Source: Diploscapter coronatus
Lineage: Eukaryota > Nematoda > Chromadorea > Rhabditida > Rhabditidae
Direction of reading: 5' to 3'
NCBI GenBank assembly: GCA_964036155.1
Contig: OZ038423.1
Span: 7,207,249-7,271,248 of the forward strand
Length of the DNA: 64,000 nt
The notes beneath the pieces are model-generated. The model made no database searches. It was not told the DNA's origin and worked only from the letters and a program-made list of their open reading frames with translations. The translations under genes and the position numbers were made by a program. Positions 1 to 64,000 of this stretch are shown in pieces. How positions within the stretch are numbered: the first letter of the stretch is position 1; each line of letters starts with the position of its first letter.

Positions 1-1818
1 AAATCTGACTTATTCTGACTCTCGAAGAACCTCTTCTTCTGTGCGGGAGTGAGTTTTCTCTTCTTCTTCGTCGGATCGAATTCCCCTTTCAATTCGAAAT
101 GGGCCTTTTCCACTTTCACTTCACAGTCTCGCATTCGGGCGCCGTCCAAAATGCTCAATGCCAATTCGACTGATTCCTGGAAAGGTTTGAATGAAAAGTT
201 TTCCTAAAAATTTGCAGCAACTGGAAACTCATGGAATTGGTTTCCAAGTTTACGAAAATGAAGTAGAAAATAACCAGATATGATATTTGTCAAGCACGAA
301 ATGTTTCTTTAGAGCTTATTATCGTTTAATTCCAATGAATCTTTTATCGATAGACTATATTTTCTCAAATAATAAATTTAGGAATATCAAAACTCCCACC
401 ATTTTGATGTAGCAGCACCTTCCATCCCCCTTCGGATTGCCTTCGTCGTCCAAATACAACCTGATCTTTGACTTGCGAGTTCGTGGATCCTGTTGAATCA
501 CGCCGCATTTCGACATAAATTCCTGGAAATAACTAGTAAAATAAAGAATAGGACTTCACACTCTACCGTAAACTCCTCGATGGTGACGTCAGTCGGCATT
601 CCACTCACATACACTGCTGTCGATTTCTCTTCCATGTCGATCCAGCCTGCAGTTACTCATTCAGGATTTCTCAGGTGAAAATTGAAAATGGTATGTTCCC
701 AGTAAAATCAGTGTCTAATCAATTTTTGTGTTACTTATTTTTGACTTTGATATTTCGAACTCGTCCACTCACCTTGCTGCTGCGGCTGTCCTGCCTTTTT
801 CATCTTCTTCTTTTCCCGTTTCTCCTCGACTTCCTTTATCTTTGCTTCTGTCTTCTCCTTCAGTTCGGCATCCATTTTCTCTGAATTCAACTCACTAGTT
901 TTGTTTTTCAAAATTTCTAAAATCGAACTAAATATCTAGTGAACAGCCCACCATAAATCTGATCGTACTCCTTGATGAACTGCTCTCCATAATGTGCCTG
1001 GTACTCAGCAATCGTGTCGTCGTCCAAAGCAGCGTTTTCTTTTCGAATCCACTCTTTCTTCTCTTCATCCCAAGTGTAATTCTTCGTCTGAAATAGGAAC
1101 ATTCAATCGAAACTGAAACCGCGTCTTATCATTCTCTTCCAAAAATATATCATATCCTCACGCAGCTAAATGTAAAACTATCTTTTTCAAAACAAGGACT
1201 ACTCGAAAAGATCGGAATTTTCTAATCTATCTGCACCCCTTCTTCTAAAAGAAAGTTGAATTTTCCAAATGACCAGTATACGGACTGCTTGAACTCCGAA
1301 GAAGCGCGGAGCAAGATAAAGTAACGAAACTTCTACCTGTTGTTCAGCATTCTGCTGTTCATACCAGAGCTGCTCGACGAATTCCCGCATGTCCTCATCC
1401 ACCTCCTTCCACTCGTCACTCTCGTCGTACTCCAGAAAGGCGCCATTGTTCCCGTATCGACCGTACCACTTCTCATTCAGATAGCGACGTTGGAATTCTG
1501 AAGTGCGAGATAAGTGTCAAGAGGGTTTTCGAATCTTTTGTAATTCGAAAGAAGGCAGGATTGACAAGAAAAAATGCTTCAAAGTCTTCCAAGAAAACTC
1601 ATTCTATTTTAAATGAAAGGATGGCGTGCCTTCCAACATGGATAAAACCTTTTTCGTAAAGATAACAAATCTAACTCACCAGCCTCTTCCTTTTTCTCTC
1701 CCGCCTCCTTGTTCGTTCCAGTCTCTGCATCAGTTTCGGCATTCTCTCCCTCCTTCTTTTCCTGAGCGGTTTCTGGCTGCTCATCGTCCTCCGTTTCCGG
1801 CACAAAATCTGTCGACAT
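1..1818 (-). CDS. HTATSF1: HTATSF1/Tat-SF1-like (Cus2-type) U2 snRNP splicing factor, 3' end cut by window edge
   Basis: Seven exons on the minus strand: 1818-1680, 1497-1337, 1087-952, 880-773, 646-567, 522-400, 176-<1; all joins keep frame. An acidic start (MSTDFVPETEDDEQ...) is followed by a WYGRYG/WDEEKKEW-type segment and then an RRM with the Tat-SF1 signature: TAVYVSGMPTDVTIEEF, then KGDGRCCYIKM, ESVELALSILDG and FELKGEFDPTKKKRK. This order and spacing match the first RRM and lysine-rich linker of human HTATSF1. The second RRM (UHM) would lie beyond base 1. Family role: Tat-SF1/Cus2 binds SF3B1/U2 snRNP and helps branch-site recognition. It is divergently arranged with the TANGO2-like gene, with start codons 286 bp apart. 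The 5' limit is the first ATG after a short spacer. Confidence 0.92.
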
Positions 1819-2104
1819 TTCACTGAAATGGCGTCAAACTAGCGGAAATTCGGATACGAAAATCGAAGGCTTGAGAAAATTCGAAAAGCAACCGAAAAAT
1901 GCGTAAAAAACATAGTAAACATCGAGCGCATTTGCAATTGAACCGCAATATTTTGCACGTTGTGGCCAGAATGTTGCCAAATGATTGCAAATCTGTGATG
2001 CAATTGATACATCGACCCTTATCACGTTGATCGAAAATTTGATGATAAAATCGGGGGTATAAAACAGTTTGAATTTCAGGTGATTGCCATTTTTGGGTGA
2101 GAGG
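1819..2104. promoter_or_regulatory. Shared divergent promoter region (HTATSF1 / TANGO2)
   Basis: This spacer separates two head-to-head start codons. On the plus strand a TATAAAA box sits at 2058-2064, followed by TTTCAG ending at 2080. The latter could be a trans-splice acceptor 25 nt before the TANGO2 ATG. No other element is evident. The promoter role is inferred. Confidence 0.45.
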
Positions 2105-3510
2105 ATGTGCATTTCATTCGTTCACATCTCGTCCGACCCGTGTTCCAAGTACAAACTTATCGTCCTCAGCAACAGGGACGAGGTTTTCGAACGACCTGCA
2201 CTTTCAGCTGCCTGGAGGCAAGGAATTCTTGGGGGTAAGCTTATTTTCCTCGCTTGAAAAATCTGATCTAATTGATTTTCGACTGCAATCACTGATTAGT
2301 TTGATCCTTCTGTCCGAATTAAAGGACTGAATGTTCGGGTAAAAACTTTAACTCCTGATAACTCGAGAAAAGTTTCCGATCCAACTTCAGTCTCTTATTT
2401 TATAGGCGTTGATGTACAAGCCGGCGGAACCTGGCTGGGAGTGTCAGAAGACGGTCGAGTGGGGATTGTGCTGTCGATCACGCAGCCGGAAGGCACCAAG
2501 AACCCAAAAGCACCTAGCAGAGGTTTTTATTGCATCTTGAAAAATGATGCGTTTGACAAATTCAGGCGATATGCCCTACGATTACCTGAAACAATGCAAT
2601 TCTGCAAACGAATTTCTTAATTCTCTGAAAACCAGAGCTGACAAGTACAATGGATTCCAGTTCTTATGTCTTGAAAGGTAACTCAGGAAAATCTTCTGCA
2701 AAATAGAAATCATGAAACGATTTGAAATTCTTTCGCATTCGAGAAGTTTCAGAGGTTGCATTTTTTCGGGTAAAATGTTCAACTTTTGACTATGAATTTC
2801 ATTACAAAATTGAAGTTTAACAAGACTAAATTAAAAGTACATGGATTTTTCAGAAATGAAAAAGATACCTACGAGATGAGCAGCCTTGCGAACCTGCTCG
2901 TGGACAAAGTCGAACCTTATAAATGGCAGACAGGCAAATTATTTGAATCTGCAGATTTTTAACTTTTTTTTAAACTTCAGGCACACATGTCATTTCTAAC
3001 AGTCCGATCGACAAGCCACTTCAGAAGACAATTCATGGGAAGCAAATATTCGAGGATGTTGTGCCTCAAGTTCAGCAAGCTAGTGCTGATGAGGTCATCG
3101 AGATTTTACTCAACGTCGCTAATAATCAGAAACGGTAAATATTCGTTCTTTCACGAATTTATTTCATCTACTGATTTGTGTTTTTCTTTTCAAAACCAAG
3201 CATTACCTTTTCTTGCAGTTGCATGCCGGACGACCAGTTGATGAAGCAAGTGGGCCGTGCCTCGCCGCTCTTCAACGACCTTGTGGCCCCACTTTCGGCC
3301 ATTTTCGTTCGCTTCCCTTCCGGCTTCCGTTACGGCACTCGCGCCCACACCGTATTCCTTGTCGATCAACAGAATAATGCTACTTTCTTCGAGAAACGAA
3401 TCGAGCAACCGACGGAAGACATCGAAAATGCCGCGTGGAAATGCGAGAAATTCACCTTCAAACTTAGTAGCAAGGATCATGTTAAACATGAAATTACGAG
3501 TAACTGCTAG
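2105..3510 (+). CDS. TANGO2: TANGO2 / HRG-9-like NRDE-domain protein
   Basis: Six exons (2105-2234, 2406-2522, 2566-2677, 2854-2933, 2981-3134, 3219-3510) encode 294 aa. The protein begins MCISF and has the family signature LSNRDEVFERP near residues 21-31, then GGTWLGVSEDGRVG and a C-terminal YGTRAHTVFLVD block, in the same order as human TANGO2. Length agrees with the family (about 275 aa). In C. elegans the homologues HRG-9/HRG-10 are reported to mobilise heme from heme-storing compartments; that function is transferred by homology. The start is the only ATG that preserves the conserved N-terminal Cys-2. Intron 4 (2934-2980) begins with GC rather than GT; no GT site restores the frame. AATAAA lies at 3682-3687. 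Confidence 0.93.
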
Positions 3511-3779
3511 ATTATGAAGTTAGATGAATTCTAGATATGATAAATGCCTCAAGCTTAGAAAATAATTTATTTAGATAAATTTTATATCTTTTACAGTATT
3601 TATTTATTGTATTGCGAGATTTTAGTTAGAGAAAATTAATTTCTCCTCGGCCTGTGATAACTTATTTATTCTTTACTCGAAAATAAATCATTTTTCGTTC
3701 AATATAAAAGATAAACCAGATCTAATTCTATTCAACCTACTGTTTCTAGCTAGATGAACTAATTGTAGGACGAATATTC

Positions 3780-4347
3780 TCATTTCTTTTCGGTGTTATC
3801 TCGATTCGGGTTGGTTTGAACTTTGGTATTCTTCATCATACATTCCTTGAACGTTTTGACCTACAAATTCAACTCTTTTTTTTTATCCGAAATACTATTT
3901 TCAAAATTAAACTCAACACCCAGAACCAACTGCTCAGAAAAAATTCAAAATAATACCAAATTTGAAGGAAGTTCAGATTTATGATTTCGATTTCGTCAAG
4001 AAATCAACTTCAAAACTGCTATTTTGTATGGCAGGAAAATAATTTATAATTTTTTAAAATTGATTGTTATTCTGGGTCTTACTGTTTGGATTAAAGTTTT
4101 CATGAATTTCATTGAATTCGTTGAACAAAACATATCACGCTCACTTGATTCTGACATTTCCTCCAGTCCTTTGTTTCGCCATAGCAGTCCATTACTGACA
4201 AGTGCTGCTCCCAGCATCCGGATTTTCTGAATCTCGCTTTCATTTTCCTTCATACTTTCCCTTTTGAAACCGAATGAGCATCTCCGTCCTGTCCACTTCT
4301 TCTTCCTCGGTCGATTTCGAAGACGTCGATGGCTGGTGGGCGGACAT
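3780..4347 (-). CDS. COA4: COA4 (CHCHD8)-like twin CX9C mitochondrial cytochrome c oxidase assembly factor
   Basis: Three small exons (4347-4271, 4226-4145, 3860-3780) encode 79 aa. None is obvious as a single ORF. The joined protein has an acidic, Ser-rich N-terminus, then SGCWEQHLSVMDC, DWRKC and QNQVKTFKEC: two CX9C pairs split over exons 2 and 3. Human COA4 shows the same arrangement (SGC-x9-C ... DWRQC-x9-C). Twin CX9C proteins are imported into the mitochondrial intermembrane space by Mia40 oxidation, and COA4 takes part in complex IV assembly. The 44-nt intron 1 (donor GTTTCA) is the only choice that keeps both cysteine pairs in frame. A TTTCAG at 4360-4365, 13 nt upstream of the ATG, looks like a spliced-leader acceptor. 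Human COA4 is 87 aa, so length fits. Confidence 0.9.
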
Positions 4348-5001
4348 TCGAAGGTTCAGCTGAAAGTTGGCGGAATCAGAGAGAAAGAAAGAAAAGAAAA
4401 CTAATTCCAGCAAAAATTTGAATATATTCTGAAAACAAAAAAAAAGCAAACAAATTAGCACGAATCGAGGATATAAATAGCCGAGAAACGGCAGAACCCG
4501 GCATTTTCGCTCATCATCCGGTTCGGCCAGAATGGCAAGAGAGGTTCGTGAAAGAATATTACACGGCCTGTCAAGTTGTGCATAGAGCTGAATTTTCTAG
4601 CTTCTCTAATACACTTTCTCGCTTTGCAAATTTGTTTTTCGCCTAAGGATTTCTTGCTGGATATTTTTTCCAAAATCTGGGGAACCAATTTCTTATAGAG
4701 AAGACCCGTGGCTATAAGAAATGGGTTACAGAGTTCTGAAACAATGCCCGCCAAGAAATCCTTAGGGGAAATTTAATTTCATCGAGACAATGCACCAATT
4801 ATGATGTTTCGATCGACCGTGATTTTCTCATTCACTCTTCCCTTTCTGCGTGAGAAAGTTCGAAAAAGCAAGAGATTGCAGAGATGAAGATGAAATTTTC
4901 CCGGCAATTTTTCGTGATTTCAAAACCTCCTTTTCAAATCTTTAGATTTTCGTTTTCTCATGGTATTTTCTTGAAAATCGCAAATTTTCAGGTCACTCAA
5001 A
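4348..5001. other. Spacer between divergent COA4 and PMS2
   Basis: About 650 bp between two head-to-head genes. Trans-splice-like acceptors close both sides (4360 on minus, 4991 on plus). A 99-codon minus ORF at 4455-4754 has no recognisable motif and is not called. Nothing else is evident. Confidence 0.5.
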
Positions 5002-8000
5002 ATGGACGAATCAGCTTCGTCGAAAAGCGAGATTCGTCGAATCGAGAGGCAGGTGGCAGACAGGATCTGCACGGCTCAGGTAGTGACTTGCGTGTCCTCT
5101 GCGATCAGACAGCTCATCGACAACTCCATCGACGCACGGGCTGCGACTATCAGTGAGTCAAGGGCATTCATGTCAGCCATTCAAGCGAAATGAAAGTTAG
5201 AGGAAACGACTAGGGAATTTTTCATGAACAGATTTCTAGAAGAACTGCAGATACGAATCAGGTGGAAAAGTTGGCATGTGTTGCAGCACTTGCGAGTTGA
5301 ATATTTTTAATAAGCTGCAGAGCGGGGTGGATGCAGGTCCAAAAATTTGACCAATTTTGAGAATTTTGACAAGTATTTTCATGAGTTGCTTGTCGAATCG
5401 TCCAAATCTGCAATCTGAATTCTCCAGATCATGAATGTTTGAATTGGAGATAATCTTGATATTTGGTTGGAGAGTAAAAATAGTCATCATAAAAACTGAC
5501 TTATCGAGTGCATTTCAGCGGTGACTCTGCGCAACCACGGAGTGGAATCGTTCGAAGTTGCAGACGACGGCACGGGCATTGACGAAGCCAATTTTGATGT
5601 TCTTTGTGAGTTTCTATTTTCTCACAATTGGTTTAAGTCAGATAGTTCGGAACTTTTTCTCAGAAAGTAAAAAAAGTATCTGAGAAAATGAGTGGAAAAT
5701 ATTCTCCTCTAATCTTTGAGTCTTGCTTGTAGGGAAAAATTTACAGCCTCGAATTTTTAATGAATGTATTTTCAGGCAAGCCCCACTGCACCTCGAAAAT
5801 CTCGAATCTGTCTGATTTTGACGCTCTGACGACTTTGGGATTTCGTGGAGAGGCACTCAATGCGCTTTGTGCACTCAGGTTCGCGTTTCTTTCTTTAAAT
5901 AGGCAGACAATAAAGTTATTGCTATGAGTGAACGTTTTTAAAATATCATTCAATGATTTTATTTTTGGGCTTTCACCAAATTTACAAATCCTTTTTAGCA
6001 CTGTGACAATCGTGACTCGGTCTGAATCTGCCCAATTTGCCACAAAGTTGACTTACGATCACGAGGGAAATATCGTGCAGAGAGACACCACGGCTCGACA
6101 GGCAATGTTGAAATAAGGCGATTCAAAATGAATTATCAAGTTTCAGAAGGGAACGACCGTGATCGTTGAGAGATTGTTCGAAACTTTGCCTGTGCGAAGA
6201 AGGGAAATGGAGAGAACGGCTCAGGTAAATTAATTTGAAGTAATGTCTATGAAGGATCGAGGATAATTCGATGCCCTCTTATGAATACTTTTCACTTTTG
6301 CAGAAGGAATTCAACCGCGTTCTGTCAGTGCTGCAATGCTTCGCCCTCTCTGCTACTCACGTCAAATTCGTCTGCTCTCACTTTCTGAACAGCAACCGAA
6401 CTCAACTCATCTGCACACAGGGGGGCACTGCTTCTATGGATGAGGTATACCTACTTTTGTAGTTGAAAGCAAACTATGCGGAGATAATTTGTCTGAAAAG
6501 ACTATTTGGCTTATAATTTTTGAAACCTTTCATTTCATTTTGCACCTAACATAGAGCCGATGAAATGTTTGAATTCTCGATGCATCGACGTGTGTTCCGT
6601 CAAGCTCTTCATTTCTTCAAAGTTGATTTTGAAATGATTTATTTATAACTTCGGCAGGTTGTCTCGAATCTGTACGGTGGTCGAGCGGACAAGAACAAAA
6701 TGATGCGAATCGAGAAGAGCGATCCGGACGACGAGGTGTGTGCGCTCTACTCGCTGGAAGGGATAGATACTGAAGTCTATGACGGGGTTGAGTAAGAGAT
6801 TTCATGCTTTTGAGAAATATGAGTAGGAAAAGATCAGGTGATGTGGTCTTTAACTAGAGTATTTTGAACTTTCGAAAACTCGTCGGATTTTGACAATTTT
6901 CTTGAAAGGAAAATCTGCTAGTTTGAAAAAAAAATCATTTTTCACAATTCCTGACTTGCCTGCTCAGGCTGCGTGGCTATGTGAGTTCGTGCGAGCACGG
7001 CTTCGGTCGCTCTGCAGCTGACAGGCAGTTCATCTTCTTCAACAATCGTCCTGTTGACTACCCTAAGGTTATTTGATCTTTGAATTTCAGTTGGATATCG
7101 TCTGATTTTCAGATCTGTCGCACAGCCAACGAGATCTATCAGACCTACAACAGACATAAATACCCCACTCTCGTTCTCTTCATTCAAGTTCCTGCTGGTA
7201 AGATTGTTTTATTTATTTTCAACCATCCTTCATTATGAACTCATCTTGCAACAAGATGACCATGAGAAATTCTTACAATTTCACTTCTGTGGACTCTAAA
7301 ATGGAATTCTTCTCAACTAAAAAGTTTTGATAACAAGACAATTTCCACTGGCGAAATATTCGGGATGTCGAGACCCATAGTTAGGGATAGGCGAGGGAAG
7401 AAAAGTAGGACGGAATACTGTGGGAGAAGATAGACCTCGTCGTTTCTAAGTTGCCAATAACAATGCTGTGACTTCCAGCGACGATCGACGTGAACGTGAC
7501 TCCAGATAAGAGGACAGTGATCTATCAGCACGAAAAGCAGCTGCTCTGCATCATTCGAGCATCCATTCTGGCTACTTACAAGGTAATCAGAATGATGTCA
7601 GCCTGTAAATGGCAGTGATGAAATGACGAAACGCAAAAGTGGTGAAATGCGTTGTTATTTTTGCGTTTCGGCAACTCATCACTGTGTCATTTACAAGTTG
7701 CCCAAATTATTGAGATGAATTCCTGCATTTCTTCGAATTTTTAGCCAATTTTGGGCAACTGCACGACCGTAGAACCGAAGAAAAAGAAGAATGTGATGTT
7801 TGGAGAGGTGGAGATCAGTGTGGGCAGACAGGAAAGTGGAAGTGAATCGGGCAGTGAAATTGGTAAACAGATGCAGGGTAGGAATGATTATATTTTTAGA
7901 GAAAGAAAGTAATTGAATAAGAATTGGCTATTTAAAATGTCTGAAATTTTCGAACAACCCGAAAAGTGATATTCATCAAATCATGAAAATTTGTGCTAGA

Positions 8001-11000
8001 AATTCATTCTCTCTATCCGCCTTATCTCATGTTGCATTGCTTGAAAAGAATGATTATTTGAAGTATTCAGATATAAGCATTTCATCGAGTTGTAAAGCCG
8101 AAATTCTCTTTTTTCTCGATGAAAAACTTTGGTTTCACTTCTTCAACCTTCCGAATAGGGAAATTTTCAGTCCCTGGAGCGAGCAGCTCGACTCCTTTGC
8201 CCTCCATCACCGAGCTCCTTGCACAGGACGCAGAGCAGAGGAAGGATCGAGGGGGCAAGAAGAGAAGGCAACAGATGGAGGATTGCAGTTTGGATCTCAA
8301 TGGGGCCGCTGCTAAATTCCCAAAGATAAATGTTTCTACGGTAAGCAGTAGTTGTTTCCTTCAAAAAATGTTCCTTGAAGTCAAATTTGCAAATCTTCGA
8401 ACCGCGGTTAACGCATGAAACGATAGTGCTGTATTGTCTAGAAACGAGAAGAAAACTTTTCCTCTATCGACAAGACACTATCTCGTTCCATGCGTTAGCC
8501 TAGATTCAAAAAGTTTGAAGTCTGCTTGAGATCGTAGGACAGTTCGTGCATTCATAAACCATCGATTTGGGAATTGCTTGCAACTTTTTGGCAAATTTCA
8601 ATACAGAAAAGCTAAACCTCTAATAATCCAGATTTTGAGACATCTCACTTTATAATTCCGTTCTGTTCTTTTAAATAGACATTTACCTTCAAACAGCCCA
8701 TTTTGGACGATAGAAATTCAGGGATATCGTGAAATCCCTATCATTTTTACAGGATGTAACTACACTATTTTCAGAAAGATTCGAAGAATGCCTCGAAGAA
8801 CGTGATCGATCATTATGCGTTGAAGTTCATCCCGCACGGCAAGAAGGAGGACTCTCCCAAATGGAGCAAGAGGAAGAGCGATTCCCCAACTTCTTCCACA
8901 AGTGCTGCCGTAACTGCGAATGCAGACTCGGTCCCCGATGCGACTCTGCAACTGACTGCCGACAAACGAGTTCCTTTGGCTGCCACTTCCAAAGACAATG
9001 CTGCTGTGAACTTGCAGAAGGCTGCTACAGTCATCAAAGGTAGGTGGGTTTTGAAGATTCACAGCAAACGATGTGAGTTATTTGCAGAAGAAGCAGCAAA
9101 TTCGCAGGAGAACACTGTCATTGCAAAGGTAGACTTGTTATTATCTATCGGAATGGAACAGGGTTAGATCTTATTAGAAAGTTTATGCATGTGTATTCAC
9201 ACCTCCTTTTCGAAACTTCATCCATTCAGCAAATGTGTTATTTATTAGCGTTGCATGAACCTTCCAGGCAGTACAAGTTTGAAACTTCTAAATGAATGAG
9301 CTATTATTTATCGTTGGAAATTTTATCGACAATCATTTATTCTTTCAGAAGATCGCCACCGAGGAATTGCGTTTGGATTTGGCAACAGCCTCTGTGAACG
9401 ATGAATTCGAAGAACCATCCGACTCTCCTGATTCGACTTCCACTCAGAGTTACCCTCTGCTTCGCGCTCAGCAGAAGGTAAGAGATCTATCTTTTGCAAA
9501 TTGATTGAATTTTTTTCCTTGCAGCTCTCATTTTCGATTTCCGATTTGAATGACCGACTGGCAGAGCTGCGGAACATCAAGGATAAGAAGAAGACTGAAC
9601 ATGGAAAGTGAGGTTTTTCTTCTGATAATTTTGAAGAAGGTCGAACATTTTCAGGAAAACAATGGAGTTCCAAGCAAGAGTAGTCGAAACGGACAGCGGC
9701 GAGGCAGAGAAGGAATTGGATATGATGCTCAAGTAATTTTTCATGATTCTTCATTTTTGAATTGCAAAACTATGAAATGATGCATTGCAAAGCAGAAAGG
9801 ATAGAAGAAGTAGATAAATTCTTACAAGTGATTCAGAAGCGGTGAGAATCTGCAAATTTTTGAAAGCAATATAATAAGGGCGCGTTCAGACTTATTTCTC
9901 CTAGCATGAATATTCACTAATAGCAATGCTCGTGAAACGAGTGCAACGAAACACTATTCCTTGCACTCTCTTCACGAACAATACCATTTCTCGCTGTTCG
10001 TTCTATAGCGAACCAAGTCTGAACGCGCCCTAAGCATTTCATCCAGTTCAACCCTGAACAAAAGAGCTCCGGTTTTTTGGAGTCTCTTCTGTAGGGATTG
10101 GTGCTGCTTGTACGGTTGATCCGTAATTCAGTACAATAGACACCAACAGAAGAATTTTATTCTTTACAATAAAAATAGAACACCACTCTCACAAGCGGTA
10201 TTTTCTCACACAAAAATACGAGGGGCGGGGAAAAGGGCATAGAGAGAGAGAGAGCGAAGGGAAAAATAATAAAAACAAAAAAGGGGTGCTTTTGGCACAA
10301 ACCCAATGCAACTTTTTCATGATGTATTGTTTGCAGAAAGACAGACATGGCAGAGATGGTCGTGATCGGTCAATTCAACAAAGGCTTCATCGTGACACAG
10401 CTGGGCAGTCATCTGTTCATCGTCGATCAGCACGCCAGCGATGAGAAGTTCAACTTCGAGGAATTCCAGAGGAAGGCTATCATTCACACGCAGAAATTGC
10501 TTCTGTAGGTTTCATTACTTTTATTAAATATTTTTCACTCATAAAAAGACATCGCCATTACATGATTTTTTAGCAATGTTGTTTTCCTAATAGTTTTTTT
10601 TAATGTGGATAGCGAAACATAGTGAAATTTTAGAAAAAGAAAGATAAATTATGGCTAAAAATTATGATAGTGTAATCATCCAATTCTTACAAATTATTTG
10701 GAATTTGCTTTTCTTTTCATTCGTTGAAAAGCAATTTCAGCCCTCAACCTCTAAACATGGGAAGTGTGCAAGAAGCGCTCATCAAAGAGAACGTGGAGAT
10801 TTTCAACAAAAATGGATTCGATTTCGAGTTTCAGGAATCTGGTAGTTTTTTCTCTTAAAATAACTAGTTCTCTTGGAATTTCCTTTCAGAACACGGTATT
10901 TCTGCATTCCTCGTCGCCACTCCCGTTCTGAACAGCTGTCAGCTCGATTTGACTGGTAAAATTTTGTGGCAGACAACAGCAATGTGACGACAAGACAGCA

Positions 11001-11882
11001 CGTGTCTTTTCCTACAATATAAAGGCACAATTTCTATCAACACGCCATTTACCAATGAAAAATCGTGCCATTATATTGTAGAAAGAGCGTGCCGTCTATG
11101 TCGTCCTGTCGCCATTTTGCAACTCCCTTTGCAACAACCTGCAAGCCACATAACATATGCGAAATAGCATGGGCAAATATATTTTTCTCTTACAAAAGCG
11201 CACTATTTCTCGCATGTAATGTGTCAAGTCGCCTTGTTTCTGCCATAACTTTAATTTCAGACATCGACGAGATATTGGCAAGCGTGAAGGAATATCCGGG
11301 ACAGATGTACAGGCCTGCCAAACTCCGACGCATTTTCGCTTCCAAGTAAGCTTTTATTGATGTGAAGCGACACATTTCGAATAATTCAGGGCATGCCGCA
11401 AGGCAACGATGGTTGGAGACGCACTCAACGAGAAGCAGATGAAAACGGTAGTTTTTCAAAATTTCTTTTAAATAATCACCACAAGATATCAAATTATTGC
11501 TTCTTTATCATCACCTCGTATCATTTCTCATTGACGATTTGAATTATGCAATCTGTGACGAGATGAAATTATAGTTTCGAATATAATTCGGAAAAAAAAG
11601 ATTTAGGGTTACTCTATTCTTATTTTTTCCTCTTTCCAAATGTCCATTCATTCGTCTTTATGCTGATTGAAATAGCTTTGAAAGAACAAGTCTTAAAAGT
11701 AGTAACTGTACAATTAAGTTCTCCAGCAAAAATCAATTGCACATTTTTCATTCGAATGTGTTCAGATCGTGTCGAATCTCTCGACTCTGGATCACCCCTG
11801 GAATTGCCCGCACGGCAGACCCACTCTGCGCCATTTGTTCGATATGATGAGTGCAGACAAGGAGGCCACTGATGAGGAATAG
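5002..11882 (+). CDS. PMS2: PMS2 (MutL-alpha endonuclease subunit), DNA mismatch repair
   Basis: Twenty-three exons give 859 aa (human PMS2 is 862): 5002-5152, 5519-5605, 5776-5878, 5999-6101, 6147-6224, 6304-6444, 6658-6791, 6968-7067, 7113-7197, 7479-7582, 7745-7877, 8171-8340, 8775-9039, 9088-9128, 9349-9477, 9525-9607, 9655-9732, 10337-10504, 10741-10841, 10890-10955, 11261-11345, 11390-11447, 11766-11882. The GHKL ATPase motifs are intact: QLIDNSIDA, DDGTGID and TTLGFRGEAL. A low-complexity linker follows, then GQFNKGFI and the endonuclease motif DQHASDEKFNFE (DQHAx2Ex4E) near residue 692. ACRKATMVG and CPHGRPT near the C-terminus are the metal-binding motifs. The protein should pair with MLH1 and nick the new strand. 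Intron 4 (6102-6146) starts with GC. Exon 11 could end at 7862 instead, also in frame. A trans-splice-like TTTTCAG ends at 4991. AATAAA is at 11939-11944. Confidence 0.96.
7604..7696. repeat. Short foldback element in a PMS2 intron
   Basis: The left arm (about 7604-7638) and right arm (about 7659-7696) are inverted copies: TGTAAATGGCAGTGATGA pairs with TCATCACTGTGTCATTTACA, and GAAACGCAAAA pairs with TTTTGCGTTTC, leaving a loop of about 20 nt. No clear target duplication is visible. Confidence 0.65.
8409..8496. repeat. Inverted-repeat element, family GCATGAACGA (copy 1)
   Basis: The arms are TTAACGCATGAAACGATAGTG (left, 8409-8428) and its near-complement at 8476-8496. Weaker pairing extends outward. 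The inner part (TCTAGAAAC...CTTTTCCTCTATCGA...GACACT) matches the element at about 13099-13262. It lies in a PMS2 intron. Confidence 0.6.
9875..10033. mobile_element. PIF/Harbinger-like MITE in a PMS2 intron
   Basis: The 153-bp element at 9878-10030 has perfect 16-bp terminal inverted repeats (GGGCGCGTTCAGACTT) and is flanked by TAA at 9875-9877 and 10031-10033. GGG termini with a 3-bp TWA-type duplication are typical of PIF/Harbinger. It has no coding capacity. A relative with the same terminus lies at 49074-49266. Confidence 0.8.
10157..10290 (+). repeat. Purine-rich low-complexity tract with short GA repeat
   Basis: This intronic stretch of PMS2 contains a run of GA dinucleotides near 10240-10256 within an A/G-rich background. 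It has no coding potential and is probably a microsatellite. Confidence 0.5.
10982..11116. repeat. Foldback element in a PMS2 intron
   Basis: The left arm contains GACGACAAGACAGCACG and CCTACAATATAAAGGCAC. The right arm carries the inverse (GTGCCATTATATTGTAG, then CGTGCC...GTCGTCCTGTCGCC). The arms of about 45 nt are imperfect and the loop is about 40 nt. The repeat fills most of the 305-bp intron at 10956-11260. Confidence 0.6.
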
Positions 11883-12725
11883 AAGAATGGAATATAGTAA
11901 CTGTTGAATGTGGTAGGTTGTTCACGTTCAAATCGATAAATAAATTCATTTATTTTGGTAAAAATATCATAAACTTTACAAATAAATATTATCATCGATT
12001 ATCGTCAAGGAATAGGAAAAAATCGAAGATTTGACAGCTGTCCTAATGACAAAACTCGAACGTGAATAATAATCGCGTGCAATCGTATAAACTGAAGCGA
12101 AAAGATAAGGAAGAAAGAAGGGTAAAAGAAAAGCACATAGTTAGAATAGCGGATAACGGATTTCAAGCCAGAAAAATCTATTTATGAACTATTTTAGTTT
12201 GCACGGTTGCACGCGATTATTATTCTCATGTTCGAGTTTTGTCATTGTGGCAGCTTTCAAGTTTTCGATCTTTTCCCATTTCTTTGACGATAGTTGTTTG
12301 TTAGAGAAGATGTCATCTTTTTAAATAGCAATATGTGCTCAAAAGTTACCGCAAGTGCTGAAAATCGACGCTGCTTCAAATTGTTCGCATATCTTGCAAA
12401 AATTCTAAATGCAGCGTCAAATTGAAGTTGTTAAGTCTAGTAGAAGTCAATATTCATTCACATCACAAAATTCGTTCAAAACTAACGATATCAATGAAAA
12501 CCGCTGCTTTTCTAAATAGTCGTTTGATCAATGTCCTTGAACAGAAAGGGTTCCTCGTTGGACCTCTGTGGTTAGATGTTGGTTAGTATAAGCGGATAAA
12601 TTGACAATTCACAAACTATTGATCACAAATTTATTATTTAATACAAATAAAAGGACCACCGCTCAATCGCGGTTTGTTCTTCAACACAAGAAAGGGGGAG
12701 GGAAGAGCGAGCATGAGAGGGAAAG
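11883..12725. other. Spacer between convergent PMS2 and nAChR gene
   Basis: This spacer holds the PMS2 3' end, a 293-bp foldback (12000-12292) and about 430 bp in which I see no gene. The nAChR stop codon closes it at 12726. Confidence 0.5.
12000..12292. repeat. Long foldback (arms about 92 nt) just downstream of PMS2
   Basis: The arms at 12000-12092 and 12199-12292 are inverted copies with scattered differences. Exact blocks include TATCGTCAA, ATGACAAAACTCGAAC and AATAATAATCGCGTGCAA. The spacer of about 106 nt is unrelated. No ORF is present. It is probably a MITE or foldback transposon remnant and could form a hairpin in readthrough RNA. Confidence 0.75.
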
Positions 12726-15700
12726 CTAGAGAAAAAGAAAGAGGTCGTCCAGAGAAATAGTTAAGAAAAAAAATAAGGAAAAAATAGTGTTGCCGTTTCG
12801 GTACAGTCCTGTTCCACCGGAAGTGAGATTGAATGAGGTTGGTCGCGTGTGGGTGCGGATGGGCTCATCATGGTTACGTAGGGTCGGAGCCTGCAAGAAG
12901 TTAGAAACTAATGAAATGTAAAAGTAGCTTACCTGTAAGAGAATGATGACAGTGCCTATGAAACAGGTCAGGGAGAAGACCACCAGAAATAGACGATCCA
13001 AAACCATTGCTACGTATTTCCAGTCCTCATCGACCTAGAATTAAATCATGAGTCGTGAATTAAAAAACAATGCAGAAAGATATGCACTGAGCTTCAGCTT
13101 ATAGTCAGACTTACTTATAAATTTTCAAACCCGCGAGTGTCCGCATGAACGAAATAGGATGTCTTCTCTAGAAACCGAAAAATACATGCACTTTTTCTCT
13201 CGATTAGACACTCGTTCATGCGAGCACTCGCAGATGTAAAAATTTACAGGTCTGCTTATAGCCAACCAGTAAATTTCCATTTTTTAAAATTTATTGCATG
13301 GTGTTTTCTGCATTTGCTACCGACTTTTACTCTCCCACATTTCCTAACCCCTATATCTGATGGCAATGATAAGCCGACGACAACTTCAGGCATCTCTTAC
13401 ATATCCGTAGAAAAGACTTCATTAACTAATCATTTCTACCTTATCATCCCTGTCTTTCTTCTTGAGCAATTCAGCAATGAAGCAGATGTTCTCGAAAGCC
13501 TTGACGACTTGCGGCGAGTAGTAGAGTCGTTGAATTCGCTCGTCCACAGCTGCGTTGGCAATTGCCTTGCCAATGTCTCTGCTCACTCGATGCGAGTGCA
13601 TGTTCAGAGGGATTTTCCCATCTAGCGTTGTGGTCGGACCTAAACCTACCTTTTGAAGAACAAAACACTTATATTAGTGAGCGTGAATCATTTCGGTATC
13701 GTTTTTCTATTAAACATTTACATCAGGGCTGTCCGAATTCTTGCTCCGACTCCGAGATCTGGAATATTTAGAGCCCGATTTCGGTTCGACTCTGAGTTTT
13801 GACGAAAATCAATTCCGAATCTGGGTCGTGAAAAAATCCAATTCTGAATTTTCAAAATCAAAGCTCCGAACAGCTCTGATTCACATTCGGCAAACCACGA
13901 TTACATCATTGTTTAAACGTCATTTTTAAATTTGCTTTACGACTTACCCGAGAGTCCCCTCCGACTGCTCATTCTCTTCAAATTCTCTTCATGTTCATCG
14001 AGAGGCCTTCGCATGAACAGAATGCGAGGCAGCCACTGCAAGAAGACTTTCTTGATCCAATTCGGCATTAGATGGGTTGTGGGCGTGCGGAAGTGCAGAT
14101 TCAGGTCTAAAAATTTCTTAAACTCGTAAATATTGAATTTTTACTCACCAACTACAGTAACTACAACTGATAAGGTGACCATAACCATTGTGAACAAAAG
14201 ATATTTGCCGATCAAGGGTAGTGTAAGGGATGTGGCCGGTATAATTTCTGTCTGCAATCACTTATATTTTGAAATTCTCGATATTGTGCATTTCAATCGC
14301 AATGGCAACTCTATCCAGCATTCAACTTCAAAGAGCCTGCCATTATCTTTCGACAAGTAGAACTGTTTATGGATAAGCTTCTGACATATTCAATATGCGT
14401 TTCTCCCTCCTTATTCTTCAACAGAAGCGAGAAGACGGAGAGAAACAAAGTGAGGCTCCCTCCCATATGCTCAAAAATAGCGTGGCAAGAATGGCTCCGA
14501 TATTTCGCATCGAATAAAAACTGAGGATTGCACACATTGTGCGAATTATCGTAAGATAGTGGCACGCTCCTTGAGGGTCAAAGACGGGTCGAGATGGCAT
14601 TTCAAATGGACGCGAACAATAAGATCAACTTACCAAAAGCAAGAAGAAGATAGTCAGAGCGACAAGAATCGAGATACAAAGCGTGACCTGAATTTGAAAA
14701 TCATACAAATACTAATTGTAAATATTGGCTCTTACCTTTTCACCAGATTCAGAAGGAAGGTAGAAGACAAGAATGGTCAGAAATGAGATTCCGACGCAAG
14801 GAAAGACGAGGTTAACCGTATAGAACAAAGGCTTGCGGCGCAGTTTCAAAAAATACTGTAATTAAAAATTATTTTAAAAAATCATTAATTCACAAGAACA
14901 CCATAATATCGTAATAGGCATTTTCTGGACAGCAACTTGGATAGTTCTTGCTGCGTCGTTTGGCTTGTCGCGACATTATATCCCACTCGACTGAAGGGTA
15001 ATAATCTGACAGATCTAAATGGAGACAATTGATAAAAATCAATAAAATTATCTAAAAAATAAAGTTTTATGATAAATTATTTAATCTGATCTGCACGGCT
15101 AGTGTACACTTTGCATTCACACCTGGCTTGTTCGGAAATTCTGCTTCAGCTTTCAAAATTTTCCTTCTGAGCTGCGAGATTGGTAAAATATCTGCTTCCC
15201 ATTCAAGCTCAATTTCCTATTCAACCACTTCTTGCACTCGCACATAATATTTAATGGCTCATAATTCCATAAAACTAACCAATTCCATCATCAACAATCG
15301 AAACGTTGTCAACCATGCCATTCTCATTGAGCTCTTTCTCGTATCGAATATTGTTCTCGAGCATTTCCAGTTCCAACAGATCGTCAGAATAAGTCCATGA
15401 GCCGAACTGAAAATTGACGTTTCACCCTTCATGAAGCGGGTCTTCATCAGAATCTACTTTGAGATGACACGTTTGTTCGTCGAACGGGAAGAATTCCACA
15501 TCGATTTGGCACATGGACTTAAAAATGGCAGGAGGCTCCCAAGTCACTTCTCCCGAGTAATGAAGTGTTGCCTTGGTCGAAATCGTGATATTGTAGCTGC
15601 TGTCCGCACTGAAGATGTTCAACTAAGGTTAATCTCGTCATAGGACTTTCTTACTTGTTATAGAGCACTGAATTCGGCAGGTTAGAACAGGTTTTCTTCA

Positions 15701-16352
15701 AATTTGTGCATCTTCTTCATATTAAATTTATGAAAAACGGGTCTGCGAAATTTGAACTTGGGAAAACTTGGAATCGGAATTCCGCACACACCTAATGAAA
15801 AGTGAAATGTTTTTGAAAAATGCACAAATTAGATCAGAAAATCTACGCTAACCAATATCTGGCAGCCAAATCATTTCACTGGGAACGTAGAGTACTTTCA
15901 CTCCTCCGTAGTTCTTCGGGTTCCATGATAGTTTTTTGTCCATCCAAACCTGTTTCAGCCACACGGACGACGTCATGATCTGGTCGATCTCGTGCTGAAT
16001 TGGCCAATATTTAGAATCTGGTATGATCTTTGTATAGTTTTTGCTGGGTGTTAATGACTTAACAAGATAAAAGTAAAATGCTTCCTTACGACATCGATGA
16101 TCTGGCTCAGCCTGAGCTTCAATTTGATGACAACTGGATCATGTGGACTTGCAACCGGCCTGAAATGAGCTATTGCTATATTTCGTGGATTTTCGTGTTT
16201 TCCAACCTTCTGTGCCGATTGTAGTTGATCATCAAGTCATCGTAGAGTCTTTTGGCATCTTCGTTGGCAAAGCTTGCAATGATAAATGAGAATATTAGTG
16301 AGAGAATAGCCAGAATTGAAGTAGTAGAAAACGGAATCGGAATGCAGGACAT
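12726..16352 (-). CDS. Nicotinic acetylcholine receptor alpha-type subunit (Cys-loop ligand-gated cation channel)
   Basis: Fourteen exons give 556 aa: 16352-16207, 16159-16090, 15994-15853, 15667-15655, 15608-15458, 15406-15280, 15014-14902, 14855-14736, 14687-14634, 14251-14149, 14106-13948, 13645-13440, 13034-12933, 12890-12726. Features in order: a signal peptide (about 1-29), WLPDIVLYNN loop A, a Cys-loop with 13 residues between cysteines (near 150-165), vicinal cysteines YPSCCPE near 244-245 (the alpha-subunit hallmark), M1 to M3, a long intracellular loop and M4 near 470-495. GEK before M2 ([18 protein letters not shown]) fits a cation channel. Exon 4 is only 13 nt yet supplies most of loop A. 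The family acts at nematode neuromuscular or neuronal synapses. It resembles the UNC-38/UNC-63 alpha group more than alpha7, but the subtype is uncertain. Confidence 0.94.
13099..13262. repeat. Inverted-repeat element, family GCATGAACGA (copy 2)
   Basis: The arms of about 50 nt read CTTATAGTCAGAC...GCATGAACGA on the left and the inverse on the right (TCGTTCATGCGAGCACTCGC...GTCTGCTTATAG). The centre TCTAGAAACCGAAAAA...TTTTTCTCTCGATTAGACACT matches the copy in PMS2 at 8409-8496. It lies within an nAChR intron. Confidence 0.65.
13726..13886. mobile_element. hAT-like short element in an nAChR intron
   Basis: The termini CAGGGCTGTCCGAA (13734) and TCCGAACAGCTCTG (ending 13878) are inverted. The 8-bp flanks ATTTACAT and ATTCACAT match at 7 of 8 positions. 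The inner sequence is GATT/TTC-rich, like the copies near 32875 and 48542. Confidence 0.6.
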
Positions 16353-17507
16353 CACATAACGAAAAGGGATCGGGTTACTGGTGACACCTGCCTGAAAGTA
16401 AGATGATCAGATTGTTATGAGCAATACGAGTTTTCATCTAGGAATACATTTAGAATTGCAAACATTTTATGTATAAAAATCAGAAGTATCATCGAATGAA
16501 TGACGAAAAAAGTTCGACAACATAAAGACATTCCAACGATTTTTGTGAAGAAATGTGTACAATTGCATAAATTAGAAGAAGTTTTGCACTTTAATTTACG
16601 CAAAGAGTTCCCTGTCAAAATAAGTAAATCGAGACACTGACAAAGAGTTGGCGGTTATGAGCAGAAGGGATGCCTGAAGGCAGAAGAATGGAGGATCGAT
16701 AGAGAAGGCGATGAAGTGAAGCAGAAAGGAGAAGAAATAGGGAAGAGGAATGAAGAAGATGAGAAATAGATGAAAAGACAACAGAAGCTAGAAGGAAGGG
16801 AAAAGGGGAGCTGCAGCAGTTGAAGGAAAAGCTGTAGGAGAGAAGGACGGGAGGAAGAGGGTTTAAAAATGTGACCAAATGAATCCCAGAAGAAAAAGCG
16901 AAATTTAGGAAAATTATGCAGACACCTACATATGCCATACATGATTTATCGTACTAAGCTCCTCTTTTCTAAAAAAAATATTTACAAATTTAATTATTTT
17001 CCAAATACATTTTCCATTTCAAATCAGCACACCGAATTTCCCACAAAAATGGGATAGAAATCGTTAATTTTACGTTTTGTATACGGTCCCTGGGTCGTCC
17101 GAGGTTCACAGCCAAAGGGTCATCGACTAAGATAACCAACTCGACACATTGGCTAATCATTTTAGCCTAATTACACTATGCTTCTTGCCCCTACCCAAAG
17201 CATATGTCGACACACGATCCATTATTAAAAATGCGTGAACTTTATTCCTTTCCACCTCTTTTGCACAATTTTACAATAGAGAATATATAATCTAGTTAAT
17301 AGAGACTAGAAGTGAGAGCCCACTTCGTGTCAATGAAGGCCAAATTCTCAACGATATCACATCACAAAAGTATTGCTCGTCAAATTTACAAGAAAGAACA
17401 TAAAAATGAGAAATTCAGTCTACGAAGAGACCCCGTCAAATGGAAGTTCAAATGAATTTGAAATTAAAGAAAAAAACTTTAGATACAAACAAATTTCGAA
17501 AATATAA
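16353..17507. other. Spacer upstream of nAChR gene and downstream of CLN3 copy A, with purine tract
   Basis: About 1.15 kb. Bases 16640-16860 are strongly purine-rich on the plus strand, which creates spurious Ser/Phe/Leu-rich ORFs on the minus strand. No gene or RNA is recognised. Regulatory sequence for the receptor gene is likely, but no specific site can be named. Confidence 0.5.
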
Positions 17508-20500
17508 CTAGACAACTCTGTGCACAGGCATTTGACAGATTTTATTGTGTAGCGGGAAAGCTGCAATTGCTGCAGCTAGGATTCCCATTGCATCTGCCAT
17601 CGACACGGTTGTCAGAACGAATTCACGCACCGATGGATCTACCTGAAAATAATAGTAGTGTGAAAAATGGCGTGATTTTCATTATTTTCAAATACGCGAT
17701 ATACTTATGAAAAGCTATCGTAATATTTTCATTCGCGAAATCCAAAAGAAGGCAAATATCAAAGGGAATGAACATTTCAGAAATCTTACGTTTCTGTGAA
17801 TATGACTGAACACATTTCCATAAGTCGATCCACCAACCAATCCTTCGATGAAAACGATCAGAGCGGCAACCCAGAAATATGGAATGAAAGTATACATAGA
17901 GTTGACTGTGAACACGATTGCGAGTGAAGTCTGAAAATTCGAAAATATGGGATGTTGAATGGTCTATTGTTTGATGAAAATTGATTACAGCCCAATTTTT
18001 TACCTGAATTGCTGGTAGAAGATAAATTCCAACGAATGAAAGTTGCGCGGCACTGATTGTGGAAGCAGCGATAAAAACTCCTACTTGATAGAGAACTTGA
18101 TACCTGAAATCCAGAAAATTAAAGGAGAATATTTTGTTAGAATTTTCTGACCACATGTATTGAGAGTTGGGTCCCATTCTGAATGAGTGAGCGCAGTCGT
18201 AGATGTTTAGTTCGATGACTCCTTGGTTGATGAGGTATTGTGCGACGTAGACGACGAATAGAGGAAGCATGTATTTGAGCAGAATCTGAGGATGAAGTTC
18301 AGTCACTTTCAGATTCTAACGAGTTTACTTTAGTAAGTGCAGTTTTGCCAATTTTATTGCATTCAATGATATCTCCACTCGAAGTTGATGCAGCTTCACC
18401 TGCTGCAGCCTTTGCATCATCACCTGATTTTAGGATTTCTGGTCTAAAATTCTAACTTTTCGTGACTTAACTAAGCATTTCTTCGAACCTGATTGTACCG
18501 CGGCTCCTGGTCAAATCCATCCAAGATTTCGGTCTTTTGAAGCTCGCTTTCGGAATCGAGACAGGAATGAGCAGAAGTCGGAAGTAGGTGATGAAGAAGA
18601 GAAATGGAACGATCAGCATGAGAAGCATTGCAGTGGTTGGAGAGAGATGGAGGATCTTGGCATCAGTCAAAATGGCATAAATTGCCGCTCCACCGACTCC
18701 GGCCATACCTGTACCAGATGACCAGAATGGAATCACCTCTCTGCAGTATGAAAATTTTTGATATGTTCAATGTGGGTGTTTCTCACTTTTGGTAATAAGA
18801 TGCGAGCCCCAGGAAGGACATTTCACCGAGTCCACAAGAGAATGAGGCAAAGCAGACACCAACGAGAGCGACAGTCTTGCTCGTAGCAAATGCCGTCGTT
18901 AGAAGAGATACTGCCGTCAAAACACAGATCAGGATGTGACGGACGCTGAAATTTGATTCAAATTTCTTTGTTTTCTGGCGTTGGTCGTGCCAGAGATGCT
19001 CCAGTTTCAGTATGATATTCAACGTTAGTGTAAGAAATAATTGATCCTATCTTGAAACACCCTTTTCAATTTATTATACTGGTTACTGAACCAAACCGTT
19101 TCGCAAAACTGTCTAATGATCGCTACTGTAAACAAGCGACTGAATTACACGTGAAATGCTGTGTGTTGATTTGATTCCTATCAGCGATTATCGTTTTGAA
19201 CCAGTTGCTACGGTTTATTGAACGTTTTCTTTGTGTTTCTGAGAAGTGACATCACTCTGATTTCCTGATCGTCTATCGTTGACCTGTAAGGAATGCGGTG
19301 GATGAAGGGCGGGAAGGAGGCTTTGACGACCATCATAGGGAGGATGTTGGCTAGAAGAACTAGGCCTACTGTCTCAGTGTGACAATGACGATACGCTGGA
19401 TCAGCCTGAAGTTATTGTTTGTGAATTTATTATCTTAAACTGAAAATTCTTTGAGACACAATGCAAGGTATTTGATTTGAATCACTTGAAAATTTTTACT
19501 GCGCCAACCTTCAAAATAGCTCTTAGTTATGAACACTATCCAATGAAATTGACCTGTAGAATTTCTTCTAAATGGACTAATGGAAAAATAAATGATGAAG
19601 AATGAATATCGTGCATTGTTCCTAGATTTTCTGTTCCATTGTAATTTTCGTTTCTAGACTACTTTCCTATCATTATGTTATCAAGCTATCAAATGAAATA
19701 TGTTCGAGTGGTAGTGCTAAATGATAACATCATTCCGTCCTCGATTCTTCTGATATCATAGATGAAGGCTAACACTTTCCCCTATTTAAAATACTTTGCT
19801 TTTTCTGATGAAGATGAATTTTTATGCTAGTATTTCATTAGTAAATTTCCTGTATTTTATAGGAAGTTCTTCATTTCATTTATTACAGTATTCCCACTTT
19901 TTGTCTTGTAACTAACCGTCATACTTTAATGGTCACACTTTGAACAGTAGAACCCTTCCACTTACAATGCACTCGTCCGAATCTGGAGATACTGTTTGAT
20001 TTCTCGTTACAGATTGCATTAATCCATCATGTTCATCTTCGTCTTTATTGAGTATGTCCTGTGCCGCTGAGAGCATGACGACATAGGCAAAATTATTGCA
20101 CAGACCGAATATCCTAAAATGAAAATGAATTTTATATTACAGTATTCTAGCCATCAAATTAGGATACTTTTGAATTGAGTAAGTGAGTAGAAGAATGTTA
20201 AAAATGCTCCTTGATTTTTGGTCTAAAGATAAAACATTTATGGTGCAATTCTATTGAAATCTTATAGATCTATGACTTTTTGAATAATTTTGTACTGTTG
20301 GATTCAAATATATATCTTAGGAATGTTGAGATCCGTATGGGAAAAATTCACATGATGTCAAACTGGACAAACCATGCGTTGAAATAGAAAAGTGACGAAG
20401 ATCATCATCCTCCCATGTCTTTTCTATCTTCGAAATTTTGTAACTCGAATATTTCATTTTACCAACCATCAGATAAAACTACATTAATGATATTGCAAGT

Positions 20501-20799
20501 TGCTGTATGTGAAAAAAGATTCATGAAATTTAATTTATCACTCGGGAAAGATCAGTGATGTGAATGATGTGAACGGTTTGAGGGAAAAATTGAAACTGAA
20601 ACAGAAAGAACCGTCAGGACCTTCGACCCCCAAATCGAACCGGGAAATACTATTGAAAATTTCTAATCGAACCGACTTTTTTCTCAAAAATGTCGAATCA
20701 AACCGAGCCGCGTATAGCCCTGGACAAGATATATGATTCTTACCAGAATGAAACGAGATTTCTCCAATTCCCGTCTCCATTTGATAGTTTCGAAATCAT
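17508..20799 (-). CDS. CLN3: CLN3/battenin-like lysosomal membrane protein, copy A
   Basis: Ten exons give 453 aa: 20799-20744, 20113-19966, 19405-19284, 18945-18787, 18740-18489, 18443-18329, 18285-18152, 18103-18004, 17930-17790, 17642-17508. The N-terminus reads NWRNLVSFW then IFGLCNNFAYVVMLSAAQDIL, the CLN3 signature. GLGEMSFLGLASYY, WSSGTGMAGVGGA and EGLVGGSTYGNVF follow in family order. There are about ten hydrophobic segments. Human CLN3 is 438 aa. The family is a lysosomal/endosomal multipass membrane protein whose human loss causes juvenile Batten disease. The trans-splice-like acceptor TTTTAG lies near 20833. Introns 1 and 2 are long (630 and 560 bp); intron 1 contains degenerate repeat-like sequence near 20600-20720. 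A paralogue lies 3.5 kb upstream on the same strand. Confidence 0.94.
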
Positions 20800-23700
20800 T
20801 CTGGAGCTATTGTCGTTGAGAGTTTCGAGACTCTAAAATAATAATTTAAAGCGATTTTTGGTTGAAATATAATGAAAATGTGATGGATAAACGGCGTGAA
20901 AACAAGTCGATTTGCCAGAGGAAAGAAGATGCAAAATAGAAGCGCTTGATGAGAGGACAGAAGAAACTAAAGAAGAAATATGGTGACGTTGAGATCGAAT
21001 ATGAGAAAATCGGATATCAGCATCTTTCTTATGATAGGCTACACCTAATGATTTTATGTCAATATTGACTTCGACAACTAAAATTATTGTTAGAAGATCA
21101 AACCATTCTCAAGACAGAATTCGCATGCAAATTTCTTACAGTTGTAGCAAAACTAAAACAAGAATCAAGGTTATCATGGTGATCAGATGAAAAGCATGCA
21201 AATTAGAGTATACTTTAGAAAGAGGCGTGATATATTGAAGAAATGATAAATAAACGATAAAGATCATCATATCATGTAGACCATTGACCCAGAATCAACT
21301 ATGGTTCTTGGCAGTTGATACGGTCTGAGAATATTTTTAGACCCGAAATGAACTGCAAAGCAAATGATCTGCAGCAGTTCTCGCCCTTTCTTTCCCATTT
21401 TTCTCACGAAGACACTCCGTTTTCATGAGTTGTACCGAATCATTTTTATTCTCATTTTTCGAGCGCTAGCTACTGTCGATTCATAAAATGTTGTCATTCG
21501 ATACAAATTATTGATGGACGATGTCGGAACTTTTGCTAATTATTACTGAATTTTAGAAGAAAATTACGACCAATTAATAGAATATTCTTTGGAAAAGCAA
21601 TAAAGATGGAATAAAGTGTGCAAAATGGAACTTTAACAAGTCTGAACCACTTCTACGAGAAATCCATAATGAAATTTAGAGTGGCAGCGTGTGGAATGCA
21701 GAGATAGTAGATGACAGAATGTTAGAGTGCATCAGACTGGGAAGATTTGTCTATCCCGTGCTTTCGCACAGATGCGATTTGTTTATTTCTCTGAATGTGA
21801 ATGTGATTGTAACAATGTAAGAGTTGTGGCATGATAGCATTTGAGCTTTACGTGAAAAACGAAATTCAAGATTTGAAAATCTCGTTGATTTCGGAGCATC
21901 ATTTATAGCCCTGATACGCAACACCATAGAAATGATTCAAACGCAGATAACACTACTATTTCGTCACGTGAAAGATCTATCGGTTAATAAGTTATCCGGA
22001 TATAAAATGGTATACTAGTGTGAAAAGTTGTGCAAGTTTCTTTGATGACTTTGGCAATTTTTTCAATTCGAAATTTGTTAAAGTGCTAGGATATGATTGC
22101 AATACTAGTTCAAACCAGGCAAACAACTGAATTCAGTGCATATTGAGAATAAAACTAACGAAAAAGTGTTCGCGGACCTCGAAATTGAGCCAAGAAAGAA
22201 GTTGATTCATTTTATACGTTTCTACTTTGTCTCCTGGCTGATATCCCCTCTTTTTCCTCTCTCCAAACTTTCACCCAATCTTTCTCCTCGAGTACCCAGT
22301 CTTATGAGCTCGTCGCAAAAACAGCTGTTCAGTGAATCTGATGAGTAACTTGAATGCACTCAGAATTAGATGTCTAATTAAAATTTTCTAATGGCAAAGA
22401 GTCGGCATAATAAAGAATGACGAAGAAAATTATTCAGTAGACAATTTTATGATGTTTTTATTTATTGAAAGATGACGAAAATATAGCAATTCACCTTGAA
22501 TTATTACTTTTTTTTAATAAGTTCAAGCTAAAGAGACGAATTTTACAAAACGCTATCTTCAAATTATTTTCAATTTTTATACCAGACTCTTTCGAGTGCA
22601 TTCAGTTTTGTTCTTAATAGCTTGACCATGAGCATTTTCAAATTAGCTCAAATTTCTGAGAACATATGATTTATGACTTGACATCGTCATATGGCTCCAA
22701 ATAGATACGAATAAAAATAGATTTTTATAGTTAAATTAGCCAAGAAATGTGGCTCACTGAAAACACAAATCATACAGTAAATAAAAACGCATGTAACGAC
22801 AAACACATTGAAAATAATCCACGCAAATAAGATATGATCTAATGAATCATGCATAGGAAAATATGCTGATCGCACCGAATTTTTTCCAATTTTTTAATGG
22901 TGTTGATCTTTTGATCTCTTCGCTGGTCAGAAAACCTTCGCCATTTGTCTGACCCCCAGAGTCTTTTCCATACCACCCATCTGCTCTATTCTATTGTTCT
23001 CTGCAATCCCTCGACAGAGGGATGATATCATACTTTGCCGTGCCTAAAACTTTGTTCTTTTTATCGGACAGGGCAGAGAGCACGGCTGCTATTATTTTTG
23101 TCCCCTTCTTCAAGATGAAATAAATTCTTCAAAAGAATCGACTATGGGCTCAAGCCAATTTGCATGATCTAAAATAGTGCAAGATTCCCTAGCACCCTGA
23201 GAAAGATACCGGCAGGATGAATTCATAAAATATTTTCGTGCCCCGAACAGAAAACAACTATATCCAGGGTTCTAAACGGGCCGAAAATTTTCAGTCCGGC
23301 CCGCCTGACCCGTTATATTTCCCAACAATTTGAGTTTGGTCCGAATATTTAGGAAATTTTTCGGCCCGAAGCTTTAAAAAGCATAAAAATGGGATTTAAA
23401 AAAAAAAAAAAGAAATAACATATTTTTAGCTTCATACAAGGCTCTAAAAATTGAATTCTATGCATTTCATTTTTAAAATTGCGAAAAATCATGTATCTGA
23501 GAACATTTTATTTTCGGGCTCGGACCAGGCCGTTAGAACCCTGGCCATATCTGTAGTCTTAAAGATTAGTAATTTCAGTAAATTGAAAGGGAAGTATACA
23601 TTAGTGCAAAATCTTCACTGGGAATGGACTATTGCTCTCATTTCCACCTTCGATTGTTTGTGTTCGTAATTAAGGCCATGAATAAGAAGAACGGAAAAGA

Positions 23701-24328
23701 CGATTGATGAATTTCGCACAATTTTGAGCTGCAGAGCAGACAGACCATCTTCTCCATAGCTGATGATGATCGAATCAGAATGGTCTAGAAATTTCCTGAT
23801 TGGTGTGTGTAAAATGAAAGAAAATTCCCAATTTTCATGCTCACCACAACCAAATGATTTAGTTCATATCGCATGAAATTACTTGAATTCTTTACAATTT
23901 TCAAAACATAACGTTTAACAAATGTAATAAGGAATAATTTATTCATCTTTAAATGAACAAATTTTAAAAAATTACATATTTTTCACAATTCAAAAGAACT
24001 TTACTTACAAATAAAATTGCCATCGAGTCGCAAAGAGTTGTGATCCTTACATAACAAATTGAAAATATCCTGAGATCGGAATTTCAAACATTCGTTTTGC
24101 GCCCCTGTGTCACACATTACATTTACAAAGAAAAAATTTCAATACAATTTTTCTCAATGAGAAAGTTATCAGTAATAGTAATAACGAAAATATTGAATCG
24201 TAATTGCAAGGCAACTGCGTCAAATTCATCTAGAAAAATGAGAATACGGTAATTCGAAAATTTTAACACTTCAAATCATATTCATAACATCGTTAATCGT
24301 TGATTTTTTTAATCCAATATCGTTCGAT
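20800..24328. other. 3.5-kb gene-poor spacer between the two CLN3 genes
   Basis: AT-rich DNA with no ORF I can defend; the best plus-strand frame, 22136-22348, has no motif and no splice context. It contains the CLN3-A 5' flank and one hAT-like element at 23263-23541. A run of 15 A bases lies near 23398-23412. Nothing else is recognised. Confidence 0.5.
23256..23549. mobile_element. hAT-like MITE, CAGGGTTCTAA termini
   Basis: CCAGGGTTCTAA (from 23264) pairs with TTAGAACCCTGG (ending 23544). The inner sequence continues with GGGCC-rich sub-terminal repeats. Taking the element as CAGGG...CCCTG, the flanks ACTATATC and GCCATATC match at 6 of 8. The length of about 277 bp has no coding capacity. 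A partial copy of one end (GTTAGAACCCTAGG) is seen near 27560. Confidence 0.6.
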
Positions 24329-27300
24329 TTAATTCCAGATATGTTTGAGAGGAACTTTGCAAATTGTATCGTGAACAGGCAGGGCGGAAATGGCTGCTAG
24401 CAGGATTCCAAAGCCATCGGCTGAAGCCACGTATGAAACTGCTCTTTCTCTGGATGCAATGTCATACTGAAAATGAATAATTTCGAAATTATTTTAATTT
24501 CAATTTCAATTTTTTTACTTCAAATATTGATTTTTCATTATTTTGAACTGAAGCTCTTCATTATTTTACCACGAAAAATCGATGATAGAAGTTGATCTTC
24601 ATTTATCTCCCTTGTTGTTATACAAAACCAAGTCACACCCATTACAGTGACACACTGTCTTTATATTAGAAAAATGATTCTCACAAAGTTTTTTTTTAGA
24701 GAGAAATTATCGCTGATCTTTAAAAATCATAAACTCATTCGGGAACTGAAATATTTGGGATGATAACCTTCGAATCATTCGTTTATCGTTATTGTATTGA
24801 AGATCGATCGGTAAGATTGATGAAACGGTGTTAAATTTCAAATTGTGAAGCCGCGTGCGTTTTGATCAGTATAATTCTGATCGACATCTTTACGCTCCGA
24901 TTACAAATATGACATATCGAAAAATGACAATCTGATTTTTTTCCTTTCATCTTTCATCCATTATCAATTATTGCAAAAACTGACGTGATACTGAAATTGA
25001 AATGGAAGCAGAACTAAAAATTTCGGAATGAACTATGGAATTTAGACAATTGATGAAATGTGATCGTAGCCATTTTTTAATAAAATTTTAGGAATGTAGT
25101 GAAAATCGGACTAACCGATTTGTAGATGTGGTTGTAAATGTTCGAGTAGGAAGATCCTGCAATGAGACCTTCGATGAAAACGAGACCTGCAGCCACAGCG
25201 AAGTGAGGAATGAAGGCGATGAATGTGTTGATGCAGAACAGAATCATCAAAGAAGCCTGAAAATGATTGGATTTTTCACTAGAAATTTCGGACAATCATA
25301 ATTACTCATTACTCATGATTTCAGCTCATCACAATCTACTTAACTAATCATCTACTTTAACAAAGTGCAGGGTTGATTGAGCTTTGAGTGCAACGGAGCG
25401 AGTAACTAACCTGCATCCACGGCAGAGACAAAATCATACACAAATTGAGTGAAAAGAACGGAAGAGAGGATCGAGAAATGAAGACACCCGTCTGAAATAA
25501 ATGCTTCATAAGTTTATTTCTCGAATATGTGACTTACCTGATATAGGACTTGATAATATCTGTACATAGCTGCAGGACCCATACCAAATGCACGAGTACA
25601 GTCGAATAAAGTCAATTCGAGCTGAAGATCAACTTAGTACCATTCGATTCAAATTCCTATCGACTTACAAGACCCTGATTGATGAAGTATTGCGAGAAGT
25701 AGATTATGAATATCGAAAGGTAGAATTTAGAGACACCCTGAATTTCAATCTTCAACACCAGTTAAAAAATAATAATACCTTGAAAATTTCCATTTTGTTG
25801 ATTTTCTGTGTATTGGGTTCATTAATTTGCTCCTGGTAGCTTGGCGACACTTTGCTGCTTTTCTTGAAGTCGAACCAACTCGAAGGACTGAAGAGACAAG
25901 CCTTCTTGACTGTGGAAGGATAAACAAGCACTACGAAATATCTGAAAATATTCTATAATTATCGATTTTTTGGTCTCTAAATCATTGGTTTATCATAATT
26001 TGATCGCCTGTACTTCATCCTTTATTTCCTATTAATCATAACTTCGTCTCTTGACATCGTAAGTTCTGATTCTGTTTCAGTTTTCTCTCATCTTCTTCAT
26101 GTGGAATTCATCACATTCCTCGCCCTGTCTATTTTCGACTGCATTTGTCAGTTTGAGTGTCGACGAAATCTTTCTACGACTGATCGATATCTCATGCTTA
26201 TCAAGTCAGATCAATCATTTCCGATACCTTTTGTCAAAATAGGAAGGCGGCATACATATCCCCTACTGGTGTCGATGTTTTGAGTAAGATTAGGGGATTG
26301 AGAAACTTACGTGATGAAGTAAATTACAGGGAATGCGAGGTTGAGCAGAAGCGCTGTGGAAGAGCTAAAAGCCAAAAGCCGGACGTCGGTTAGAACGGCG
26401 TAGATCAGAGAGCCAGCTAGTCCTGCCAAACCTGAAATCGTCAATTTAACAATTTGTAAATTTTACTATAGATATCTAATTTTCACATCGTCTGATGAAT
26501 TGTCATGAATGTTTGATTGATCAATTTTGATATTTTTTCATTCTCAGTGAAAACTGACTGATATAGTGATTGGATCACTCAGAAGTTAGTAAGAACCAAG
26601 ATCAGAACACATCATCATCATCATTTTGAAATATTTGAACTTTCGACTACGATACTGAAGAAAAAGCACTACAAAAGTGTGACTTCTTTGGATCTCTCAA
26701 TATTAATACTTTTCCTGTCTGTTTACCGTTTATAAACCGGCTCAAAGTAAACGATTTTTGAAAGTTAGTTACTGAAAAAGGACACTTTTAAAGACCCCCC
26801 AAAAGTGTAATCAAATGGTGAACATTTTCTGTCGATTTCGTTGAAAACGATGCTGACTTTCATTATTTATAAGATGATGACTTACCCGTCCCGGAAGACC
26901 ATCCCAATATGGTAGATCTGAAGAAGAAAATGATAATACAAGAAAATTTCTAAAAACATACAAACCTAGGAAAGTGACTAGCCAATGAAAGAAGCGACAT
27001 TTCGCCTAGTCTGAAATTCGAAGATCGTTTTCAATAAAAAATCTAAAAATTACCCAGCAGCAAATGATGCAACGAGAACTCCGACAAGAGTGAGAGGAAC
27101 ATTCGGAGCCAAAGCAGCTAGGAAAATGGCCGAGGTCTGCGCTGAACAGACTATCAGAAGACGGACTCTGAAACTCAGTTCATTACGTTACTTTTTCAAA
27201 AAACACTAGCACGGATATTACAGAGTGCGCCAAAAGTCTAGATTGCTTTTACATCTTGATTAAAATCCTCTTAAAATTTCATGAACGTGACTAAATATTT

Positions 27301-28577
27301 CGCAAACCACATTGGTCGACGTTTGTTGGTATCATAGCCCTTATTTGAAAAATCAGCCGAAATGGTTGAACCGTCACTCGATCGTCTTTCCTATATCGAC
27401 TGATGAATGATTTATCGGTTGTTATTTGTGAATATCGGAGATCTTGCCTAACCGATATCGGACCGCGCATAGTACGAAATCATTGCGCGATATGGGGACG
27501 TTTATCGGTCCAATACGATACGAATAGTGAATGGAAATTAAACTATGCTATTAACTGTTAGAACCCTAGGAAGTATAAAACTAAAATTTTTTTCAGAAAT
27601 GTTTTATTTATCAGCCTCGTGAGATGTGTCTCAAAAATATCTCCCGATCCAGGCTTTTGACGCATCTTGTATTTATCAATTATGCTCAAGCTACACTTTC
27701 AAAATATCGTTTTTTGCCAATGCATCGTTGCTATAACTACAAAAATTTGTTGTAAAACGAATAATTCGCTAATTACATCTTTAGATTTGTACTTTCGGAA
27801 AATCTGTCTCTCTGTTCGTAAAAAACCATCAGTCCTAGTTTCTCATCTAGTGAAAGAAAAGTTAGGAAATCGTCTTGTAAAAGTGGAACCTAACAAATAG
27901 AACGCATCATTTTCTAGCTTTCGATTTAAAAACGTTACAGTAAGCATAAAGAAAATGTTAGACTAAATATGCCTATAGAAAGAGTTACTATCTCCAAAAT
28001 AGCATAAAATGTTAACCTACCCATAAGGAACTCGATGTATGAAGAACGGTCCGATAGCCTTGATAGTGAGCGAGCCGAGAATGTTGCAGATGAGCACGAG
28101 GCCCGTGCTCGTCTTCGTACAGTGACGGGCATTCAGATCCTCCTCAAATCGGGGTCGATTTCAAACTAATTGCAAACCGCTCACGAGACAGTGATCCGAA
28201 TGATTCTGACGAGCTGCCAATGCGGCTGGGTCATCTTTGGCGAGCAGGTCTTGTGCTGAATTTAAATATCCAGACTGGTTATGGCAAAGACATAAATCGT
28301 ATTTTATATGATTTTGTAAATCATTTCTTGGAAAAAAAAAAGATTTTCACAAATAATCCAGCTGTTATCTCATCTTTGCTGTGTCTGAAAACTAACCTCC
28401 TGACAACATAAGAACTAAGACATAGTTATTGCAGAGGCCGAGGATTCTGAAAGTTTTTGAATTACAATTGATAACCAGCAAATCTTCTTACAGAAATGAG
28501 ATGACGTTTCGTCGTCGGATAGCGGTTGGTATTGTGTCGATCGGAGTTGGTTTAGAAGTATCGGACTCGACTTGCAT
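24329..28577 (-). CDS. CLN3: CLN3/battenin-like lysosomal membrane protein, copy B
   Basis: Fourteen exons give 438 aa: 28577-28492, 28446-28397, 28255-28185, 28142-28021, 27167-27054, 27010-26966, 26917-26886, 26431-26311, 25941-25779, 25737-25669, 25621-25538, 25491-25411, 25256-25116, 24466-24329. Signatures are RRNVISFL then ILGLCNNYVLVLMLSG, GLGEMSLLSLASHF, WSSGTG and EGLIAGSSYSNIYNHI. They follow the same order as copy A, but protein identity is modest and the gene has more introns. Exon 4 could begin at 28142 or 28139 (both in frame; the acceptor TTTGAG is weak). Intron 4 (27168-28020) carries transposon debris, including a CAGAGTGCGCC end near 27231. The start ATG is the first that gives the N-terminal motif. 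Duplicated CLN3 genes are also known in C. elegans. Confidence 0.92.
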
Positions 28578-29759
28578 TGTCACAGGATAGATCAGTAGAT
28601 ATATCGATTGAATTGGTCGATAGATCGGGTGATTTGCAGCTGAAGATGGAATATGAGAATCAGAATCAGAGAATAAGCATTGGCCCTTTTTCTCCAGATA
28701 CAGACACCAGCCCTTTCTGCCTTCTGCTTTGTATATGCTTCCTCTCTCCACCCTTTATTTTTCTTTCTCATCATCTCTGCATATCGAGTATCTCTCATTT
28801 CTAATGACTTTATCAATTATTTCGGCCACGAATTCAACGACTTCTATCATCGTTATGATAATGCAGAGATTGGCAGTAAAACAGGGGGGAGTGGGAGAGA
28901 TGTCCTTTCTGCATTTCTCCCGTCTCTCGGCCTGGTCAGTCAGCTTAGCACTGTGACCAGTTGTCCTCTTTCTTAGTTTGGCCAATTTTTACACATTTTA
29001 TGAATTGATTTTCATACTAATTTATTATTCTGATTCGTTTGGTCTGATGACAAAGTGTTTGGTTGTTCGATGAATGATTGAAATACAACATTGATAGTCT
29101 TCTTTCTCAAATAAAATATATGAATGTGGAAAAATGGCTTTGAAATTAGAAATATAATTTTAAAAATTTAAGAGCTTCTTGGACATTCAATAAATTATAA
29201 CGAATGCAAAATGATCTTTGGCCATTATTTTTCTCATAGTATCACTGCTCGACAACTTGATTTATGAATATCTTCGCAGACGAGATGGTTTCTTTGTTTA
29301 TTTATGATTGACATTTGACACTCTTTTTCTCACTCACATTCGCACATTTATTCAACCGATCGAAAGCATAAATAACCGTTTCAAAAACCCGTAATGAAAT
29401 AACTGAAATGAAACTGCAAACCTACCGAAAACTATGGAAACTACTAGAGATAAGATAAAGTAAAATTGAAATAATGGAAGTTGAAGAATGAAATGAAATC
29501 AGAGAAACCAACATGTAATTGTTATATATTCATGACCGCCGCAAACAGTTTCATCATAATTCTAGGCAATTTGAAAAAAATAAAGACTGTTCGATCCTTC
29601 TGGAATTGGTCTCAAGTTAATTAATCTCCAAAAGAATACAAAAAACAGGCCAATGTCGATTAGTCCTTTGAGGATGCACATGATCTTTGAAACATTTTCT
29701 CGAAGATTGTCTAGAATCTAGAATGTTTGTAAAAGTTTAAATTTTTTGAAGCAAATGGA
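28578..29759. other. Spacer between CLN3 copy B and PEX11-like gene
   Basis: It holds the CLN3-B 5' flank and the 3' flank of the PEX11-like gene. ORFs on both strands at 28577-28985 are antisense or upstream extensions with no motif. I see no RNA gene or repeat. Confidence 0.45.
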
Positions 29760-31435
29760 CTAGAATAGTTTATAGAACCCTATGAGAGAGGCAATGAGCG
29801 AAAATGTAGCACTAGTTCTAGTGGATAATCTGTTGGACCATAGAAATCCCTTTGGCAGAGAATTGATAGCAGCAATAAAGTCGCAAATCAACCCTGTCAG
29901 AACGATTCGATGCTCCCTTCGATTGCCCGGTTTCTTGTACATCACTCGGAGTTCCTTGATTATGCTAAAGAAGAGTGCTGCCACCCACATTCGAGTGCAT
30001 CTGAAAATTCTTAATAGTGCGTACATACAGTGGCGAACAAAAGTTCGGAACATTGTATGACAATTGAAATATCTGATTTCTGAATTTTCTATGTATCAAC
30101 TATTATGAAATTTCGAGGATTATTGTTTTCGACTCATTTTTCAAGTACAAAACTAATGAAAATTGTTTCAGTAAGAACTCCGATATGAAGCATTTCAAAA
30201 ATCATCAATTGTTTCAAACTTTTGTGCGCCACTGTATCGGAAGTAGAAATCTTGGTGAATTCAGTGTCGAAGTTCGATCAGTATTGCTTTTAGTTTTTGT
30301 TGGTGATCAATTGCAAGCGATTTTTTAAATCTTGAAAATAGCATCACGATGATGATCGAATGGTCCTGCTATTAGTCATTCACTCTCGGCTCAAAGTTAA
30401 CAATTGTTCTGTTTTTATTTCACAAAGGTGAACTGTACATATGTATCAATGATTTCATTGCCAACTAGCAGTTTGTTCATCTTTCTTACAATATTATATT
30501 AATCAATCGATTTCACTCATTTGTGTCTGTGAAACGCAGTCCTTCAAACTGATTGCATGTGAAAATCGATGCAAGAAGCAGTTTTCACTATCAAAATCGT
30601 AAGAAACGTCTGACAAGGTCATTTTTCTATGGAATTGATATTGATGACAATTGCAACCCGAGGGGCTTCTGCTGTGATTAGATCAAAAAGAAAACAGGTT
30701 GAAATAAACATTTGAACAAACTCACAATTTGAATAAATTCGAAGCATCGTATGAAAGAAGACGGGAATCTGATAGCCAAGCTGCTAATTCAACTAGACCG
30801 TGGACACTGAAATTGTATTTTCTAAGAAAGAAAAAAAACAAGAACCGAAGATCAGCTTGCAAAATTATGTGGCTTTGAATGCAAATATTCAAGAATTTCG
30901 TACTATTTAGTGGCATCTCTAAATTCTACCTGTAAATCATGGATATCGTGATGTGACAATAATGCTCGAACAGATCTGGGTGGTCATGATGCAATAGTTT
31001 GATCATAGAGTTTATCCTGTAATTTTATCATACACAACTTTCTTCCTAACGATGTCAAATAGCCAGGTTTACCGATATGGATGATGAAATTGTCTCATTG
31101 CCAATCTAGCTGTGCTCAATCTGCAAATTTGTCCAAGATATTTCAAGAATTGGATACATGTTATTTACTGCTTAGCAAAGGCGAGAAGCTCCTTTTCCTT
31201 ATTCCGATATCGTTTCGATTGCGATATGATTTTGATGTAAAAGGAGACAGAACGAAGTCCTCGGTCTCTGAAAAATACACATTTCGCCTGAAGGAGCAAT
31301 CATGATATATACTCTCGGGAAAACATCATCATTCATCTAGTTAAAATATCTGAAAATAAGTAAACAAATTTACCTTCCATCATAAGTTTGTAGGACCTTC
31401 GCTAGAGAATCGAGATTTATTGTCGAATTCGCCAT
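29760..31435 (-). CDS. PEX11: PEX11-like peroxisomal membrane proliferation protein
   Basis: Five exons (31435-31374, 31267-31169, 31016-30930, 30806-30726, 30000-29760) give 189 aa. The N-terminus ends LQTYDGRD, matching the PEX11 'SYRGRD' start motif, followed by a basic amphipathic stretch (SQSKRYRNKEKELL). The C-terminus has LICDFIAAINSLPKGFLW and a final hydrophobic segment, as in PEX11-gamma. The family elongates and divides peroxisomes at the cytosolic face of their membrane. The protein is somewhat shorter than usual (C. elegans and human forms are about 210-250 aa). Exon 2 was found only by requiring that frame and motif continue. The last intron (30001-30725) contains a Tc1/mariner-like element. 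Confidence 0.85.
30026..30236. mobile_element. Tc1/mariner-like MITE in PEX11 intron
   Basis: The element spans 30028-30234 with ends CAGTGGCGAACAAAAGTTCG and its near-inverse (CAAACTTTTGTGCGCCACTG). It is flanked by TA on both sides. It has no transposase coding. It is related to the copy at 35493. Confidence 0.72.
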
Positions 31436-32429
31436 CGATTGAAAGTAGAAATCGGAGAAAATGACATGCAAGTTGAAATGATAATTGCAAATGAGCAGAC
31501 AAAAGAGCTGAATTATGTAGAAAAGAGGATGAAAACGTGATAGCAGACAGGAAGGGTACAGGCAGCGGAAGGGGCAAGTCACGATGTGCACTCTCCCCCC
31601 GATTAGGTTCACATTCAGACAGACTACATTGTACCTCCTTTCAGGCATTGGTACAGATCATAATGAGAAGTATGCGAATATGAAATAGCATATAACCAAG
31701 CTAAACGTATGAAACGAATGATGATCAACACAAGAACGTAGTGAAATTTTGTGTAGCATACAGTGGTGCGCAAATGTGTTGAAATCATGCATGACTCCTG
31801 AAATATGTACTTCATATCTCGATTTTCGCGAAAAACAGCTTGAAAATGGTGTAGATTTAATAAGACATCGGGTGATATTAATCCACGTAATTTCTACTTG
31901 GATGACTTCATGAAAATTCAGATATCAGCCATTTTAAATATCAAGCATTGCCTCCAAGCGTTTGCACACCCCTCTATATTATCTTGCAAGATCGTTTGAT
32001 TAAGAATCGACTAAGTAATATCAATCTGAGGATATGTCATGATATCGAAGAATGACAGTAAACGGTGGATGGCAATCTTGCTAAAACCCAACAAATATTT
32101 ACGCATTTGACACTGAAGACTAAAATATTCTGAAATAGAAATTTCTTCGTATTCATGTTCAGCAATCCTGATCATGTAATTCTTGTCACCAATTTTCCTA
32201 TAAATTATTTATCTCCATTTTCATGAGATTTTAAAAAATATTCATCTCATGTATCAATTTTTCTCATCCACCTCCGTTCGTTGCAGTATTTTCGTCTCAC
32301 TCTGCATTCCTTCTCCCCTTTCATGCGCATTCTGCAATTCACATTCACACTTGTCGCAATTTTCGTTTTCGAATTATTCGTTCTTCAATTTTTCATTTTT
32401 GCATTCCTTTTTTCAGCTTATTCGTGAGA
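31436..32429. other. Divergent spacer PEX11 / CTNNBL1
   Basis: About 1 kb containing a Tc1-like element (31761-31975). A TTTTTTCAG ending at 32416 sits 14 nt before the CTNNBL1 start and looks like a trans-splice acceptor. No gene is seen. Confidence 0.5.
31759..31977. mobile_element. Degenerate Tc1/mariner-like element
   Basis: The left end TA-CAGTGGTGCGCAAATG and right end CGTTTGCACACCCCTC-TA are imperfect inverse copies of the CAGTGGNG terminus. The length is about 215 bp and there is no ORF. Confidence 0.5.
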
Positions 32430-35400
32430 ATGGCTTCGATTGACGTGACGGAGATTCTGAAGGCTTCCACGAGAAACAATGAGGTATAATTTAAATTTAA
32501 CATTTTATTTATTTTCATTAAAGAAAATTGACAATTTATTTTAAAGAAAAACCTTTTTAGCCAGCAGTGAAACGAGCCAAACTATCGGAAGACGAGCCGA
32601 GTGGGAGCGGCCCTCTGTCGGGTCTATCAGCAGCTGCAGCAATCAACCCGAATGCAATCCTGGCTGCACTCGAGGACGACACCGCTCAGGCTACCGTCAT
32701 CGATGAAAACCACGTCAGGAAACTCATGGCGCAGGTAGAGTTATCAGTTTCCCCTAGTTTTTGTTCCACATTCGAACAGCCTTTGTTTTTTTTCTACAAT
32801 CTTAAAAATATGCTCTTGAATGGTTTTTCTTAGTGAGCTGTCCAATAAACAACTTATTTGCAGCCAGGGGTGTTTGGATTTTCGATTCTGATTTCGGGTC
32901 GTGGAAAAGTTCACAAAGATTTGGAGATTTACAATTCCGGCTCTGAATTTTTTAAAATTCAAATCCCAAACACCCCAACTTACGGCATTTTCCTAAACTA
33001 GGGGATTTATCTTATCCCTTCTTGAAATATTAATTTGGAAAGTAAATGTTTCAGTTGGAAAAGAAATTGGCGAAGAATCGCGAGATGCGCATCAAACACG
33101 CAGACGAGCCGCAGAAATTCATGGAGTCAGAATTCGAACTCAACACGGCTATTCAGGTAGAGAGATAAACTTGTTGCAGAAGAAATGAATTTGGAACTAT
33201 TGAGGAAATGCACGCACTGGCCACTCAGCCAGAGCTGTATTCTGTGTTCGTGGAGGCAGGCGGACCGCTCACGATTATGCAGCTTCTCGCTCATCAAAAT
33301 TCCGACATTGTTGGCGCTACTGCTCATTTGTTGCAGGTCAAATTTATCTACTTTTTTAAAAATATTATTTAATTTTTCTATTACAATTTCTATCTGTTAG
33401 CAATTAAAAAATTCACAAACTTATCACTATTTTTCTTCTGCATTAATGCTTTTTTTCAATTAAGCATTCAAAGCTGTCGGTTCTATATATTTTTTTCTTT
33501 TGCAGGAACTAACAGACGTGGAACTTCTGCACGAGAGCGAAGAAGGGGCGGCCGACCTGATTGAAAGCCTGGCTACGGGCAAAATCATCGAGTTGTTTGT
33601 GACGGCTTTCGACAAACTGGACGAGTCAAACAAGGACGATGCAGATGCAGTTCAATATGCACTTTCTGTCGTGGAAAATGTAAGGTTTTTTCTTAGTTTT
33701 GATATTTTCTAAATGATCAGCGACTTCTAGAGTGGAAAAAACTTCGAAATCTAGAACTTTTTTCGTGTATATATTCTTTGATTTTCAACCGAATTCATCG
33801 TTTCAGATGATCGACTTCCGTTCCCAAACCGTGGATGACTGTGTCAATCAGGGACTGTTCAATTGGCTGCTCAAAAGGGCTTGTCAAAAGGTACAAAATT
33901 TTGAATTTTGCATCTTGCTTACGAAAATTTCAGGGTCAATTCGACGGGAACAAGATGTACGCGAGCGAACTGCTTGCGACGCTGCTGCAAATGTCAGATT
34001 TGGCAAAGAGAAAACTCACAGAGAAGGTCGATGGAATCGATATGCTGCTCAGGGTGAAAATTGTTACTTCATTGTCCTTATTTTGTAAACTTCCCTATTT
34101 TATACTTCATATTCGAAAATTTTAAATCCTTTCTTACGGCTGTACTTTGAGATTTTTTGATTCTATTGTGGTAGCTTAAAGTCTGAGCGTAAAACGCAAC
34201 TCATTAAACTTCGCAGTTTGTAATGTTATTTTGAACCAATTCAAGCTAAATTTGGCAGTTTTAGAAGATCCCAGGCCACATTGCTATGCCAAATTTCCAC
34301 TAAATGGCTCATCATAGCCTTGAGTTGATCAACTATATATAAAAAAAAAAAACGTAACCGTCCATGTCCAAACTTCTCGACCCTACTGTATATCAAAATG
34401 AATCTTTTCTTTTTGGAATTGTCTTTCCCTTTGAATTGAATTCGTTTCAGGCTCTGGCTGCCTACAAGAAGCACGACCCAGACAACATGGACGAGCGCGA
34501 ACACATGGAGAATCTGTTCGATGCACTATGTGCCTCGCTGATGCTGCCTGCGAACAGAAGGAAGTTCCTCGATGGAGAGGGACTGCAGCTCATGAATCTC
34601 ATGCTCAGAGAGAAGAAGGAGAGCAGGGAAAGTGCGCTCAAAGTAAGGAAATATTTTATCTTCAAGTTTTTTTTCTATCAGTTGTTATGAAATTTAACTT
34701 TAACGCCTTTCAATTTCTACTTTACGACAACTGATACTTATCATCCAGACTTCTACTTCATTAAGCTTATTTCTTTCAGCATTTTTGGATGAGCAATAAC
34801 TTGTTTTATTGAAAGTGTTAATTTTGCAGGTCCTGGATCACGCAACGACAGGTCCAGAAGGCAGAGAGAACTGCGACAAATTCGTGGAAATCCTGGGTCT
34901 GCGCACTCTCTTCCCCCTGTTCATGAGATCGCCAGCTGCGAAGAAGCGTAAGGACACGAGTTTGGATGAGCACGAGGAGCATGTCTGTGCCGTAAGTTTA
35001 TTTGGTTTCTAGTTTTTAGGAAGGTAGAATTTTTATTTGATTCTTTCACTTCTATTATGCTCAGAAATGGGAAAAATTGTTTTGGTATTTCATAAAAACT
35101 AGATTCCGGATCAAAATTTGGAAATGATTTAAAGTCCGTCTACTCTTGATCCAACTATCTTATCTAGCCCACTAATTTGCCTGCACAAAATATTTCGTTT
35201 CTGATTTTCAGATTCTCTCCTCTTTGTTGCGTTCCTGCACTGCAGAAGCCAGACAAAGGATGATGGCTAAATTCGTGGAGCACGAACATGAAAAAGTCGA
35301 CAGAACCATTGAGCTGCTTATCAAATACAAGTACGGAGATTATTAGTTTGAAACCCCTGAATTATTCACCTTTCAGGGAGAAGTTGGCGAAGTATGAAGC

Positions 35401-36208
35401 GAAGAAAGCGAAAAGGAGACATGCGAATGAAGAAGACCTAGACGATGATCCGGACAGGTAAAGATTCTTTAGACTTCTGATACTTTTTTATACAGTGGCG
35501 GACAAAAGTTTGGAATATTGTGAAAAATCGTCCTGGTTTTAACTCGAATAAACGTAATCCCGGATTTTTATGCAGAATAGTGAGTTAGCACAAGGGTTAT
35601 AAGTCTGCTGAGGGAAGCTTGGATCGGTTCAATCAGTATGCCAATTATGGCGATTTTTCACAATATTCCAAACTTTTGTCCGCCACTAGATCGAAAGGAT
35701 GTCTAAAAACCGTGTAGTAAAAATACTCAATTCTGCATTTCGCCATTACAGCTTCATCTCTCACAATTAATTATTAACAATTTGTAGAGAGTACCTGGAC
35801 AAACTAGACAACGGTCTGTACACGCTGCAGATCGTATCCCTCATTCTGGCCGATGTCTGCATCTCGATGCCCTCTGCCTGTGGCAGAGTCCAAAAGCTGT
35901 TCTCAATGAAACTCAGGGAGGAACGAGTCGGCAAAGTCCTCATTCCTGTGAGTTTGCATTTTTAGTAAATCTATGAAATACTCAAATTGCATTTCAACAA
36001 TCACGAATTGCAATGATAAAGATTCCTTGAGAAAATTTGAAAGTTGTTCAAATTGACGTTTTATGCCAAAATGAAGATGATTATTTCAAGATAATAATTT
36101 CAGATTCTTGTGGAATATCAGGCTAATTTGGGTGAAGAGGCAGTGGAAGAGCGACAGCGAGTCGAGCATTTTATCGCACAGCTCTCGAGGATTGCGCACC
36201 ACAATTAG
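32430..36208 (+). CDS. CTNNBL1: CTNNBL1 (beta-catenin-like 1), spliceosome-associated ARM-repeat protein
   Basis: Thirteen exons give 552 aa (human 563): 32430-32483, 32561-32734, 33055-33156, 33205-33336, 33506-33679, 33807-33890, 33934-34053, 34451-34642, 34830-34991, 35212-35330, 35377-35457, 35788-35947, 36104-36208. Family blocks include EMHALATQPELYSVFVEAGG, LLQELTD, LLRSCTAEARQRMMAKFVEH and YLDKLDNGLYTLQ. The protein is built of armadillo-type helices. The N-terminal basic motif KRAK (residues 22-25) may be a nuclear signal. Human CTNNBL1 binds CDC5L/Prp19-complex proteins through their NLSs. The intron before exon 4 uses a weak TTGAG acceptor, the only one giving a conserved frame. 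Intron 11 holds a Tc1-like element. Confidence 0.96.
32875..32978. mobile_element. hAT-like short element in a CTNNBL1 intron
   Basis: The ends CAGGGGTGTTTGGATTT and AAATCCCAAACACCCC are inverted around a TTC/GATT-rich core. The length is about 104 bp. A clear 8-bp duplication is not visible. It is related to the element at 48542. Confidence 0.55.
35491..35690. mobile_element. Tc1/mariner-like MITE with long, nearly perfect inverted repeats in a CTNNBL1 intron
   Basis: From 35493 the end AGTGGCGGACAAAAGTTTGG continues for about 37 bp as an inverted repeat, mirrored at 35651-35688 with no internal mismatch. TA precedes the left end. The right flank is altered (ACTAGA where ACTGTA is expected). 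The high arm identity suggests recent activity. Confidence 0.78.
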
Positions 36209-36735
36209 ACAAACTACTGTCACTTTTGGTAACTTATTTATTTGAGATAGTTTTTAAAGCCATTGCTACTCTCGACTGCTTATAAATCGCATAACATCAT
36301 GATATGACATAGGCGAAATTGATAAGGAAGAGCAGATTGCAATATTTTCCTGCTAATTTGCCACATTCTGTGCCATGATGTTTTGCGGTTTATAATTTGC
36401 CCTACTCTTCAATTTTATTCGTTAACTACAAAATCTTCAAGCTTATTCATAAAACATCTACCTGCAAAATCTAAAATATCCAAGTTTTGGCAGATTTTCT
36501 GAGTTAGCTTGAAAGCTGGTGATTGTCGTTTTCATTTTGTTTTGTTTTGATCTCCAATGGGTTATTACTTTTTACAATATTTATTCATCATGTCGTTTCT
36601 GTAAAAGTCTAGATTAAAATGAAGTTTCATTTATGAACAGACGAAACGAAAGAGTATTTGTATTTTCGACTAAATAACTACAGAATGTCGCTTTGTCTAA
36701 AATTTTTCTCTTCTACGAGCATCTGAGCAATTGGT
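36209..36735. other. Spacer between convergent CTNNBL1 and NDUFB4
   Basis: 527 bp of AT-rich 3' flanking sequence from two convergent genes. I see no gene or strong repeat. Confidence 0.5.
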
Positions 36736-38243
36736 CTAGAAGTCGACACCAGTAGTCGGGGCAAATACGCCAGATCCACTGGTAGTGACTTGACGAGAAA
36801 CCTGCCTGTCCCACCACAGCATCTTGCCTTCACGACATTCCTTGCCTATTTTATCCTGAAAACCGAAACATCGAGTAAATTTCGGAATTTCTGTAGGATT
36901 CAGAACGTCGTGAGAAATAAAATAAACTGAAAGTCTGAGTAGTTCCTTGTCATTTGTAAACTTTCTGAGAGAAAGTAGCTTTAGAGATCAATTATAATTA
37001 GCCATCTCAAAAATTTCACGAAGTCGTTCTATTTTCCTCGATTCTTTTTTCAATATGTAATATCATAGTGGAAACGCTTGAGTTTCTCATTTTTTACTCA
37101 GCATACTTCTTCCGAATAAAACAGACGCATAAATCGTTAGAAATACAAACCGGCTGAAGGAAGACAAGTCGAACATAGACGGCCATGAGGAAGAAGCCCA
37201 TTCCCACGTACAGGAATACGGAACGGGGAGTGGCGCGGAAGTACTCGGCCTGCAAATATTCGCAATTGATTGCTTGAAATGCAGGTTGCAAGTGATTCCC
37301 TCCCAAGAATGAGCGAACTTCTCAAAATTCGATCCGCAAATCGACTTGCGGAAAAATAATGTATCTTTTCGAGAGAGGAGAATAAAATATGCTTTCCTCT
37401 CAATATAACACATGATTTTCTTTGTGTGAATCGATTTGCAAGTCGAGTTTTGAGAAGTCTTAAACGAGTACAATATTTGCAAAGTTTGGGCTGTCTTACT
37501 TCCAAACTATGTTTCTCCTTCTTTATTTTCACTGTATTGGGAGGAAATACCCACAGCCAAGAACGTAGAACGTATTTCTTCAAGTAATTTATGAAAATGG
37601 ATGGATCAAGTCTGGGATATTTCTTCAGGCAAAATTACAAGATGTTATCAGGGATATCACGGACTGACCCGTCCGATTCTTCCCAAAAATCTGTTGTAAT
37701 TTTCTCGTCCCATAAAATCCAAGTTCATGACATTTGCTTGAATAATCATATAAAATATATGTTTAACTCCCCAACCTGACACATGTCAGCAGAATACCAT
37801 CGGAACATGGCAGGGTCCATGACGACGCCCTCCTTGTACTTGAAATTGTGCGGGTCGAATTCTCGACGCAGGTACTCCTTCTTTAGGATCTCCTTCACTC
37901 GATATCTGCAAAATAGCATTCCTCATTTCTTCTTGAATTTAATAGAAGAGAATGTTATTTCTTCAGAATATTCTGCACAAACTTTCCTAGTAAAAAGTAA
38001 TCTCAACGAGCAAACCCTGAAATTTTACCTCCAGAGGACAGCCTTTTTCTCCTCGTCCGTCAGGTTGTAGTTCTCATTCGGCAGGAATCGGGTCTTTCCT
38101 GAAAAAATTCTTTTCAAAAATACAGATAAAAAAAGAAATCCACCGTGCTGTTCGTAATATCCAAAGACGGGATCCTGCCAGAGGCCGGGCCTGGTGACAT
38201 TCTGGTTGGCTGCAGGACGCAGCAGACGCACTGCGACACGCAT
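36736..38243 (-). CDS. NDUFB4: NDUFB4-like accessory subunit of mitochondrial complex I
   Basis: Five exons (38243-38144, 38098-38029, 37905-37776, 37249-37151, 36855-36736) encode 172 aa. The central part LTDEEKKAVLWRYRVKEILK, KKEYLRREFDP, MDPAMFRW and ATPRS followed by one membrane segment (about residues 106-126) matches NDUFB4 (KREYLLQYNDP, NPALLRW, TP + TM). The N-terminus is basic and hydroxylated, fitting mitochondrial import, and the C-terminal tail GKMLWWDRQ is typical of invertebrate versions as far as I recall. Accessory subunit of the inner-membrane P module. The start codon lies 258 bp from the divergent PNISR start. Assignment to NDUFB4 rests on these motifs; the N-terminal 35 residues are extra relative to human. 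Confidence 0.85.
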
Positions 38244-38501
38244 CGACGCTCACGGAAGGTTCAATTTACCTGAAAAATCACAAAATCGCCGAAAATTAAG
38301 CGACAAATCGAGAAAATGCAGCGAGCAAGATGAAAAATGAGTTTGTGTGCAGTACCACAAGCAAGTGTCGTCAATTGCGCTGTTTTTCGTTTTCCACCTT
38401 TCATTAGTTTTCGATAATTTTCCTCATTTTTAGCGACAAATTGCGTGTTTTTGGCGGTGAACTAGACGTTTCGGACCGCGAACGGACCAGCCGGGCTGAG
38501 A

Positions 38502-41500
38502 ATGTCCGACCCGTGGCAGAAATACCAGCAGATGGCCCACGAAAACGGTCAGTCACGAGTAAATACAAGCAATTTTCAGGATTTCTGAGAGCTTTGAAGA
38601 GTTTGGTGATTTTTTACGAACTTTCGCAACTTCATAAGTGCTGAATTTTTTCTGGAAATGGGGAAATTACACTTCTTGCCCAGCTTTTCAAAACTATATT
38701 AAAACTTGCTGAATCGTGGAAGTTCCCGATAAGATCTCGCTCACTTTCTGATCTCTACTCCAGACATGCACAGATAAATATCCGCACCCCACGGTGTGTT
38801 GCAGGGCAATTGTATTTTTGCGATGCGAGTCGAAATTTTCGAAAAAAAAAAGTCCTGCCTGTTTGATTCATTTTCGATTCTAACCGAATCTGAGAAATTA
38901 CTTATTTTCTGCAGAACGATTGGAACTGTTTGTCCTGAATTTGTAGAATAGCAAGCTTTTCTTTTTCGTGCATGAGCTGGTTCAGTACACATTTCCTCAC
39001 GTATTTCTTGAGTTTCGAGCAAAGTCATTCAGCTCATATCTGCTGACAATGGACAACCCTTGAGAAAGTACAATTTTGGAGCAAAATAATATGCTTCTTT
39101 GCGAAACAGGAGTGTAGTTTCTAGAAAGTCCTCGTCTCATGCACAGTAATCCGAATAATTTTGATGCTACTTCTGCACTTTTTACGAGAACTTTTATTCA
39201 ATTTGACTAATACAGCTGAAGCTGAAATTCTTTGCAATATTTTTGCCCATCCAAGTAAGAAATTAAAAAAAAAAAGCTACTCATTCTTTGATCAGTAGAA
39301 ATCACGCATTCCTTTATTTTTTGAGGATGTAAGGTTGAATTTCAGTGGACTGGGCCCAAGTCGCGCAGCAGTGGATGCAGATGAAGACCGTGGAAGAAAC
39401 GGACGGTAGGCAGGGTGGAGCTGGAGCAAGAACAGGGCAGAGTAGAAGCAGGTATGGACAGGGACCGTGCAATGACGATGACTGGAATGAGACACAAGGA
39501 CAAAATAGCAGCAGAGTTGAGGCAGGCATAGCGAGGAATCAGGCAGGGCAGGGAGCACAGCCACACTTCGCAAATTATGACGAGTATAGGCAATGTAAGT
39601 AAAAAAGAAATTATAAAACAAATAATTTTATCTTGGATAGTTTCTGAAGCAGAGTCATGAGAATAAATTCAAAAGAAAGATTTTGGTAGTTTCTTAATCA
39701 ACGAGAAATGAAGCAGTCGAAAATGAGTTGTTTAAACTTTCTCTCCTGAAAAATATAAGAATGAAATTATAGACGAGAACGAGAACTGGACAGACAACCA
39801 GTACGAAGAGTTCTCTGCACAAGCATCCAATTCTAATGGGCTTCGAGGCTACAATCAGCAAGTGCACAACAGGAGCAATGCTGTGCCTAATCAGAGACAT
39901 AATTATCCTAACAATTATGATGAGGTATGCAGCATCTTATTCTTGAATTACAAAAAAGTTGAATACACGTACAAATTCTTTAATTCTGACAACGAAATGT
40001 GTATGCCGAGAGAAGTTCGAATTTTCATTAGACACAACGAACAAATTGAGAATTTTTCATGAAAATATGACCAAGATCCTACATAATCGAATTTGTAGGG
40101 ATCTGGTTATCGCGGCTCTTGGGACAGTTTATCTTCTGCCTCGTCTTCGTCTAGACCTAATCAACAGAACTCTGAACCTCAGCCTGTAAGAAATCACTTT
40201 ATTTGAAAACTCATGAATATTGCAATTTAGCTGTTCCCCAGTGCTGCGAAGGTTCAAAAGCCGAAGCCTCCGGCCCCTCCACCTCCTCCTCCTCCTCCCG
40301 ATCAGCCAGCGAACAATTCTACTAGATCTGCATCTGGACAGGGACCTCCGATATCTTTTCCGCCCGGTGGAATGCCTCCCTGGATGAAACCGCCTCCTCC
40401 TGGTATGAGTTTGGATAAAAATAGGATTTTCGATGAAATCTTTGAGAAAGAATGTCTTCTAACATTTGCAGTCTTATTGAATATCAAAATTATGAAAGTC
40501 ATCTACTGGTCTCCAAGAATATGCTATAGTCTGATAGGGAAAAGTCGAAAATGTTAAATTAGAAAGAACACTAGACGATTAAGCTTTCGATTGTTATTTA
40601 GGTGGTCGTGGAATGCCAATGCCGCCTCCCTTCCCTCCGCATCCTGGCATGCCTCTGCCTCCAAGTAATTCATACAGTCAAGCTGACCGAATAATACGAT
40701 TCCATTCAGATTTCCCTCCCTTCCCTCCTCCTTGGATGGGGATGGGCCCTCCTCCATTCCCGATCCCTCCCGTCCCACCGCCCAATTCATCCGGCTCGGG
40801 TCCGATGCCTCCATTCCCTCACTTCCCAATTTGGCCTCCCTCTAATGGATCCGATGGAAGTCCTTCACCCCCAGTTTTGGGTAAACAAATTGATCGTTTT
40901 CAACCGAATGAATGGTGTTGCAAATTGCTTTCTTCAAGCGTTAACGCAGAGTATCATCATCGAAAATCATCATGATCATCTGTAAATGTTATCATTGACT
41001 AGAATTTTAATGAACTCTACTAACGAACGATAGATTTTTTAGATTGATCGGTATTCATACCAAAAATGTCACTTTTCTTATTATTATTTTTCTTTTTCTG
41101 CCAATGATTAACACAATCTGAATCATCCATTCATTTTAGACGCTGCTGCTCGCAAGAAGTTGCCTGCGTGGATTTTGGAAGGACTCGAAAAGGCCGAACG
41201 AGAGAAGCAGAAACAGTTGGATAAGGAAGAACGAATCAGGAAGGCCGAGGAGGAGAGACAGAAGAGAAGACAGGAAAGTGGAAAGGGCAAATTTGTAAGT
41301 CGTTGGGTAATTGAAAAGAAAACCAAGTGAATCAATTCTAGGACAGCAGCAGCGACGAAGAAGATAATGGAAATGAGGAGAACGATGAAATGGCTGATGA
41401 CGAACGGAGCAGAAGCACTTCTGGTAGGGGGTTTTGGAAACTAACAGAAACCTTTTGGATCATTGTAGTATCACCTACGCTTTTTTGTAGTTTTCATCTT

Positions 41501-44134
41501 TTTTCTCCTTCCACTTTTCATAAAAGCTAATGAAAGCTACAATAGTATGAAGGTGATAGCTACAAGTGGCTTTATTTCAAACCATTTCATTGCAATTAAT
41601 GCAAATTTTATTCTATAATAATTTATAATTTTAGGAGGCGGAATTCGTGGAGTAAATGATGAAGACGAAGACGCAGAGGAAGGAGCGGACTCTGTAGAGG
41701 AGATTTTTATGACTCTTTGAAGTGATTTGATTTGCAGGAACTCCGATCTCCTAAATTGAAATTCCTGGAAATGTCGAGGCGAAATTACGAACAGAAGCGG
41801 GAAGAAGCTGTGAGTTTTTCATTTTGTTACATTCGCTTGTTGGTATCGTGCGATCTACCTCCTATAATATTTCTTTTACGATTTTGTATCTCTAGCCTTG
41901 AATTTTTAAAAATCTTCCCTCTTCATAATGAAGCTATGACATAAATTTTGCTCCTGCGACATACTTCCTTATCTTTTTTGAGTTTGATTCAAACGTTCTC
42001 TACGTCTGAGCAGAAAAGATAATTCAATATTTAAGAAATTTATACAATTTTCGACTATTATTTTGAATACCGGTGAAAATATTTGCCGGATAATACTATT
42101 TTTCCCTACTCTCATCTTCCACCCCTGCTTTTTCACCGGGATTCAACAATCATCTGGGTTTATTTTCGTCGGAATTCCGAATCAGCCAATTTTTCTCTGC
42201 ACAAAATAAAAATGATTTTTTTTTGCATTTTAGCTTGAATCGGTGAAGATGTTGATGATGGCAGTACTGATGAAGGGGACAGACGAGGCACTGCGCAGCA
42301 CAATCGAGGACTGTCTGCAGGAGGCTGGAAACGGACAAGGCAAATCCAAGGATGAAGGTTGCTCATTCAACAAACAAATTCCACTTTCTAGAGAATATTT
42401 CAACGTTTTGTACATGATTTTATTTATCACATTCAATCGTAGCAACAATAAACTAGGAATTATTATTTCAATGATAATGACCCTTATTCTGGACTAATTG
42501 CATTCTAGCAACGCCTGTATTGCTGCATAAAAGTTCCGCGTTAGCGGCCATCTCGAGTCTCGGTAAGGAACATTTTATTCTTTTTTATTCTTATTTCGAA
42601 AATTTTTATCAGAATTCATTTGTAGACCACTCATACTGAAGAACAAATAGACTTTTTCGCTGAAAGCTAATGCCATTTTTTTCTATTCTGCCCATTCTAT
42701 GGGAGTGTATTTTATATCTTTCATTTTTCAAGCATTTACGCGCCCTTGAAAATATTTTTCTCAGAAAAATTAATAATGACTGCATTTGCAGGCGGAGCTG
42801 ATAGCAGCGACTCGGATTCTGACGAGGAAAGTGGCCCGGCGGCGGCCCCCGTCCCGAATGGGTTCACGTCTTCCTCTGCATCTCAATCGACCAGCAGCAC
42901 TTCTCTGTCAGGCCCATCCACTTCATCTCCTGCCTCTCGGCCCCGCTTTCAAGAGGACGACTCGTTCAAAGCTCCTCTAGGTATCCCCATCAGAAAGTTG
43001 AGTAAGCCATCCCAGGATAAACAAGGTGCGTTATCTAAATAACATGTGGTAGTCATTATCAACCAAATAGTATCTAAAGCTAGCTTTTACCTTTGATGAA
43101 GTGATAAAATTTATTAATTTTCAGATGCCGATCATGTCAAGGTGAAACAAGAATCTGTCAACGAGGATATTGAAGATGAAAGAGGCAATTCTGAAATGAA
43201 AATTCCAAATATCTGAAAATTTTAGCTTCTCATAAAGAAAAGAAAAAGAAGGAAGAAACGAAGAGAAGCCGAAGTGAGGATGATTATGATCGAGACAAGA
43301 ATCCCAAGAAGAGAAGAAGCAAATCCAGGTACATTTTCAGGAGTTTTTCAAGCTATCTTTTATTGAAAGAGTTGACTACAAGTCTGTTTTTAGAGTATTT
43401 GAATTCAATAGAAATATCAATATTCCGAAAATGTAGGAAAACCTTTCTATTTATTACAAACATTTGAACATCTATTTTCGATGAATATTGTCATGAAATG
43501 TGCTATGATAAGTTCGAATTCATTCGTTCAAGAAATAATTTATCACATTTTCATCTTCATATTGTCTTTATTTAGGAGCAAAAGTCCCCGTGACCGTTCT
43601 CGTGACAGAGAGCGCGATAGAGACAGAGAACGGGATCGAGACAGAGACCGAGAGTAAGTCATTTCGATTATTGACGGGTCGGTATCTGAAGTATACAATT
43701 TTGAATAGTCAAAACAGAAGCCGAAACTGATTTTCGAAATTTCAAAATCGCTAATCGTATGATATTAGAGTTATCGCATTTCAAAGCTAAGAGACTGAAT
43801 TTTTCTAATTTTATTCTCTAATCGACTCGAGTCTCATTTCACGCAAATGAAACATTACTTTGAGGCAGAATCCTGACTACCCTTTCTCGAATTCTTGCTT
43901 ATTTTAGCTGTTAGTAATGAAATGTAGTGGTATGAAACAAATTTATTCGATTGTTTCAGGTCTCGTAGGCGAAGTCGCTCCAGATCCAGAGAGCGCGATC
44001 GTGATCGTGACAAGACTTCGAGCAGAGACAAGCACAGGGACAGGGAGAGAGATAGAAGCGGAGGCAGACGGTCCAGGAGCAAAAGCAGGGAGAGGGACAG
44101 AGAAAGGGACAGGTACCGCGGGTCCAGAAGGTAG
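38502..44134 (+). CDS. PNISR: PNISR-like arginine/serine-rich splicing-associated protein
   Basis: Eighteen exons give 711 aa: 38502-38547, 39346-39594, 39773-39924, 40099-40185, 40231-40402, 40602-40664, 40710-40880, 41140-41294, 41342-41423, 41635-41693, 41738-41809, 42234-42357, 42509-42562, 42792-43025, 43125-43184, 43226-43328, 43576-43653, 43960-44134. The order is DWAQVAQQWMQMK near the start (human DWAALAQAWIAQ), a proline-rich middle, then KKLPAWILEGLEKAEREKQK (human KKTLPAWIREGLEKMEREKQK), acidic stretches and an RS/RD C-terminus of alternating R, D, E and S. PNISR is a nuclear-speckle SR-related protein. Intron 15 (43185-43225) starts with GC. The 45-nt segment 40665-40709 is in frame and stop-free, so its retention would add 15 aa. 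AATAAA lies at 44392-44397. Confidence 0.88.
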
Positions 44135-45550
44135 ACTTCAACCATTTTCTTCCACAGGCATAGGTTGTACGGTAACGTTGCATGAACAAAAATACTGTAT
44201 TGCAGTTTTTACACGATTTTTTCTTTCATTTTTTTAGATTTAATCCAATAATGACGAAATTGCAATGCGATATTTACTGTTTCATCAGCCACATTTTTTA
44301 TTCCTGCCGATTGTTTTATTCCGAATCATCTCCAGTTCAAACGATTAATTTGTTTGAGCTATTCTGATTAAGTTAACATTGAATAAACTTCTGTAAAAAA
44401 GCCAAAGTGTGGAGAAATTTCTAATTAACGAAAATGATTTTACTAATTTAGTAGTTCATGTATTTTCTTCCAAACTATTTAATGGATCATTTTGTCTATT
44501 TTTCCATTTTTTGAAGCAAGTACGTTAATTGCTTGAAAAATACCTCTAACCATACCTAGGGAGCATTTGAGTCAGACTTAAAAATTTTACTGGGGATAGG
44601 TCGCATGCGTGAAATTTACGTTATAATTGCATCATGGGACAAAATTTGTTTGAAAGTTTAAGTCTAAAGACAAAATTGTAAAGGAAATATCATAGGAGGT
44701 AGATTGCACGCCCATTCTGACAAGTCCTCCCTAGGTCTGCCTCCAACTTTCACTTAAAACCGAACATAATCTTGAAGATGAGAAATGTCGAACCAACTTT
44801 AGTCAAGATTACTGAAATATCGACAGGGACATAATTTTCCATCTTCTAACAGATGTTTTATTGGAGGATAATGAAGACAATATTTTATTGCTCATTTCAA
44901 CGACGTAATGAATTTTCATGCATAAAATTTGGAAAGAAATGAAGATCAAGATCTTCATGCGAAATAATGTCCAGAAAGGTACAAATCGTTTCATGACGAT
45001 TCATTTTTATTTCGAATGAGCAATATGAAGTCTTCAAAAAGTACTGATAAAATGAAATCGACAGAAAGCCAAAGTCAAAACTGCACGATACGTTAGAGCT
45101 GATAGTTGACTCTGTCGGCCTGCAGCATGAAATCAAACAATTCGAAATCGCACAGGGAGGGGGATAATGATAAAGACAGAGCAAAGATAGAAATAGAAGG
45201 TGATAGGAGGTAGAGAGAAAAGGGAGCAGAGATGAGATAGAGAGAGTTAGAGAAATCAAGGAAGGGGAAATAGCGAAGGAAGAGGTACAAAGTAAGAAAG
45301 TGTAATCTTGCCAATGAGCAGAAAGAGAAAGCCTGAATTTGCCATTCTCTTTCTCTTCTTCTGACTCTTTTCCTCTCATTTCATCATGCTCTTTCGCATT
45401 CAACTTCCACAGAAACAAAGATATAGAGTCAGACAGACACAGACACGACCGCCCTGAGGCCTGAAACGGAAAGGCCTCGCAATTTATTACCGGACTATTT
45501 TTCCTGTTTGCCATTTGAAATCGTGTCGGTTTACTCTTTCAGAATTCAGA
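44135..45550. other. Spacer between PNISR and thioredoxin-like gene
   Basis: 1.4 kb. It contains the PNISR 3' end, a possible inverted-repeat element (44555-44735) and a purine-rich tract (45140-45310). The tract generates a 205-codon minus-strand ORF (44897-45514) that I do not accept as a gene. TTTCAG ends at 45542, 9 nt before the next start. Confidence 0.5.
44554..44736. repeat. Candidate inverted-repeat element, ACCTAGGGAG termini
   Basis: ACCTAGGGAG at 44554 is mirrored by CTCCCTAGGT ending near 44735. Imperfect pairing runs for about 24 nt inward (GTCAGA against TCTGAC). The interior of about 130 bp has no ORF. No target duplication can be defined. Confidence 0.45.
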
Positions 45551-48500
45551 ATGCGGGTTTCACTTCTCCTAGCCTCTTCATTGTTTCTCGTATTTTTCTT
45601 CAGTAGTTCGTTTGTAGCCCACGCCAAGAAGAATAACAAAAATGTTAAGGTGAGTAGAGGAAAGTTTTTTCTAAAAAAAAAACCTGATCTTCATATTAAG
45701 AAAAAATAATCATTTTCGAATTCAGGTGAGCGTATCAGATGATGTACCTGTACCTTCGCCCAGCACAACGAAAAAATCACACCAGCCTTCAGCAAGTTCA
45801 GGAGGAAAGAAGGAATCGGCAAAAGTATGAAAATAGGGCTTTTGCTAAAGTTCATCAAGTATAAGATAAGAATTAGGTACATTAGACAAGAAAATTGAAA
45901 CTCGAAGTTACCTATTCGATAAACTGAGCATTTTGATAAATTTAATATCAAATACTCCTTATCATACGCTACTCCTGGCCTTGTTCACTAGTCCTCGATG
46001 ATGAGATCTTGGATGAATTCTAAAAATAGAAAACGATAGACAGAATGAACTTTATTAGAAGATCGAAAATTGAATGAAAATGAGACACGAAGATCAGCTT
46101 TTCTTTGCAGAAGAAGGAGGAGCCAACGAGAGTGGGAGGAAAGCATCGCGACGACGACAACTCGATTGATGATGTGGACGAGGACAAAATCGATGAGATC
46201 CTCAGAGACGCCAGCAAAAATCTTGTCATTTTCTTCTGTGAGTAGCAATTTTATTTATTTTTTTAGAAAATTGCATATTTGAATTTTCGTGGTATTGGCA
46301 CGTCGACAGAAGTGTGTGGTGAAGTTTAGACCTAACCCAGCATTTTATGACCAATTCGCGATAATATAATTAACTTTCTTTTCAATATCAATAATGATAG
46401 AAATTATGTAAGAGTGGTAATAGTTTTTTTCTTGCTCCTAAGAAAATCTATTCACTCTGGGCGGCATTTTTGTGCATCATGTTGCTAACAAAAGGGTATC
46501 AGTTGACATTCAAAAACACTGACATCTCTTCAATTGATGCAGTGAACATCGATTGATGTCATACTTGTCCCTTTGCTCTCATCAACTAGAGGTCGTGTCA
46601 TTCGATATGACATCGAATATCGATGTACTTTCAATTTATGCACATAGTGAAATTTCTGCGTAAAAGTACACGGTGCGCCAAAATTACTATGTGATTTCTA
46701 ATTCGCTTCATGTTTGTAAAGTATGCTTGCTTTTTCACGAAAAATAGAAACCATTAGAGACCCAGATTCGAGTATTGATAAATAGTGGTGTTTTTCCGTT
46801 AAGTTTGGATACAATTTTGGGCAGATTTGGGCCAAAATTCACAATAATCTCTAATTTTAAGCAAATGAAAATTGGACTAATTATGGCGCACCTTGAGTGA
46901 AAGATTGAATAATTATCAAAAATCTTCTAGAGAACACCTTCCTAAATTCTATATGAAATTCATGATAACGAATTTTAGACGACGGCCGAGCCCAGTGTCC
47001 TTCGTGTGGGGAAGCTCTGTCGGAAGTGGAAGAAATCGATGACGACATCGAGGCCACTGGATATGTTCAGGTTGAATCATTTACTGCTTATTCTGGATAA
47101 TACCAAAGTCGAAACAATATGACTATGGGAAGATATGGACCAATAGGGACGAGATGGGACTCCAGTTTTGATTTCGATTTCGATTCCGACTTTTTTTTTA
47201 GATTCTAATTCTGGATGCCTATTTTCAAAATTCAATTCCGTTTCAACCCTGGATATGACCAATTCTTTCTTTTTCTTACTATTTCCCTCCGCCTTCGTCC
47301 TATTCTCCACCTATTGCTATAATTCGTGCCCTTACGTCATTTCAAAACTGATTTCATTCTTTCAACCCATAAAGTTGCAGGTTGTGAAGACAGACGACAG
47401 ATCGGTCGCTCGAGAACTCGGAGTGACGACTTTCCCTTCCCTGGTTTATTACCGAAGGAAGAACCCAATCACGTATGACGGAGATTTCAAGGATTCCGAG
47501 ACTGTTCTCAGATGGCTGCGATCGCACGAAGAGGTTCGACTTTTCCGAGTCTTGTCGGAGTTTTCAAAATTGTCGAGAAAATCGACTTCTTCCCGTATGA
47601 TTTTCTCTAGCTAGATCCTATCTTTGATTTTTAACGAGATAGGTCTATTTAATAGCAAAAAATATTCTATAGTTAAAAATGAAATGGGATTCAGAAAACT
47701 TTAGGTGGTAACATGGGATCTGACGGACGACACTTTCGAGTATCGGACGGATTCGCACTCTCCCGACGAGGGCACTCTCGATTGGTTCGTCATGTTGTAA
47801 GTCCGCTTTTGCTAATTTCTATCTCCATTTTTTTACCTTCAGCTACGATTCCGAAGACAACGGCTGTAATTCGTTTGTTCCCATTTGGGAGACCGTAGCG
47901 CACAAGTAAGATTTTCGAAATTCTATTGAAGTTCTAAACTAAATTGTCATGAAAGATGAAATTTTCTTGAGAAGTTTCAAAGTTGAGTTTTCATGAAGAT
48001 CATCCTCTTCATTCGATAAAATTCTGCAACATCCCTTCTAGATTGCGAGGATTAGTGCATGTTGGCAAAGTGGACACGAATGTGAATGATGATGTGACTG
48101 AACGATTCCACATCGACGAGAAGGACTGTCCCACTTTCCTACTGTAGGAAATGCTATTTTCCCTTAGTTTTACCATAGTGAATGCGTATTTTAGCTTGCA
48201 TCGGGGAAAGATGTATCGCTACAAGGACACAGCCAAGGACATTCGATCGCTCGTCAATTTTGCCCTCTACAAATTCAAAGAACTCAGAGGACATCGGTAT
48301 GATGGCTTTCATGTCTAACACAATTCTATCAACGATGAAAAGCTGATCAATCTTTATCAAAGATTGACATTCTCACGGATCGAAGAAATTTTTATTTTTT
48401 CGACAAAATAGTGTTGCATATTTTTGATTCTTCTTATCAAACTGATCTTCGTGATCTTCACACACAATTATTTGCAATCTTCAACTAGATTCTGCACAAA

Positions 48501-49396
48501 CGCTCTTTGGTTTTTCTAAGGCTACTAGTAAGTGTGATCACCAAGGGTGTCCGGAATTCCGATTCCAGGGGTTTTTGGAACTTGAAATCTGATTTCGATT
48601 TCGAAGTTTTCAAAATTCAAATTCCGAATAACCTTGGTGATCACAATAAGACTTTCTATCCACATCCCACTTCTTTGATCAACTTATTCAACATCAATGA
48701 TGCACCTTTTGCAGAGTACCCAATCCCCCAACAGCCTTGGAGCATCTCTACGAGTTCACGAAGGAGAAGATCCACGACATGATGGTAATTGACCTCAACG
48801 GGTTGTGGAAGGAGCTTTTCAGAAATTAGTTCAAATGTTCATTTTCAATCGTTTTCTTGATTTTTGTCCCGTTTTTCACATTCTGCTCAGTTCATAACCC
48901 GGCATCACGAAATGATAGTGAACATTTTCTTCAATAATTAAGCAGAATTTTTAAGAGAAGACTATTTTAACTTGGTCTATAATAGTGCCTAAAAATTTCA
49001 AATTACCACTAATTTCTGAAAAATGTCCTCTATGTCATTTTAGTGATAAATGCAAGTAACGAATATTTTCATAGGGCGCGTTCATACTTAGTTGCATGCA
49101 ACTTGCAATTCGCGTGCAACTCGGCGAAATAGTATGAGAAACGCGGAGAGCGGCCAAATTACAGCAAGTTGCATGCAATTTTGTCCATTCATTCTCTCTT
49201 CATTTTCCGCGCTATTTTGAGCGAGTTGCAAGTTGCATGCAACTGCAACTAAGTATGAACGGGCCCATAGGCCCTGTGTTTTCAGGACGACAACCAGACG
49301 CTGAGTGTGGTGGCTGTCGGAGGCCTGATTGTGATTGTCGCCGTTACGCTCATAATCAAGGCCTACAGAATCAAACAGGAGAAGAAAAATGAATAG
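45551..49396 (+). CDS. ER type I membrane protein with tandem thioredoxin-like domains and KKxx tail
   Basis: Eleven exons give 369 aa: 45551-45649, 45726-45824, 46111-46237, 46979-47070, 47381-47533, 47705-47796, 47843-47905, 48042-48143, 48195-48296, 48715-48784, 49286-49396. A signal peptide (about 1-25) is followed by a charged linker. The first thioredoxin-like fold has LVIFFYDDGRAQCPSCG (a CPSC redox pair near residue 119) and the cis-proline TTFPSLVYY. The second has FVMFYDSEDNGC and DCPTFLLLHRG but lacks a CxxC. One membrane helix near 341-358 follows, and the protein ends KKNE, a dilysine COPI retrieval signal. By analogy with the TMX family it may handle thiols of client proteins in the ER; the exact orthologue is not recognised. 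Introns 3, 9 and 10 each contain a MITE. TTTCAG 9 nt before the ATG suggests trans-splicing. Confidence 0.82.
46667..46897. mobile_element. Tc1/mariner-like element in thioredoxin-like gene intron
   Basis: After TA at 46667-46668 comes CACGGTGCGCCAAAATTA. The right end TAATTATGGCGCACCTTG (ending 46895) is its near-inverse. The length is about 227 bp, with no ORF. Confidence 0.6.
48534..48644. mobile_element. hAT-like MITE with perfect 8-bp target duplication
   Basis: The 95-bp element 48542-48636 has ends CAAGGGTGTCCGGAATT and AATTCCGAATAACCTTG. It is flanked on both sides by an identical GTGATCAC (48534-48541 and 48637-48644). The 8-bp duplication and CA(A/G)GG start are hAT features. The core is TTC/GATT-rich. 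Because GTGATCAC is itself palindromic, the visible hairpin extends through the duplication. Confidence 0.8.
49071..49269. mobile_element. PIF/Harbinger-like MITE in thioredoxin-like gene intron
   Basis: The element 49074-49266 has ends GGGCGCGTTCATACTTAGTT and the inverse with one change (GGGCCC...). ATA flanks both sides (49071-49073 and 49267-49269). It shares GGGCGCGTTCA(G/T)ACTT with the PMS2-intron copy at 9878. Repeats of GTTGCATGCAACT inside extend the hairpin. Confidence 0.8.
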
Positions 49397-51082
49397 ACAA
49401 TTTCGCGAACGTTGAGTTACAAAGCTTTACATTAGGTAAAAGAGAAGAGAAACTGATTTTATTCTTGAAAAATATAAGCTTGCAGCTCAACGAAACAAAC
49501 CATTTCACCCATTTTGAGCAGGAAATCAAAATCGTGCAATGATCAAATTATCATGATTCCACAATAATGCAACCTTCATATATAAATTAGAGAACTTGTG
49601 AGGATCAAGCTTTATGAAGGTTAAAGTTATTTGGAACATGGAATAAATTTTGAAAACTCAACATTCTTGAGTTGTTTATTAGCTAGCTACATGTGTTTTC
49701 CCCAAAATTTCCTAGTTACTCAAATAAAAATTTCCTCCATTCGAGGAGACTTCTATCTGAGTACTTTGAGTTATCTAGTCAATTAGCAATACCCGAATAA
49801 CTAATGACCATAATAAGTTGTTATCTATGTGCCAGAATATCAAACTCTGCGTCTGCGCTCAGCTAAAGTATGCCGGTTTCGTTTTTCTCCTATTCTCTCA
49901 TCTTGACGTCTCCCATTTTTGTGCTCATCACTATCGTGTCTTGCCTTATTTCTCTGTTATCATTCACTTTTCGTGTTTATTTGTTTCTTAAAATTTCTAT
50001 TTAAAAATCGAAATAAACTTTTTATACTATAAAAAATGCAGCATATCCGCTCGTTTTCCTTCGGACGACAACCTGATTTATAATTCGTTGCATTTTGTAA
50101 GAATTGGGACCGGACATCGAAAATTTTGTTTCTGAATGTCCGGGTCCGGTCTGGGTTCCAATTTTTACGGACCGCGTGCATCCTGGTCGCAACACATTTT
50201 CAACAATGAAACTCATTTGGAAACGTCGCAGCATGATTTGGAAGGGTGCGTAGCGTTATCCACCAAAACATCAATTACAATGCTTCCTTTAATCAAAGCC
50301 ACATTTTGAGAGAATAAAGTAAGCGGATAATAGGTAAGAGATAGGATAAGGGTAGGCTAAACTTGGACACGTTTGGTCTCAAATTAAAGGACGCAATAAG
50401 CTGATCACTTTGGGAATAAGACTACCTTAGACTGACATTAGAAAGGGTGGTTCAAATACACGAAAAACAATCATCTTCTGACGAAATAGCGTATAAATTT
50501 GAGAGAGTACAGTCATTATGCTCATTTGACCATTTTTCTTCATTTTGTCATTATTTCATTGCATACGAAAGAAGTGGGCGGAGCCTATTCTAGAAGTTCC
50601 ATGAAAAGTTCCCAAATAATACGATATAGATACTATATATAGTGCGTCCCAAAACTATAGGTACGCTTCATTTTTTAATTATTTTGACACCATAGAGTGA
50701 ACTAATCCGGTTCAATCCCTTAATTTGTTTATGTCTAATTCCTAATCATTTATCAAAGTTATTAATTTTATGATAAGCAAGCGTTGGAAGTTTGTCGATC
50801 CGATATTTGAATCTTGTTGAGAAATATCGTAGCCTATTTTGAATTTACTTCATTATTATGAATAAGAGAGCATTAGACAATGGCGAATCTTAAGTCTGAT
50901 GATAAGATTTGTTCTCGCAAAATATTCGACATCACTATCCTCTTATCAATTCCCATACAATGTGACGCTTGTTTTCTTACTCCCAATGGTTATTGATTTT
51001 TTAAAATTTATTTACGCATGAATGCAGGATTTATTTTCTGAATCAGTACAAATTCTTAAATTAAAAAATTAAAGAATAAAAC
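49397..51082. other. Spacer between thioredoxin-like gene and Hsp70-kelch gene
   Basis: 1.7 kb. AATAAA at 49642-49647 probably ends the upstream gene. A palindromic GGACCGGACAT / ATGTCCGGGTCC remnant lies near 50105-50155. A lone TATAGTGCGTCCCAAAACT, like a mariner end, lies near 50640. No gene is recognised. Base composition becomes AT-richer here and stays so to the right. Confidence 0.5.
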
Positions 51083-53859
51083 ATGATCTACATCGGCATC
51101 GACCTGGGCACGACATATTCGCGTGTTTCTGTGGTTGAGGATAGACGGCCTGTTGTGATTGTTTCTGACGATGGTCTGTTTTTATTATTTTCTAAGAGTA
51201 TTCTAAAATTCTAGGCAACCTCAACATTCCTTCAGTAGTCGCGTACTGTGAATCGGAAATTTTAGTCGGTAATGATGTTTTGCACTGCGATACAGACCTG
51301 TCGAATATTTTATATGGTGAGAAATTATATTTCTGAAAAGTCGTGATAAAGTTCATTAAAATAGATTCAAAACGTTTGATTGGTTGGAAATCTCTGGTTG
51401 ATTTGCCCATTGCTGAACATCAAAATCTTTGGACATTTAACGTCGACGCGAGAGATGTAATATATTCAAGATATTCACGATTTTCTTCAAAGTGGCAATT
51501 TAGGATTTTTGTGGATACGTGCTGAACAAAGGCAAACAAAATGAACGGTTCATCAAGGCAGAAGAAGTTTTGGCGGAAATTTTTAAGAAATTAAAGACTA
51601 CAGCCGAAGTAAATAATGATTTTATAGTGAAAGCTAAAGATATTTGTTCAGAGCTATCTAAATAAACGAGTAACTGGTGCCGTTGTTATAGTGCCTGCAT
51701 TATTCAATTCTGACCAAATCTCTGCAACGAAAAGGGCCGTCGAATTGGCTGATCTTGAATTGAAATATTTACTACACGAACCTACTGCAGCTGCGATTGC
51801 TTACAATCATAAAGCTAAATTAGGAAATTCGAAGATCTTAATCTTTGATTTTGGAGGAGGTGTTTAGCTACAAATTCACACATTTATCACTTGATTTAGG
51901 AACTCTTGATATAAGCGTCGCTGAAATAAAGAACAGAAAAATTCGGGTAAAAGCTGTAACTGGTGACGGTCACTTAGGTTAGGGTTAGAATTATTAATAA
52001 AGAATCGATTATCCGAATTTTTAGGAGGTCAAGATATCGACAGCAAAATAATGAAATATGCAAATGATATTTCCATGCAAGAATCGGAGTTTGATATTAT
52101 TCAAAGACCAAGACTTATAAAGCGACTTCGGACTGTTTGTAGGGAGGCTAAAGAAGCTCTTTCATTCCAAATCGAGTCATATAATATCAATGCAAGAATC
52201 TTTTGATTTATCTGCATATTGAGCTGAATAATATCATAAGCAAATTTTAGATGGATATAAATGATGAACGAGAAGTAAATGTAGAACTAACCAAAGTTAA
52301 ATTTAACGAACTATGCAATGAATTATTCAGCAAATCGATGGAATTAGTTGATAAAGGGCTCAACACTGCGCGGATATCACCAGAGCAGTTAGATCATGTG
52401 GTGATTCTGAACTTTATGCTCGATAATCAAATAAAGTTCCCTTCATTACAGATCTTAGTTGGTGGATCAACTCGAATTCCAAAAATTCAAGAACTTTTGT
52501 CGCATAAATTTGGCCCTACAAAACTAAAATTTGACCTAAATCCCGACGAGACGGTAGCTCATGGAACTGCGATTATCGCAAATGCTTTAGAGGTTTGAAA
52601 ACATAATTTATTACTAAAATGGGAGTGATAATTTCAGAAAGAAACTGAAATCCCATTGATTAATAATACAATCAATGAATTAGTCCAAAATATCAATAAT
52701 TTGCAATTTTATGGAGACGATTCATTCAATAATTCACATAAAATTTTATTTTACCGTAAGAAATTATGTTGAAAGCCAAGTAAGAGACTTTGAAACGATT
52801 TATAATAATTTAGTTTATTATCGAAGCAATTATAAAGATGAAGAAAGAATATGCTTATTCAATTCATATTCCTGCTCAGTAGAAGAGGTTACAAAATTCC
52901 ACAATTGGCATTTTCCATATAAAGCAGAAATTACACAGAATAAAGTGAGTTCTTATGTTCCTTATTTTGAATAATTTCTCATATTTCAGATTTTTGGAAT
53001 TAACGGTAAAAATAAATCATTTGAAATATATGACTTGAATACTCGACAAATTTCAACAGGTCTGCTCAACAAATTTGTGAATTATCGATTCAAAGAATTT
53101 TACAGGTCCAGATCCTCCTGAATGGCGTGGTGGTGCATCTATGGCTTATTTCAGAGACAAATTGTACTATTTGGGTGGAGAGGATCCTGGAACAAAGAAA
53201 AATACGAATCGAGTTGATGTAATAAGATCGAGTGAAAGTCTATGTAATAATTTATTCAGGTTTTAACAGATGGACAATGGCAAACAGGGCCTGCTTTTCC
53301 CCGTCCAATTCGTTATGCTCAAACAATAACATGCGATGGAATTTTATACAGTCACATTATAGCATATTCATTATTGTAATTATGGATATTCAGTTATTGA
53401 TGGTCATGAAAGTAGAAAGATATATCGATTATCAGACGATGAACGGGAATGGGTTGAAATCGGAGAGATTCCAGAAGAACGAGATTTTTTTGGACTTGCA
53501 TCGCTAAATGGAAAAATTTACATAACTGGAGGATGGAAAATGTTAGTATTTTATGATAAATAATGTATCATTATATACTTAGGCGTGGTGTATCAGAATC
53601 CTGTCTGCATTTCGATCCCTCAGCTCCAGATGGCAATCGAATTTCTCAAATCGCAGATATGAATTATGCAAGATCCAATCATTCGCTCATTGTCGCTAAC
53701 GGGAAATTGTATGCAATCGGAGGGTGAGCTGAGATTTTGCATATCTTTATACGAAATATTCGTTAGCTTAGATTTCAAAAACCCTCTATGGAACATTTTT
53801 GCAATTCAATCGAGGAATACGATCTACAAACGAATAAATGGCGAAAAGTAGAAAATTGA
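51083..53859 (+). CDS. Chimeric Hsp70 ATPase-domain / kelch-repeat protein
   Basis: Seventeen exons join in one frame to 677 aa: 51083-51173, 51215-51316, 51365-51456, 51504-51608, 51652-51859, 51900-51977, 52025-52191, 52251-52400, 52452-52592, 52638-52755, 52814-52944, 52990-53059, 53106-53218, 53260-53350, 53394-53541, 53583-53723, 53772-53859. Residues 1-378 form a complete Hsp70 nucleotide-binding domain: [14 protein letters not shown] (phosphate 1), [40 protein letters not shown] (phosphate 2) and [10 protein letters not shown] (adenosine). The beta substrate-binding domain expected next is absent. A linker of about 80 residues leads to kelch-type repeats ([27 protein letters not shown], each followed by a Trp such as QW, REW, NKW). 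The intron at 52192-52250 starts with GC. AATAAA lies 5 nt after the stop. An ATP-driven adaptor role is inference only. Confidence 0.82.
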
Positions 53860-54502
53860 CATAAATAAAACTTGATTATAATAATCTCAGATTTCATATA
53901 GCAATTTTACTCAATAAAATGTGAAATAATTTAATTTCAATGCACATGATATAGAAACTTTCAAAGACATCAGAGGTAATGAGGGAAAATTGTAACTGAA
54001 ATAGATATTTTATTTTAAAAATTCTATAACCAAATCCAATATTTATTTCATAATAATCTCAATCCATTAATGAATTTCAAAGTTAAACGGACTTGGTTTT
54101 GGTGTGTAGGTCTTGCGGATGACTTGTTGGTTGAACGATGGTAGTGCTTTTAGGCTTTATCTCGAACCTGAGTAATTAAACTTTTTGTTAATAAAGGGAA
54201 AAAAATATAATAAATTTATGTGTGGCTGTCTATTGAGGCGACTATTTCATCAGAATAGGCAGAGAGGCATATGTTTTATTTTAGAGAAGAAGAGGAAATA
54301 TACAAAGCCTATCTGCCTATGGTTTGAGGCGCAGAGTAAAAAAACTTTCTATAAATAATATGAAATAATTAAAAATTTTAGGCCTGTCCTTCTTTCTTTT
54401 ATAAAAGCAGTCGTGATTTTTACAACGTAAAGACAGATTTATTGACATGTCAGTAATCATTTGAGATAATAATTAAGTAGATTTAGATAAATGAAAATTG
54501 TT
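53860..54502. other. Spacer between convergent genes
   Basis: 640 bp of AT-rich sequence between the Hsp70-kelch stop and the stop of the minus-strand membrane protein gene. I see no gene or strong repeat. Confidence 0.5.
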
Positions 54503-56460
54503 TTACAGATCCCTAATCCATACGATAGAGATCGTATCCTTGTCTATGACAGGTTGAGTTTGACCTATTGCCCGCACAGGTCCGTTGTTTCTAGCAGATG
54601 ATTTTCTTCTTGTGTTTCGTTTTCCAACTTCTACGCTTAGTGGTATACGCTGACAAGATTTCTGCTTCTTACGCCTAAAATGAAAAATTTCGACATTTCA
54701 TAATTGAAATTTAAACAAACAGATGAAAGTAGAGAACAACGATGACTAGAATAGCGGCAAAGAAGAGAAAAGTGAAAATCATAGCGGTTTTTGTCGATAC
54801 GAAGTGTTCGTCTGAAATTCGAGGGTAGGTTGATATTTCTTTGAATTTATCTAATTACCATTGTAAGTTGGTTCGGGGTTTTGAACAGGTAATGGTTCTG
54901 ATGTAGAAGGTGATTTGCAATACATAATATTTTTGCTCGTAATATTTCCCCTGCCAGCCTCGATGTGAGCTTCTGGATGCAGATACCTGTAGTCATCCAC
55001 GCAATTCAGTCTCGCTGCATCATCTTCGTCCAATCTCTGAGAATTAGATTTTCATTATTGAATTAGTTATTTTTGGGAAAGGAACAAATAACTCAAGATG
55101 GCTCAGGAAAAGTGGACGTTCGTTTTCTAGTCGCTAGCATCTATTATTGGAAAGAAAAAAGTTGTTTGTTGCCTTTCCTTTCTTTATGAAAAATTCATGC
55201 GAGTGAAGAAAACTCATATATTGGTGATGCTGAAATCTGGAAGGTCGAAAATGAGGGGAGAAAGAATCATTTTAGATCAGTCTCTCCTTTTCGCGTGCTA
55301 TTCTCGTTTTTCTAACCATTAAAAGTAGCTGTGCTCCACTTTGCATCTTCTAGATTTCGACATCAGCAATACCATATTGAATAGCGTTTTCTGCATTTTA
55401 ACGATACAAAGTATCAACTCACAGATTCATTAACAAGATTCCCACAAACACTCTGATTCTCTATCAGCCCTCCATGATTAGTCAGTCTATCATCTCGTAT
55501 ATATTCAGACATGTGAACATATACTATGTTGGGAAAGTAATCGAAAATATTCTTGTCCCCTGCTACTTCTGGATCGACATCCAGTGTAAGAATGCATTCT
55601 GTAAATCATTTAAAATTTTTGACACATAAAATTCGTGAATAAATCTCGATTACCTACGGTAATGGTCTGCTTATAATCTAGATATTTCTCGAATAGAATG
55701 TGATCGACACTTTTGAAGAAGTTGGGCCAGTTCTCGCAGGACGAGTTGATTGTTAAAGTCGAGTTCACGTAGATCAGCTTTAGTTCGTTGCCGAAAAACT
55801 CATTCCAATCATCGAGTTTTCTGCAGTTTTTCGGAATTGTGTAAGTCACTGGATCGTTGATGTCCAAACATCCTCTAAATTACTTTTTCAGAATCCAAAC
55901 GAAGAATTGTAGCTTTGCTAATGTTATGCGTGTGCTCGTCACTTTCATATGAAAGAATAGATTAAAGAGGTATTTTAAAAGGTTAGAATAGAAATCGATA
56001 TTTCTGCTAGGAGTGTACAAAGGTGACACATTATTTAACGCAAATCGAAAATTTGATTTCTGTACACCCCCTGATATGCCTAGTTATTTATGTTTTTCAT
56101 AGATTTCATATATTGGTAGCATGAAGGTAGAATTCTATCAATAAATAACTTAATGATTACTTTTTATATTTACTGATGTTATCATAGTCGTTGGGAGATT
56201 TTAGTTCAAACGAATCCCAGCTCATGAACCACTTTCCCGGAAGACAGTCTAAATAGTCAAATGACAGTTCTTTATCTATTGTAAAAATGTATGCATGCAA
56301 ATTTTTAAATACCTGCTTCAACTCGAACTATTTCACCTGAAATTTCGTTGCAATTGTTCCTTTATGAAATTTCTAGATTCTTACTCAAATTGAAATATGC
56401 AAAGACCATAAATGCATGAATTAGACGACGAATCAATCGATTCCAGGTAATAGGGATCAT
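54503..56460 (-). CDS. Uncharacterised single-pass type I membrane protein (receptor-like)
   Basis: Eight exons (56460-56385, 56336-56313, 56248-56174, 55872-55654, 55598-55423, 55036-54859, 54811-54721, 54674-54503) encode 336 aa. A basic/hydrophobic N-terminus (RRLIHAFMVFAYFNL) acts as a likely signal peptide. The ectodomain of about 230 residues has paired cysteines and N-glycosylation sequons (NSTL, NSSC, NQSV, NESR, NITS). The membrane helix TAMIFTFLFFAAILVIVVLY lies near 254-273, followed by a stop-transfer RKKQK and a basic tail of about 58 residues. Lengths between cysteines faintly recall receptor L-domains of nematode IRLD proteins, but I cannot assign the family. Exon 2 is only 24 nt. 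Exon 4 requires the second of two adjacent AG acceptors. The tail has no kinase or known motif. Confidence 0.7.
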
Positions 56461-56589
56461 TGTCCTACGATATATGAGTGGAATTGCACGTAACTAGTGA
56501 AAATCTTTTATTTCAGTCGATAAGTAAGAAACTTCGATGAACCTTTCACTGTTTGCTTTAGTTCCATTCGAGTTATTCTAGATAGACAG

Positions 56590-57031
56590 GTGATAATGAA
56601 AAATTCGATATTTACGCCATCGTGGTTGGTTAGACTTTCTAAAAGGCATTGTTCAGCGCATAAATTTAGCGAAATATTTCAATGGTTTCTTCATTATAAA
56701 TTAAAATTTCAAAAATGTCGGATTAGAGTAGAGAACGCAAGTGATGTTCCCGTTGTGAAGACAGCTATGAAAGTATTTTTCTCAAAATCTGATGGGCTAA
56801 TCAAGCATATAGCAAAAAAAAACCGCATGAAAAACGGATCAGTGTAACCAAAGATGAGTTTCTGAAGATGATACTCGAAAACCCCCTTTTTGCAAATGAC
56901 TTTTCGTCAAGCGAAAAGGGTCCCTTGCCTTTACACGCAACAGAACAAAGGTTATTTCAGAGGGAGAGCTGTCTTGTAAGGACATTTGTTAGTTGTTTTG
57001 CTTGTTTCCGGAACATTCTGAAGTTTCTATG
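56590..57031 (+). pseudogene. Uncharacterised ORF interrupted at a 9-A homopolymer
   Basis: An open frame from 56590 runs 85 codons to a stop at 56845-56847. At the A9 run (56814-56822) a one-base change of frame would stay open for about 60 more codons, to about 57031. Both halves are rich in Lys, Phe and Ser and share no motif I know. It could be a decayed gene, a homopolymer assembly error, or chance. It has no visible introns, unlike its neighbours. Confidence 0.3.
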
Positions 57032-57164
57032 AGTTTTATTATTCCCAAAATGATAGACCACGCCCATTCTGCAATTTGAGCGCAAAAATCCATGAAACAA
57101 ATGTCAAATAGCTTTGTATTGCATTATTTCAGCAAAAAATAGCTTCGTAAATCTTTGAAAAAAA

Positions 57165-57338
57165 ATGACGAAAAATCGCTCGCTGAAAAAGTCCACAGAG
57201 AAAACAGCGTTCGCTAAAAACGCGGCAGAAAAAACGATAATGGGGGCTGATGACTTATTTAGACTGCTGAATGATGAAGATACTGAGTTTCGGAATGTTT
57301 CGCGAAATGTTTTGAAAAATCATTGCTCGAATTGTTAA
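57165..57338 (+). CDS. Small lysine-rich hypothetical ORF (57 aa)
   Basis: ATG to TAA without introns. The N-terminal half is rich in Lys, Thr and Ala; an acidic ADDLFRLLNDEDTEF follows. TTTCAG ends at 57132, 33 nt upstream, which could be a trans-splice or splice acceptor, but an in-frame stop lies between. No family is recognised; it may be chance. Confidence 0.2.
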   Translation: MTKNRSLKKSTEKTAFAKNAAEKTIMGADDLFRLLNDEDTEFRNVSRNVLKNHCSNC

Positions 57339-58011
57339 TCTCTCAGCATTTGTACAGTTATGATTCAAATTATAATGATGATGAAAAAGAAAAATAAACG
57401 AATGCATTGTTATGGTAATTCGAAAAGCTTAGTGCTGAAATACCTATTTCGAATAAAATTGATACCATATTGGATCTTTAACACCGCATATATTATAATG
57501 AGCAGTTTCTTTTTTCATATAGAATTTCATCCACTCTAGAATTATCAATTGACCGGAATTTTTTTCTAGAATAATGGTTCTGCATCCTATTTTATTTATA
57601 GCTTAATTTCGAATAGATTAGATTGGTTTAGATTAATGTAATTTGTGATTTCTCAAAATGTACATGTATTTTTGTTACCTTTCCTTTTAAGCTTTCAGAT
57701 AAATTAATGATGATGAAACAAATCTTATTGTTTGTGAATCCATCACTAACAGTTTATTTACTATCGTTTCATAAAATTAGACATTTTCGAGTGTACAATA
57801 TCAATTTCACAGCATAGATGTTGATGATAATAGGAGTTCGATCGATTGCATAAGATAGCTCATGCCTCGCAATGAATCGCTCCTCCAATGTTGAAATGTT
57901 AACTGGACGTGTACATTTATTTCGTTTCTGAAAGTTCATCCATTACCGTTGGTTTTATTTTAGTTTCTGGCGTATATTCTAAAATCAACATTTTCATTTC
58001 AGAATAGCATA

Positions 58012-61000
58012 ATGTGGTTGTGGAATGCTATCAAGAAGGGAGCAAAGAGCGTTGGAAGTTTTATTGTCGACAAAGCCAAAGATGTTGCCGAAAAAGTCAA
58101 AGATATTGCCGACGTTATTACTGGAAAAAGAGTAACAATTCATCGATAGCATAAATAAATGGTTCGAATAATTCAGGAAGAACAGAGAAGAATCAATGAA
58201 GAAACGGCGAGGATAATGCAGAGAGACGCCGAACGGAGGGCTGAGATGGAGACTGCAAAAGCTAGATATCAAGCCGATTTGGAGGTTATATTATTTAAAA
58301 TATCGTTAGATATGATATGAAATTGGGCCTTATTTTTGATTTTCGAAAGACTTTCCTAAATTATGGGTTTGCATAACCAATCTTATGGATTATGTTCTCT
58401 AAGGATTGCAAACAGATTCGTGCGTTTTAAATTTTTAAGTGATAAATATAAAATTTCTCTGGCGTAGTTCATATTTGGCAAATATCAGAATCGACAATTC
58501 AGAGAACAAAATTAGAGCACGAAATGGAAACAAGAAGACTCGATAATGAGCGGTTTGTGAAACAAGCTGAGCTGGAGCATCAGAAACGTCTAGTTAGTTG
58601 ATCTGCAATTGATTCGAAGTGGTAGCTTGAGATATTCAGGCTGAAATCGAAAAGGAAAAGCTGGACAGGATTCTAGCTGAAAAAACTGCGACTCAAGAAC
58701 AAATTATGAGACAGAAGCAACTTGCCAGGGCTGCTGAAGAAAATGCCATGAGAGAGGCTGAAAGGTTAGAAGCTATGAGAAGTATTGAACTTGAAAAATC
58801 ACATAATGATGGAAATATAATTTTTTTAAAGAATTATTCAAATTATGTAATTATTGGGCAACGCATACCTCTTTCTATCGTACCTAAGTCATTTTGACCA
58901 TCATTACTCTCTAACCTCTATTATTCATTATAAAATTCGAATGATTTAGATCGTTTTTTTTACGTTCCACATTTATTTGTTAGTCAAAGTTTGCAGGAAC
59001 ATTTATTTATTAAACTCTTTAGAATCAACAAAGAGCATCTTCGAGAAATGAAGACCATCGACGACAAACTTGCACAGGAACATGAAGAGAGCAAGCAGAG
59101 ATTGGAAACGAGACTGCAGAAAATGAGGGCGGAAGCAGAAAGAGACAGGGAGCTGATGGAGAGGAACAGACAGGAACAGATCAGGCTGCATCGAGTTAGA
59201 ACTGAAGAATGATCTGAAACAGAATAATAACTGATTTAGGAAATCGAAGAACAAATGCGGGAAAGACATGAATCGGAGATGGGACTCTTGAACGAGTTGA
59301 TGAACAACAAGCAGATCAAGAGAGAGGAAATGGTATCATTGGGTTTACTTATTGAAACAGCATTGTCTTTGAAAAATGTCATTGTTTCACGGTGATTGTG
59401 GTAAATTAGGAATTGTTTGAAATTGAAGAAAATTGAGAAAGTATGAATCTGAATGATCGCTCCAAAAGCTTCGGGGTTGAAATTCCGAACCATCATGGTT
59501 GGTGTTGGAATTCATTGCGAATGCATTTGAGTATTTATTTAAAAATTTAGAGTGTCGAATTGAAAGAAGAAATCGCCAAAGAAAAGGAGAACATCAAGAA
59601 GAGATACGAGGAGGAACTGAGTGCCTTGGAAGCGCAGAAACTGAGGGAAGCTGAATGGTACAAGGGAGTGGTACAGCAGTTGGATGCGGAATCTAAACAA
59701 CTAGATGCCAACCATACAAAAAGAATGGGGGAGCTTCGAAGCGATTTGGTAGGGAGCTGGTTTACATTAATTTTGAAAAATTCTCATCTTTGGTAAACGA
59801 TAGCGATGCTATCAATTTATCAATGAATCTGTCTGTTATTGTGTGCACACCGTCTGTGCAGAAACGTAACTTCTCGACAGACATGACATGCCTCTATTTC
59901 TGGCTTTATTTAACACGTCGTTGACTACATTCTGCCAGCTACAATCATAGAATTATGAACTCCATATCATATTCTAAAGAACGAAGTGAAGTTAGAGCTT
60001 CGATTTTTATGAGCTCCAGAATGTTCTGCTAGCAACGTCAGAAGTGATTTTTTTCAATCAAGAATAATGGAAAATTGTTTCATCTGAACTAAGTTTTAAT
60101 TCGATTAGTTCACAATTTTATATTTTCGTTTTCAGAAAAAAGCCGTGGAGGAGAGCAATCGATTACTCGGGGTTTACTCGAAGATAACCATGGACCAGGA
60201 GAATGCCATTGTTGAACTCTCTTCGCTTGTTGATCAGTGCGACGAAAATACGAACTTTAATGCTATCGTAATAATTTTTAAAACATTGAAGCTCAAAAGT
60301 TTGCATCAGCCCGTGATATTCTGATCGTTGGTTCATTAACTTCTCTCTTCAATCCGATTCAAATAAGTAAATCAGTCACAGTCTACATTTCACAAAATTC
60401 GTTCATAATTTCATCGGTATAATTCATCTTGTAAAGATGAACAAAGATGAACAATCAAGAAACAATTAAAAAGTAATGTCAAACTTTTGAGAGCTAATTA
60501 ATTTATATCAAACTTCTGAAAAATTCTTTAGATCAAAACTAACTCTAACATGCTGATGGAAACTCAAAATCTCTCTCAGGAATTTCGGGATAAGGTAACG
60601 AATTATTATCAACGAAAATTTCGATAAATCAGTAAAAATCGATAAACGCCTAAAAATTGTCAGAATTCAACTATAACTTGCTGCACAAATAAGATCAAGA
60701 ATTATCATATTTCATTGGTGGAAGATAACTACCAATCTTATTTCAGATAGATCTTGCAATTCCACTGGAAAATTCAGCCCCCGATCAAATAAAAATTGAT
60801 GATGCTGAGGTTGATATAATTGATGTATTTTTGATATAATGGAGAATTAAAGTTTGCCAGAAAGGAATTGAAAACCCATCTTGCTATAGCATCCAATGAG
60901 GCTAACGTGAACCTTCAACAAATTCGGATTACCAAGGTCGAAGAAACCGGTCAGGAAGGTAAAGTTATGGTATGATTGCATCTTTAGCAGAATCTCATCT

Positions 61001-61374
61001 CCATCATATTCAGGCTTGGCTGGATAATATGTCGAAGATCTATAAAAAGTTCTCTTCAGAAATGATTAAGTTCGAGAAAAATGTAAGTACTAGTATATAA
61101 AATCCAAATTAACGACGATTTAGGGTCCTCAAGAGTCTCAAATCGTTACGTTGGAAGAATTCGAAAATGAAATGCGCGCTTTGCAGTTAAATGTGCCCAA
61201 AATAAAGAACATTTATAAGGAATTTAGCAACCGTGCACTTCAGGTAGAGAATGCGAATTTTTCCACTATTTTAAATATTCTTTAATTTAGCAAGCTCGAA
61301 CGCCTACGGCAGGTCAGAACCCCTCTATCGAGTCTGGAGATTCGACAAAATCGAATCTTCCGATTAAGGATTAA
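58012..61374 (+). CDS. Coiled-coil protein with amphipathic N-terminus, paralogue A
   Basis: Fourteen exons encode 513 aa: 58012-58131, 58177-58284, 58503-58592, 58640-58764, 59023-59194, 59240-59332, 59551-59748, 60136-60267, 60532-60594, 60747-60809, 60865-60969, 61014-61082, 61124-61243, 61291-61374. Residues 1-40 (MWLWNAIKKGAKSVGSFIVD...) form a Trp-rich, Lys/Gly/Val amphipathic segment that could bind or insert in membrane. Residues 41 to about 300 are almost continuous heptad-like Glu/Lys/Arg/Gln coiled coil, with a fixed block EAEWYKGVVQQLDAESKQLD near 250. The last 200 residues are more mixed and helical. No signal peptide or enzyme motif is seen. Exon 11 needs the acceptor CCAGAAAG. 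A trans-splice-like TTTCAG ends at 58002. Function unknown; a membrane-tethered scaffold or membrane-active protein is possible. Confidence 0.78.
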
Positions 61375-61919
61375 TTTCTATGTTCTTCCATGTCTTTGGA
61401 TTATATCATGAATTTTTGACCACATCTCCCATAGTAACTTTCTTATAAAAATTAGCACTGAGCGTCATTCGTATTCAAATATTTAGGTCGAATTTGAGAC
61501 AAAACAAATATAGTATAAATGCATTGTATTGCTAAATCATCTTGTTTCACTCATAATTGCTTCTCAACATTCTATAGCATTATCCAATCTCGTTATTAAC
61601 ACTTTTGCAAATGTTTCAAGTAACTATCAGACAAGTTCATTTTCCAGCAATAATATTTAACTCAGTTATTTTAATGTGTATGCAATTTAATAAAGTTTCA
61701 CATAATCGAAAGTGCATTAATTACAAACTTGGATTATGCAATGATGAAATTTTAAGATGAGCAAATGATTGCTCATTATGTCCAATTCTTGAATCTTGTT
61801 TACGCTTTATCAAATTTTAATTTAATGCCAAGCATTTTTGTTCGAATGAAGCATCTATATTTTTTCTCGTTATTTTTAATAAATAAACGAATATTTTATC
61901 GAAATTTAGGTCAGAAGAC
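61375..61919. other. Spacer between tandem coiled-coil paralogues
   Basis: 545 bp. AATAAAG at 61689-61695 probably serves paralogue A. The trans-splice-like ATTTAG ends at 61910, 9 nt before the next ATG, the same spacing as in paralogue A. Nothing else is seen. Confidence 0.5.
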
Positions 61920-64000
61920 ATGGGCTGGGGTTTCTTGTCAAAAATAGGAAAGGCCATTGGAGGTACGCTGAGTACATTGGCGAGCCCAATCACATCTACA
62001 ATTGAAGCTGTTTCAAATGTCATCACTGGCAATTCCGTATTATTTAATGTTTTTCCTTTTCTTTTTTTATATTTTGAACATTTATATCTGCATTATGATG
62101 ATAGGATATGCTAAGAACTGATTTAGCGACGACGTCAAGAAATACATTCGCAACAAATTGCGATTGCAGAAAGAGAAGCTGAGAGAAAAGCTCAATTGGA
62201 GAACCTAAAACTCAATCAGGAGCACGAACTAAGAGTTAGTTTGCAACTATACGTAACTTTTCATCGCGATTTTCGTTTTAGCAAGCTCAACTGAAACAGG
62301 AAAGCGATCTGAAGAGGCTCGAATATGAAAACTTGCAGAAAGAAGCTGAACTTGCAAACACTAAGCAAATTGTATGAAAGTGCTTTCCCGAATATTTCCA
62401 ATCTAGTAACTGACAGGCTGAGATGGAACGAGAAAGACTCGATCGGATCCTCGCTGATGCAAACGCGACGAATGGACAGATCATAGAACAGCAGCGATTG
62501 GCTGCAGAAGCTGAAGAGAAGGCGATGGAGGAGGCTGAAAGGTGGGATGAAAATTTGATAGAGTGGCTACCGCGTATCAGCTCGTTGAAGATATGATATC
62601 CTAAAAGGTGATGAAATTCTGTTTCTCTTCAATGTCTAAAATCGACAATCTCATTGTTGTCAGCGAAGATGCATGAAGTTCGGTCCTAAGGAGTATGATC
62701 TCCATGTGCGTTGACGGATTTTATACAAAATTCATCACTTTGTATTCAGATCTGTTCCCCACAAATTTAGTAATCTAACGAAAATGCTTCCTAGGACTAA
62801 TAAAATAGAAATTTCAAAATGCAAGTGCTCGATAGTGTGTACAAAGAGTGTTTTCAGATTTTCAATACCAACAGCTTTGTTAGTAATAACCGAATGATAT
62901 TTCAGAATCGCAGAAGATCATCGACAGAAAATGGAAGATTTCGAAGTGAAGCGAGCTTCGGAACATGCTGAAATCAGACAGAGATACGAAACGAGATCGC
63001 AGGAAATGAGAGCGGAAGCAGAAAGAGACAGGAAGCTGATGGAGAGGAACAGACAGGAACAGATCAGACTGCATCGAGTTAGAACTGAAGAATGATCTGA
63101 AACAGGATAATAACTGATTTAGGAAATCGAAGAACAGACACAAAAAAGACATGAATTGGAGATGAAATTACTGAACGAGCTGATGGAGAACAAGCAGATC
63201 AAGAGGGTGGAAATGGTATAAATTCAATTTTCAAATTTAAAGAAAAAACAACATTGTTACAAATCACTAAAGTGATACATAAGCTATAGCAAGTGCAATA
63301 TTGAAGGCTAACAGATCTGGAACAGTTAAAAAAATTCTTTCATGATATGATCAATCACATAATCAGCTTTATAAATTTATATAGATGATTGAGAAATGAA
63401 CAAGGAATGAGAAACTACAACTTCTAAAAATTGGAAGCTTGATATTTAAGAGTGCAGAATTGAAAGCTGAAATCGAGGAAGCAAAAAGAGAAACTGAGAA
63501 GCGATACAAGGAGGAATTGGATGCTTTGGAAGCACAGAAGCAGAAGGAAGCTGAATGGTACAAGGGAGTGATACAGCAGTTGGATGCGGAATCTAAACAA
63601 CTAGATGCCAACCATAGGGAGAGGATGAAGGAACTGCGGGATGAAATGGTGAGTAATAATCCATTTGAATTGCTTCAATCGAGTCATCGGGAGAATAGAG
63701 TACCCATTTCCTAACAATTTTCTGTTCAGGAAAAGGCGATCCATGAGAGTGCCATGTTATTCGGTTCCCACATGCAACTTGTCGCTCAGCAGACGAAGAC
63801 CATGGGAGAGCTCTGCCAAATTGCCAATCAACAAGTTCCAAATTCGAGTTTCAATAATATCGTAAGCATAGAACATTGAGTCGAATCAAAATGTCATCTT
63901 TTAGATGTCAAGGAACGCTGAAGAGCTGGTCAAAATTCAGGATCTTTCAATGAAATTCCGTCACAAGGTTCAGCAGATAATTTTGTAACACATTTTAATA
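61920..64000 (+). CDS. Coiled-coil protein with amphipathic N-terminus, paralogue B (3' end cut by window edge)
   Basis: Nine exons are inside the window: 61920-62036, 62127-62234, 62282-62371, 62417-62541, 62906-63077, 63123-63215, 63451-63648, 63730-63861, 63905-63967; the rest lies beyond 64000. Exons 2-9 have exactly the same lengths as in paralogue A (108, 90, 125, 172, 93, 198, 132 and 63 nt), and exon 1 is one codon shorter. The N-terminus MGWGFLSKIGKAIGGTLSTL is again Trp/Gly/Lys amphipathic and ends in the shared VITG motif. The rest is Glu/Lys/Arg coiled coil containing EAEWYKGVIQQLDAESKQLD. Exon 7 uses the acceptor TTTAAG, aligned to TTTAG in A. The pair is a tandem duplication with local patches of near-identity. 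Function unknown. Confidence 0.78.

Follow-up and report, generated by a model that had tools for sequence, protein, structure and literature searches.

What does an Hsp70 ATPase do in a protein that has a kelch propeller in place of a peptide clamp? The Hsp70 cycle is understood as a peptide clamp driven by an ATPase. Here, we analyse a gene of the nematode Diploscapter coronatus that lies in a 64,000-nucleotide stretch of contig OZ038423.1 (the window), and in which a first-pass annotation had read an Hsp70 ATPase domain fused to a kelch propeller, with the substrate-binding domain missing.

A custom spliced aligner joined 17 exons across 16 introns into a single frame, running from 51083 to a TGA ending at 53859, with 0 stops and 0 frameshifts and a call of 676 aa (Table 1). 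Moving the donor of intron 8 from 52398 to 52401 adds one Val, and the resulting 677 aa is probably the right length because D. pachys relatives read DHVILVGG at the intron 8 boundary, i.e. with the Val included; the 17 exons in one frame first annotated are borne out, and the 677 aa probably so. Intron 7 (52192-52250) is of the GC-AG type (GCAAGA...TTTTAG); among the 20 loci compared, only the counterpart, L049, shares this GC donor with the window copy, and 18 have GT. A heavier GC-donor penalty in the aligner produced an apparent frameshift at this intron, and the frameshift at 52186 was gone once a GC-AG intron was allowed and paralogs were compared. Likewise, 52757-52816 as a coding remnant of the Hsp70 lid was ruled out by the 16th intron (intron 10) and paralog comparison. 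Early genome-search queries, including the one behind the best matches to the nucleotide-binding domain (NBD), still contained these draft stretches (52757-52816, 52186).

Table 1. Features of the NBD-propeller gene, in window positions
Feature	Position	Strand	Basis
Whole gene: Hsp70 NBD, linker and kelch propeller, 17 exons	51083..53859	+	spliced-aligner model, Pfam
Exon 1: start ATG, phosphate-1 motif GIDLGTTYS	51083..51173	+	aligner model
Exon 2 (NBD)	51215..51316	+	aligner model
Exon 3 (NBD), contains SKRLIG	51365..51456	+	aligner model, site check
Exon 4 (NBD)	51504..51608	+	aligner model
Exon 5 (NBD): phosphate-2 motif FDFGGG	51652..51859	+	aligner model, site check
Exon 6 (NBD)	51900..51977	+	aligner model
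Exon 7 (NBD)	52025..52191	+	aligner model
Intron 7, GC-AG	52192..52250	+	aligner model, donor comparison
Exon 8 (NBD)	52251..52400 (end 52397 in aligner model without Val)	+	model and D. pachys relatives
Exon 9: NBD end, adenosine motif	52452..52592	+	aligner model, site check
Intron 9: module junction, phase 0, 45 nt, weak donor GTTTGA	52593..52637	+	donor comparison
Exon 10: linker; no substrate-binding domain, no DLLLL-type Hsp70 linker	52638..52755	+	aligner model
Intron 10	52756..52813	+	aligner model
Exon 11: first propeller strands	52814..52944	+	inferred from P0121 structure model
Exon 12: propeller	52990..53059	+	aligner model
Exon 13: propeller blade; hypervariable pair PPEWR[GG]ASMAYF	53106..53218	+	variability comparison
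Exon 14: propeller; hypervariable pair PRPI[RY]AQTIT	53260..53350	+	variability comparison
Exon 15: propeller; hypervariable pair PEER[DF]FGLAS	53394..53541	+	variability comparison
Exon 16: kelch blade; hypervariable pair NYAR[SN]HSLIV; YAIGG	53583..53723	+	Pfam, variability comparison
Exon 17: last kelch strands, stop TGA	53772..53859	+	aligner model, Pfam

A Pfam search with the joined protein recovered both families that had been read from the letters, HSP70 (PF00012; E 5.2e-93, residues 4-379) and, in the C-terminal part, Kelch_1 (PF01344; 1.5e-21), together with PF24681 (4.5e-19), the two kelch matches being above cut-off. The HSP70 match covers profile positions 2-378 of 599 and stops where the NBD ends, the substrate-binding domain and lid being absent, and the remainder matches kelch families. 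Kelch repeats are present as annotated, but "at least three strand pairs" was an undercount, as they span most of exons 11-17. The ATPase motifs are indeed intact, and the window copy keeps all ten sites. Six of these are invariant over the 20 loci (20/20), three are kept in 19/20, and at the tenth 13 loci have Asp and 7 have Glu. Site positions follow Hsc70 numbering, the Lys of SKRLIG being the equivalent of K71. The conserved hydrophobic interdomain linker of Hsp70s is DLLLLDV; no DLLLL-type linker is found here, and the 20 loci show at that place an EK....PLINNT-like sequence, with variants. Pfam finds neither F-box nor BTB/BACK in the window protein, and no NACHT or NB-ARC ATPase is among its families with E <= 0.001, the ATPase being Hsp70-type.

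In a structure model of the D. pachys relative P0121, the predicted NBD resembles Hsc70/BiP NBD structures (TM by target about 0.86), and consecutive four-strand blades are predicted from residue 454 (block pLDDT 46-92; last blades missing, unreliable before 454), propeller predictions being weak and their alignments shallow. Relative L051 has a propeller with matches to solved kelch structures (designed SAKe6 E 2.3e-44, KLHL3 4.1e-23, KEAP1 2.1e-17), although the window protein differs from KEAP1/KLHL in having no BTB/BACK domains. By homology, ATP binding, six-bladed closure and a ligand face would be expected. The gene shares its NBD and ATPase motifs with cytosolic Hsp70 (HSPA1/HSC70, PF00012), but has a propeller instead of the substrate-binding domain, lid and linker, and ordinary Hsp70s are about 39-42% identical to it among the matches listed. 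Like the window gene, HSPA13/STCH is an animal Hsp70 with an NBD and without a substrate-binding domain; unlike it, HSPA13/STCH is an ER protein without a propeller, whereas the window model runs past the NBD into one. HSPA13/STCH is also one conserved gene with no expanded family.

The fusion is repeated across Diploscapter. The same gene model was found at 20 non-overlapping loci (window copy and counterpart included), 19 of them without stop or frameshift, and chance is excluded because so many separate loci share it. The counterpart, L049, lies at a like place on the other chromosome; the source consulted gives D. coronatus as 2n = 2 with a 170 Mb diploid genome (PMC5483258). At least 55 of 150 matches to NBD exon 5 have a same-strand linker/propeller match 0.3-3 kb downstream, compared with 2 upstream and 0 on the opposite strand in the controls. 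The best NBD matches, for which the propeller played no part in the choice, fall at 18 distinct loci; linker/propeller exons follow at 13 of them, window copy and counterpart included, and at the other 5 no propeller was seen in the sequence examined. The layout also occurs in a related nematode, as the first-pass annotation had suggested looking for: in the separately annotated D. pachys, P0121/WR25_19419 contains NBD, linker and propeller within one protein, and P0012, P0014, P0034, P0118, P0123 and others join the NBD to exon 10 at the same place, by annotation. Among the matches listed, no D. pachys protein exceeds 68% identity to the window protein, and P0121 reaches at most 71% identity in the D. 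coronatus genome, again among matches listed. An assembly join of two genes is refuted by this genome-wide repetition and its recurrence in D. pachys, and an Hsp70 NBD and kelch architecture without a substrate-binding domain is confirmed at the sequence level. Among the open-licence papers listed on Diploscapter, Hsp70 and kelch, none describes an Hsp70-kelch fusion in its title or abstract, and no HSP70 and kelch protein from outside Diploscapter is among the best 120 of 177, the best 120 of 7972 and a further 30 proteins listed.

The point most open to dispute is intron 9, at which the two modules meet. The Hsp70-domain gene might end after exon 9, with intron 9 retained (...ALEV-stop) and the kelch part separate, an operon partner or joined in some transcripts, a reading we consider improbable. 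In its favour, the intron 9 donor is weak, being GTTTGA in 10 of 20 loci (window copy included), GCTTGA in 4 (counterpart included) and GT[AG]AG in none; retention makes the second codon a stop in 15 of 20 loci; and, to judge from D. pachys P0004 and P0088, neighbouring genes can be merged by annotation in this group. With the other introns as a control, weak donors prove frequent in these genes: no locus has a GT[AG]AG donor at introns 1, 5, 8, 12, 14 and 15 either, and 8 of the 16 introns have GC donors, intron 9 most often. Against two products, five of the 20 loci keep GT though their retained frame has no stop at the second codon, and the intron is in phase 0 in 20/20 and 40-47 nt long in 18/20 (228 nt in L065, 429 nt in L059). 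Moreover, dN/dS between window copy and counterpart is 0.24 over the linker and first propeller strands (0.31 for the NBD, 0.62 over the remaining propeller). That the kelch part has its own start is improbable for the window copy, whose exon 10 begins with Lys, as in 20/20 loci, and, like that of four others, has no in-frame Met. NBD-only products through intron 9 retention may occur, because the junction donor is weak.

The same propeller is elsewhere joined to other heads, namely F-box-like domains, a Ser/Thr kinase (kinase-propeller gene models were found) or another propeller. Among propeller relatives an F-box-like domain was matched at E 4.5e-6, above cut-off in L046 and below it in L042 and L032. 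A query of F-box plus propeller start gave 167 matches from 150 scored candidates, and those listed all begin in the F-box part; the F-box-like head looks like the most numerous form of propeller gene. For the propeller, 150 of 1219 candidates were scored and 150/150 matched; family totals are lower bounds, at most about 150 candidates having been scored per search.

The modules have discordant histories. NBD and propeller trees conflict, with AU tests rejecting each on the other's data (p 0.0023 and 6e-10), and similarity between family members switches near intron 9; L011 and L012, for example, share 96.3% of NBD residues and 65.8% of propeller residues, with the change at exon 9/10. No such switch is seen in two of the six pairs checked exon by exon or by window, namely L057/L060 and the window copy with its counterpart. 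Median dS is 2.28 (saturated) for the NBD versus 0.29 for the propeller, a contrast also compatible with gene conversion. Gene conversion, or a mobile element, could in principle keep up the numbers of a pseudogene or otherwise non-functional family, for which the high propeller copy number, an in-frame stop in the model of L059, a stop in L034 and a frameshift in L038 might speak; but 19 of 20 full-length loci are intact and the median NBD dN/dS of 190 pairs is 0.12, leaving this highly improbable.

Amino-acid change is concentrated at certain propeller positions. By counting, on which all selection estimates here rest, pN/pS is 1.61 at eight propeller positions of the presumed ligand face, versus 0.62 in the rest of the propeller and 0.34 in the NBD, an effect size favoured by fixing the eight positions after the variability list was seen. 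In the bootstrap, the face pN/pS is above 1 for each half of the data. Ratios also exceed 1 when the positions are moved by one residue in either direction, and in the Hsp70-fused half moves of -2 and -3 yield high ratios that rest on small pS. The variable pairs appear to be placed where KEAP1 has its contacts S555-A556 and S602-G603. Because these predicted binding surfaces change unusually fast, they suggest recognition proteins rather than ordinary heat-shock chaperones.

We lean, by a modest degree, towards a diversifying, adaptor-like family in which the propeller recognises a fast-changing target and the Hsp70 ATPase stands in for an F-box. The C-terminal propeller would be the recognition module, its presumed ligand face diversifying, and would be exchanged among genes near the intron preceding it, while the N-terminal module would set the fate of the bound target. 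An F-box-like head would presumably lead to SCF ubiquitination; alternative heads would be, in a few genes, a Ser/Thr kinase and, in some, a second propeller. In the window gene the head would be the ATPase domain of an Hsp70 whose peptide-binding half has been lost: with the propeller bound to a fast-changing target, and splicing across intron 9 presumed, the ATPase, alternating between ATP and ADP states, would probably recruit NBD partners (J-proteins, exchange factors, BAG proteins) or alternatively act as an ATP-dependent switch. Both the partners and the targets are putative, as would be any part played in immunity or defence.

Nematode F-box adaptors offer a close parallel: according to the sources consulted they form large, fast-evolving families (Thomas 2006, as cited in PMC12062965 and PMC8665587) with a conserved N-terminal part and a C-terminal substrate part under diversifying selection (PMC12062965, PMC8665587). 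Compared with these and with F-box-kelch proteins, the window gene has an Hsp70 ATPase in the F-box position, and the substrate domain of the Caenorhabditis families in those sources is FTH or FBA2, not kelch (PMC12062965, PMC8665587). A regulatory decoy, in which the clampless NBD would titrate J-proteins or exchange factors by analogy with HSPA13 and the propeller would merely place the NBD, leaves unexplained both the hypervariable positions and the F-box and kinase heads on the same propeller, and we regard it as very unlikely. The adaptor reading can also be extended, tentatively and with considerable doubt, to combinatorial intracellular recognition, in which hypervariable propellers, probably hundreds, would be combined with different heads by exchange near one intron. 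The Hsp70 form would then be a receptor made of an ATPase switch and a propeller, NLR-like though unrelated; the weak intron 9 might tune how much bare ATPase is made relative to receptor; and the same family would account for much of the published Hsp70 expansion.

That expansion has been ascribed to heat. In Weinstein et al. 2019 (PMC6872716), Cluster III comprises 59 Hsp70 genes of Diploscapter; positive selection is reported, and the genes are linked to thermotolerance. D. pachys WR25_05901 (P0131), which belongs to the same NBD clade as the window gene, stands in Table 3 of PMC6872716 among branches of clusters II and III; Cluster III is probably the same divergent clade, and the published expansion probably includes these NBD-propeller genes. 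The main text of PMC6872716 does not use the word kelch, and its sections 8 and 28 are silent on a propeller and a missing substrate-binding domain. The propeller might then serve proteostasis, steering Hsp70 co-chaperones to particular misfolded or host proteins, with the expansion as heat adaptation. The thermotolerance link and the place of WR25_05901 agree with this, as do two features upstream of the window copy, TTCTAGAA at 50588 and a TATA near 50634. On the other side, the peptide-binding half is missing from the family proteins, hypervariable binding positions would not be predicted for a general proteostasis target, and the upstream regions of 24 family members show no enrichment of heat-shock elements (17 TTCnnGAA in 22.2 kb, or 0.77 per kb versus 0.86 per kb in the window). 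We consider this proteostasis reading unlikely.

The adaptor-like reading alters the heat-adaptation account, in that Diploscapter Hsp70 genes probably include many unfit as ordinary Hsp70 chaperones. In dozens of genes a variable binding propeller replaces the Hsp70 clamp, with the ATPase under strong purifying selection, and, if these are functional, the Hsp70 ATPase could be used as a switch for a different binding module. A recognition family with exchangeable effector heads would, if true, be a natural experiment in intracellular receptor assembly. The sharing of the propeller with other heads, the discordant NBD and propeller trees and the hypervariable presumed face are, as read from sequence, new in the present analysis.

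Of 20 initial regions, L055 (a fragment of the L056 locus), L062 (a stretch containing L016) and L064 and L067 (NBD, no propeller seen) were left out of the counts. A further 20 propeller sequences were used (L030-L040, L042-L048, L069, L070), some with no N-terminal domain assigned; one of these, L033, has an NBD exon nearby.

Spliced alignment gives a single gene of 17 exons in one frame (coordinates in the table), as the first-pass annotation had read it, encoding 676 aa with no stop or frameshift; the 677 aa of that reading are reached with an intron 8 donor 3 bases further on, which adds one Val and gives DHVILVGG as in D. pachys relatives. Intron 7, of GC-AG type, carries the only GC donor of this copy. 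A profile search of the joined protein, suggested by the same annotation, matched both families: Pfam HSP70 covers residues 4-379 (profile 2-378 of 599), and kelch families cover the C-terminal part. By Pfam and locus comparison the protein lacks an Hsp70 substrate-binding domain, lid and interdomain linker, which bears out the proposed fusion of an Hsp70 nucleotide-binding domain (NBD, exons 1-9) to a kelch propeller (exons 11-17) through a linker (exon 10). The catalytic motifs, already described as intact, are so at 10/10 examined ATPase sites; over 20 fused loci, six sites are invariant, three are kept in 19/20 and the remaining one reads Asp in 13 loci but Glu in 7.

These 20 non-overlapping loci, the window gene included, hold full-length models of the same kind, 19 of them without stop or frameshift and one (L059) with one in-frame stop. 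On the other chromosome, the counterpart L049 (C1:7.63 Mb) shares the 17-exon structure of the window gene and is identical to it at 87.6% of residues. Among 18 distinct loci picked by NBD alone from the best NBD matches, linker and propeller exons continue from the NBD in 13 (including the window gene and L049), and five (L009, L021, L024, L025, L027) have none after the NBD within the sequence examined. Genome-wide, at least 55 of 150 scored matches to NBD exon 5 have a same-strand linker or propeller match 0.3-3 kb downstream, with 2 upstream and 0 on the opposite strand as controls; the count is a lower bound, the best 150 of 329 and of 1219 first-look candidates having been scored. In the NBD tree L009, L021, L024, L025 and L067 (beside L059), all NBDs with no propeller seen, nest among fused loci, so the propeller was repeatedly gained or lost, or lies beyond the sequence examined.

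The architecture is also present in the related nematode D. pachys, where annotation by others places HSP70 and kelch domains together in P0001, P0002, P0003 and P0004. P0121 (WR25_19419) holds NBD, linker and propeller in one protein of 610 aa, whose early end makes the kelch matches partial. Among the matches listed, identity is at most 68% between D. pachys proteins and the window protein and at most 71% between P0121 and the D. coronatus genome, and the protein matches listed include no HSP70-kelch protein from outside Diploscapter. In an AlphaFold model of P0121 the NBD is predicted with confidence and matches those of Hsc70 and BiP, and consecutive four-strand blades follow from residue 454 (block pLDDT 46-92); the strand count predicts closure of the full protein with about six blades. 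Residues 381-453 (pLDDT <50) may be either flexible or poorly predicted owing to a shallow alignment. In five D. pachys proteins (P0131, P0137, P0138, P0003, P0023) the family NBD or propeller is followed by another Hsp70-like domain that has diverged strongly (AIDIGTSKCKIA or similar), through either an additional fusion or the merging of neighbours. P0138 also has a stretch in common with D. coronatus locus L030 (MPNFYDFQNKEIKRIIAGMF... / LKMPDFYNSQNEQIRIIIAAIF...), the L030 version of which has no Pfam match.

Intron 9, at the module junction, is phase 0 in 20/20 loci and 40-47 nt long in 18 (228 and 429 nt in two). Its donor is weak, being GTTTGA in 10/20, GCTTGA in 4/20 (L049, L050, L052, L068) and other sequences in 6/20; GT[AG]AG occurs there in 0/20 loci. 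Such weak donors are common in the family, GT[AG]AG likewise occurring in no locus at introns 1, 5, 8, 12, 14 and 15. In the models of the 20 loci GC donors fall at 8/16 introns, most at intron 9, and are unusually frequent, at 17/319 intron sites. Exon 10 begins with Lys in 20/20 loci and lacks an in-frame Met in five, the window copy among them. Together, these features of intron 9 and exon 10 suggest that splicing across the intron is likely. If it is retained, its second codon is a stop in 15/20 loci, so that an NBD-only protein could arise.

The two modules have different histories. Over 190 pairs of full-length loci median dS is 2.28 (saturated) for the NBD vs 0.29 for the propeller, and NBD dS is more than twice propeller dS in 150 pairs, with the reverse in one. 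Only 3/17 splits are common to the two trees; AU tests reject the propeller tree with NBD data (p 0.0023) and the NBD tree with propeller data (p 6e-10). L011 and L012 are 96.3% identical in the NBD vs 65.8% in the propeller (0.95-1.0 in exons 2-8, 0.94 in exon 9, 0.76-0.86 later), and identity falls past the junction in L053/L054 as well. The window gene shows the opposite pattern with L051 and L052, at ~0.75 in exons 1-9 and then 0.84-0.86 on average. No switch at the junction is seen in L057/L060 or between the window gene and its counterpart. Exon exchange and gene conversion would each fit the discordance.

Other domains precede the same propeller module. An F-box-like domain lies upstream in L046 (E 4.5e-6, which passes the Pfam cut-off), with matches below the cut-off in L042 (3e-5) and L032 (0.004). 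Searching with an F-box joined to the propeller start gave at least 167 matches from 150 scored candidates; among the matches listed all rows begin in the F-box part and some reach propeller strands. D. pachys also has F-box-propeller proteins, several named 'F-box domain-containing'. L069 and L070 each encode a Ser/Thr kinase and the propeller in a single open model, whose propeller introns sit at matching places. The genome has 26 Ser/Thr kinase matches, 64-77% identical to a D. pachys query; among the matches listed, at least 4 have a propeller match within 5 kb downstream and 22 have none. In L036, L043 and L047 the frame continues from one propeller into the beginning of a second; L037, with propeller exons upstream too and no in-frame join seen, is perhaps also a tandem kelch gene.

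F-box-kelch proteins bind their target through the propeller and use the F-box to recruit SCF. A kinase or Hsp70 ATPase in place of the F-box would keep the recognition part and alter the outcome; propeller function in this family is suggested by homology. An NBD without substrate-binding domain cannot clamp peptides, but its partner surfaces may persist, as argued for HSPA13 (PMC9691929). Most likely, Hsp70 partners would be recruited to propeller-bound targets; the NBD as an ATP switch comes next.

Median dN/dS over pairs is 0.12 for the NBD, 0.51 for linker plus first strands and 0.66 for the rest of the propeller (0.31, 0.24 and 0.62 between the window gene and its counterpart, whose introns differ at 75/743 aligned sites). 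The most variable propeller sites recur: in successive blades, the residue pair preceding strand b (PPEWR[GG]A, PI[RY]A, EER[DF]F, YAR[SN]H), and loops, for example after YYLGG, IDG and ITGG; the KEAP1 residues that appear equivalent to these pairs touch its ligand. Pooled over 40 sequences, pN/pS is 1.61 at the eight sites of the pairs, 0.62 in the rest of the propeller and 0.64 in the N-terminal strands (NBD, 20 loci: 0.34), by counting that ignores phylogeny and recombination and with the eight chosen after the variability list was known. At the eight sites it is 1.36 (bootstrap 1.13-1.61) in the Hsp70-fused half and 1.94 (1.6-2.43) in the other, and 0/20000 random eight-site sets reach the pN of the chosen eight. 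The variable sites argue for changing targets, which might be, for example, microbial proteins; the same explanation has been proposed for nematode F-box families, with positive selection reported in their C-terminal substrate domains (PMC8665587, PMC12062965).

The main text of Weinstein et al. 2019 (PMC6872716), from which the word 'kelch' is absent, assigns 59 Diploscapter Hsp70 genes to Cluster III, with positive selection, and explains these genes by heat. WR25_05901 (P0131 of D. pachys, listed in its Table 3) groups with the 20 kelch-fused loci in a single NBD clade (support 0.895), and itself has a second, divergent Hsp70-like domain after the NBD instead of a propeller. The heat-shock-element core before the window gene occurs upstream of 0/23 other family members (522-1000 bp each). 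Of the repeats near the gene, the nested pair looks like a small non-autonomous DNA transposon.

Coordinates of the gene and nearby features in the window
Feature	Position	Details
Inverted repeat	48533-48645	26-nt arms, 88% complementary, spacing 61 nt
Nested inverted repeats	49074-49266	193 bp in all; repeats of 23-24 nt, 96% complementary
Heat-shock-element core TTCTAGAA and TATA	50588-50640	core ~495 bp upstream of start codon; TATA ~46 bp downstream of core
Hsp70-kelch gene	51083-53859	+ strand
GC donor, intron 7	52192	
Intron 9	52593-52637	module junction
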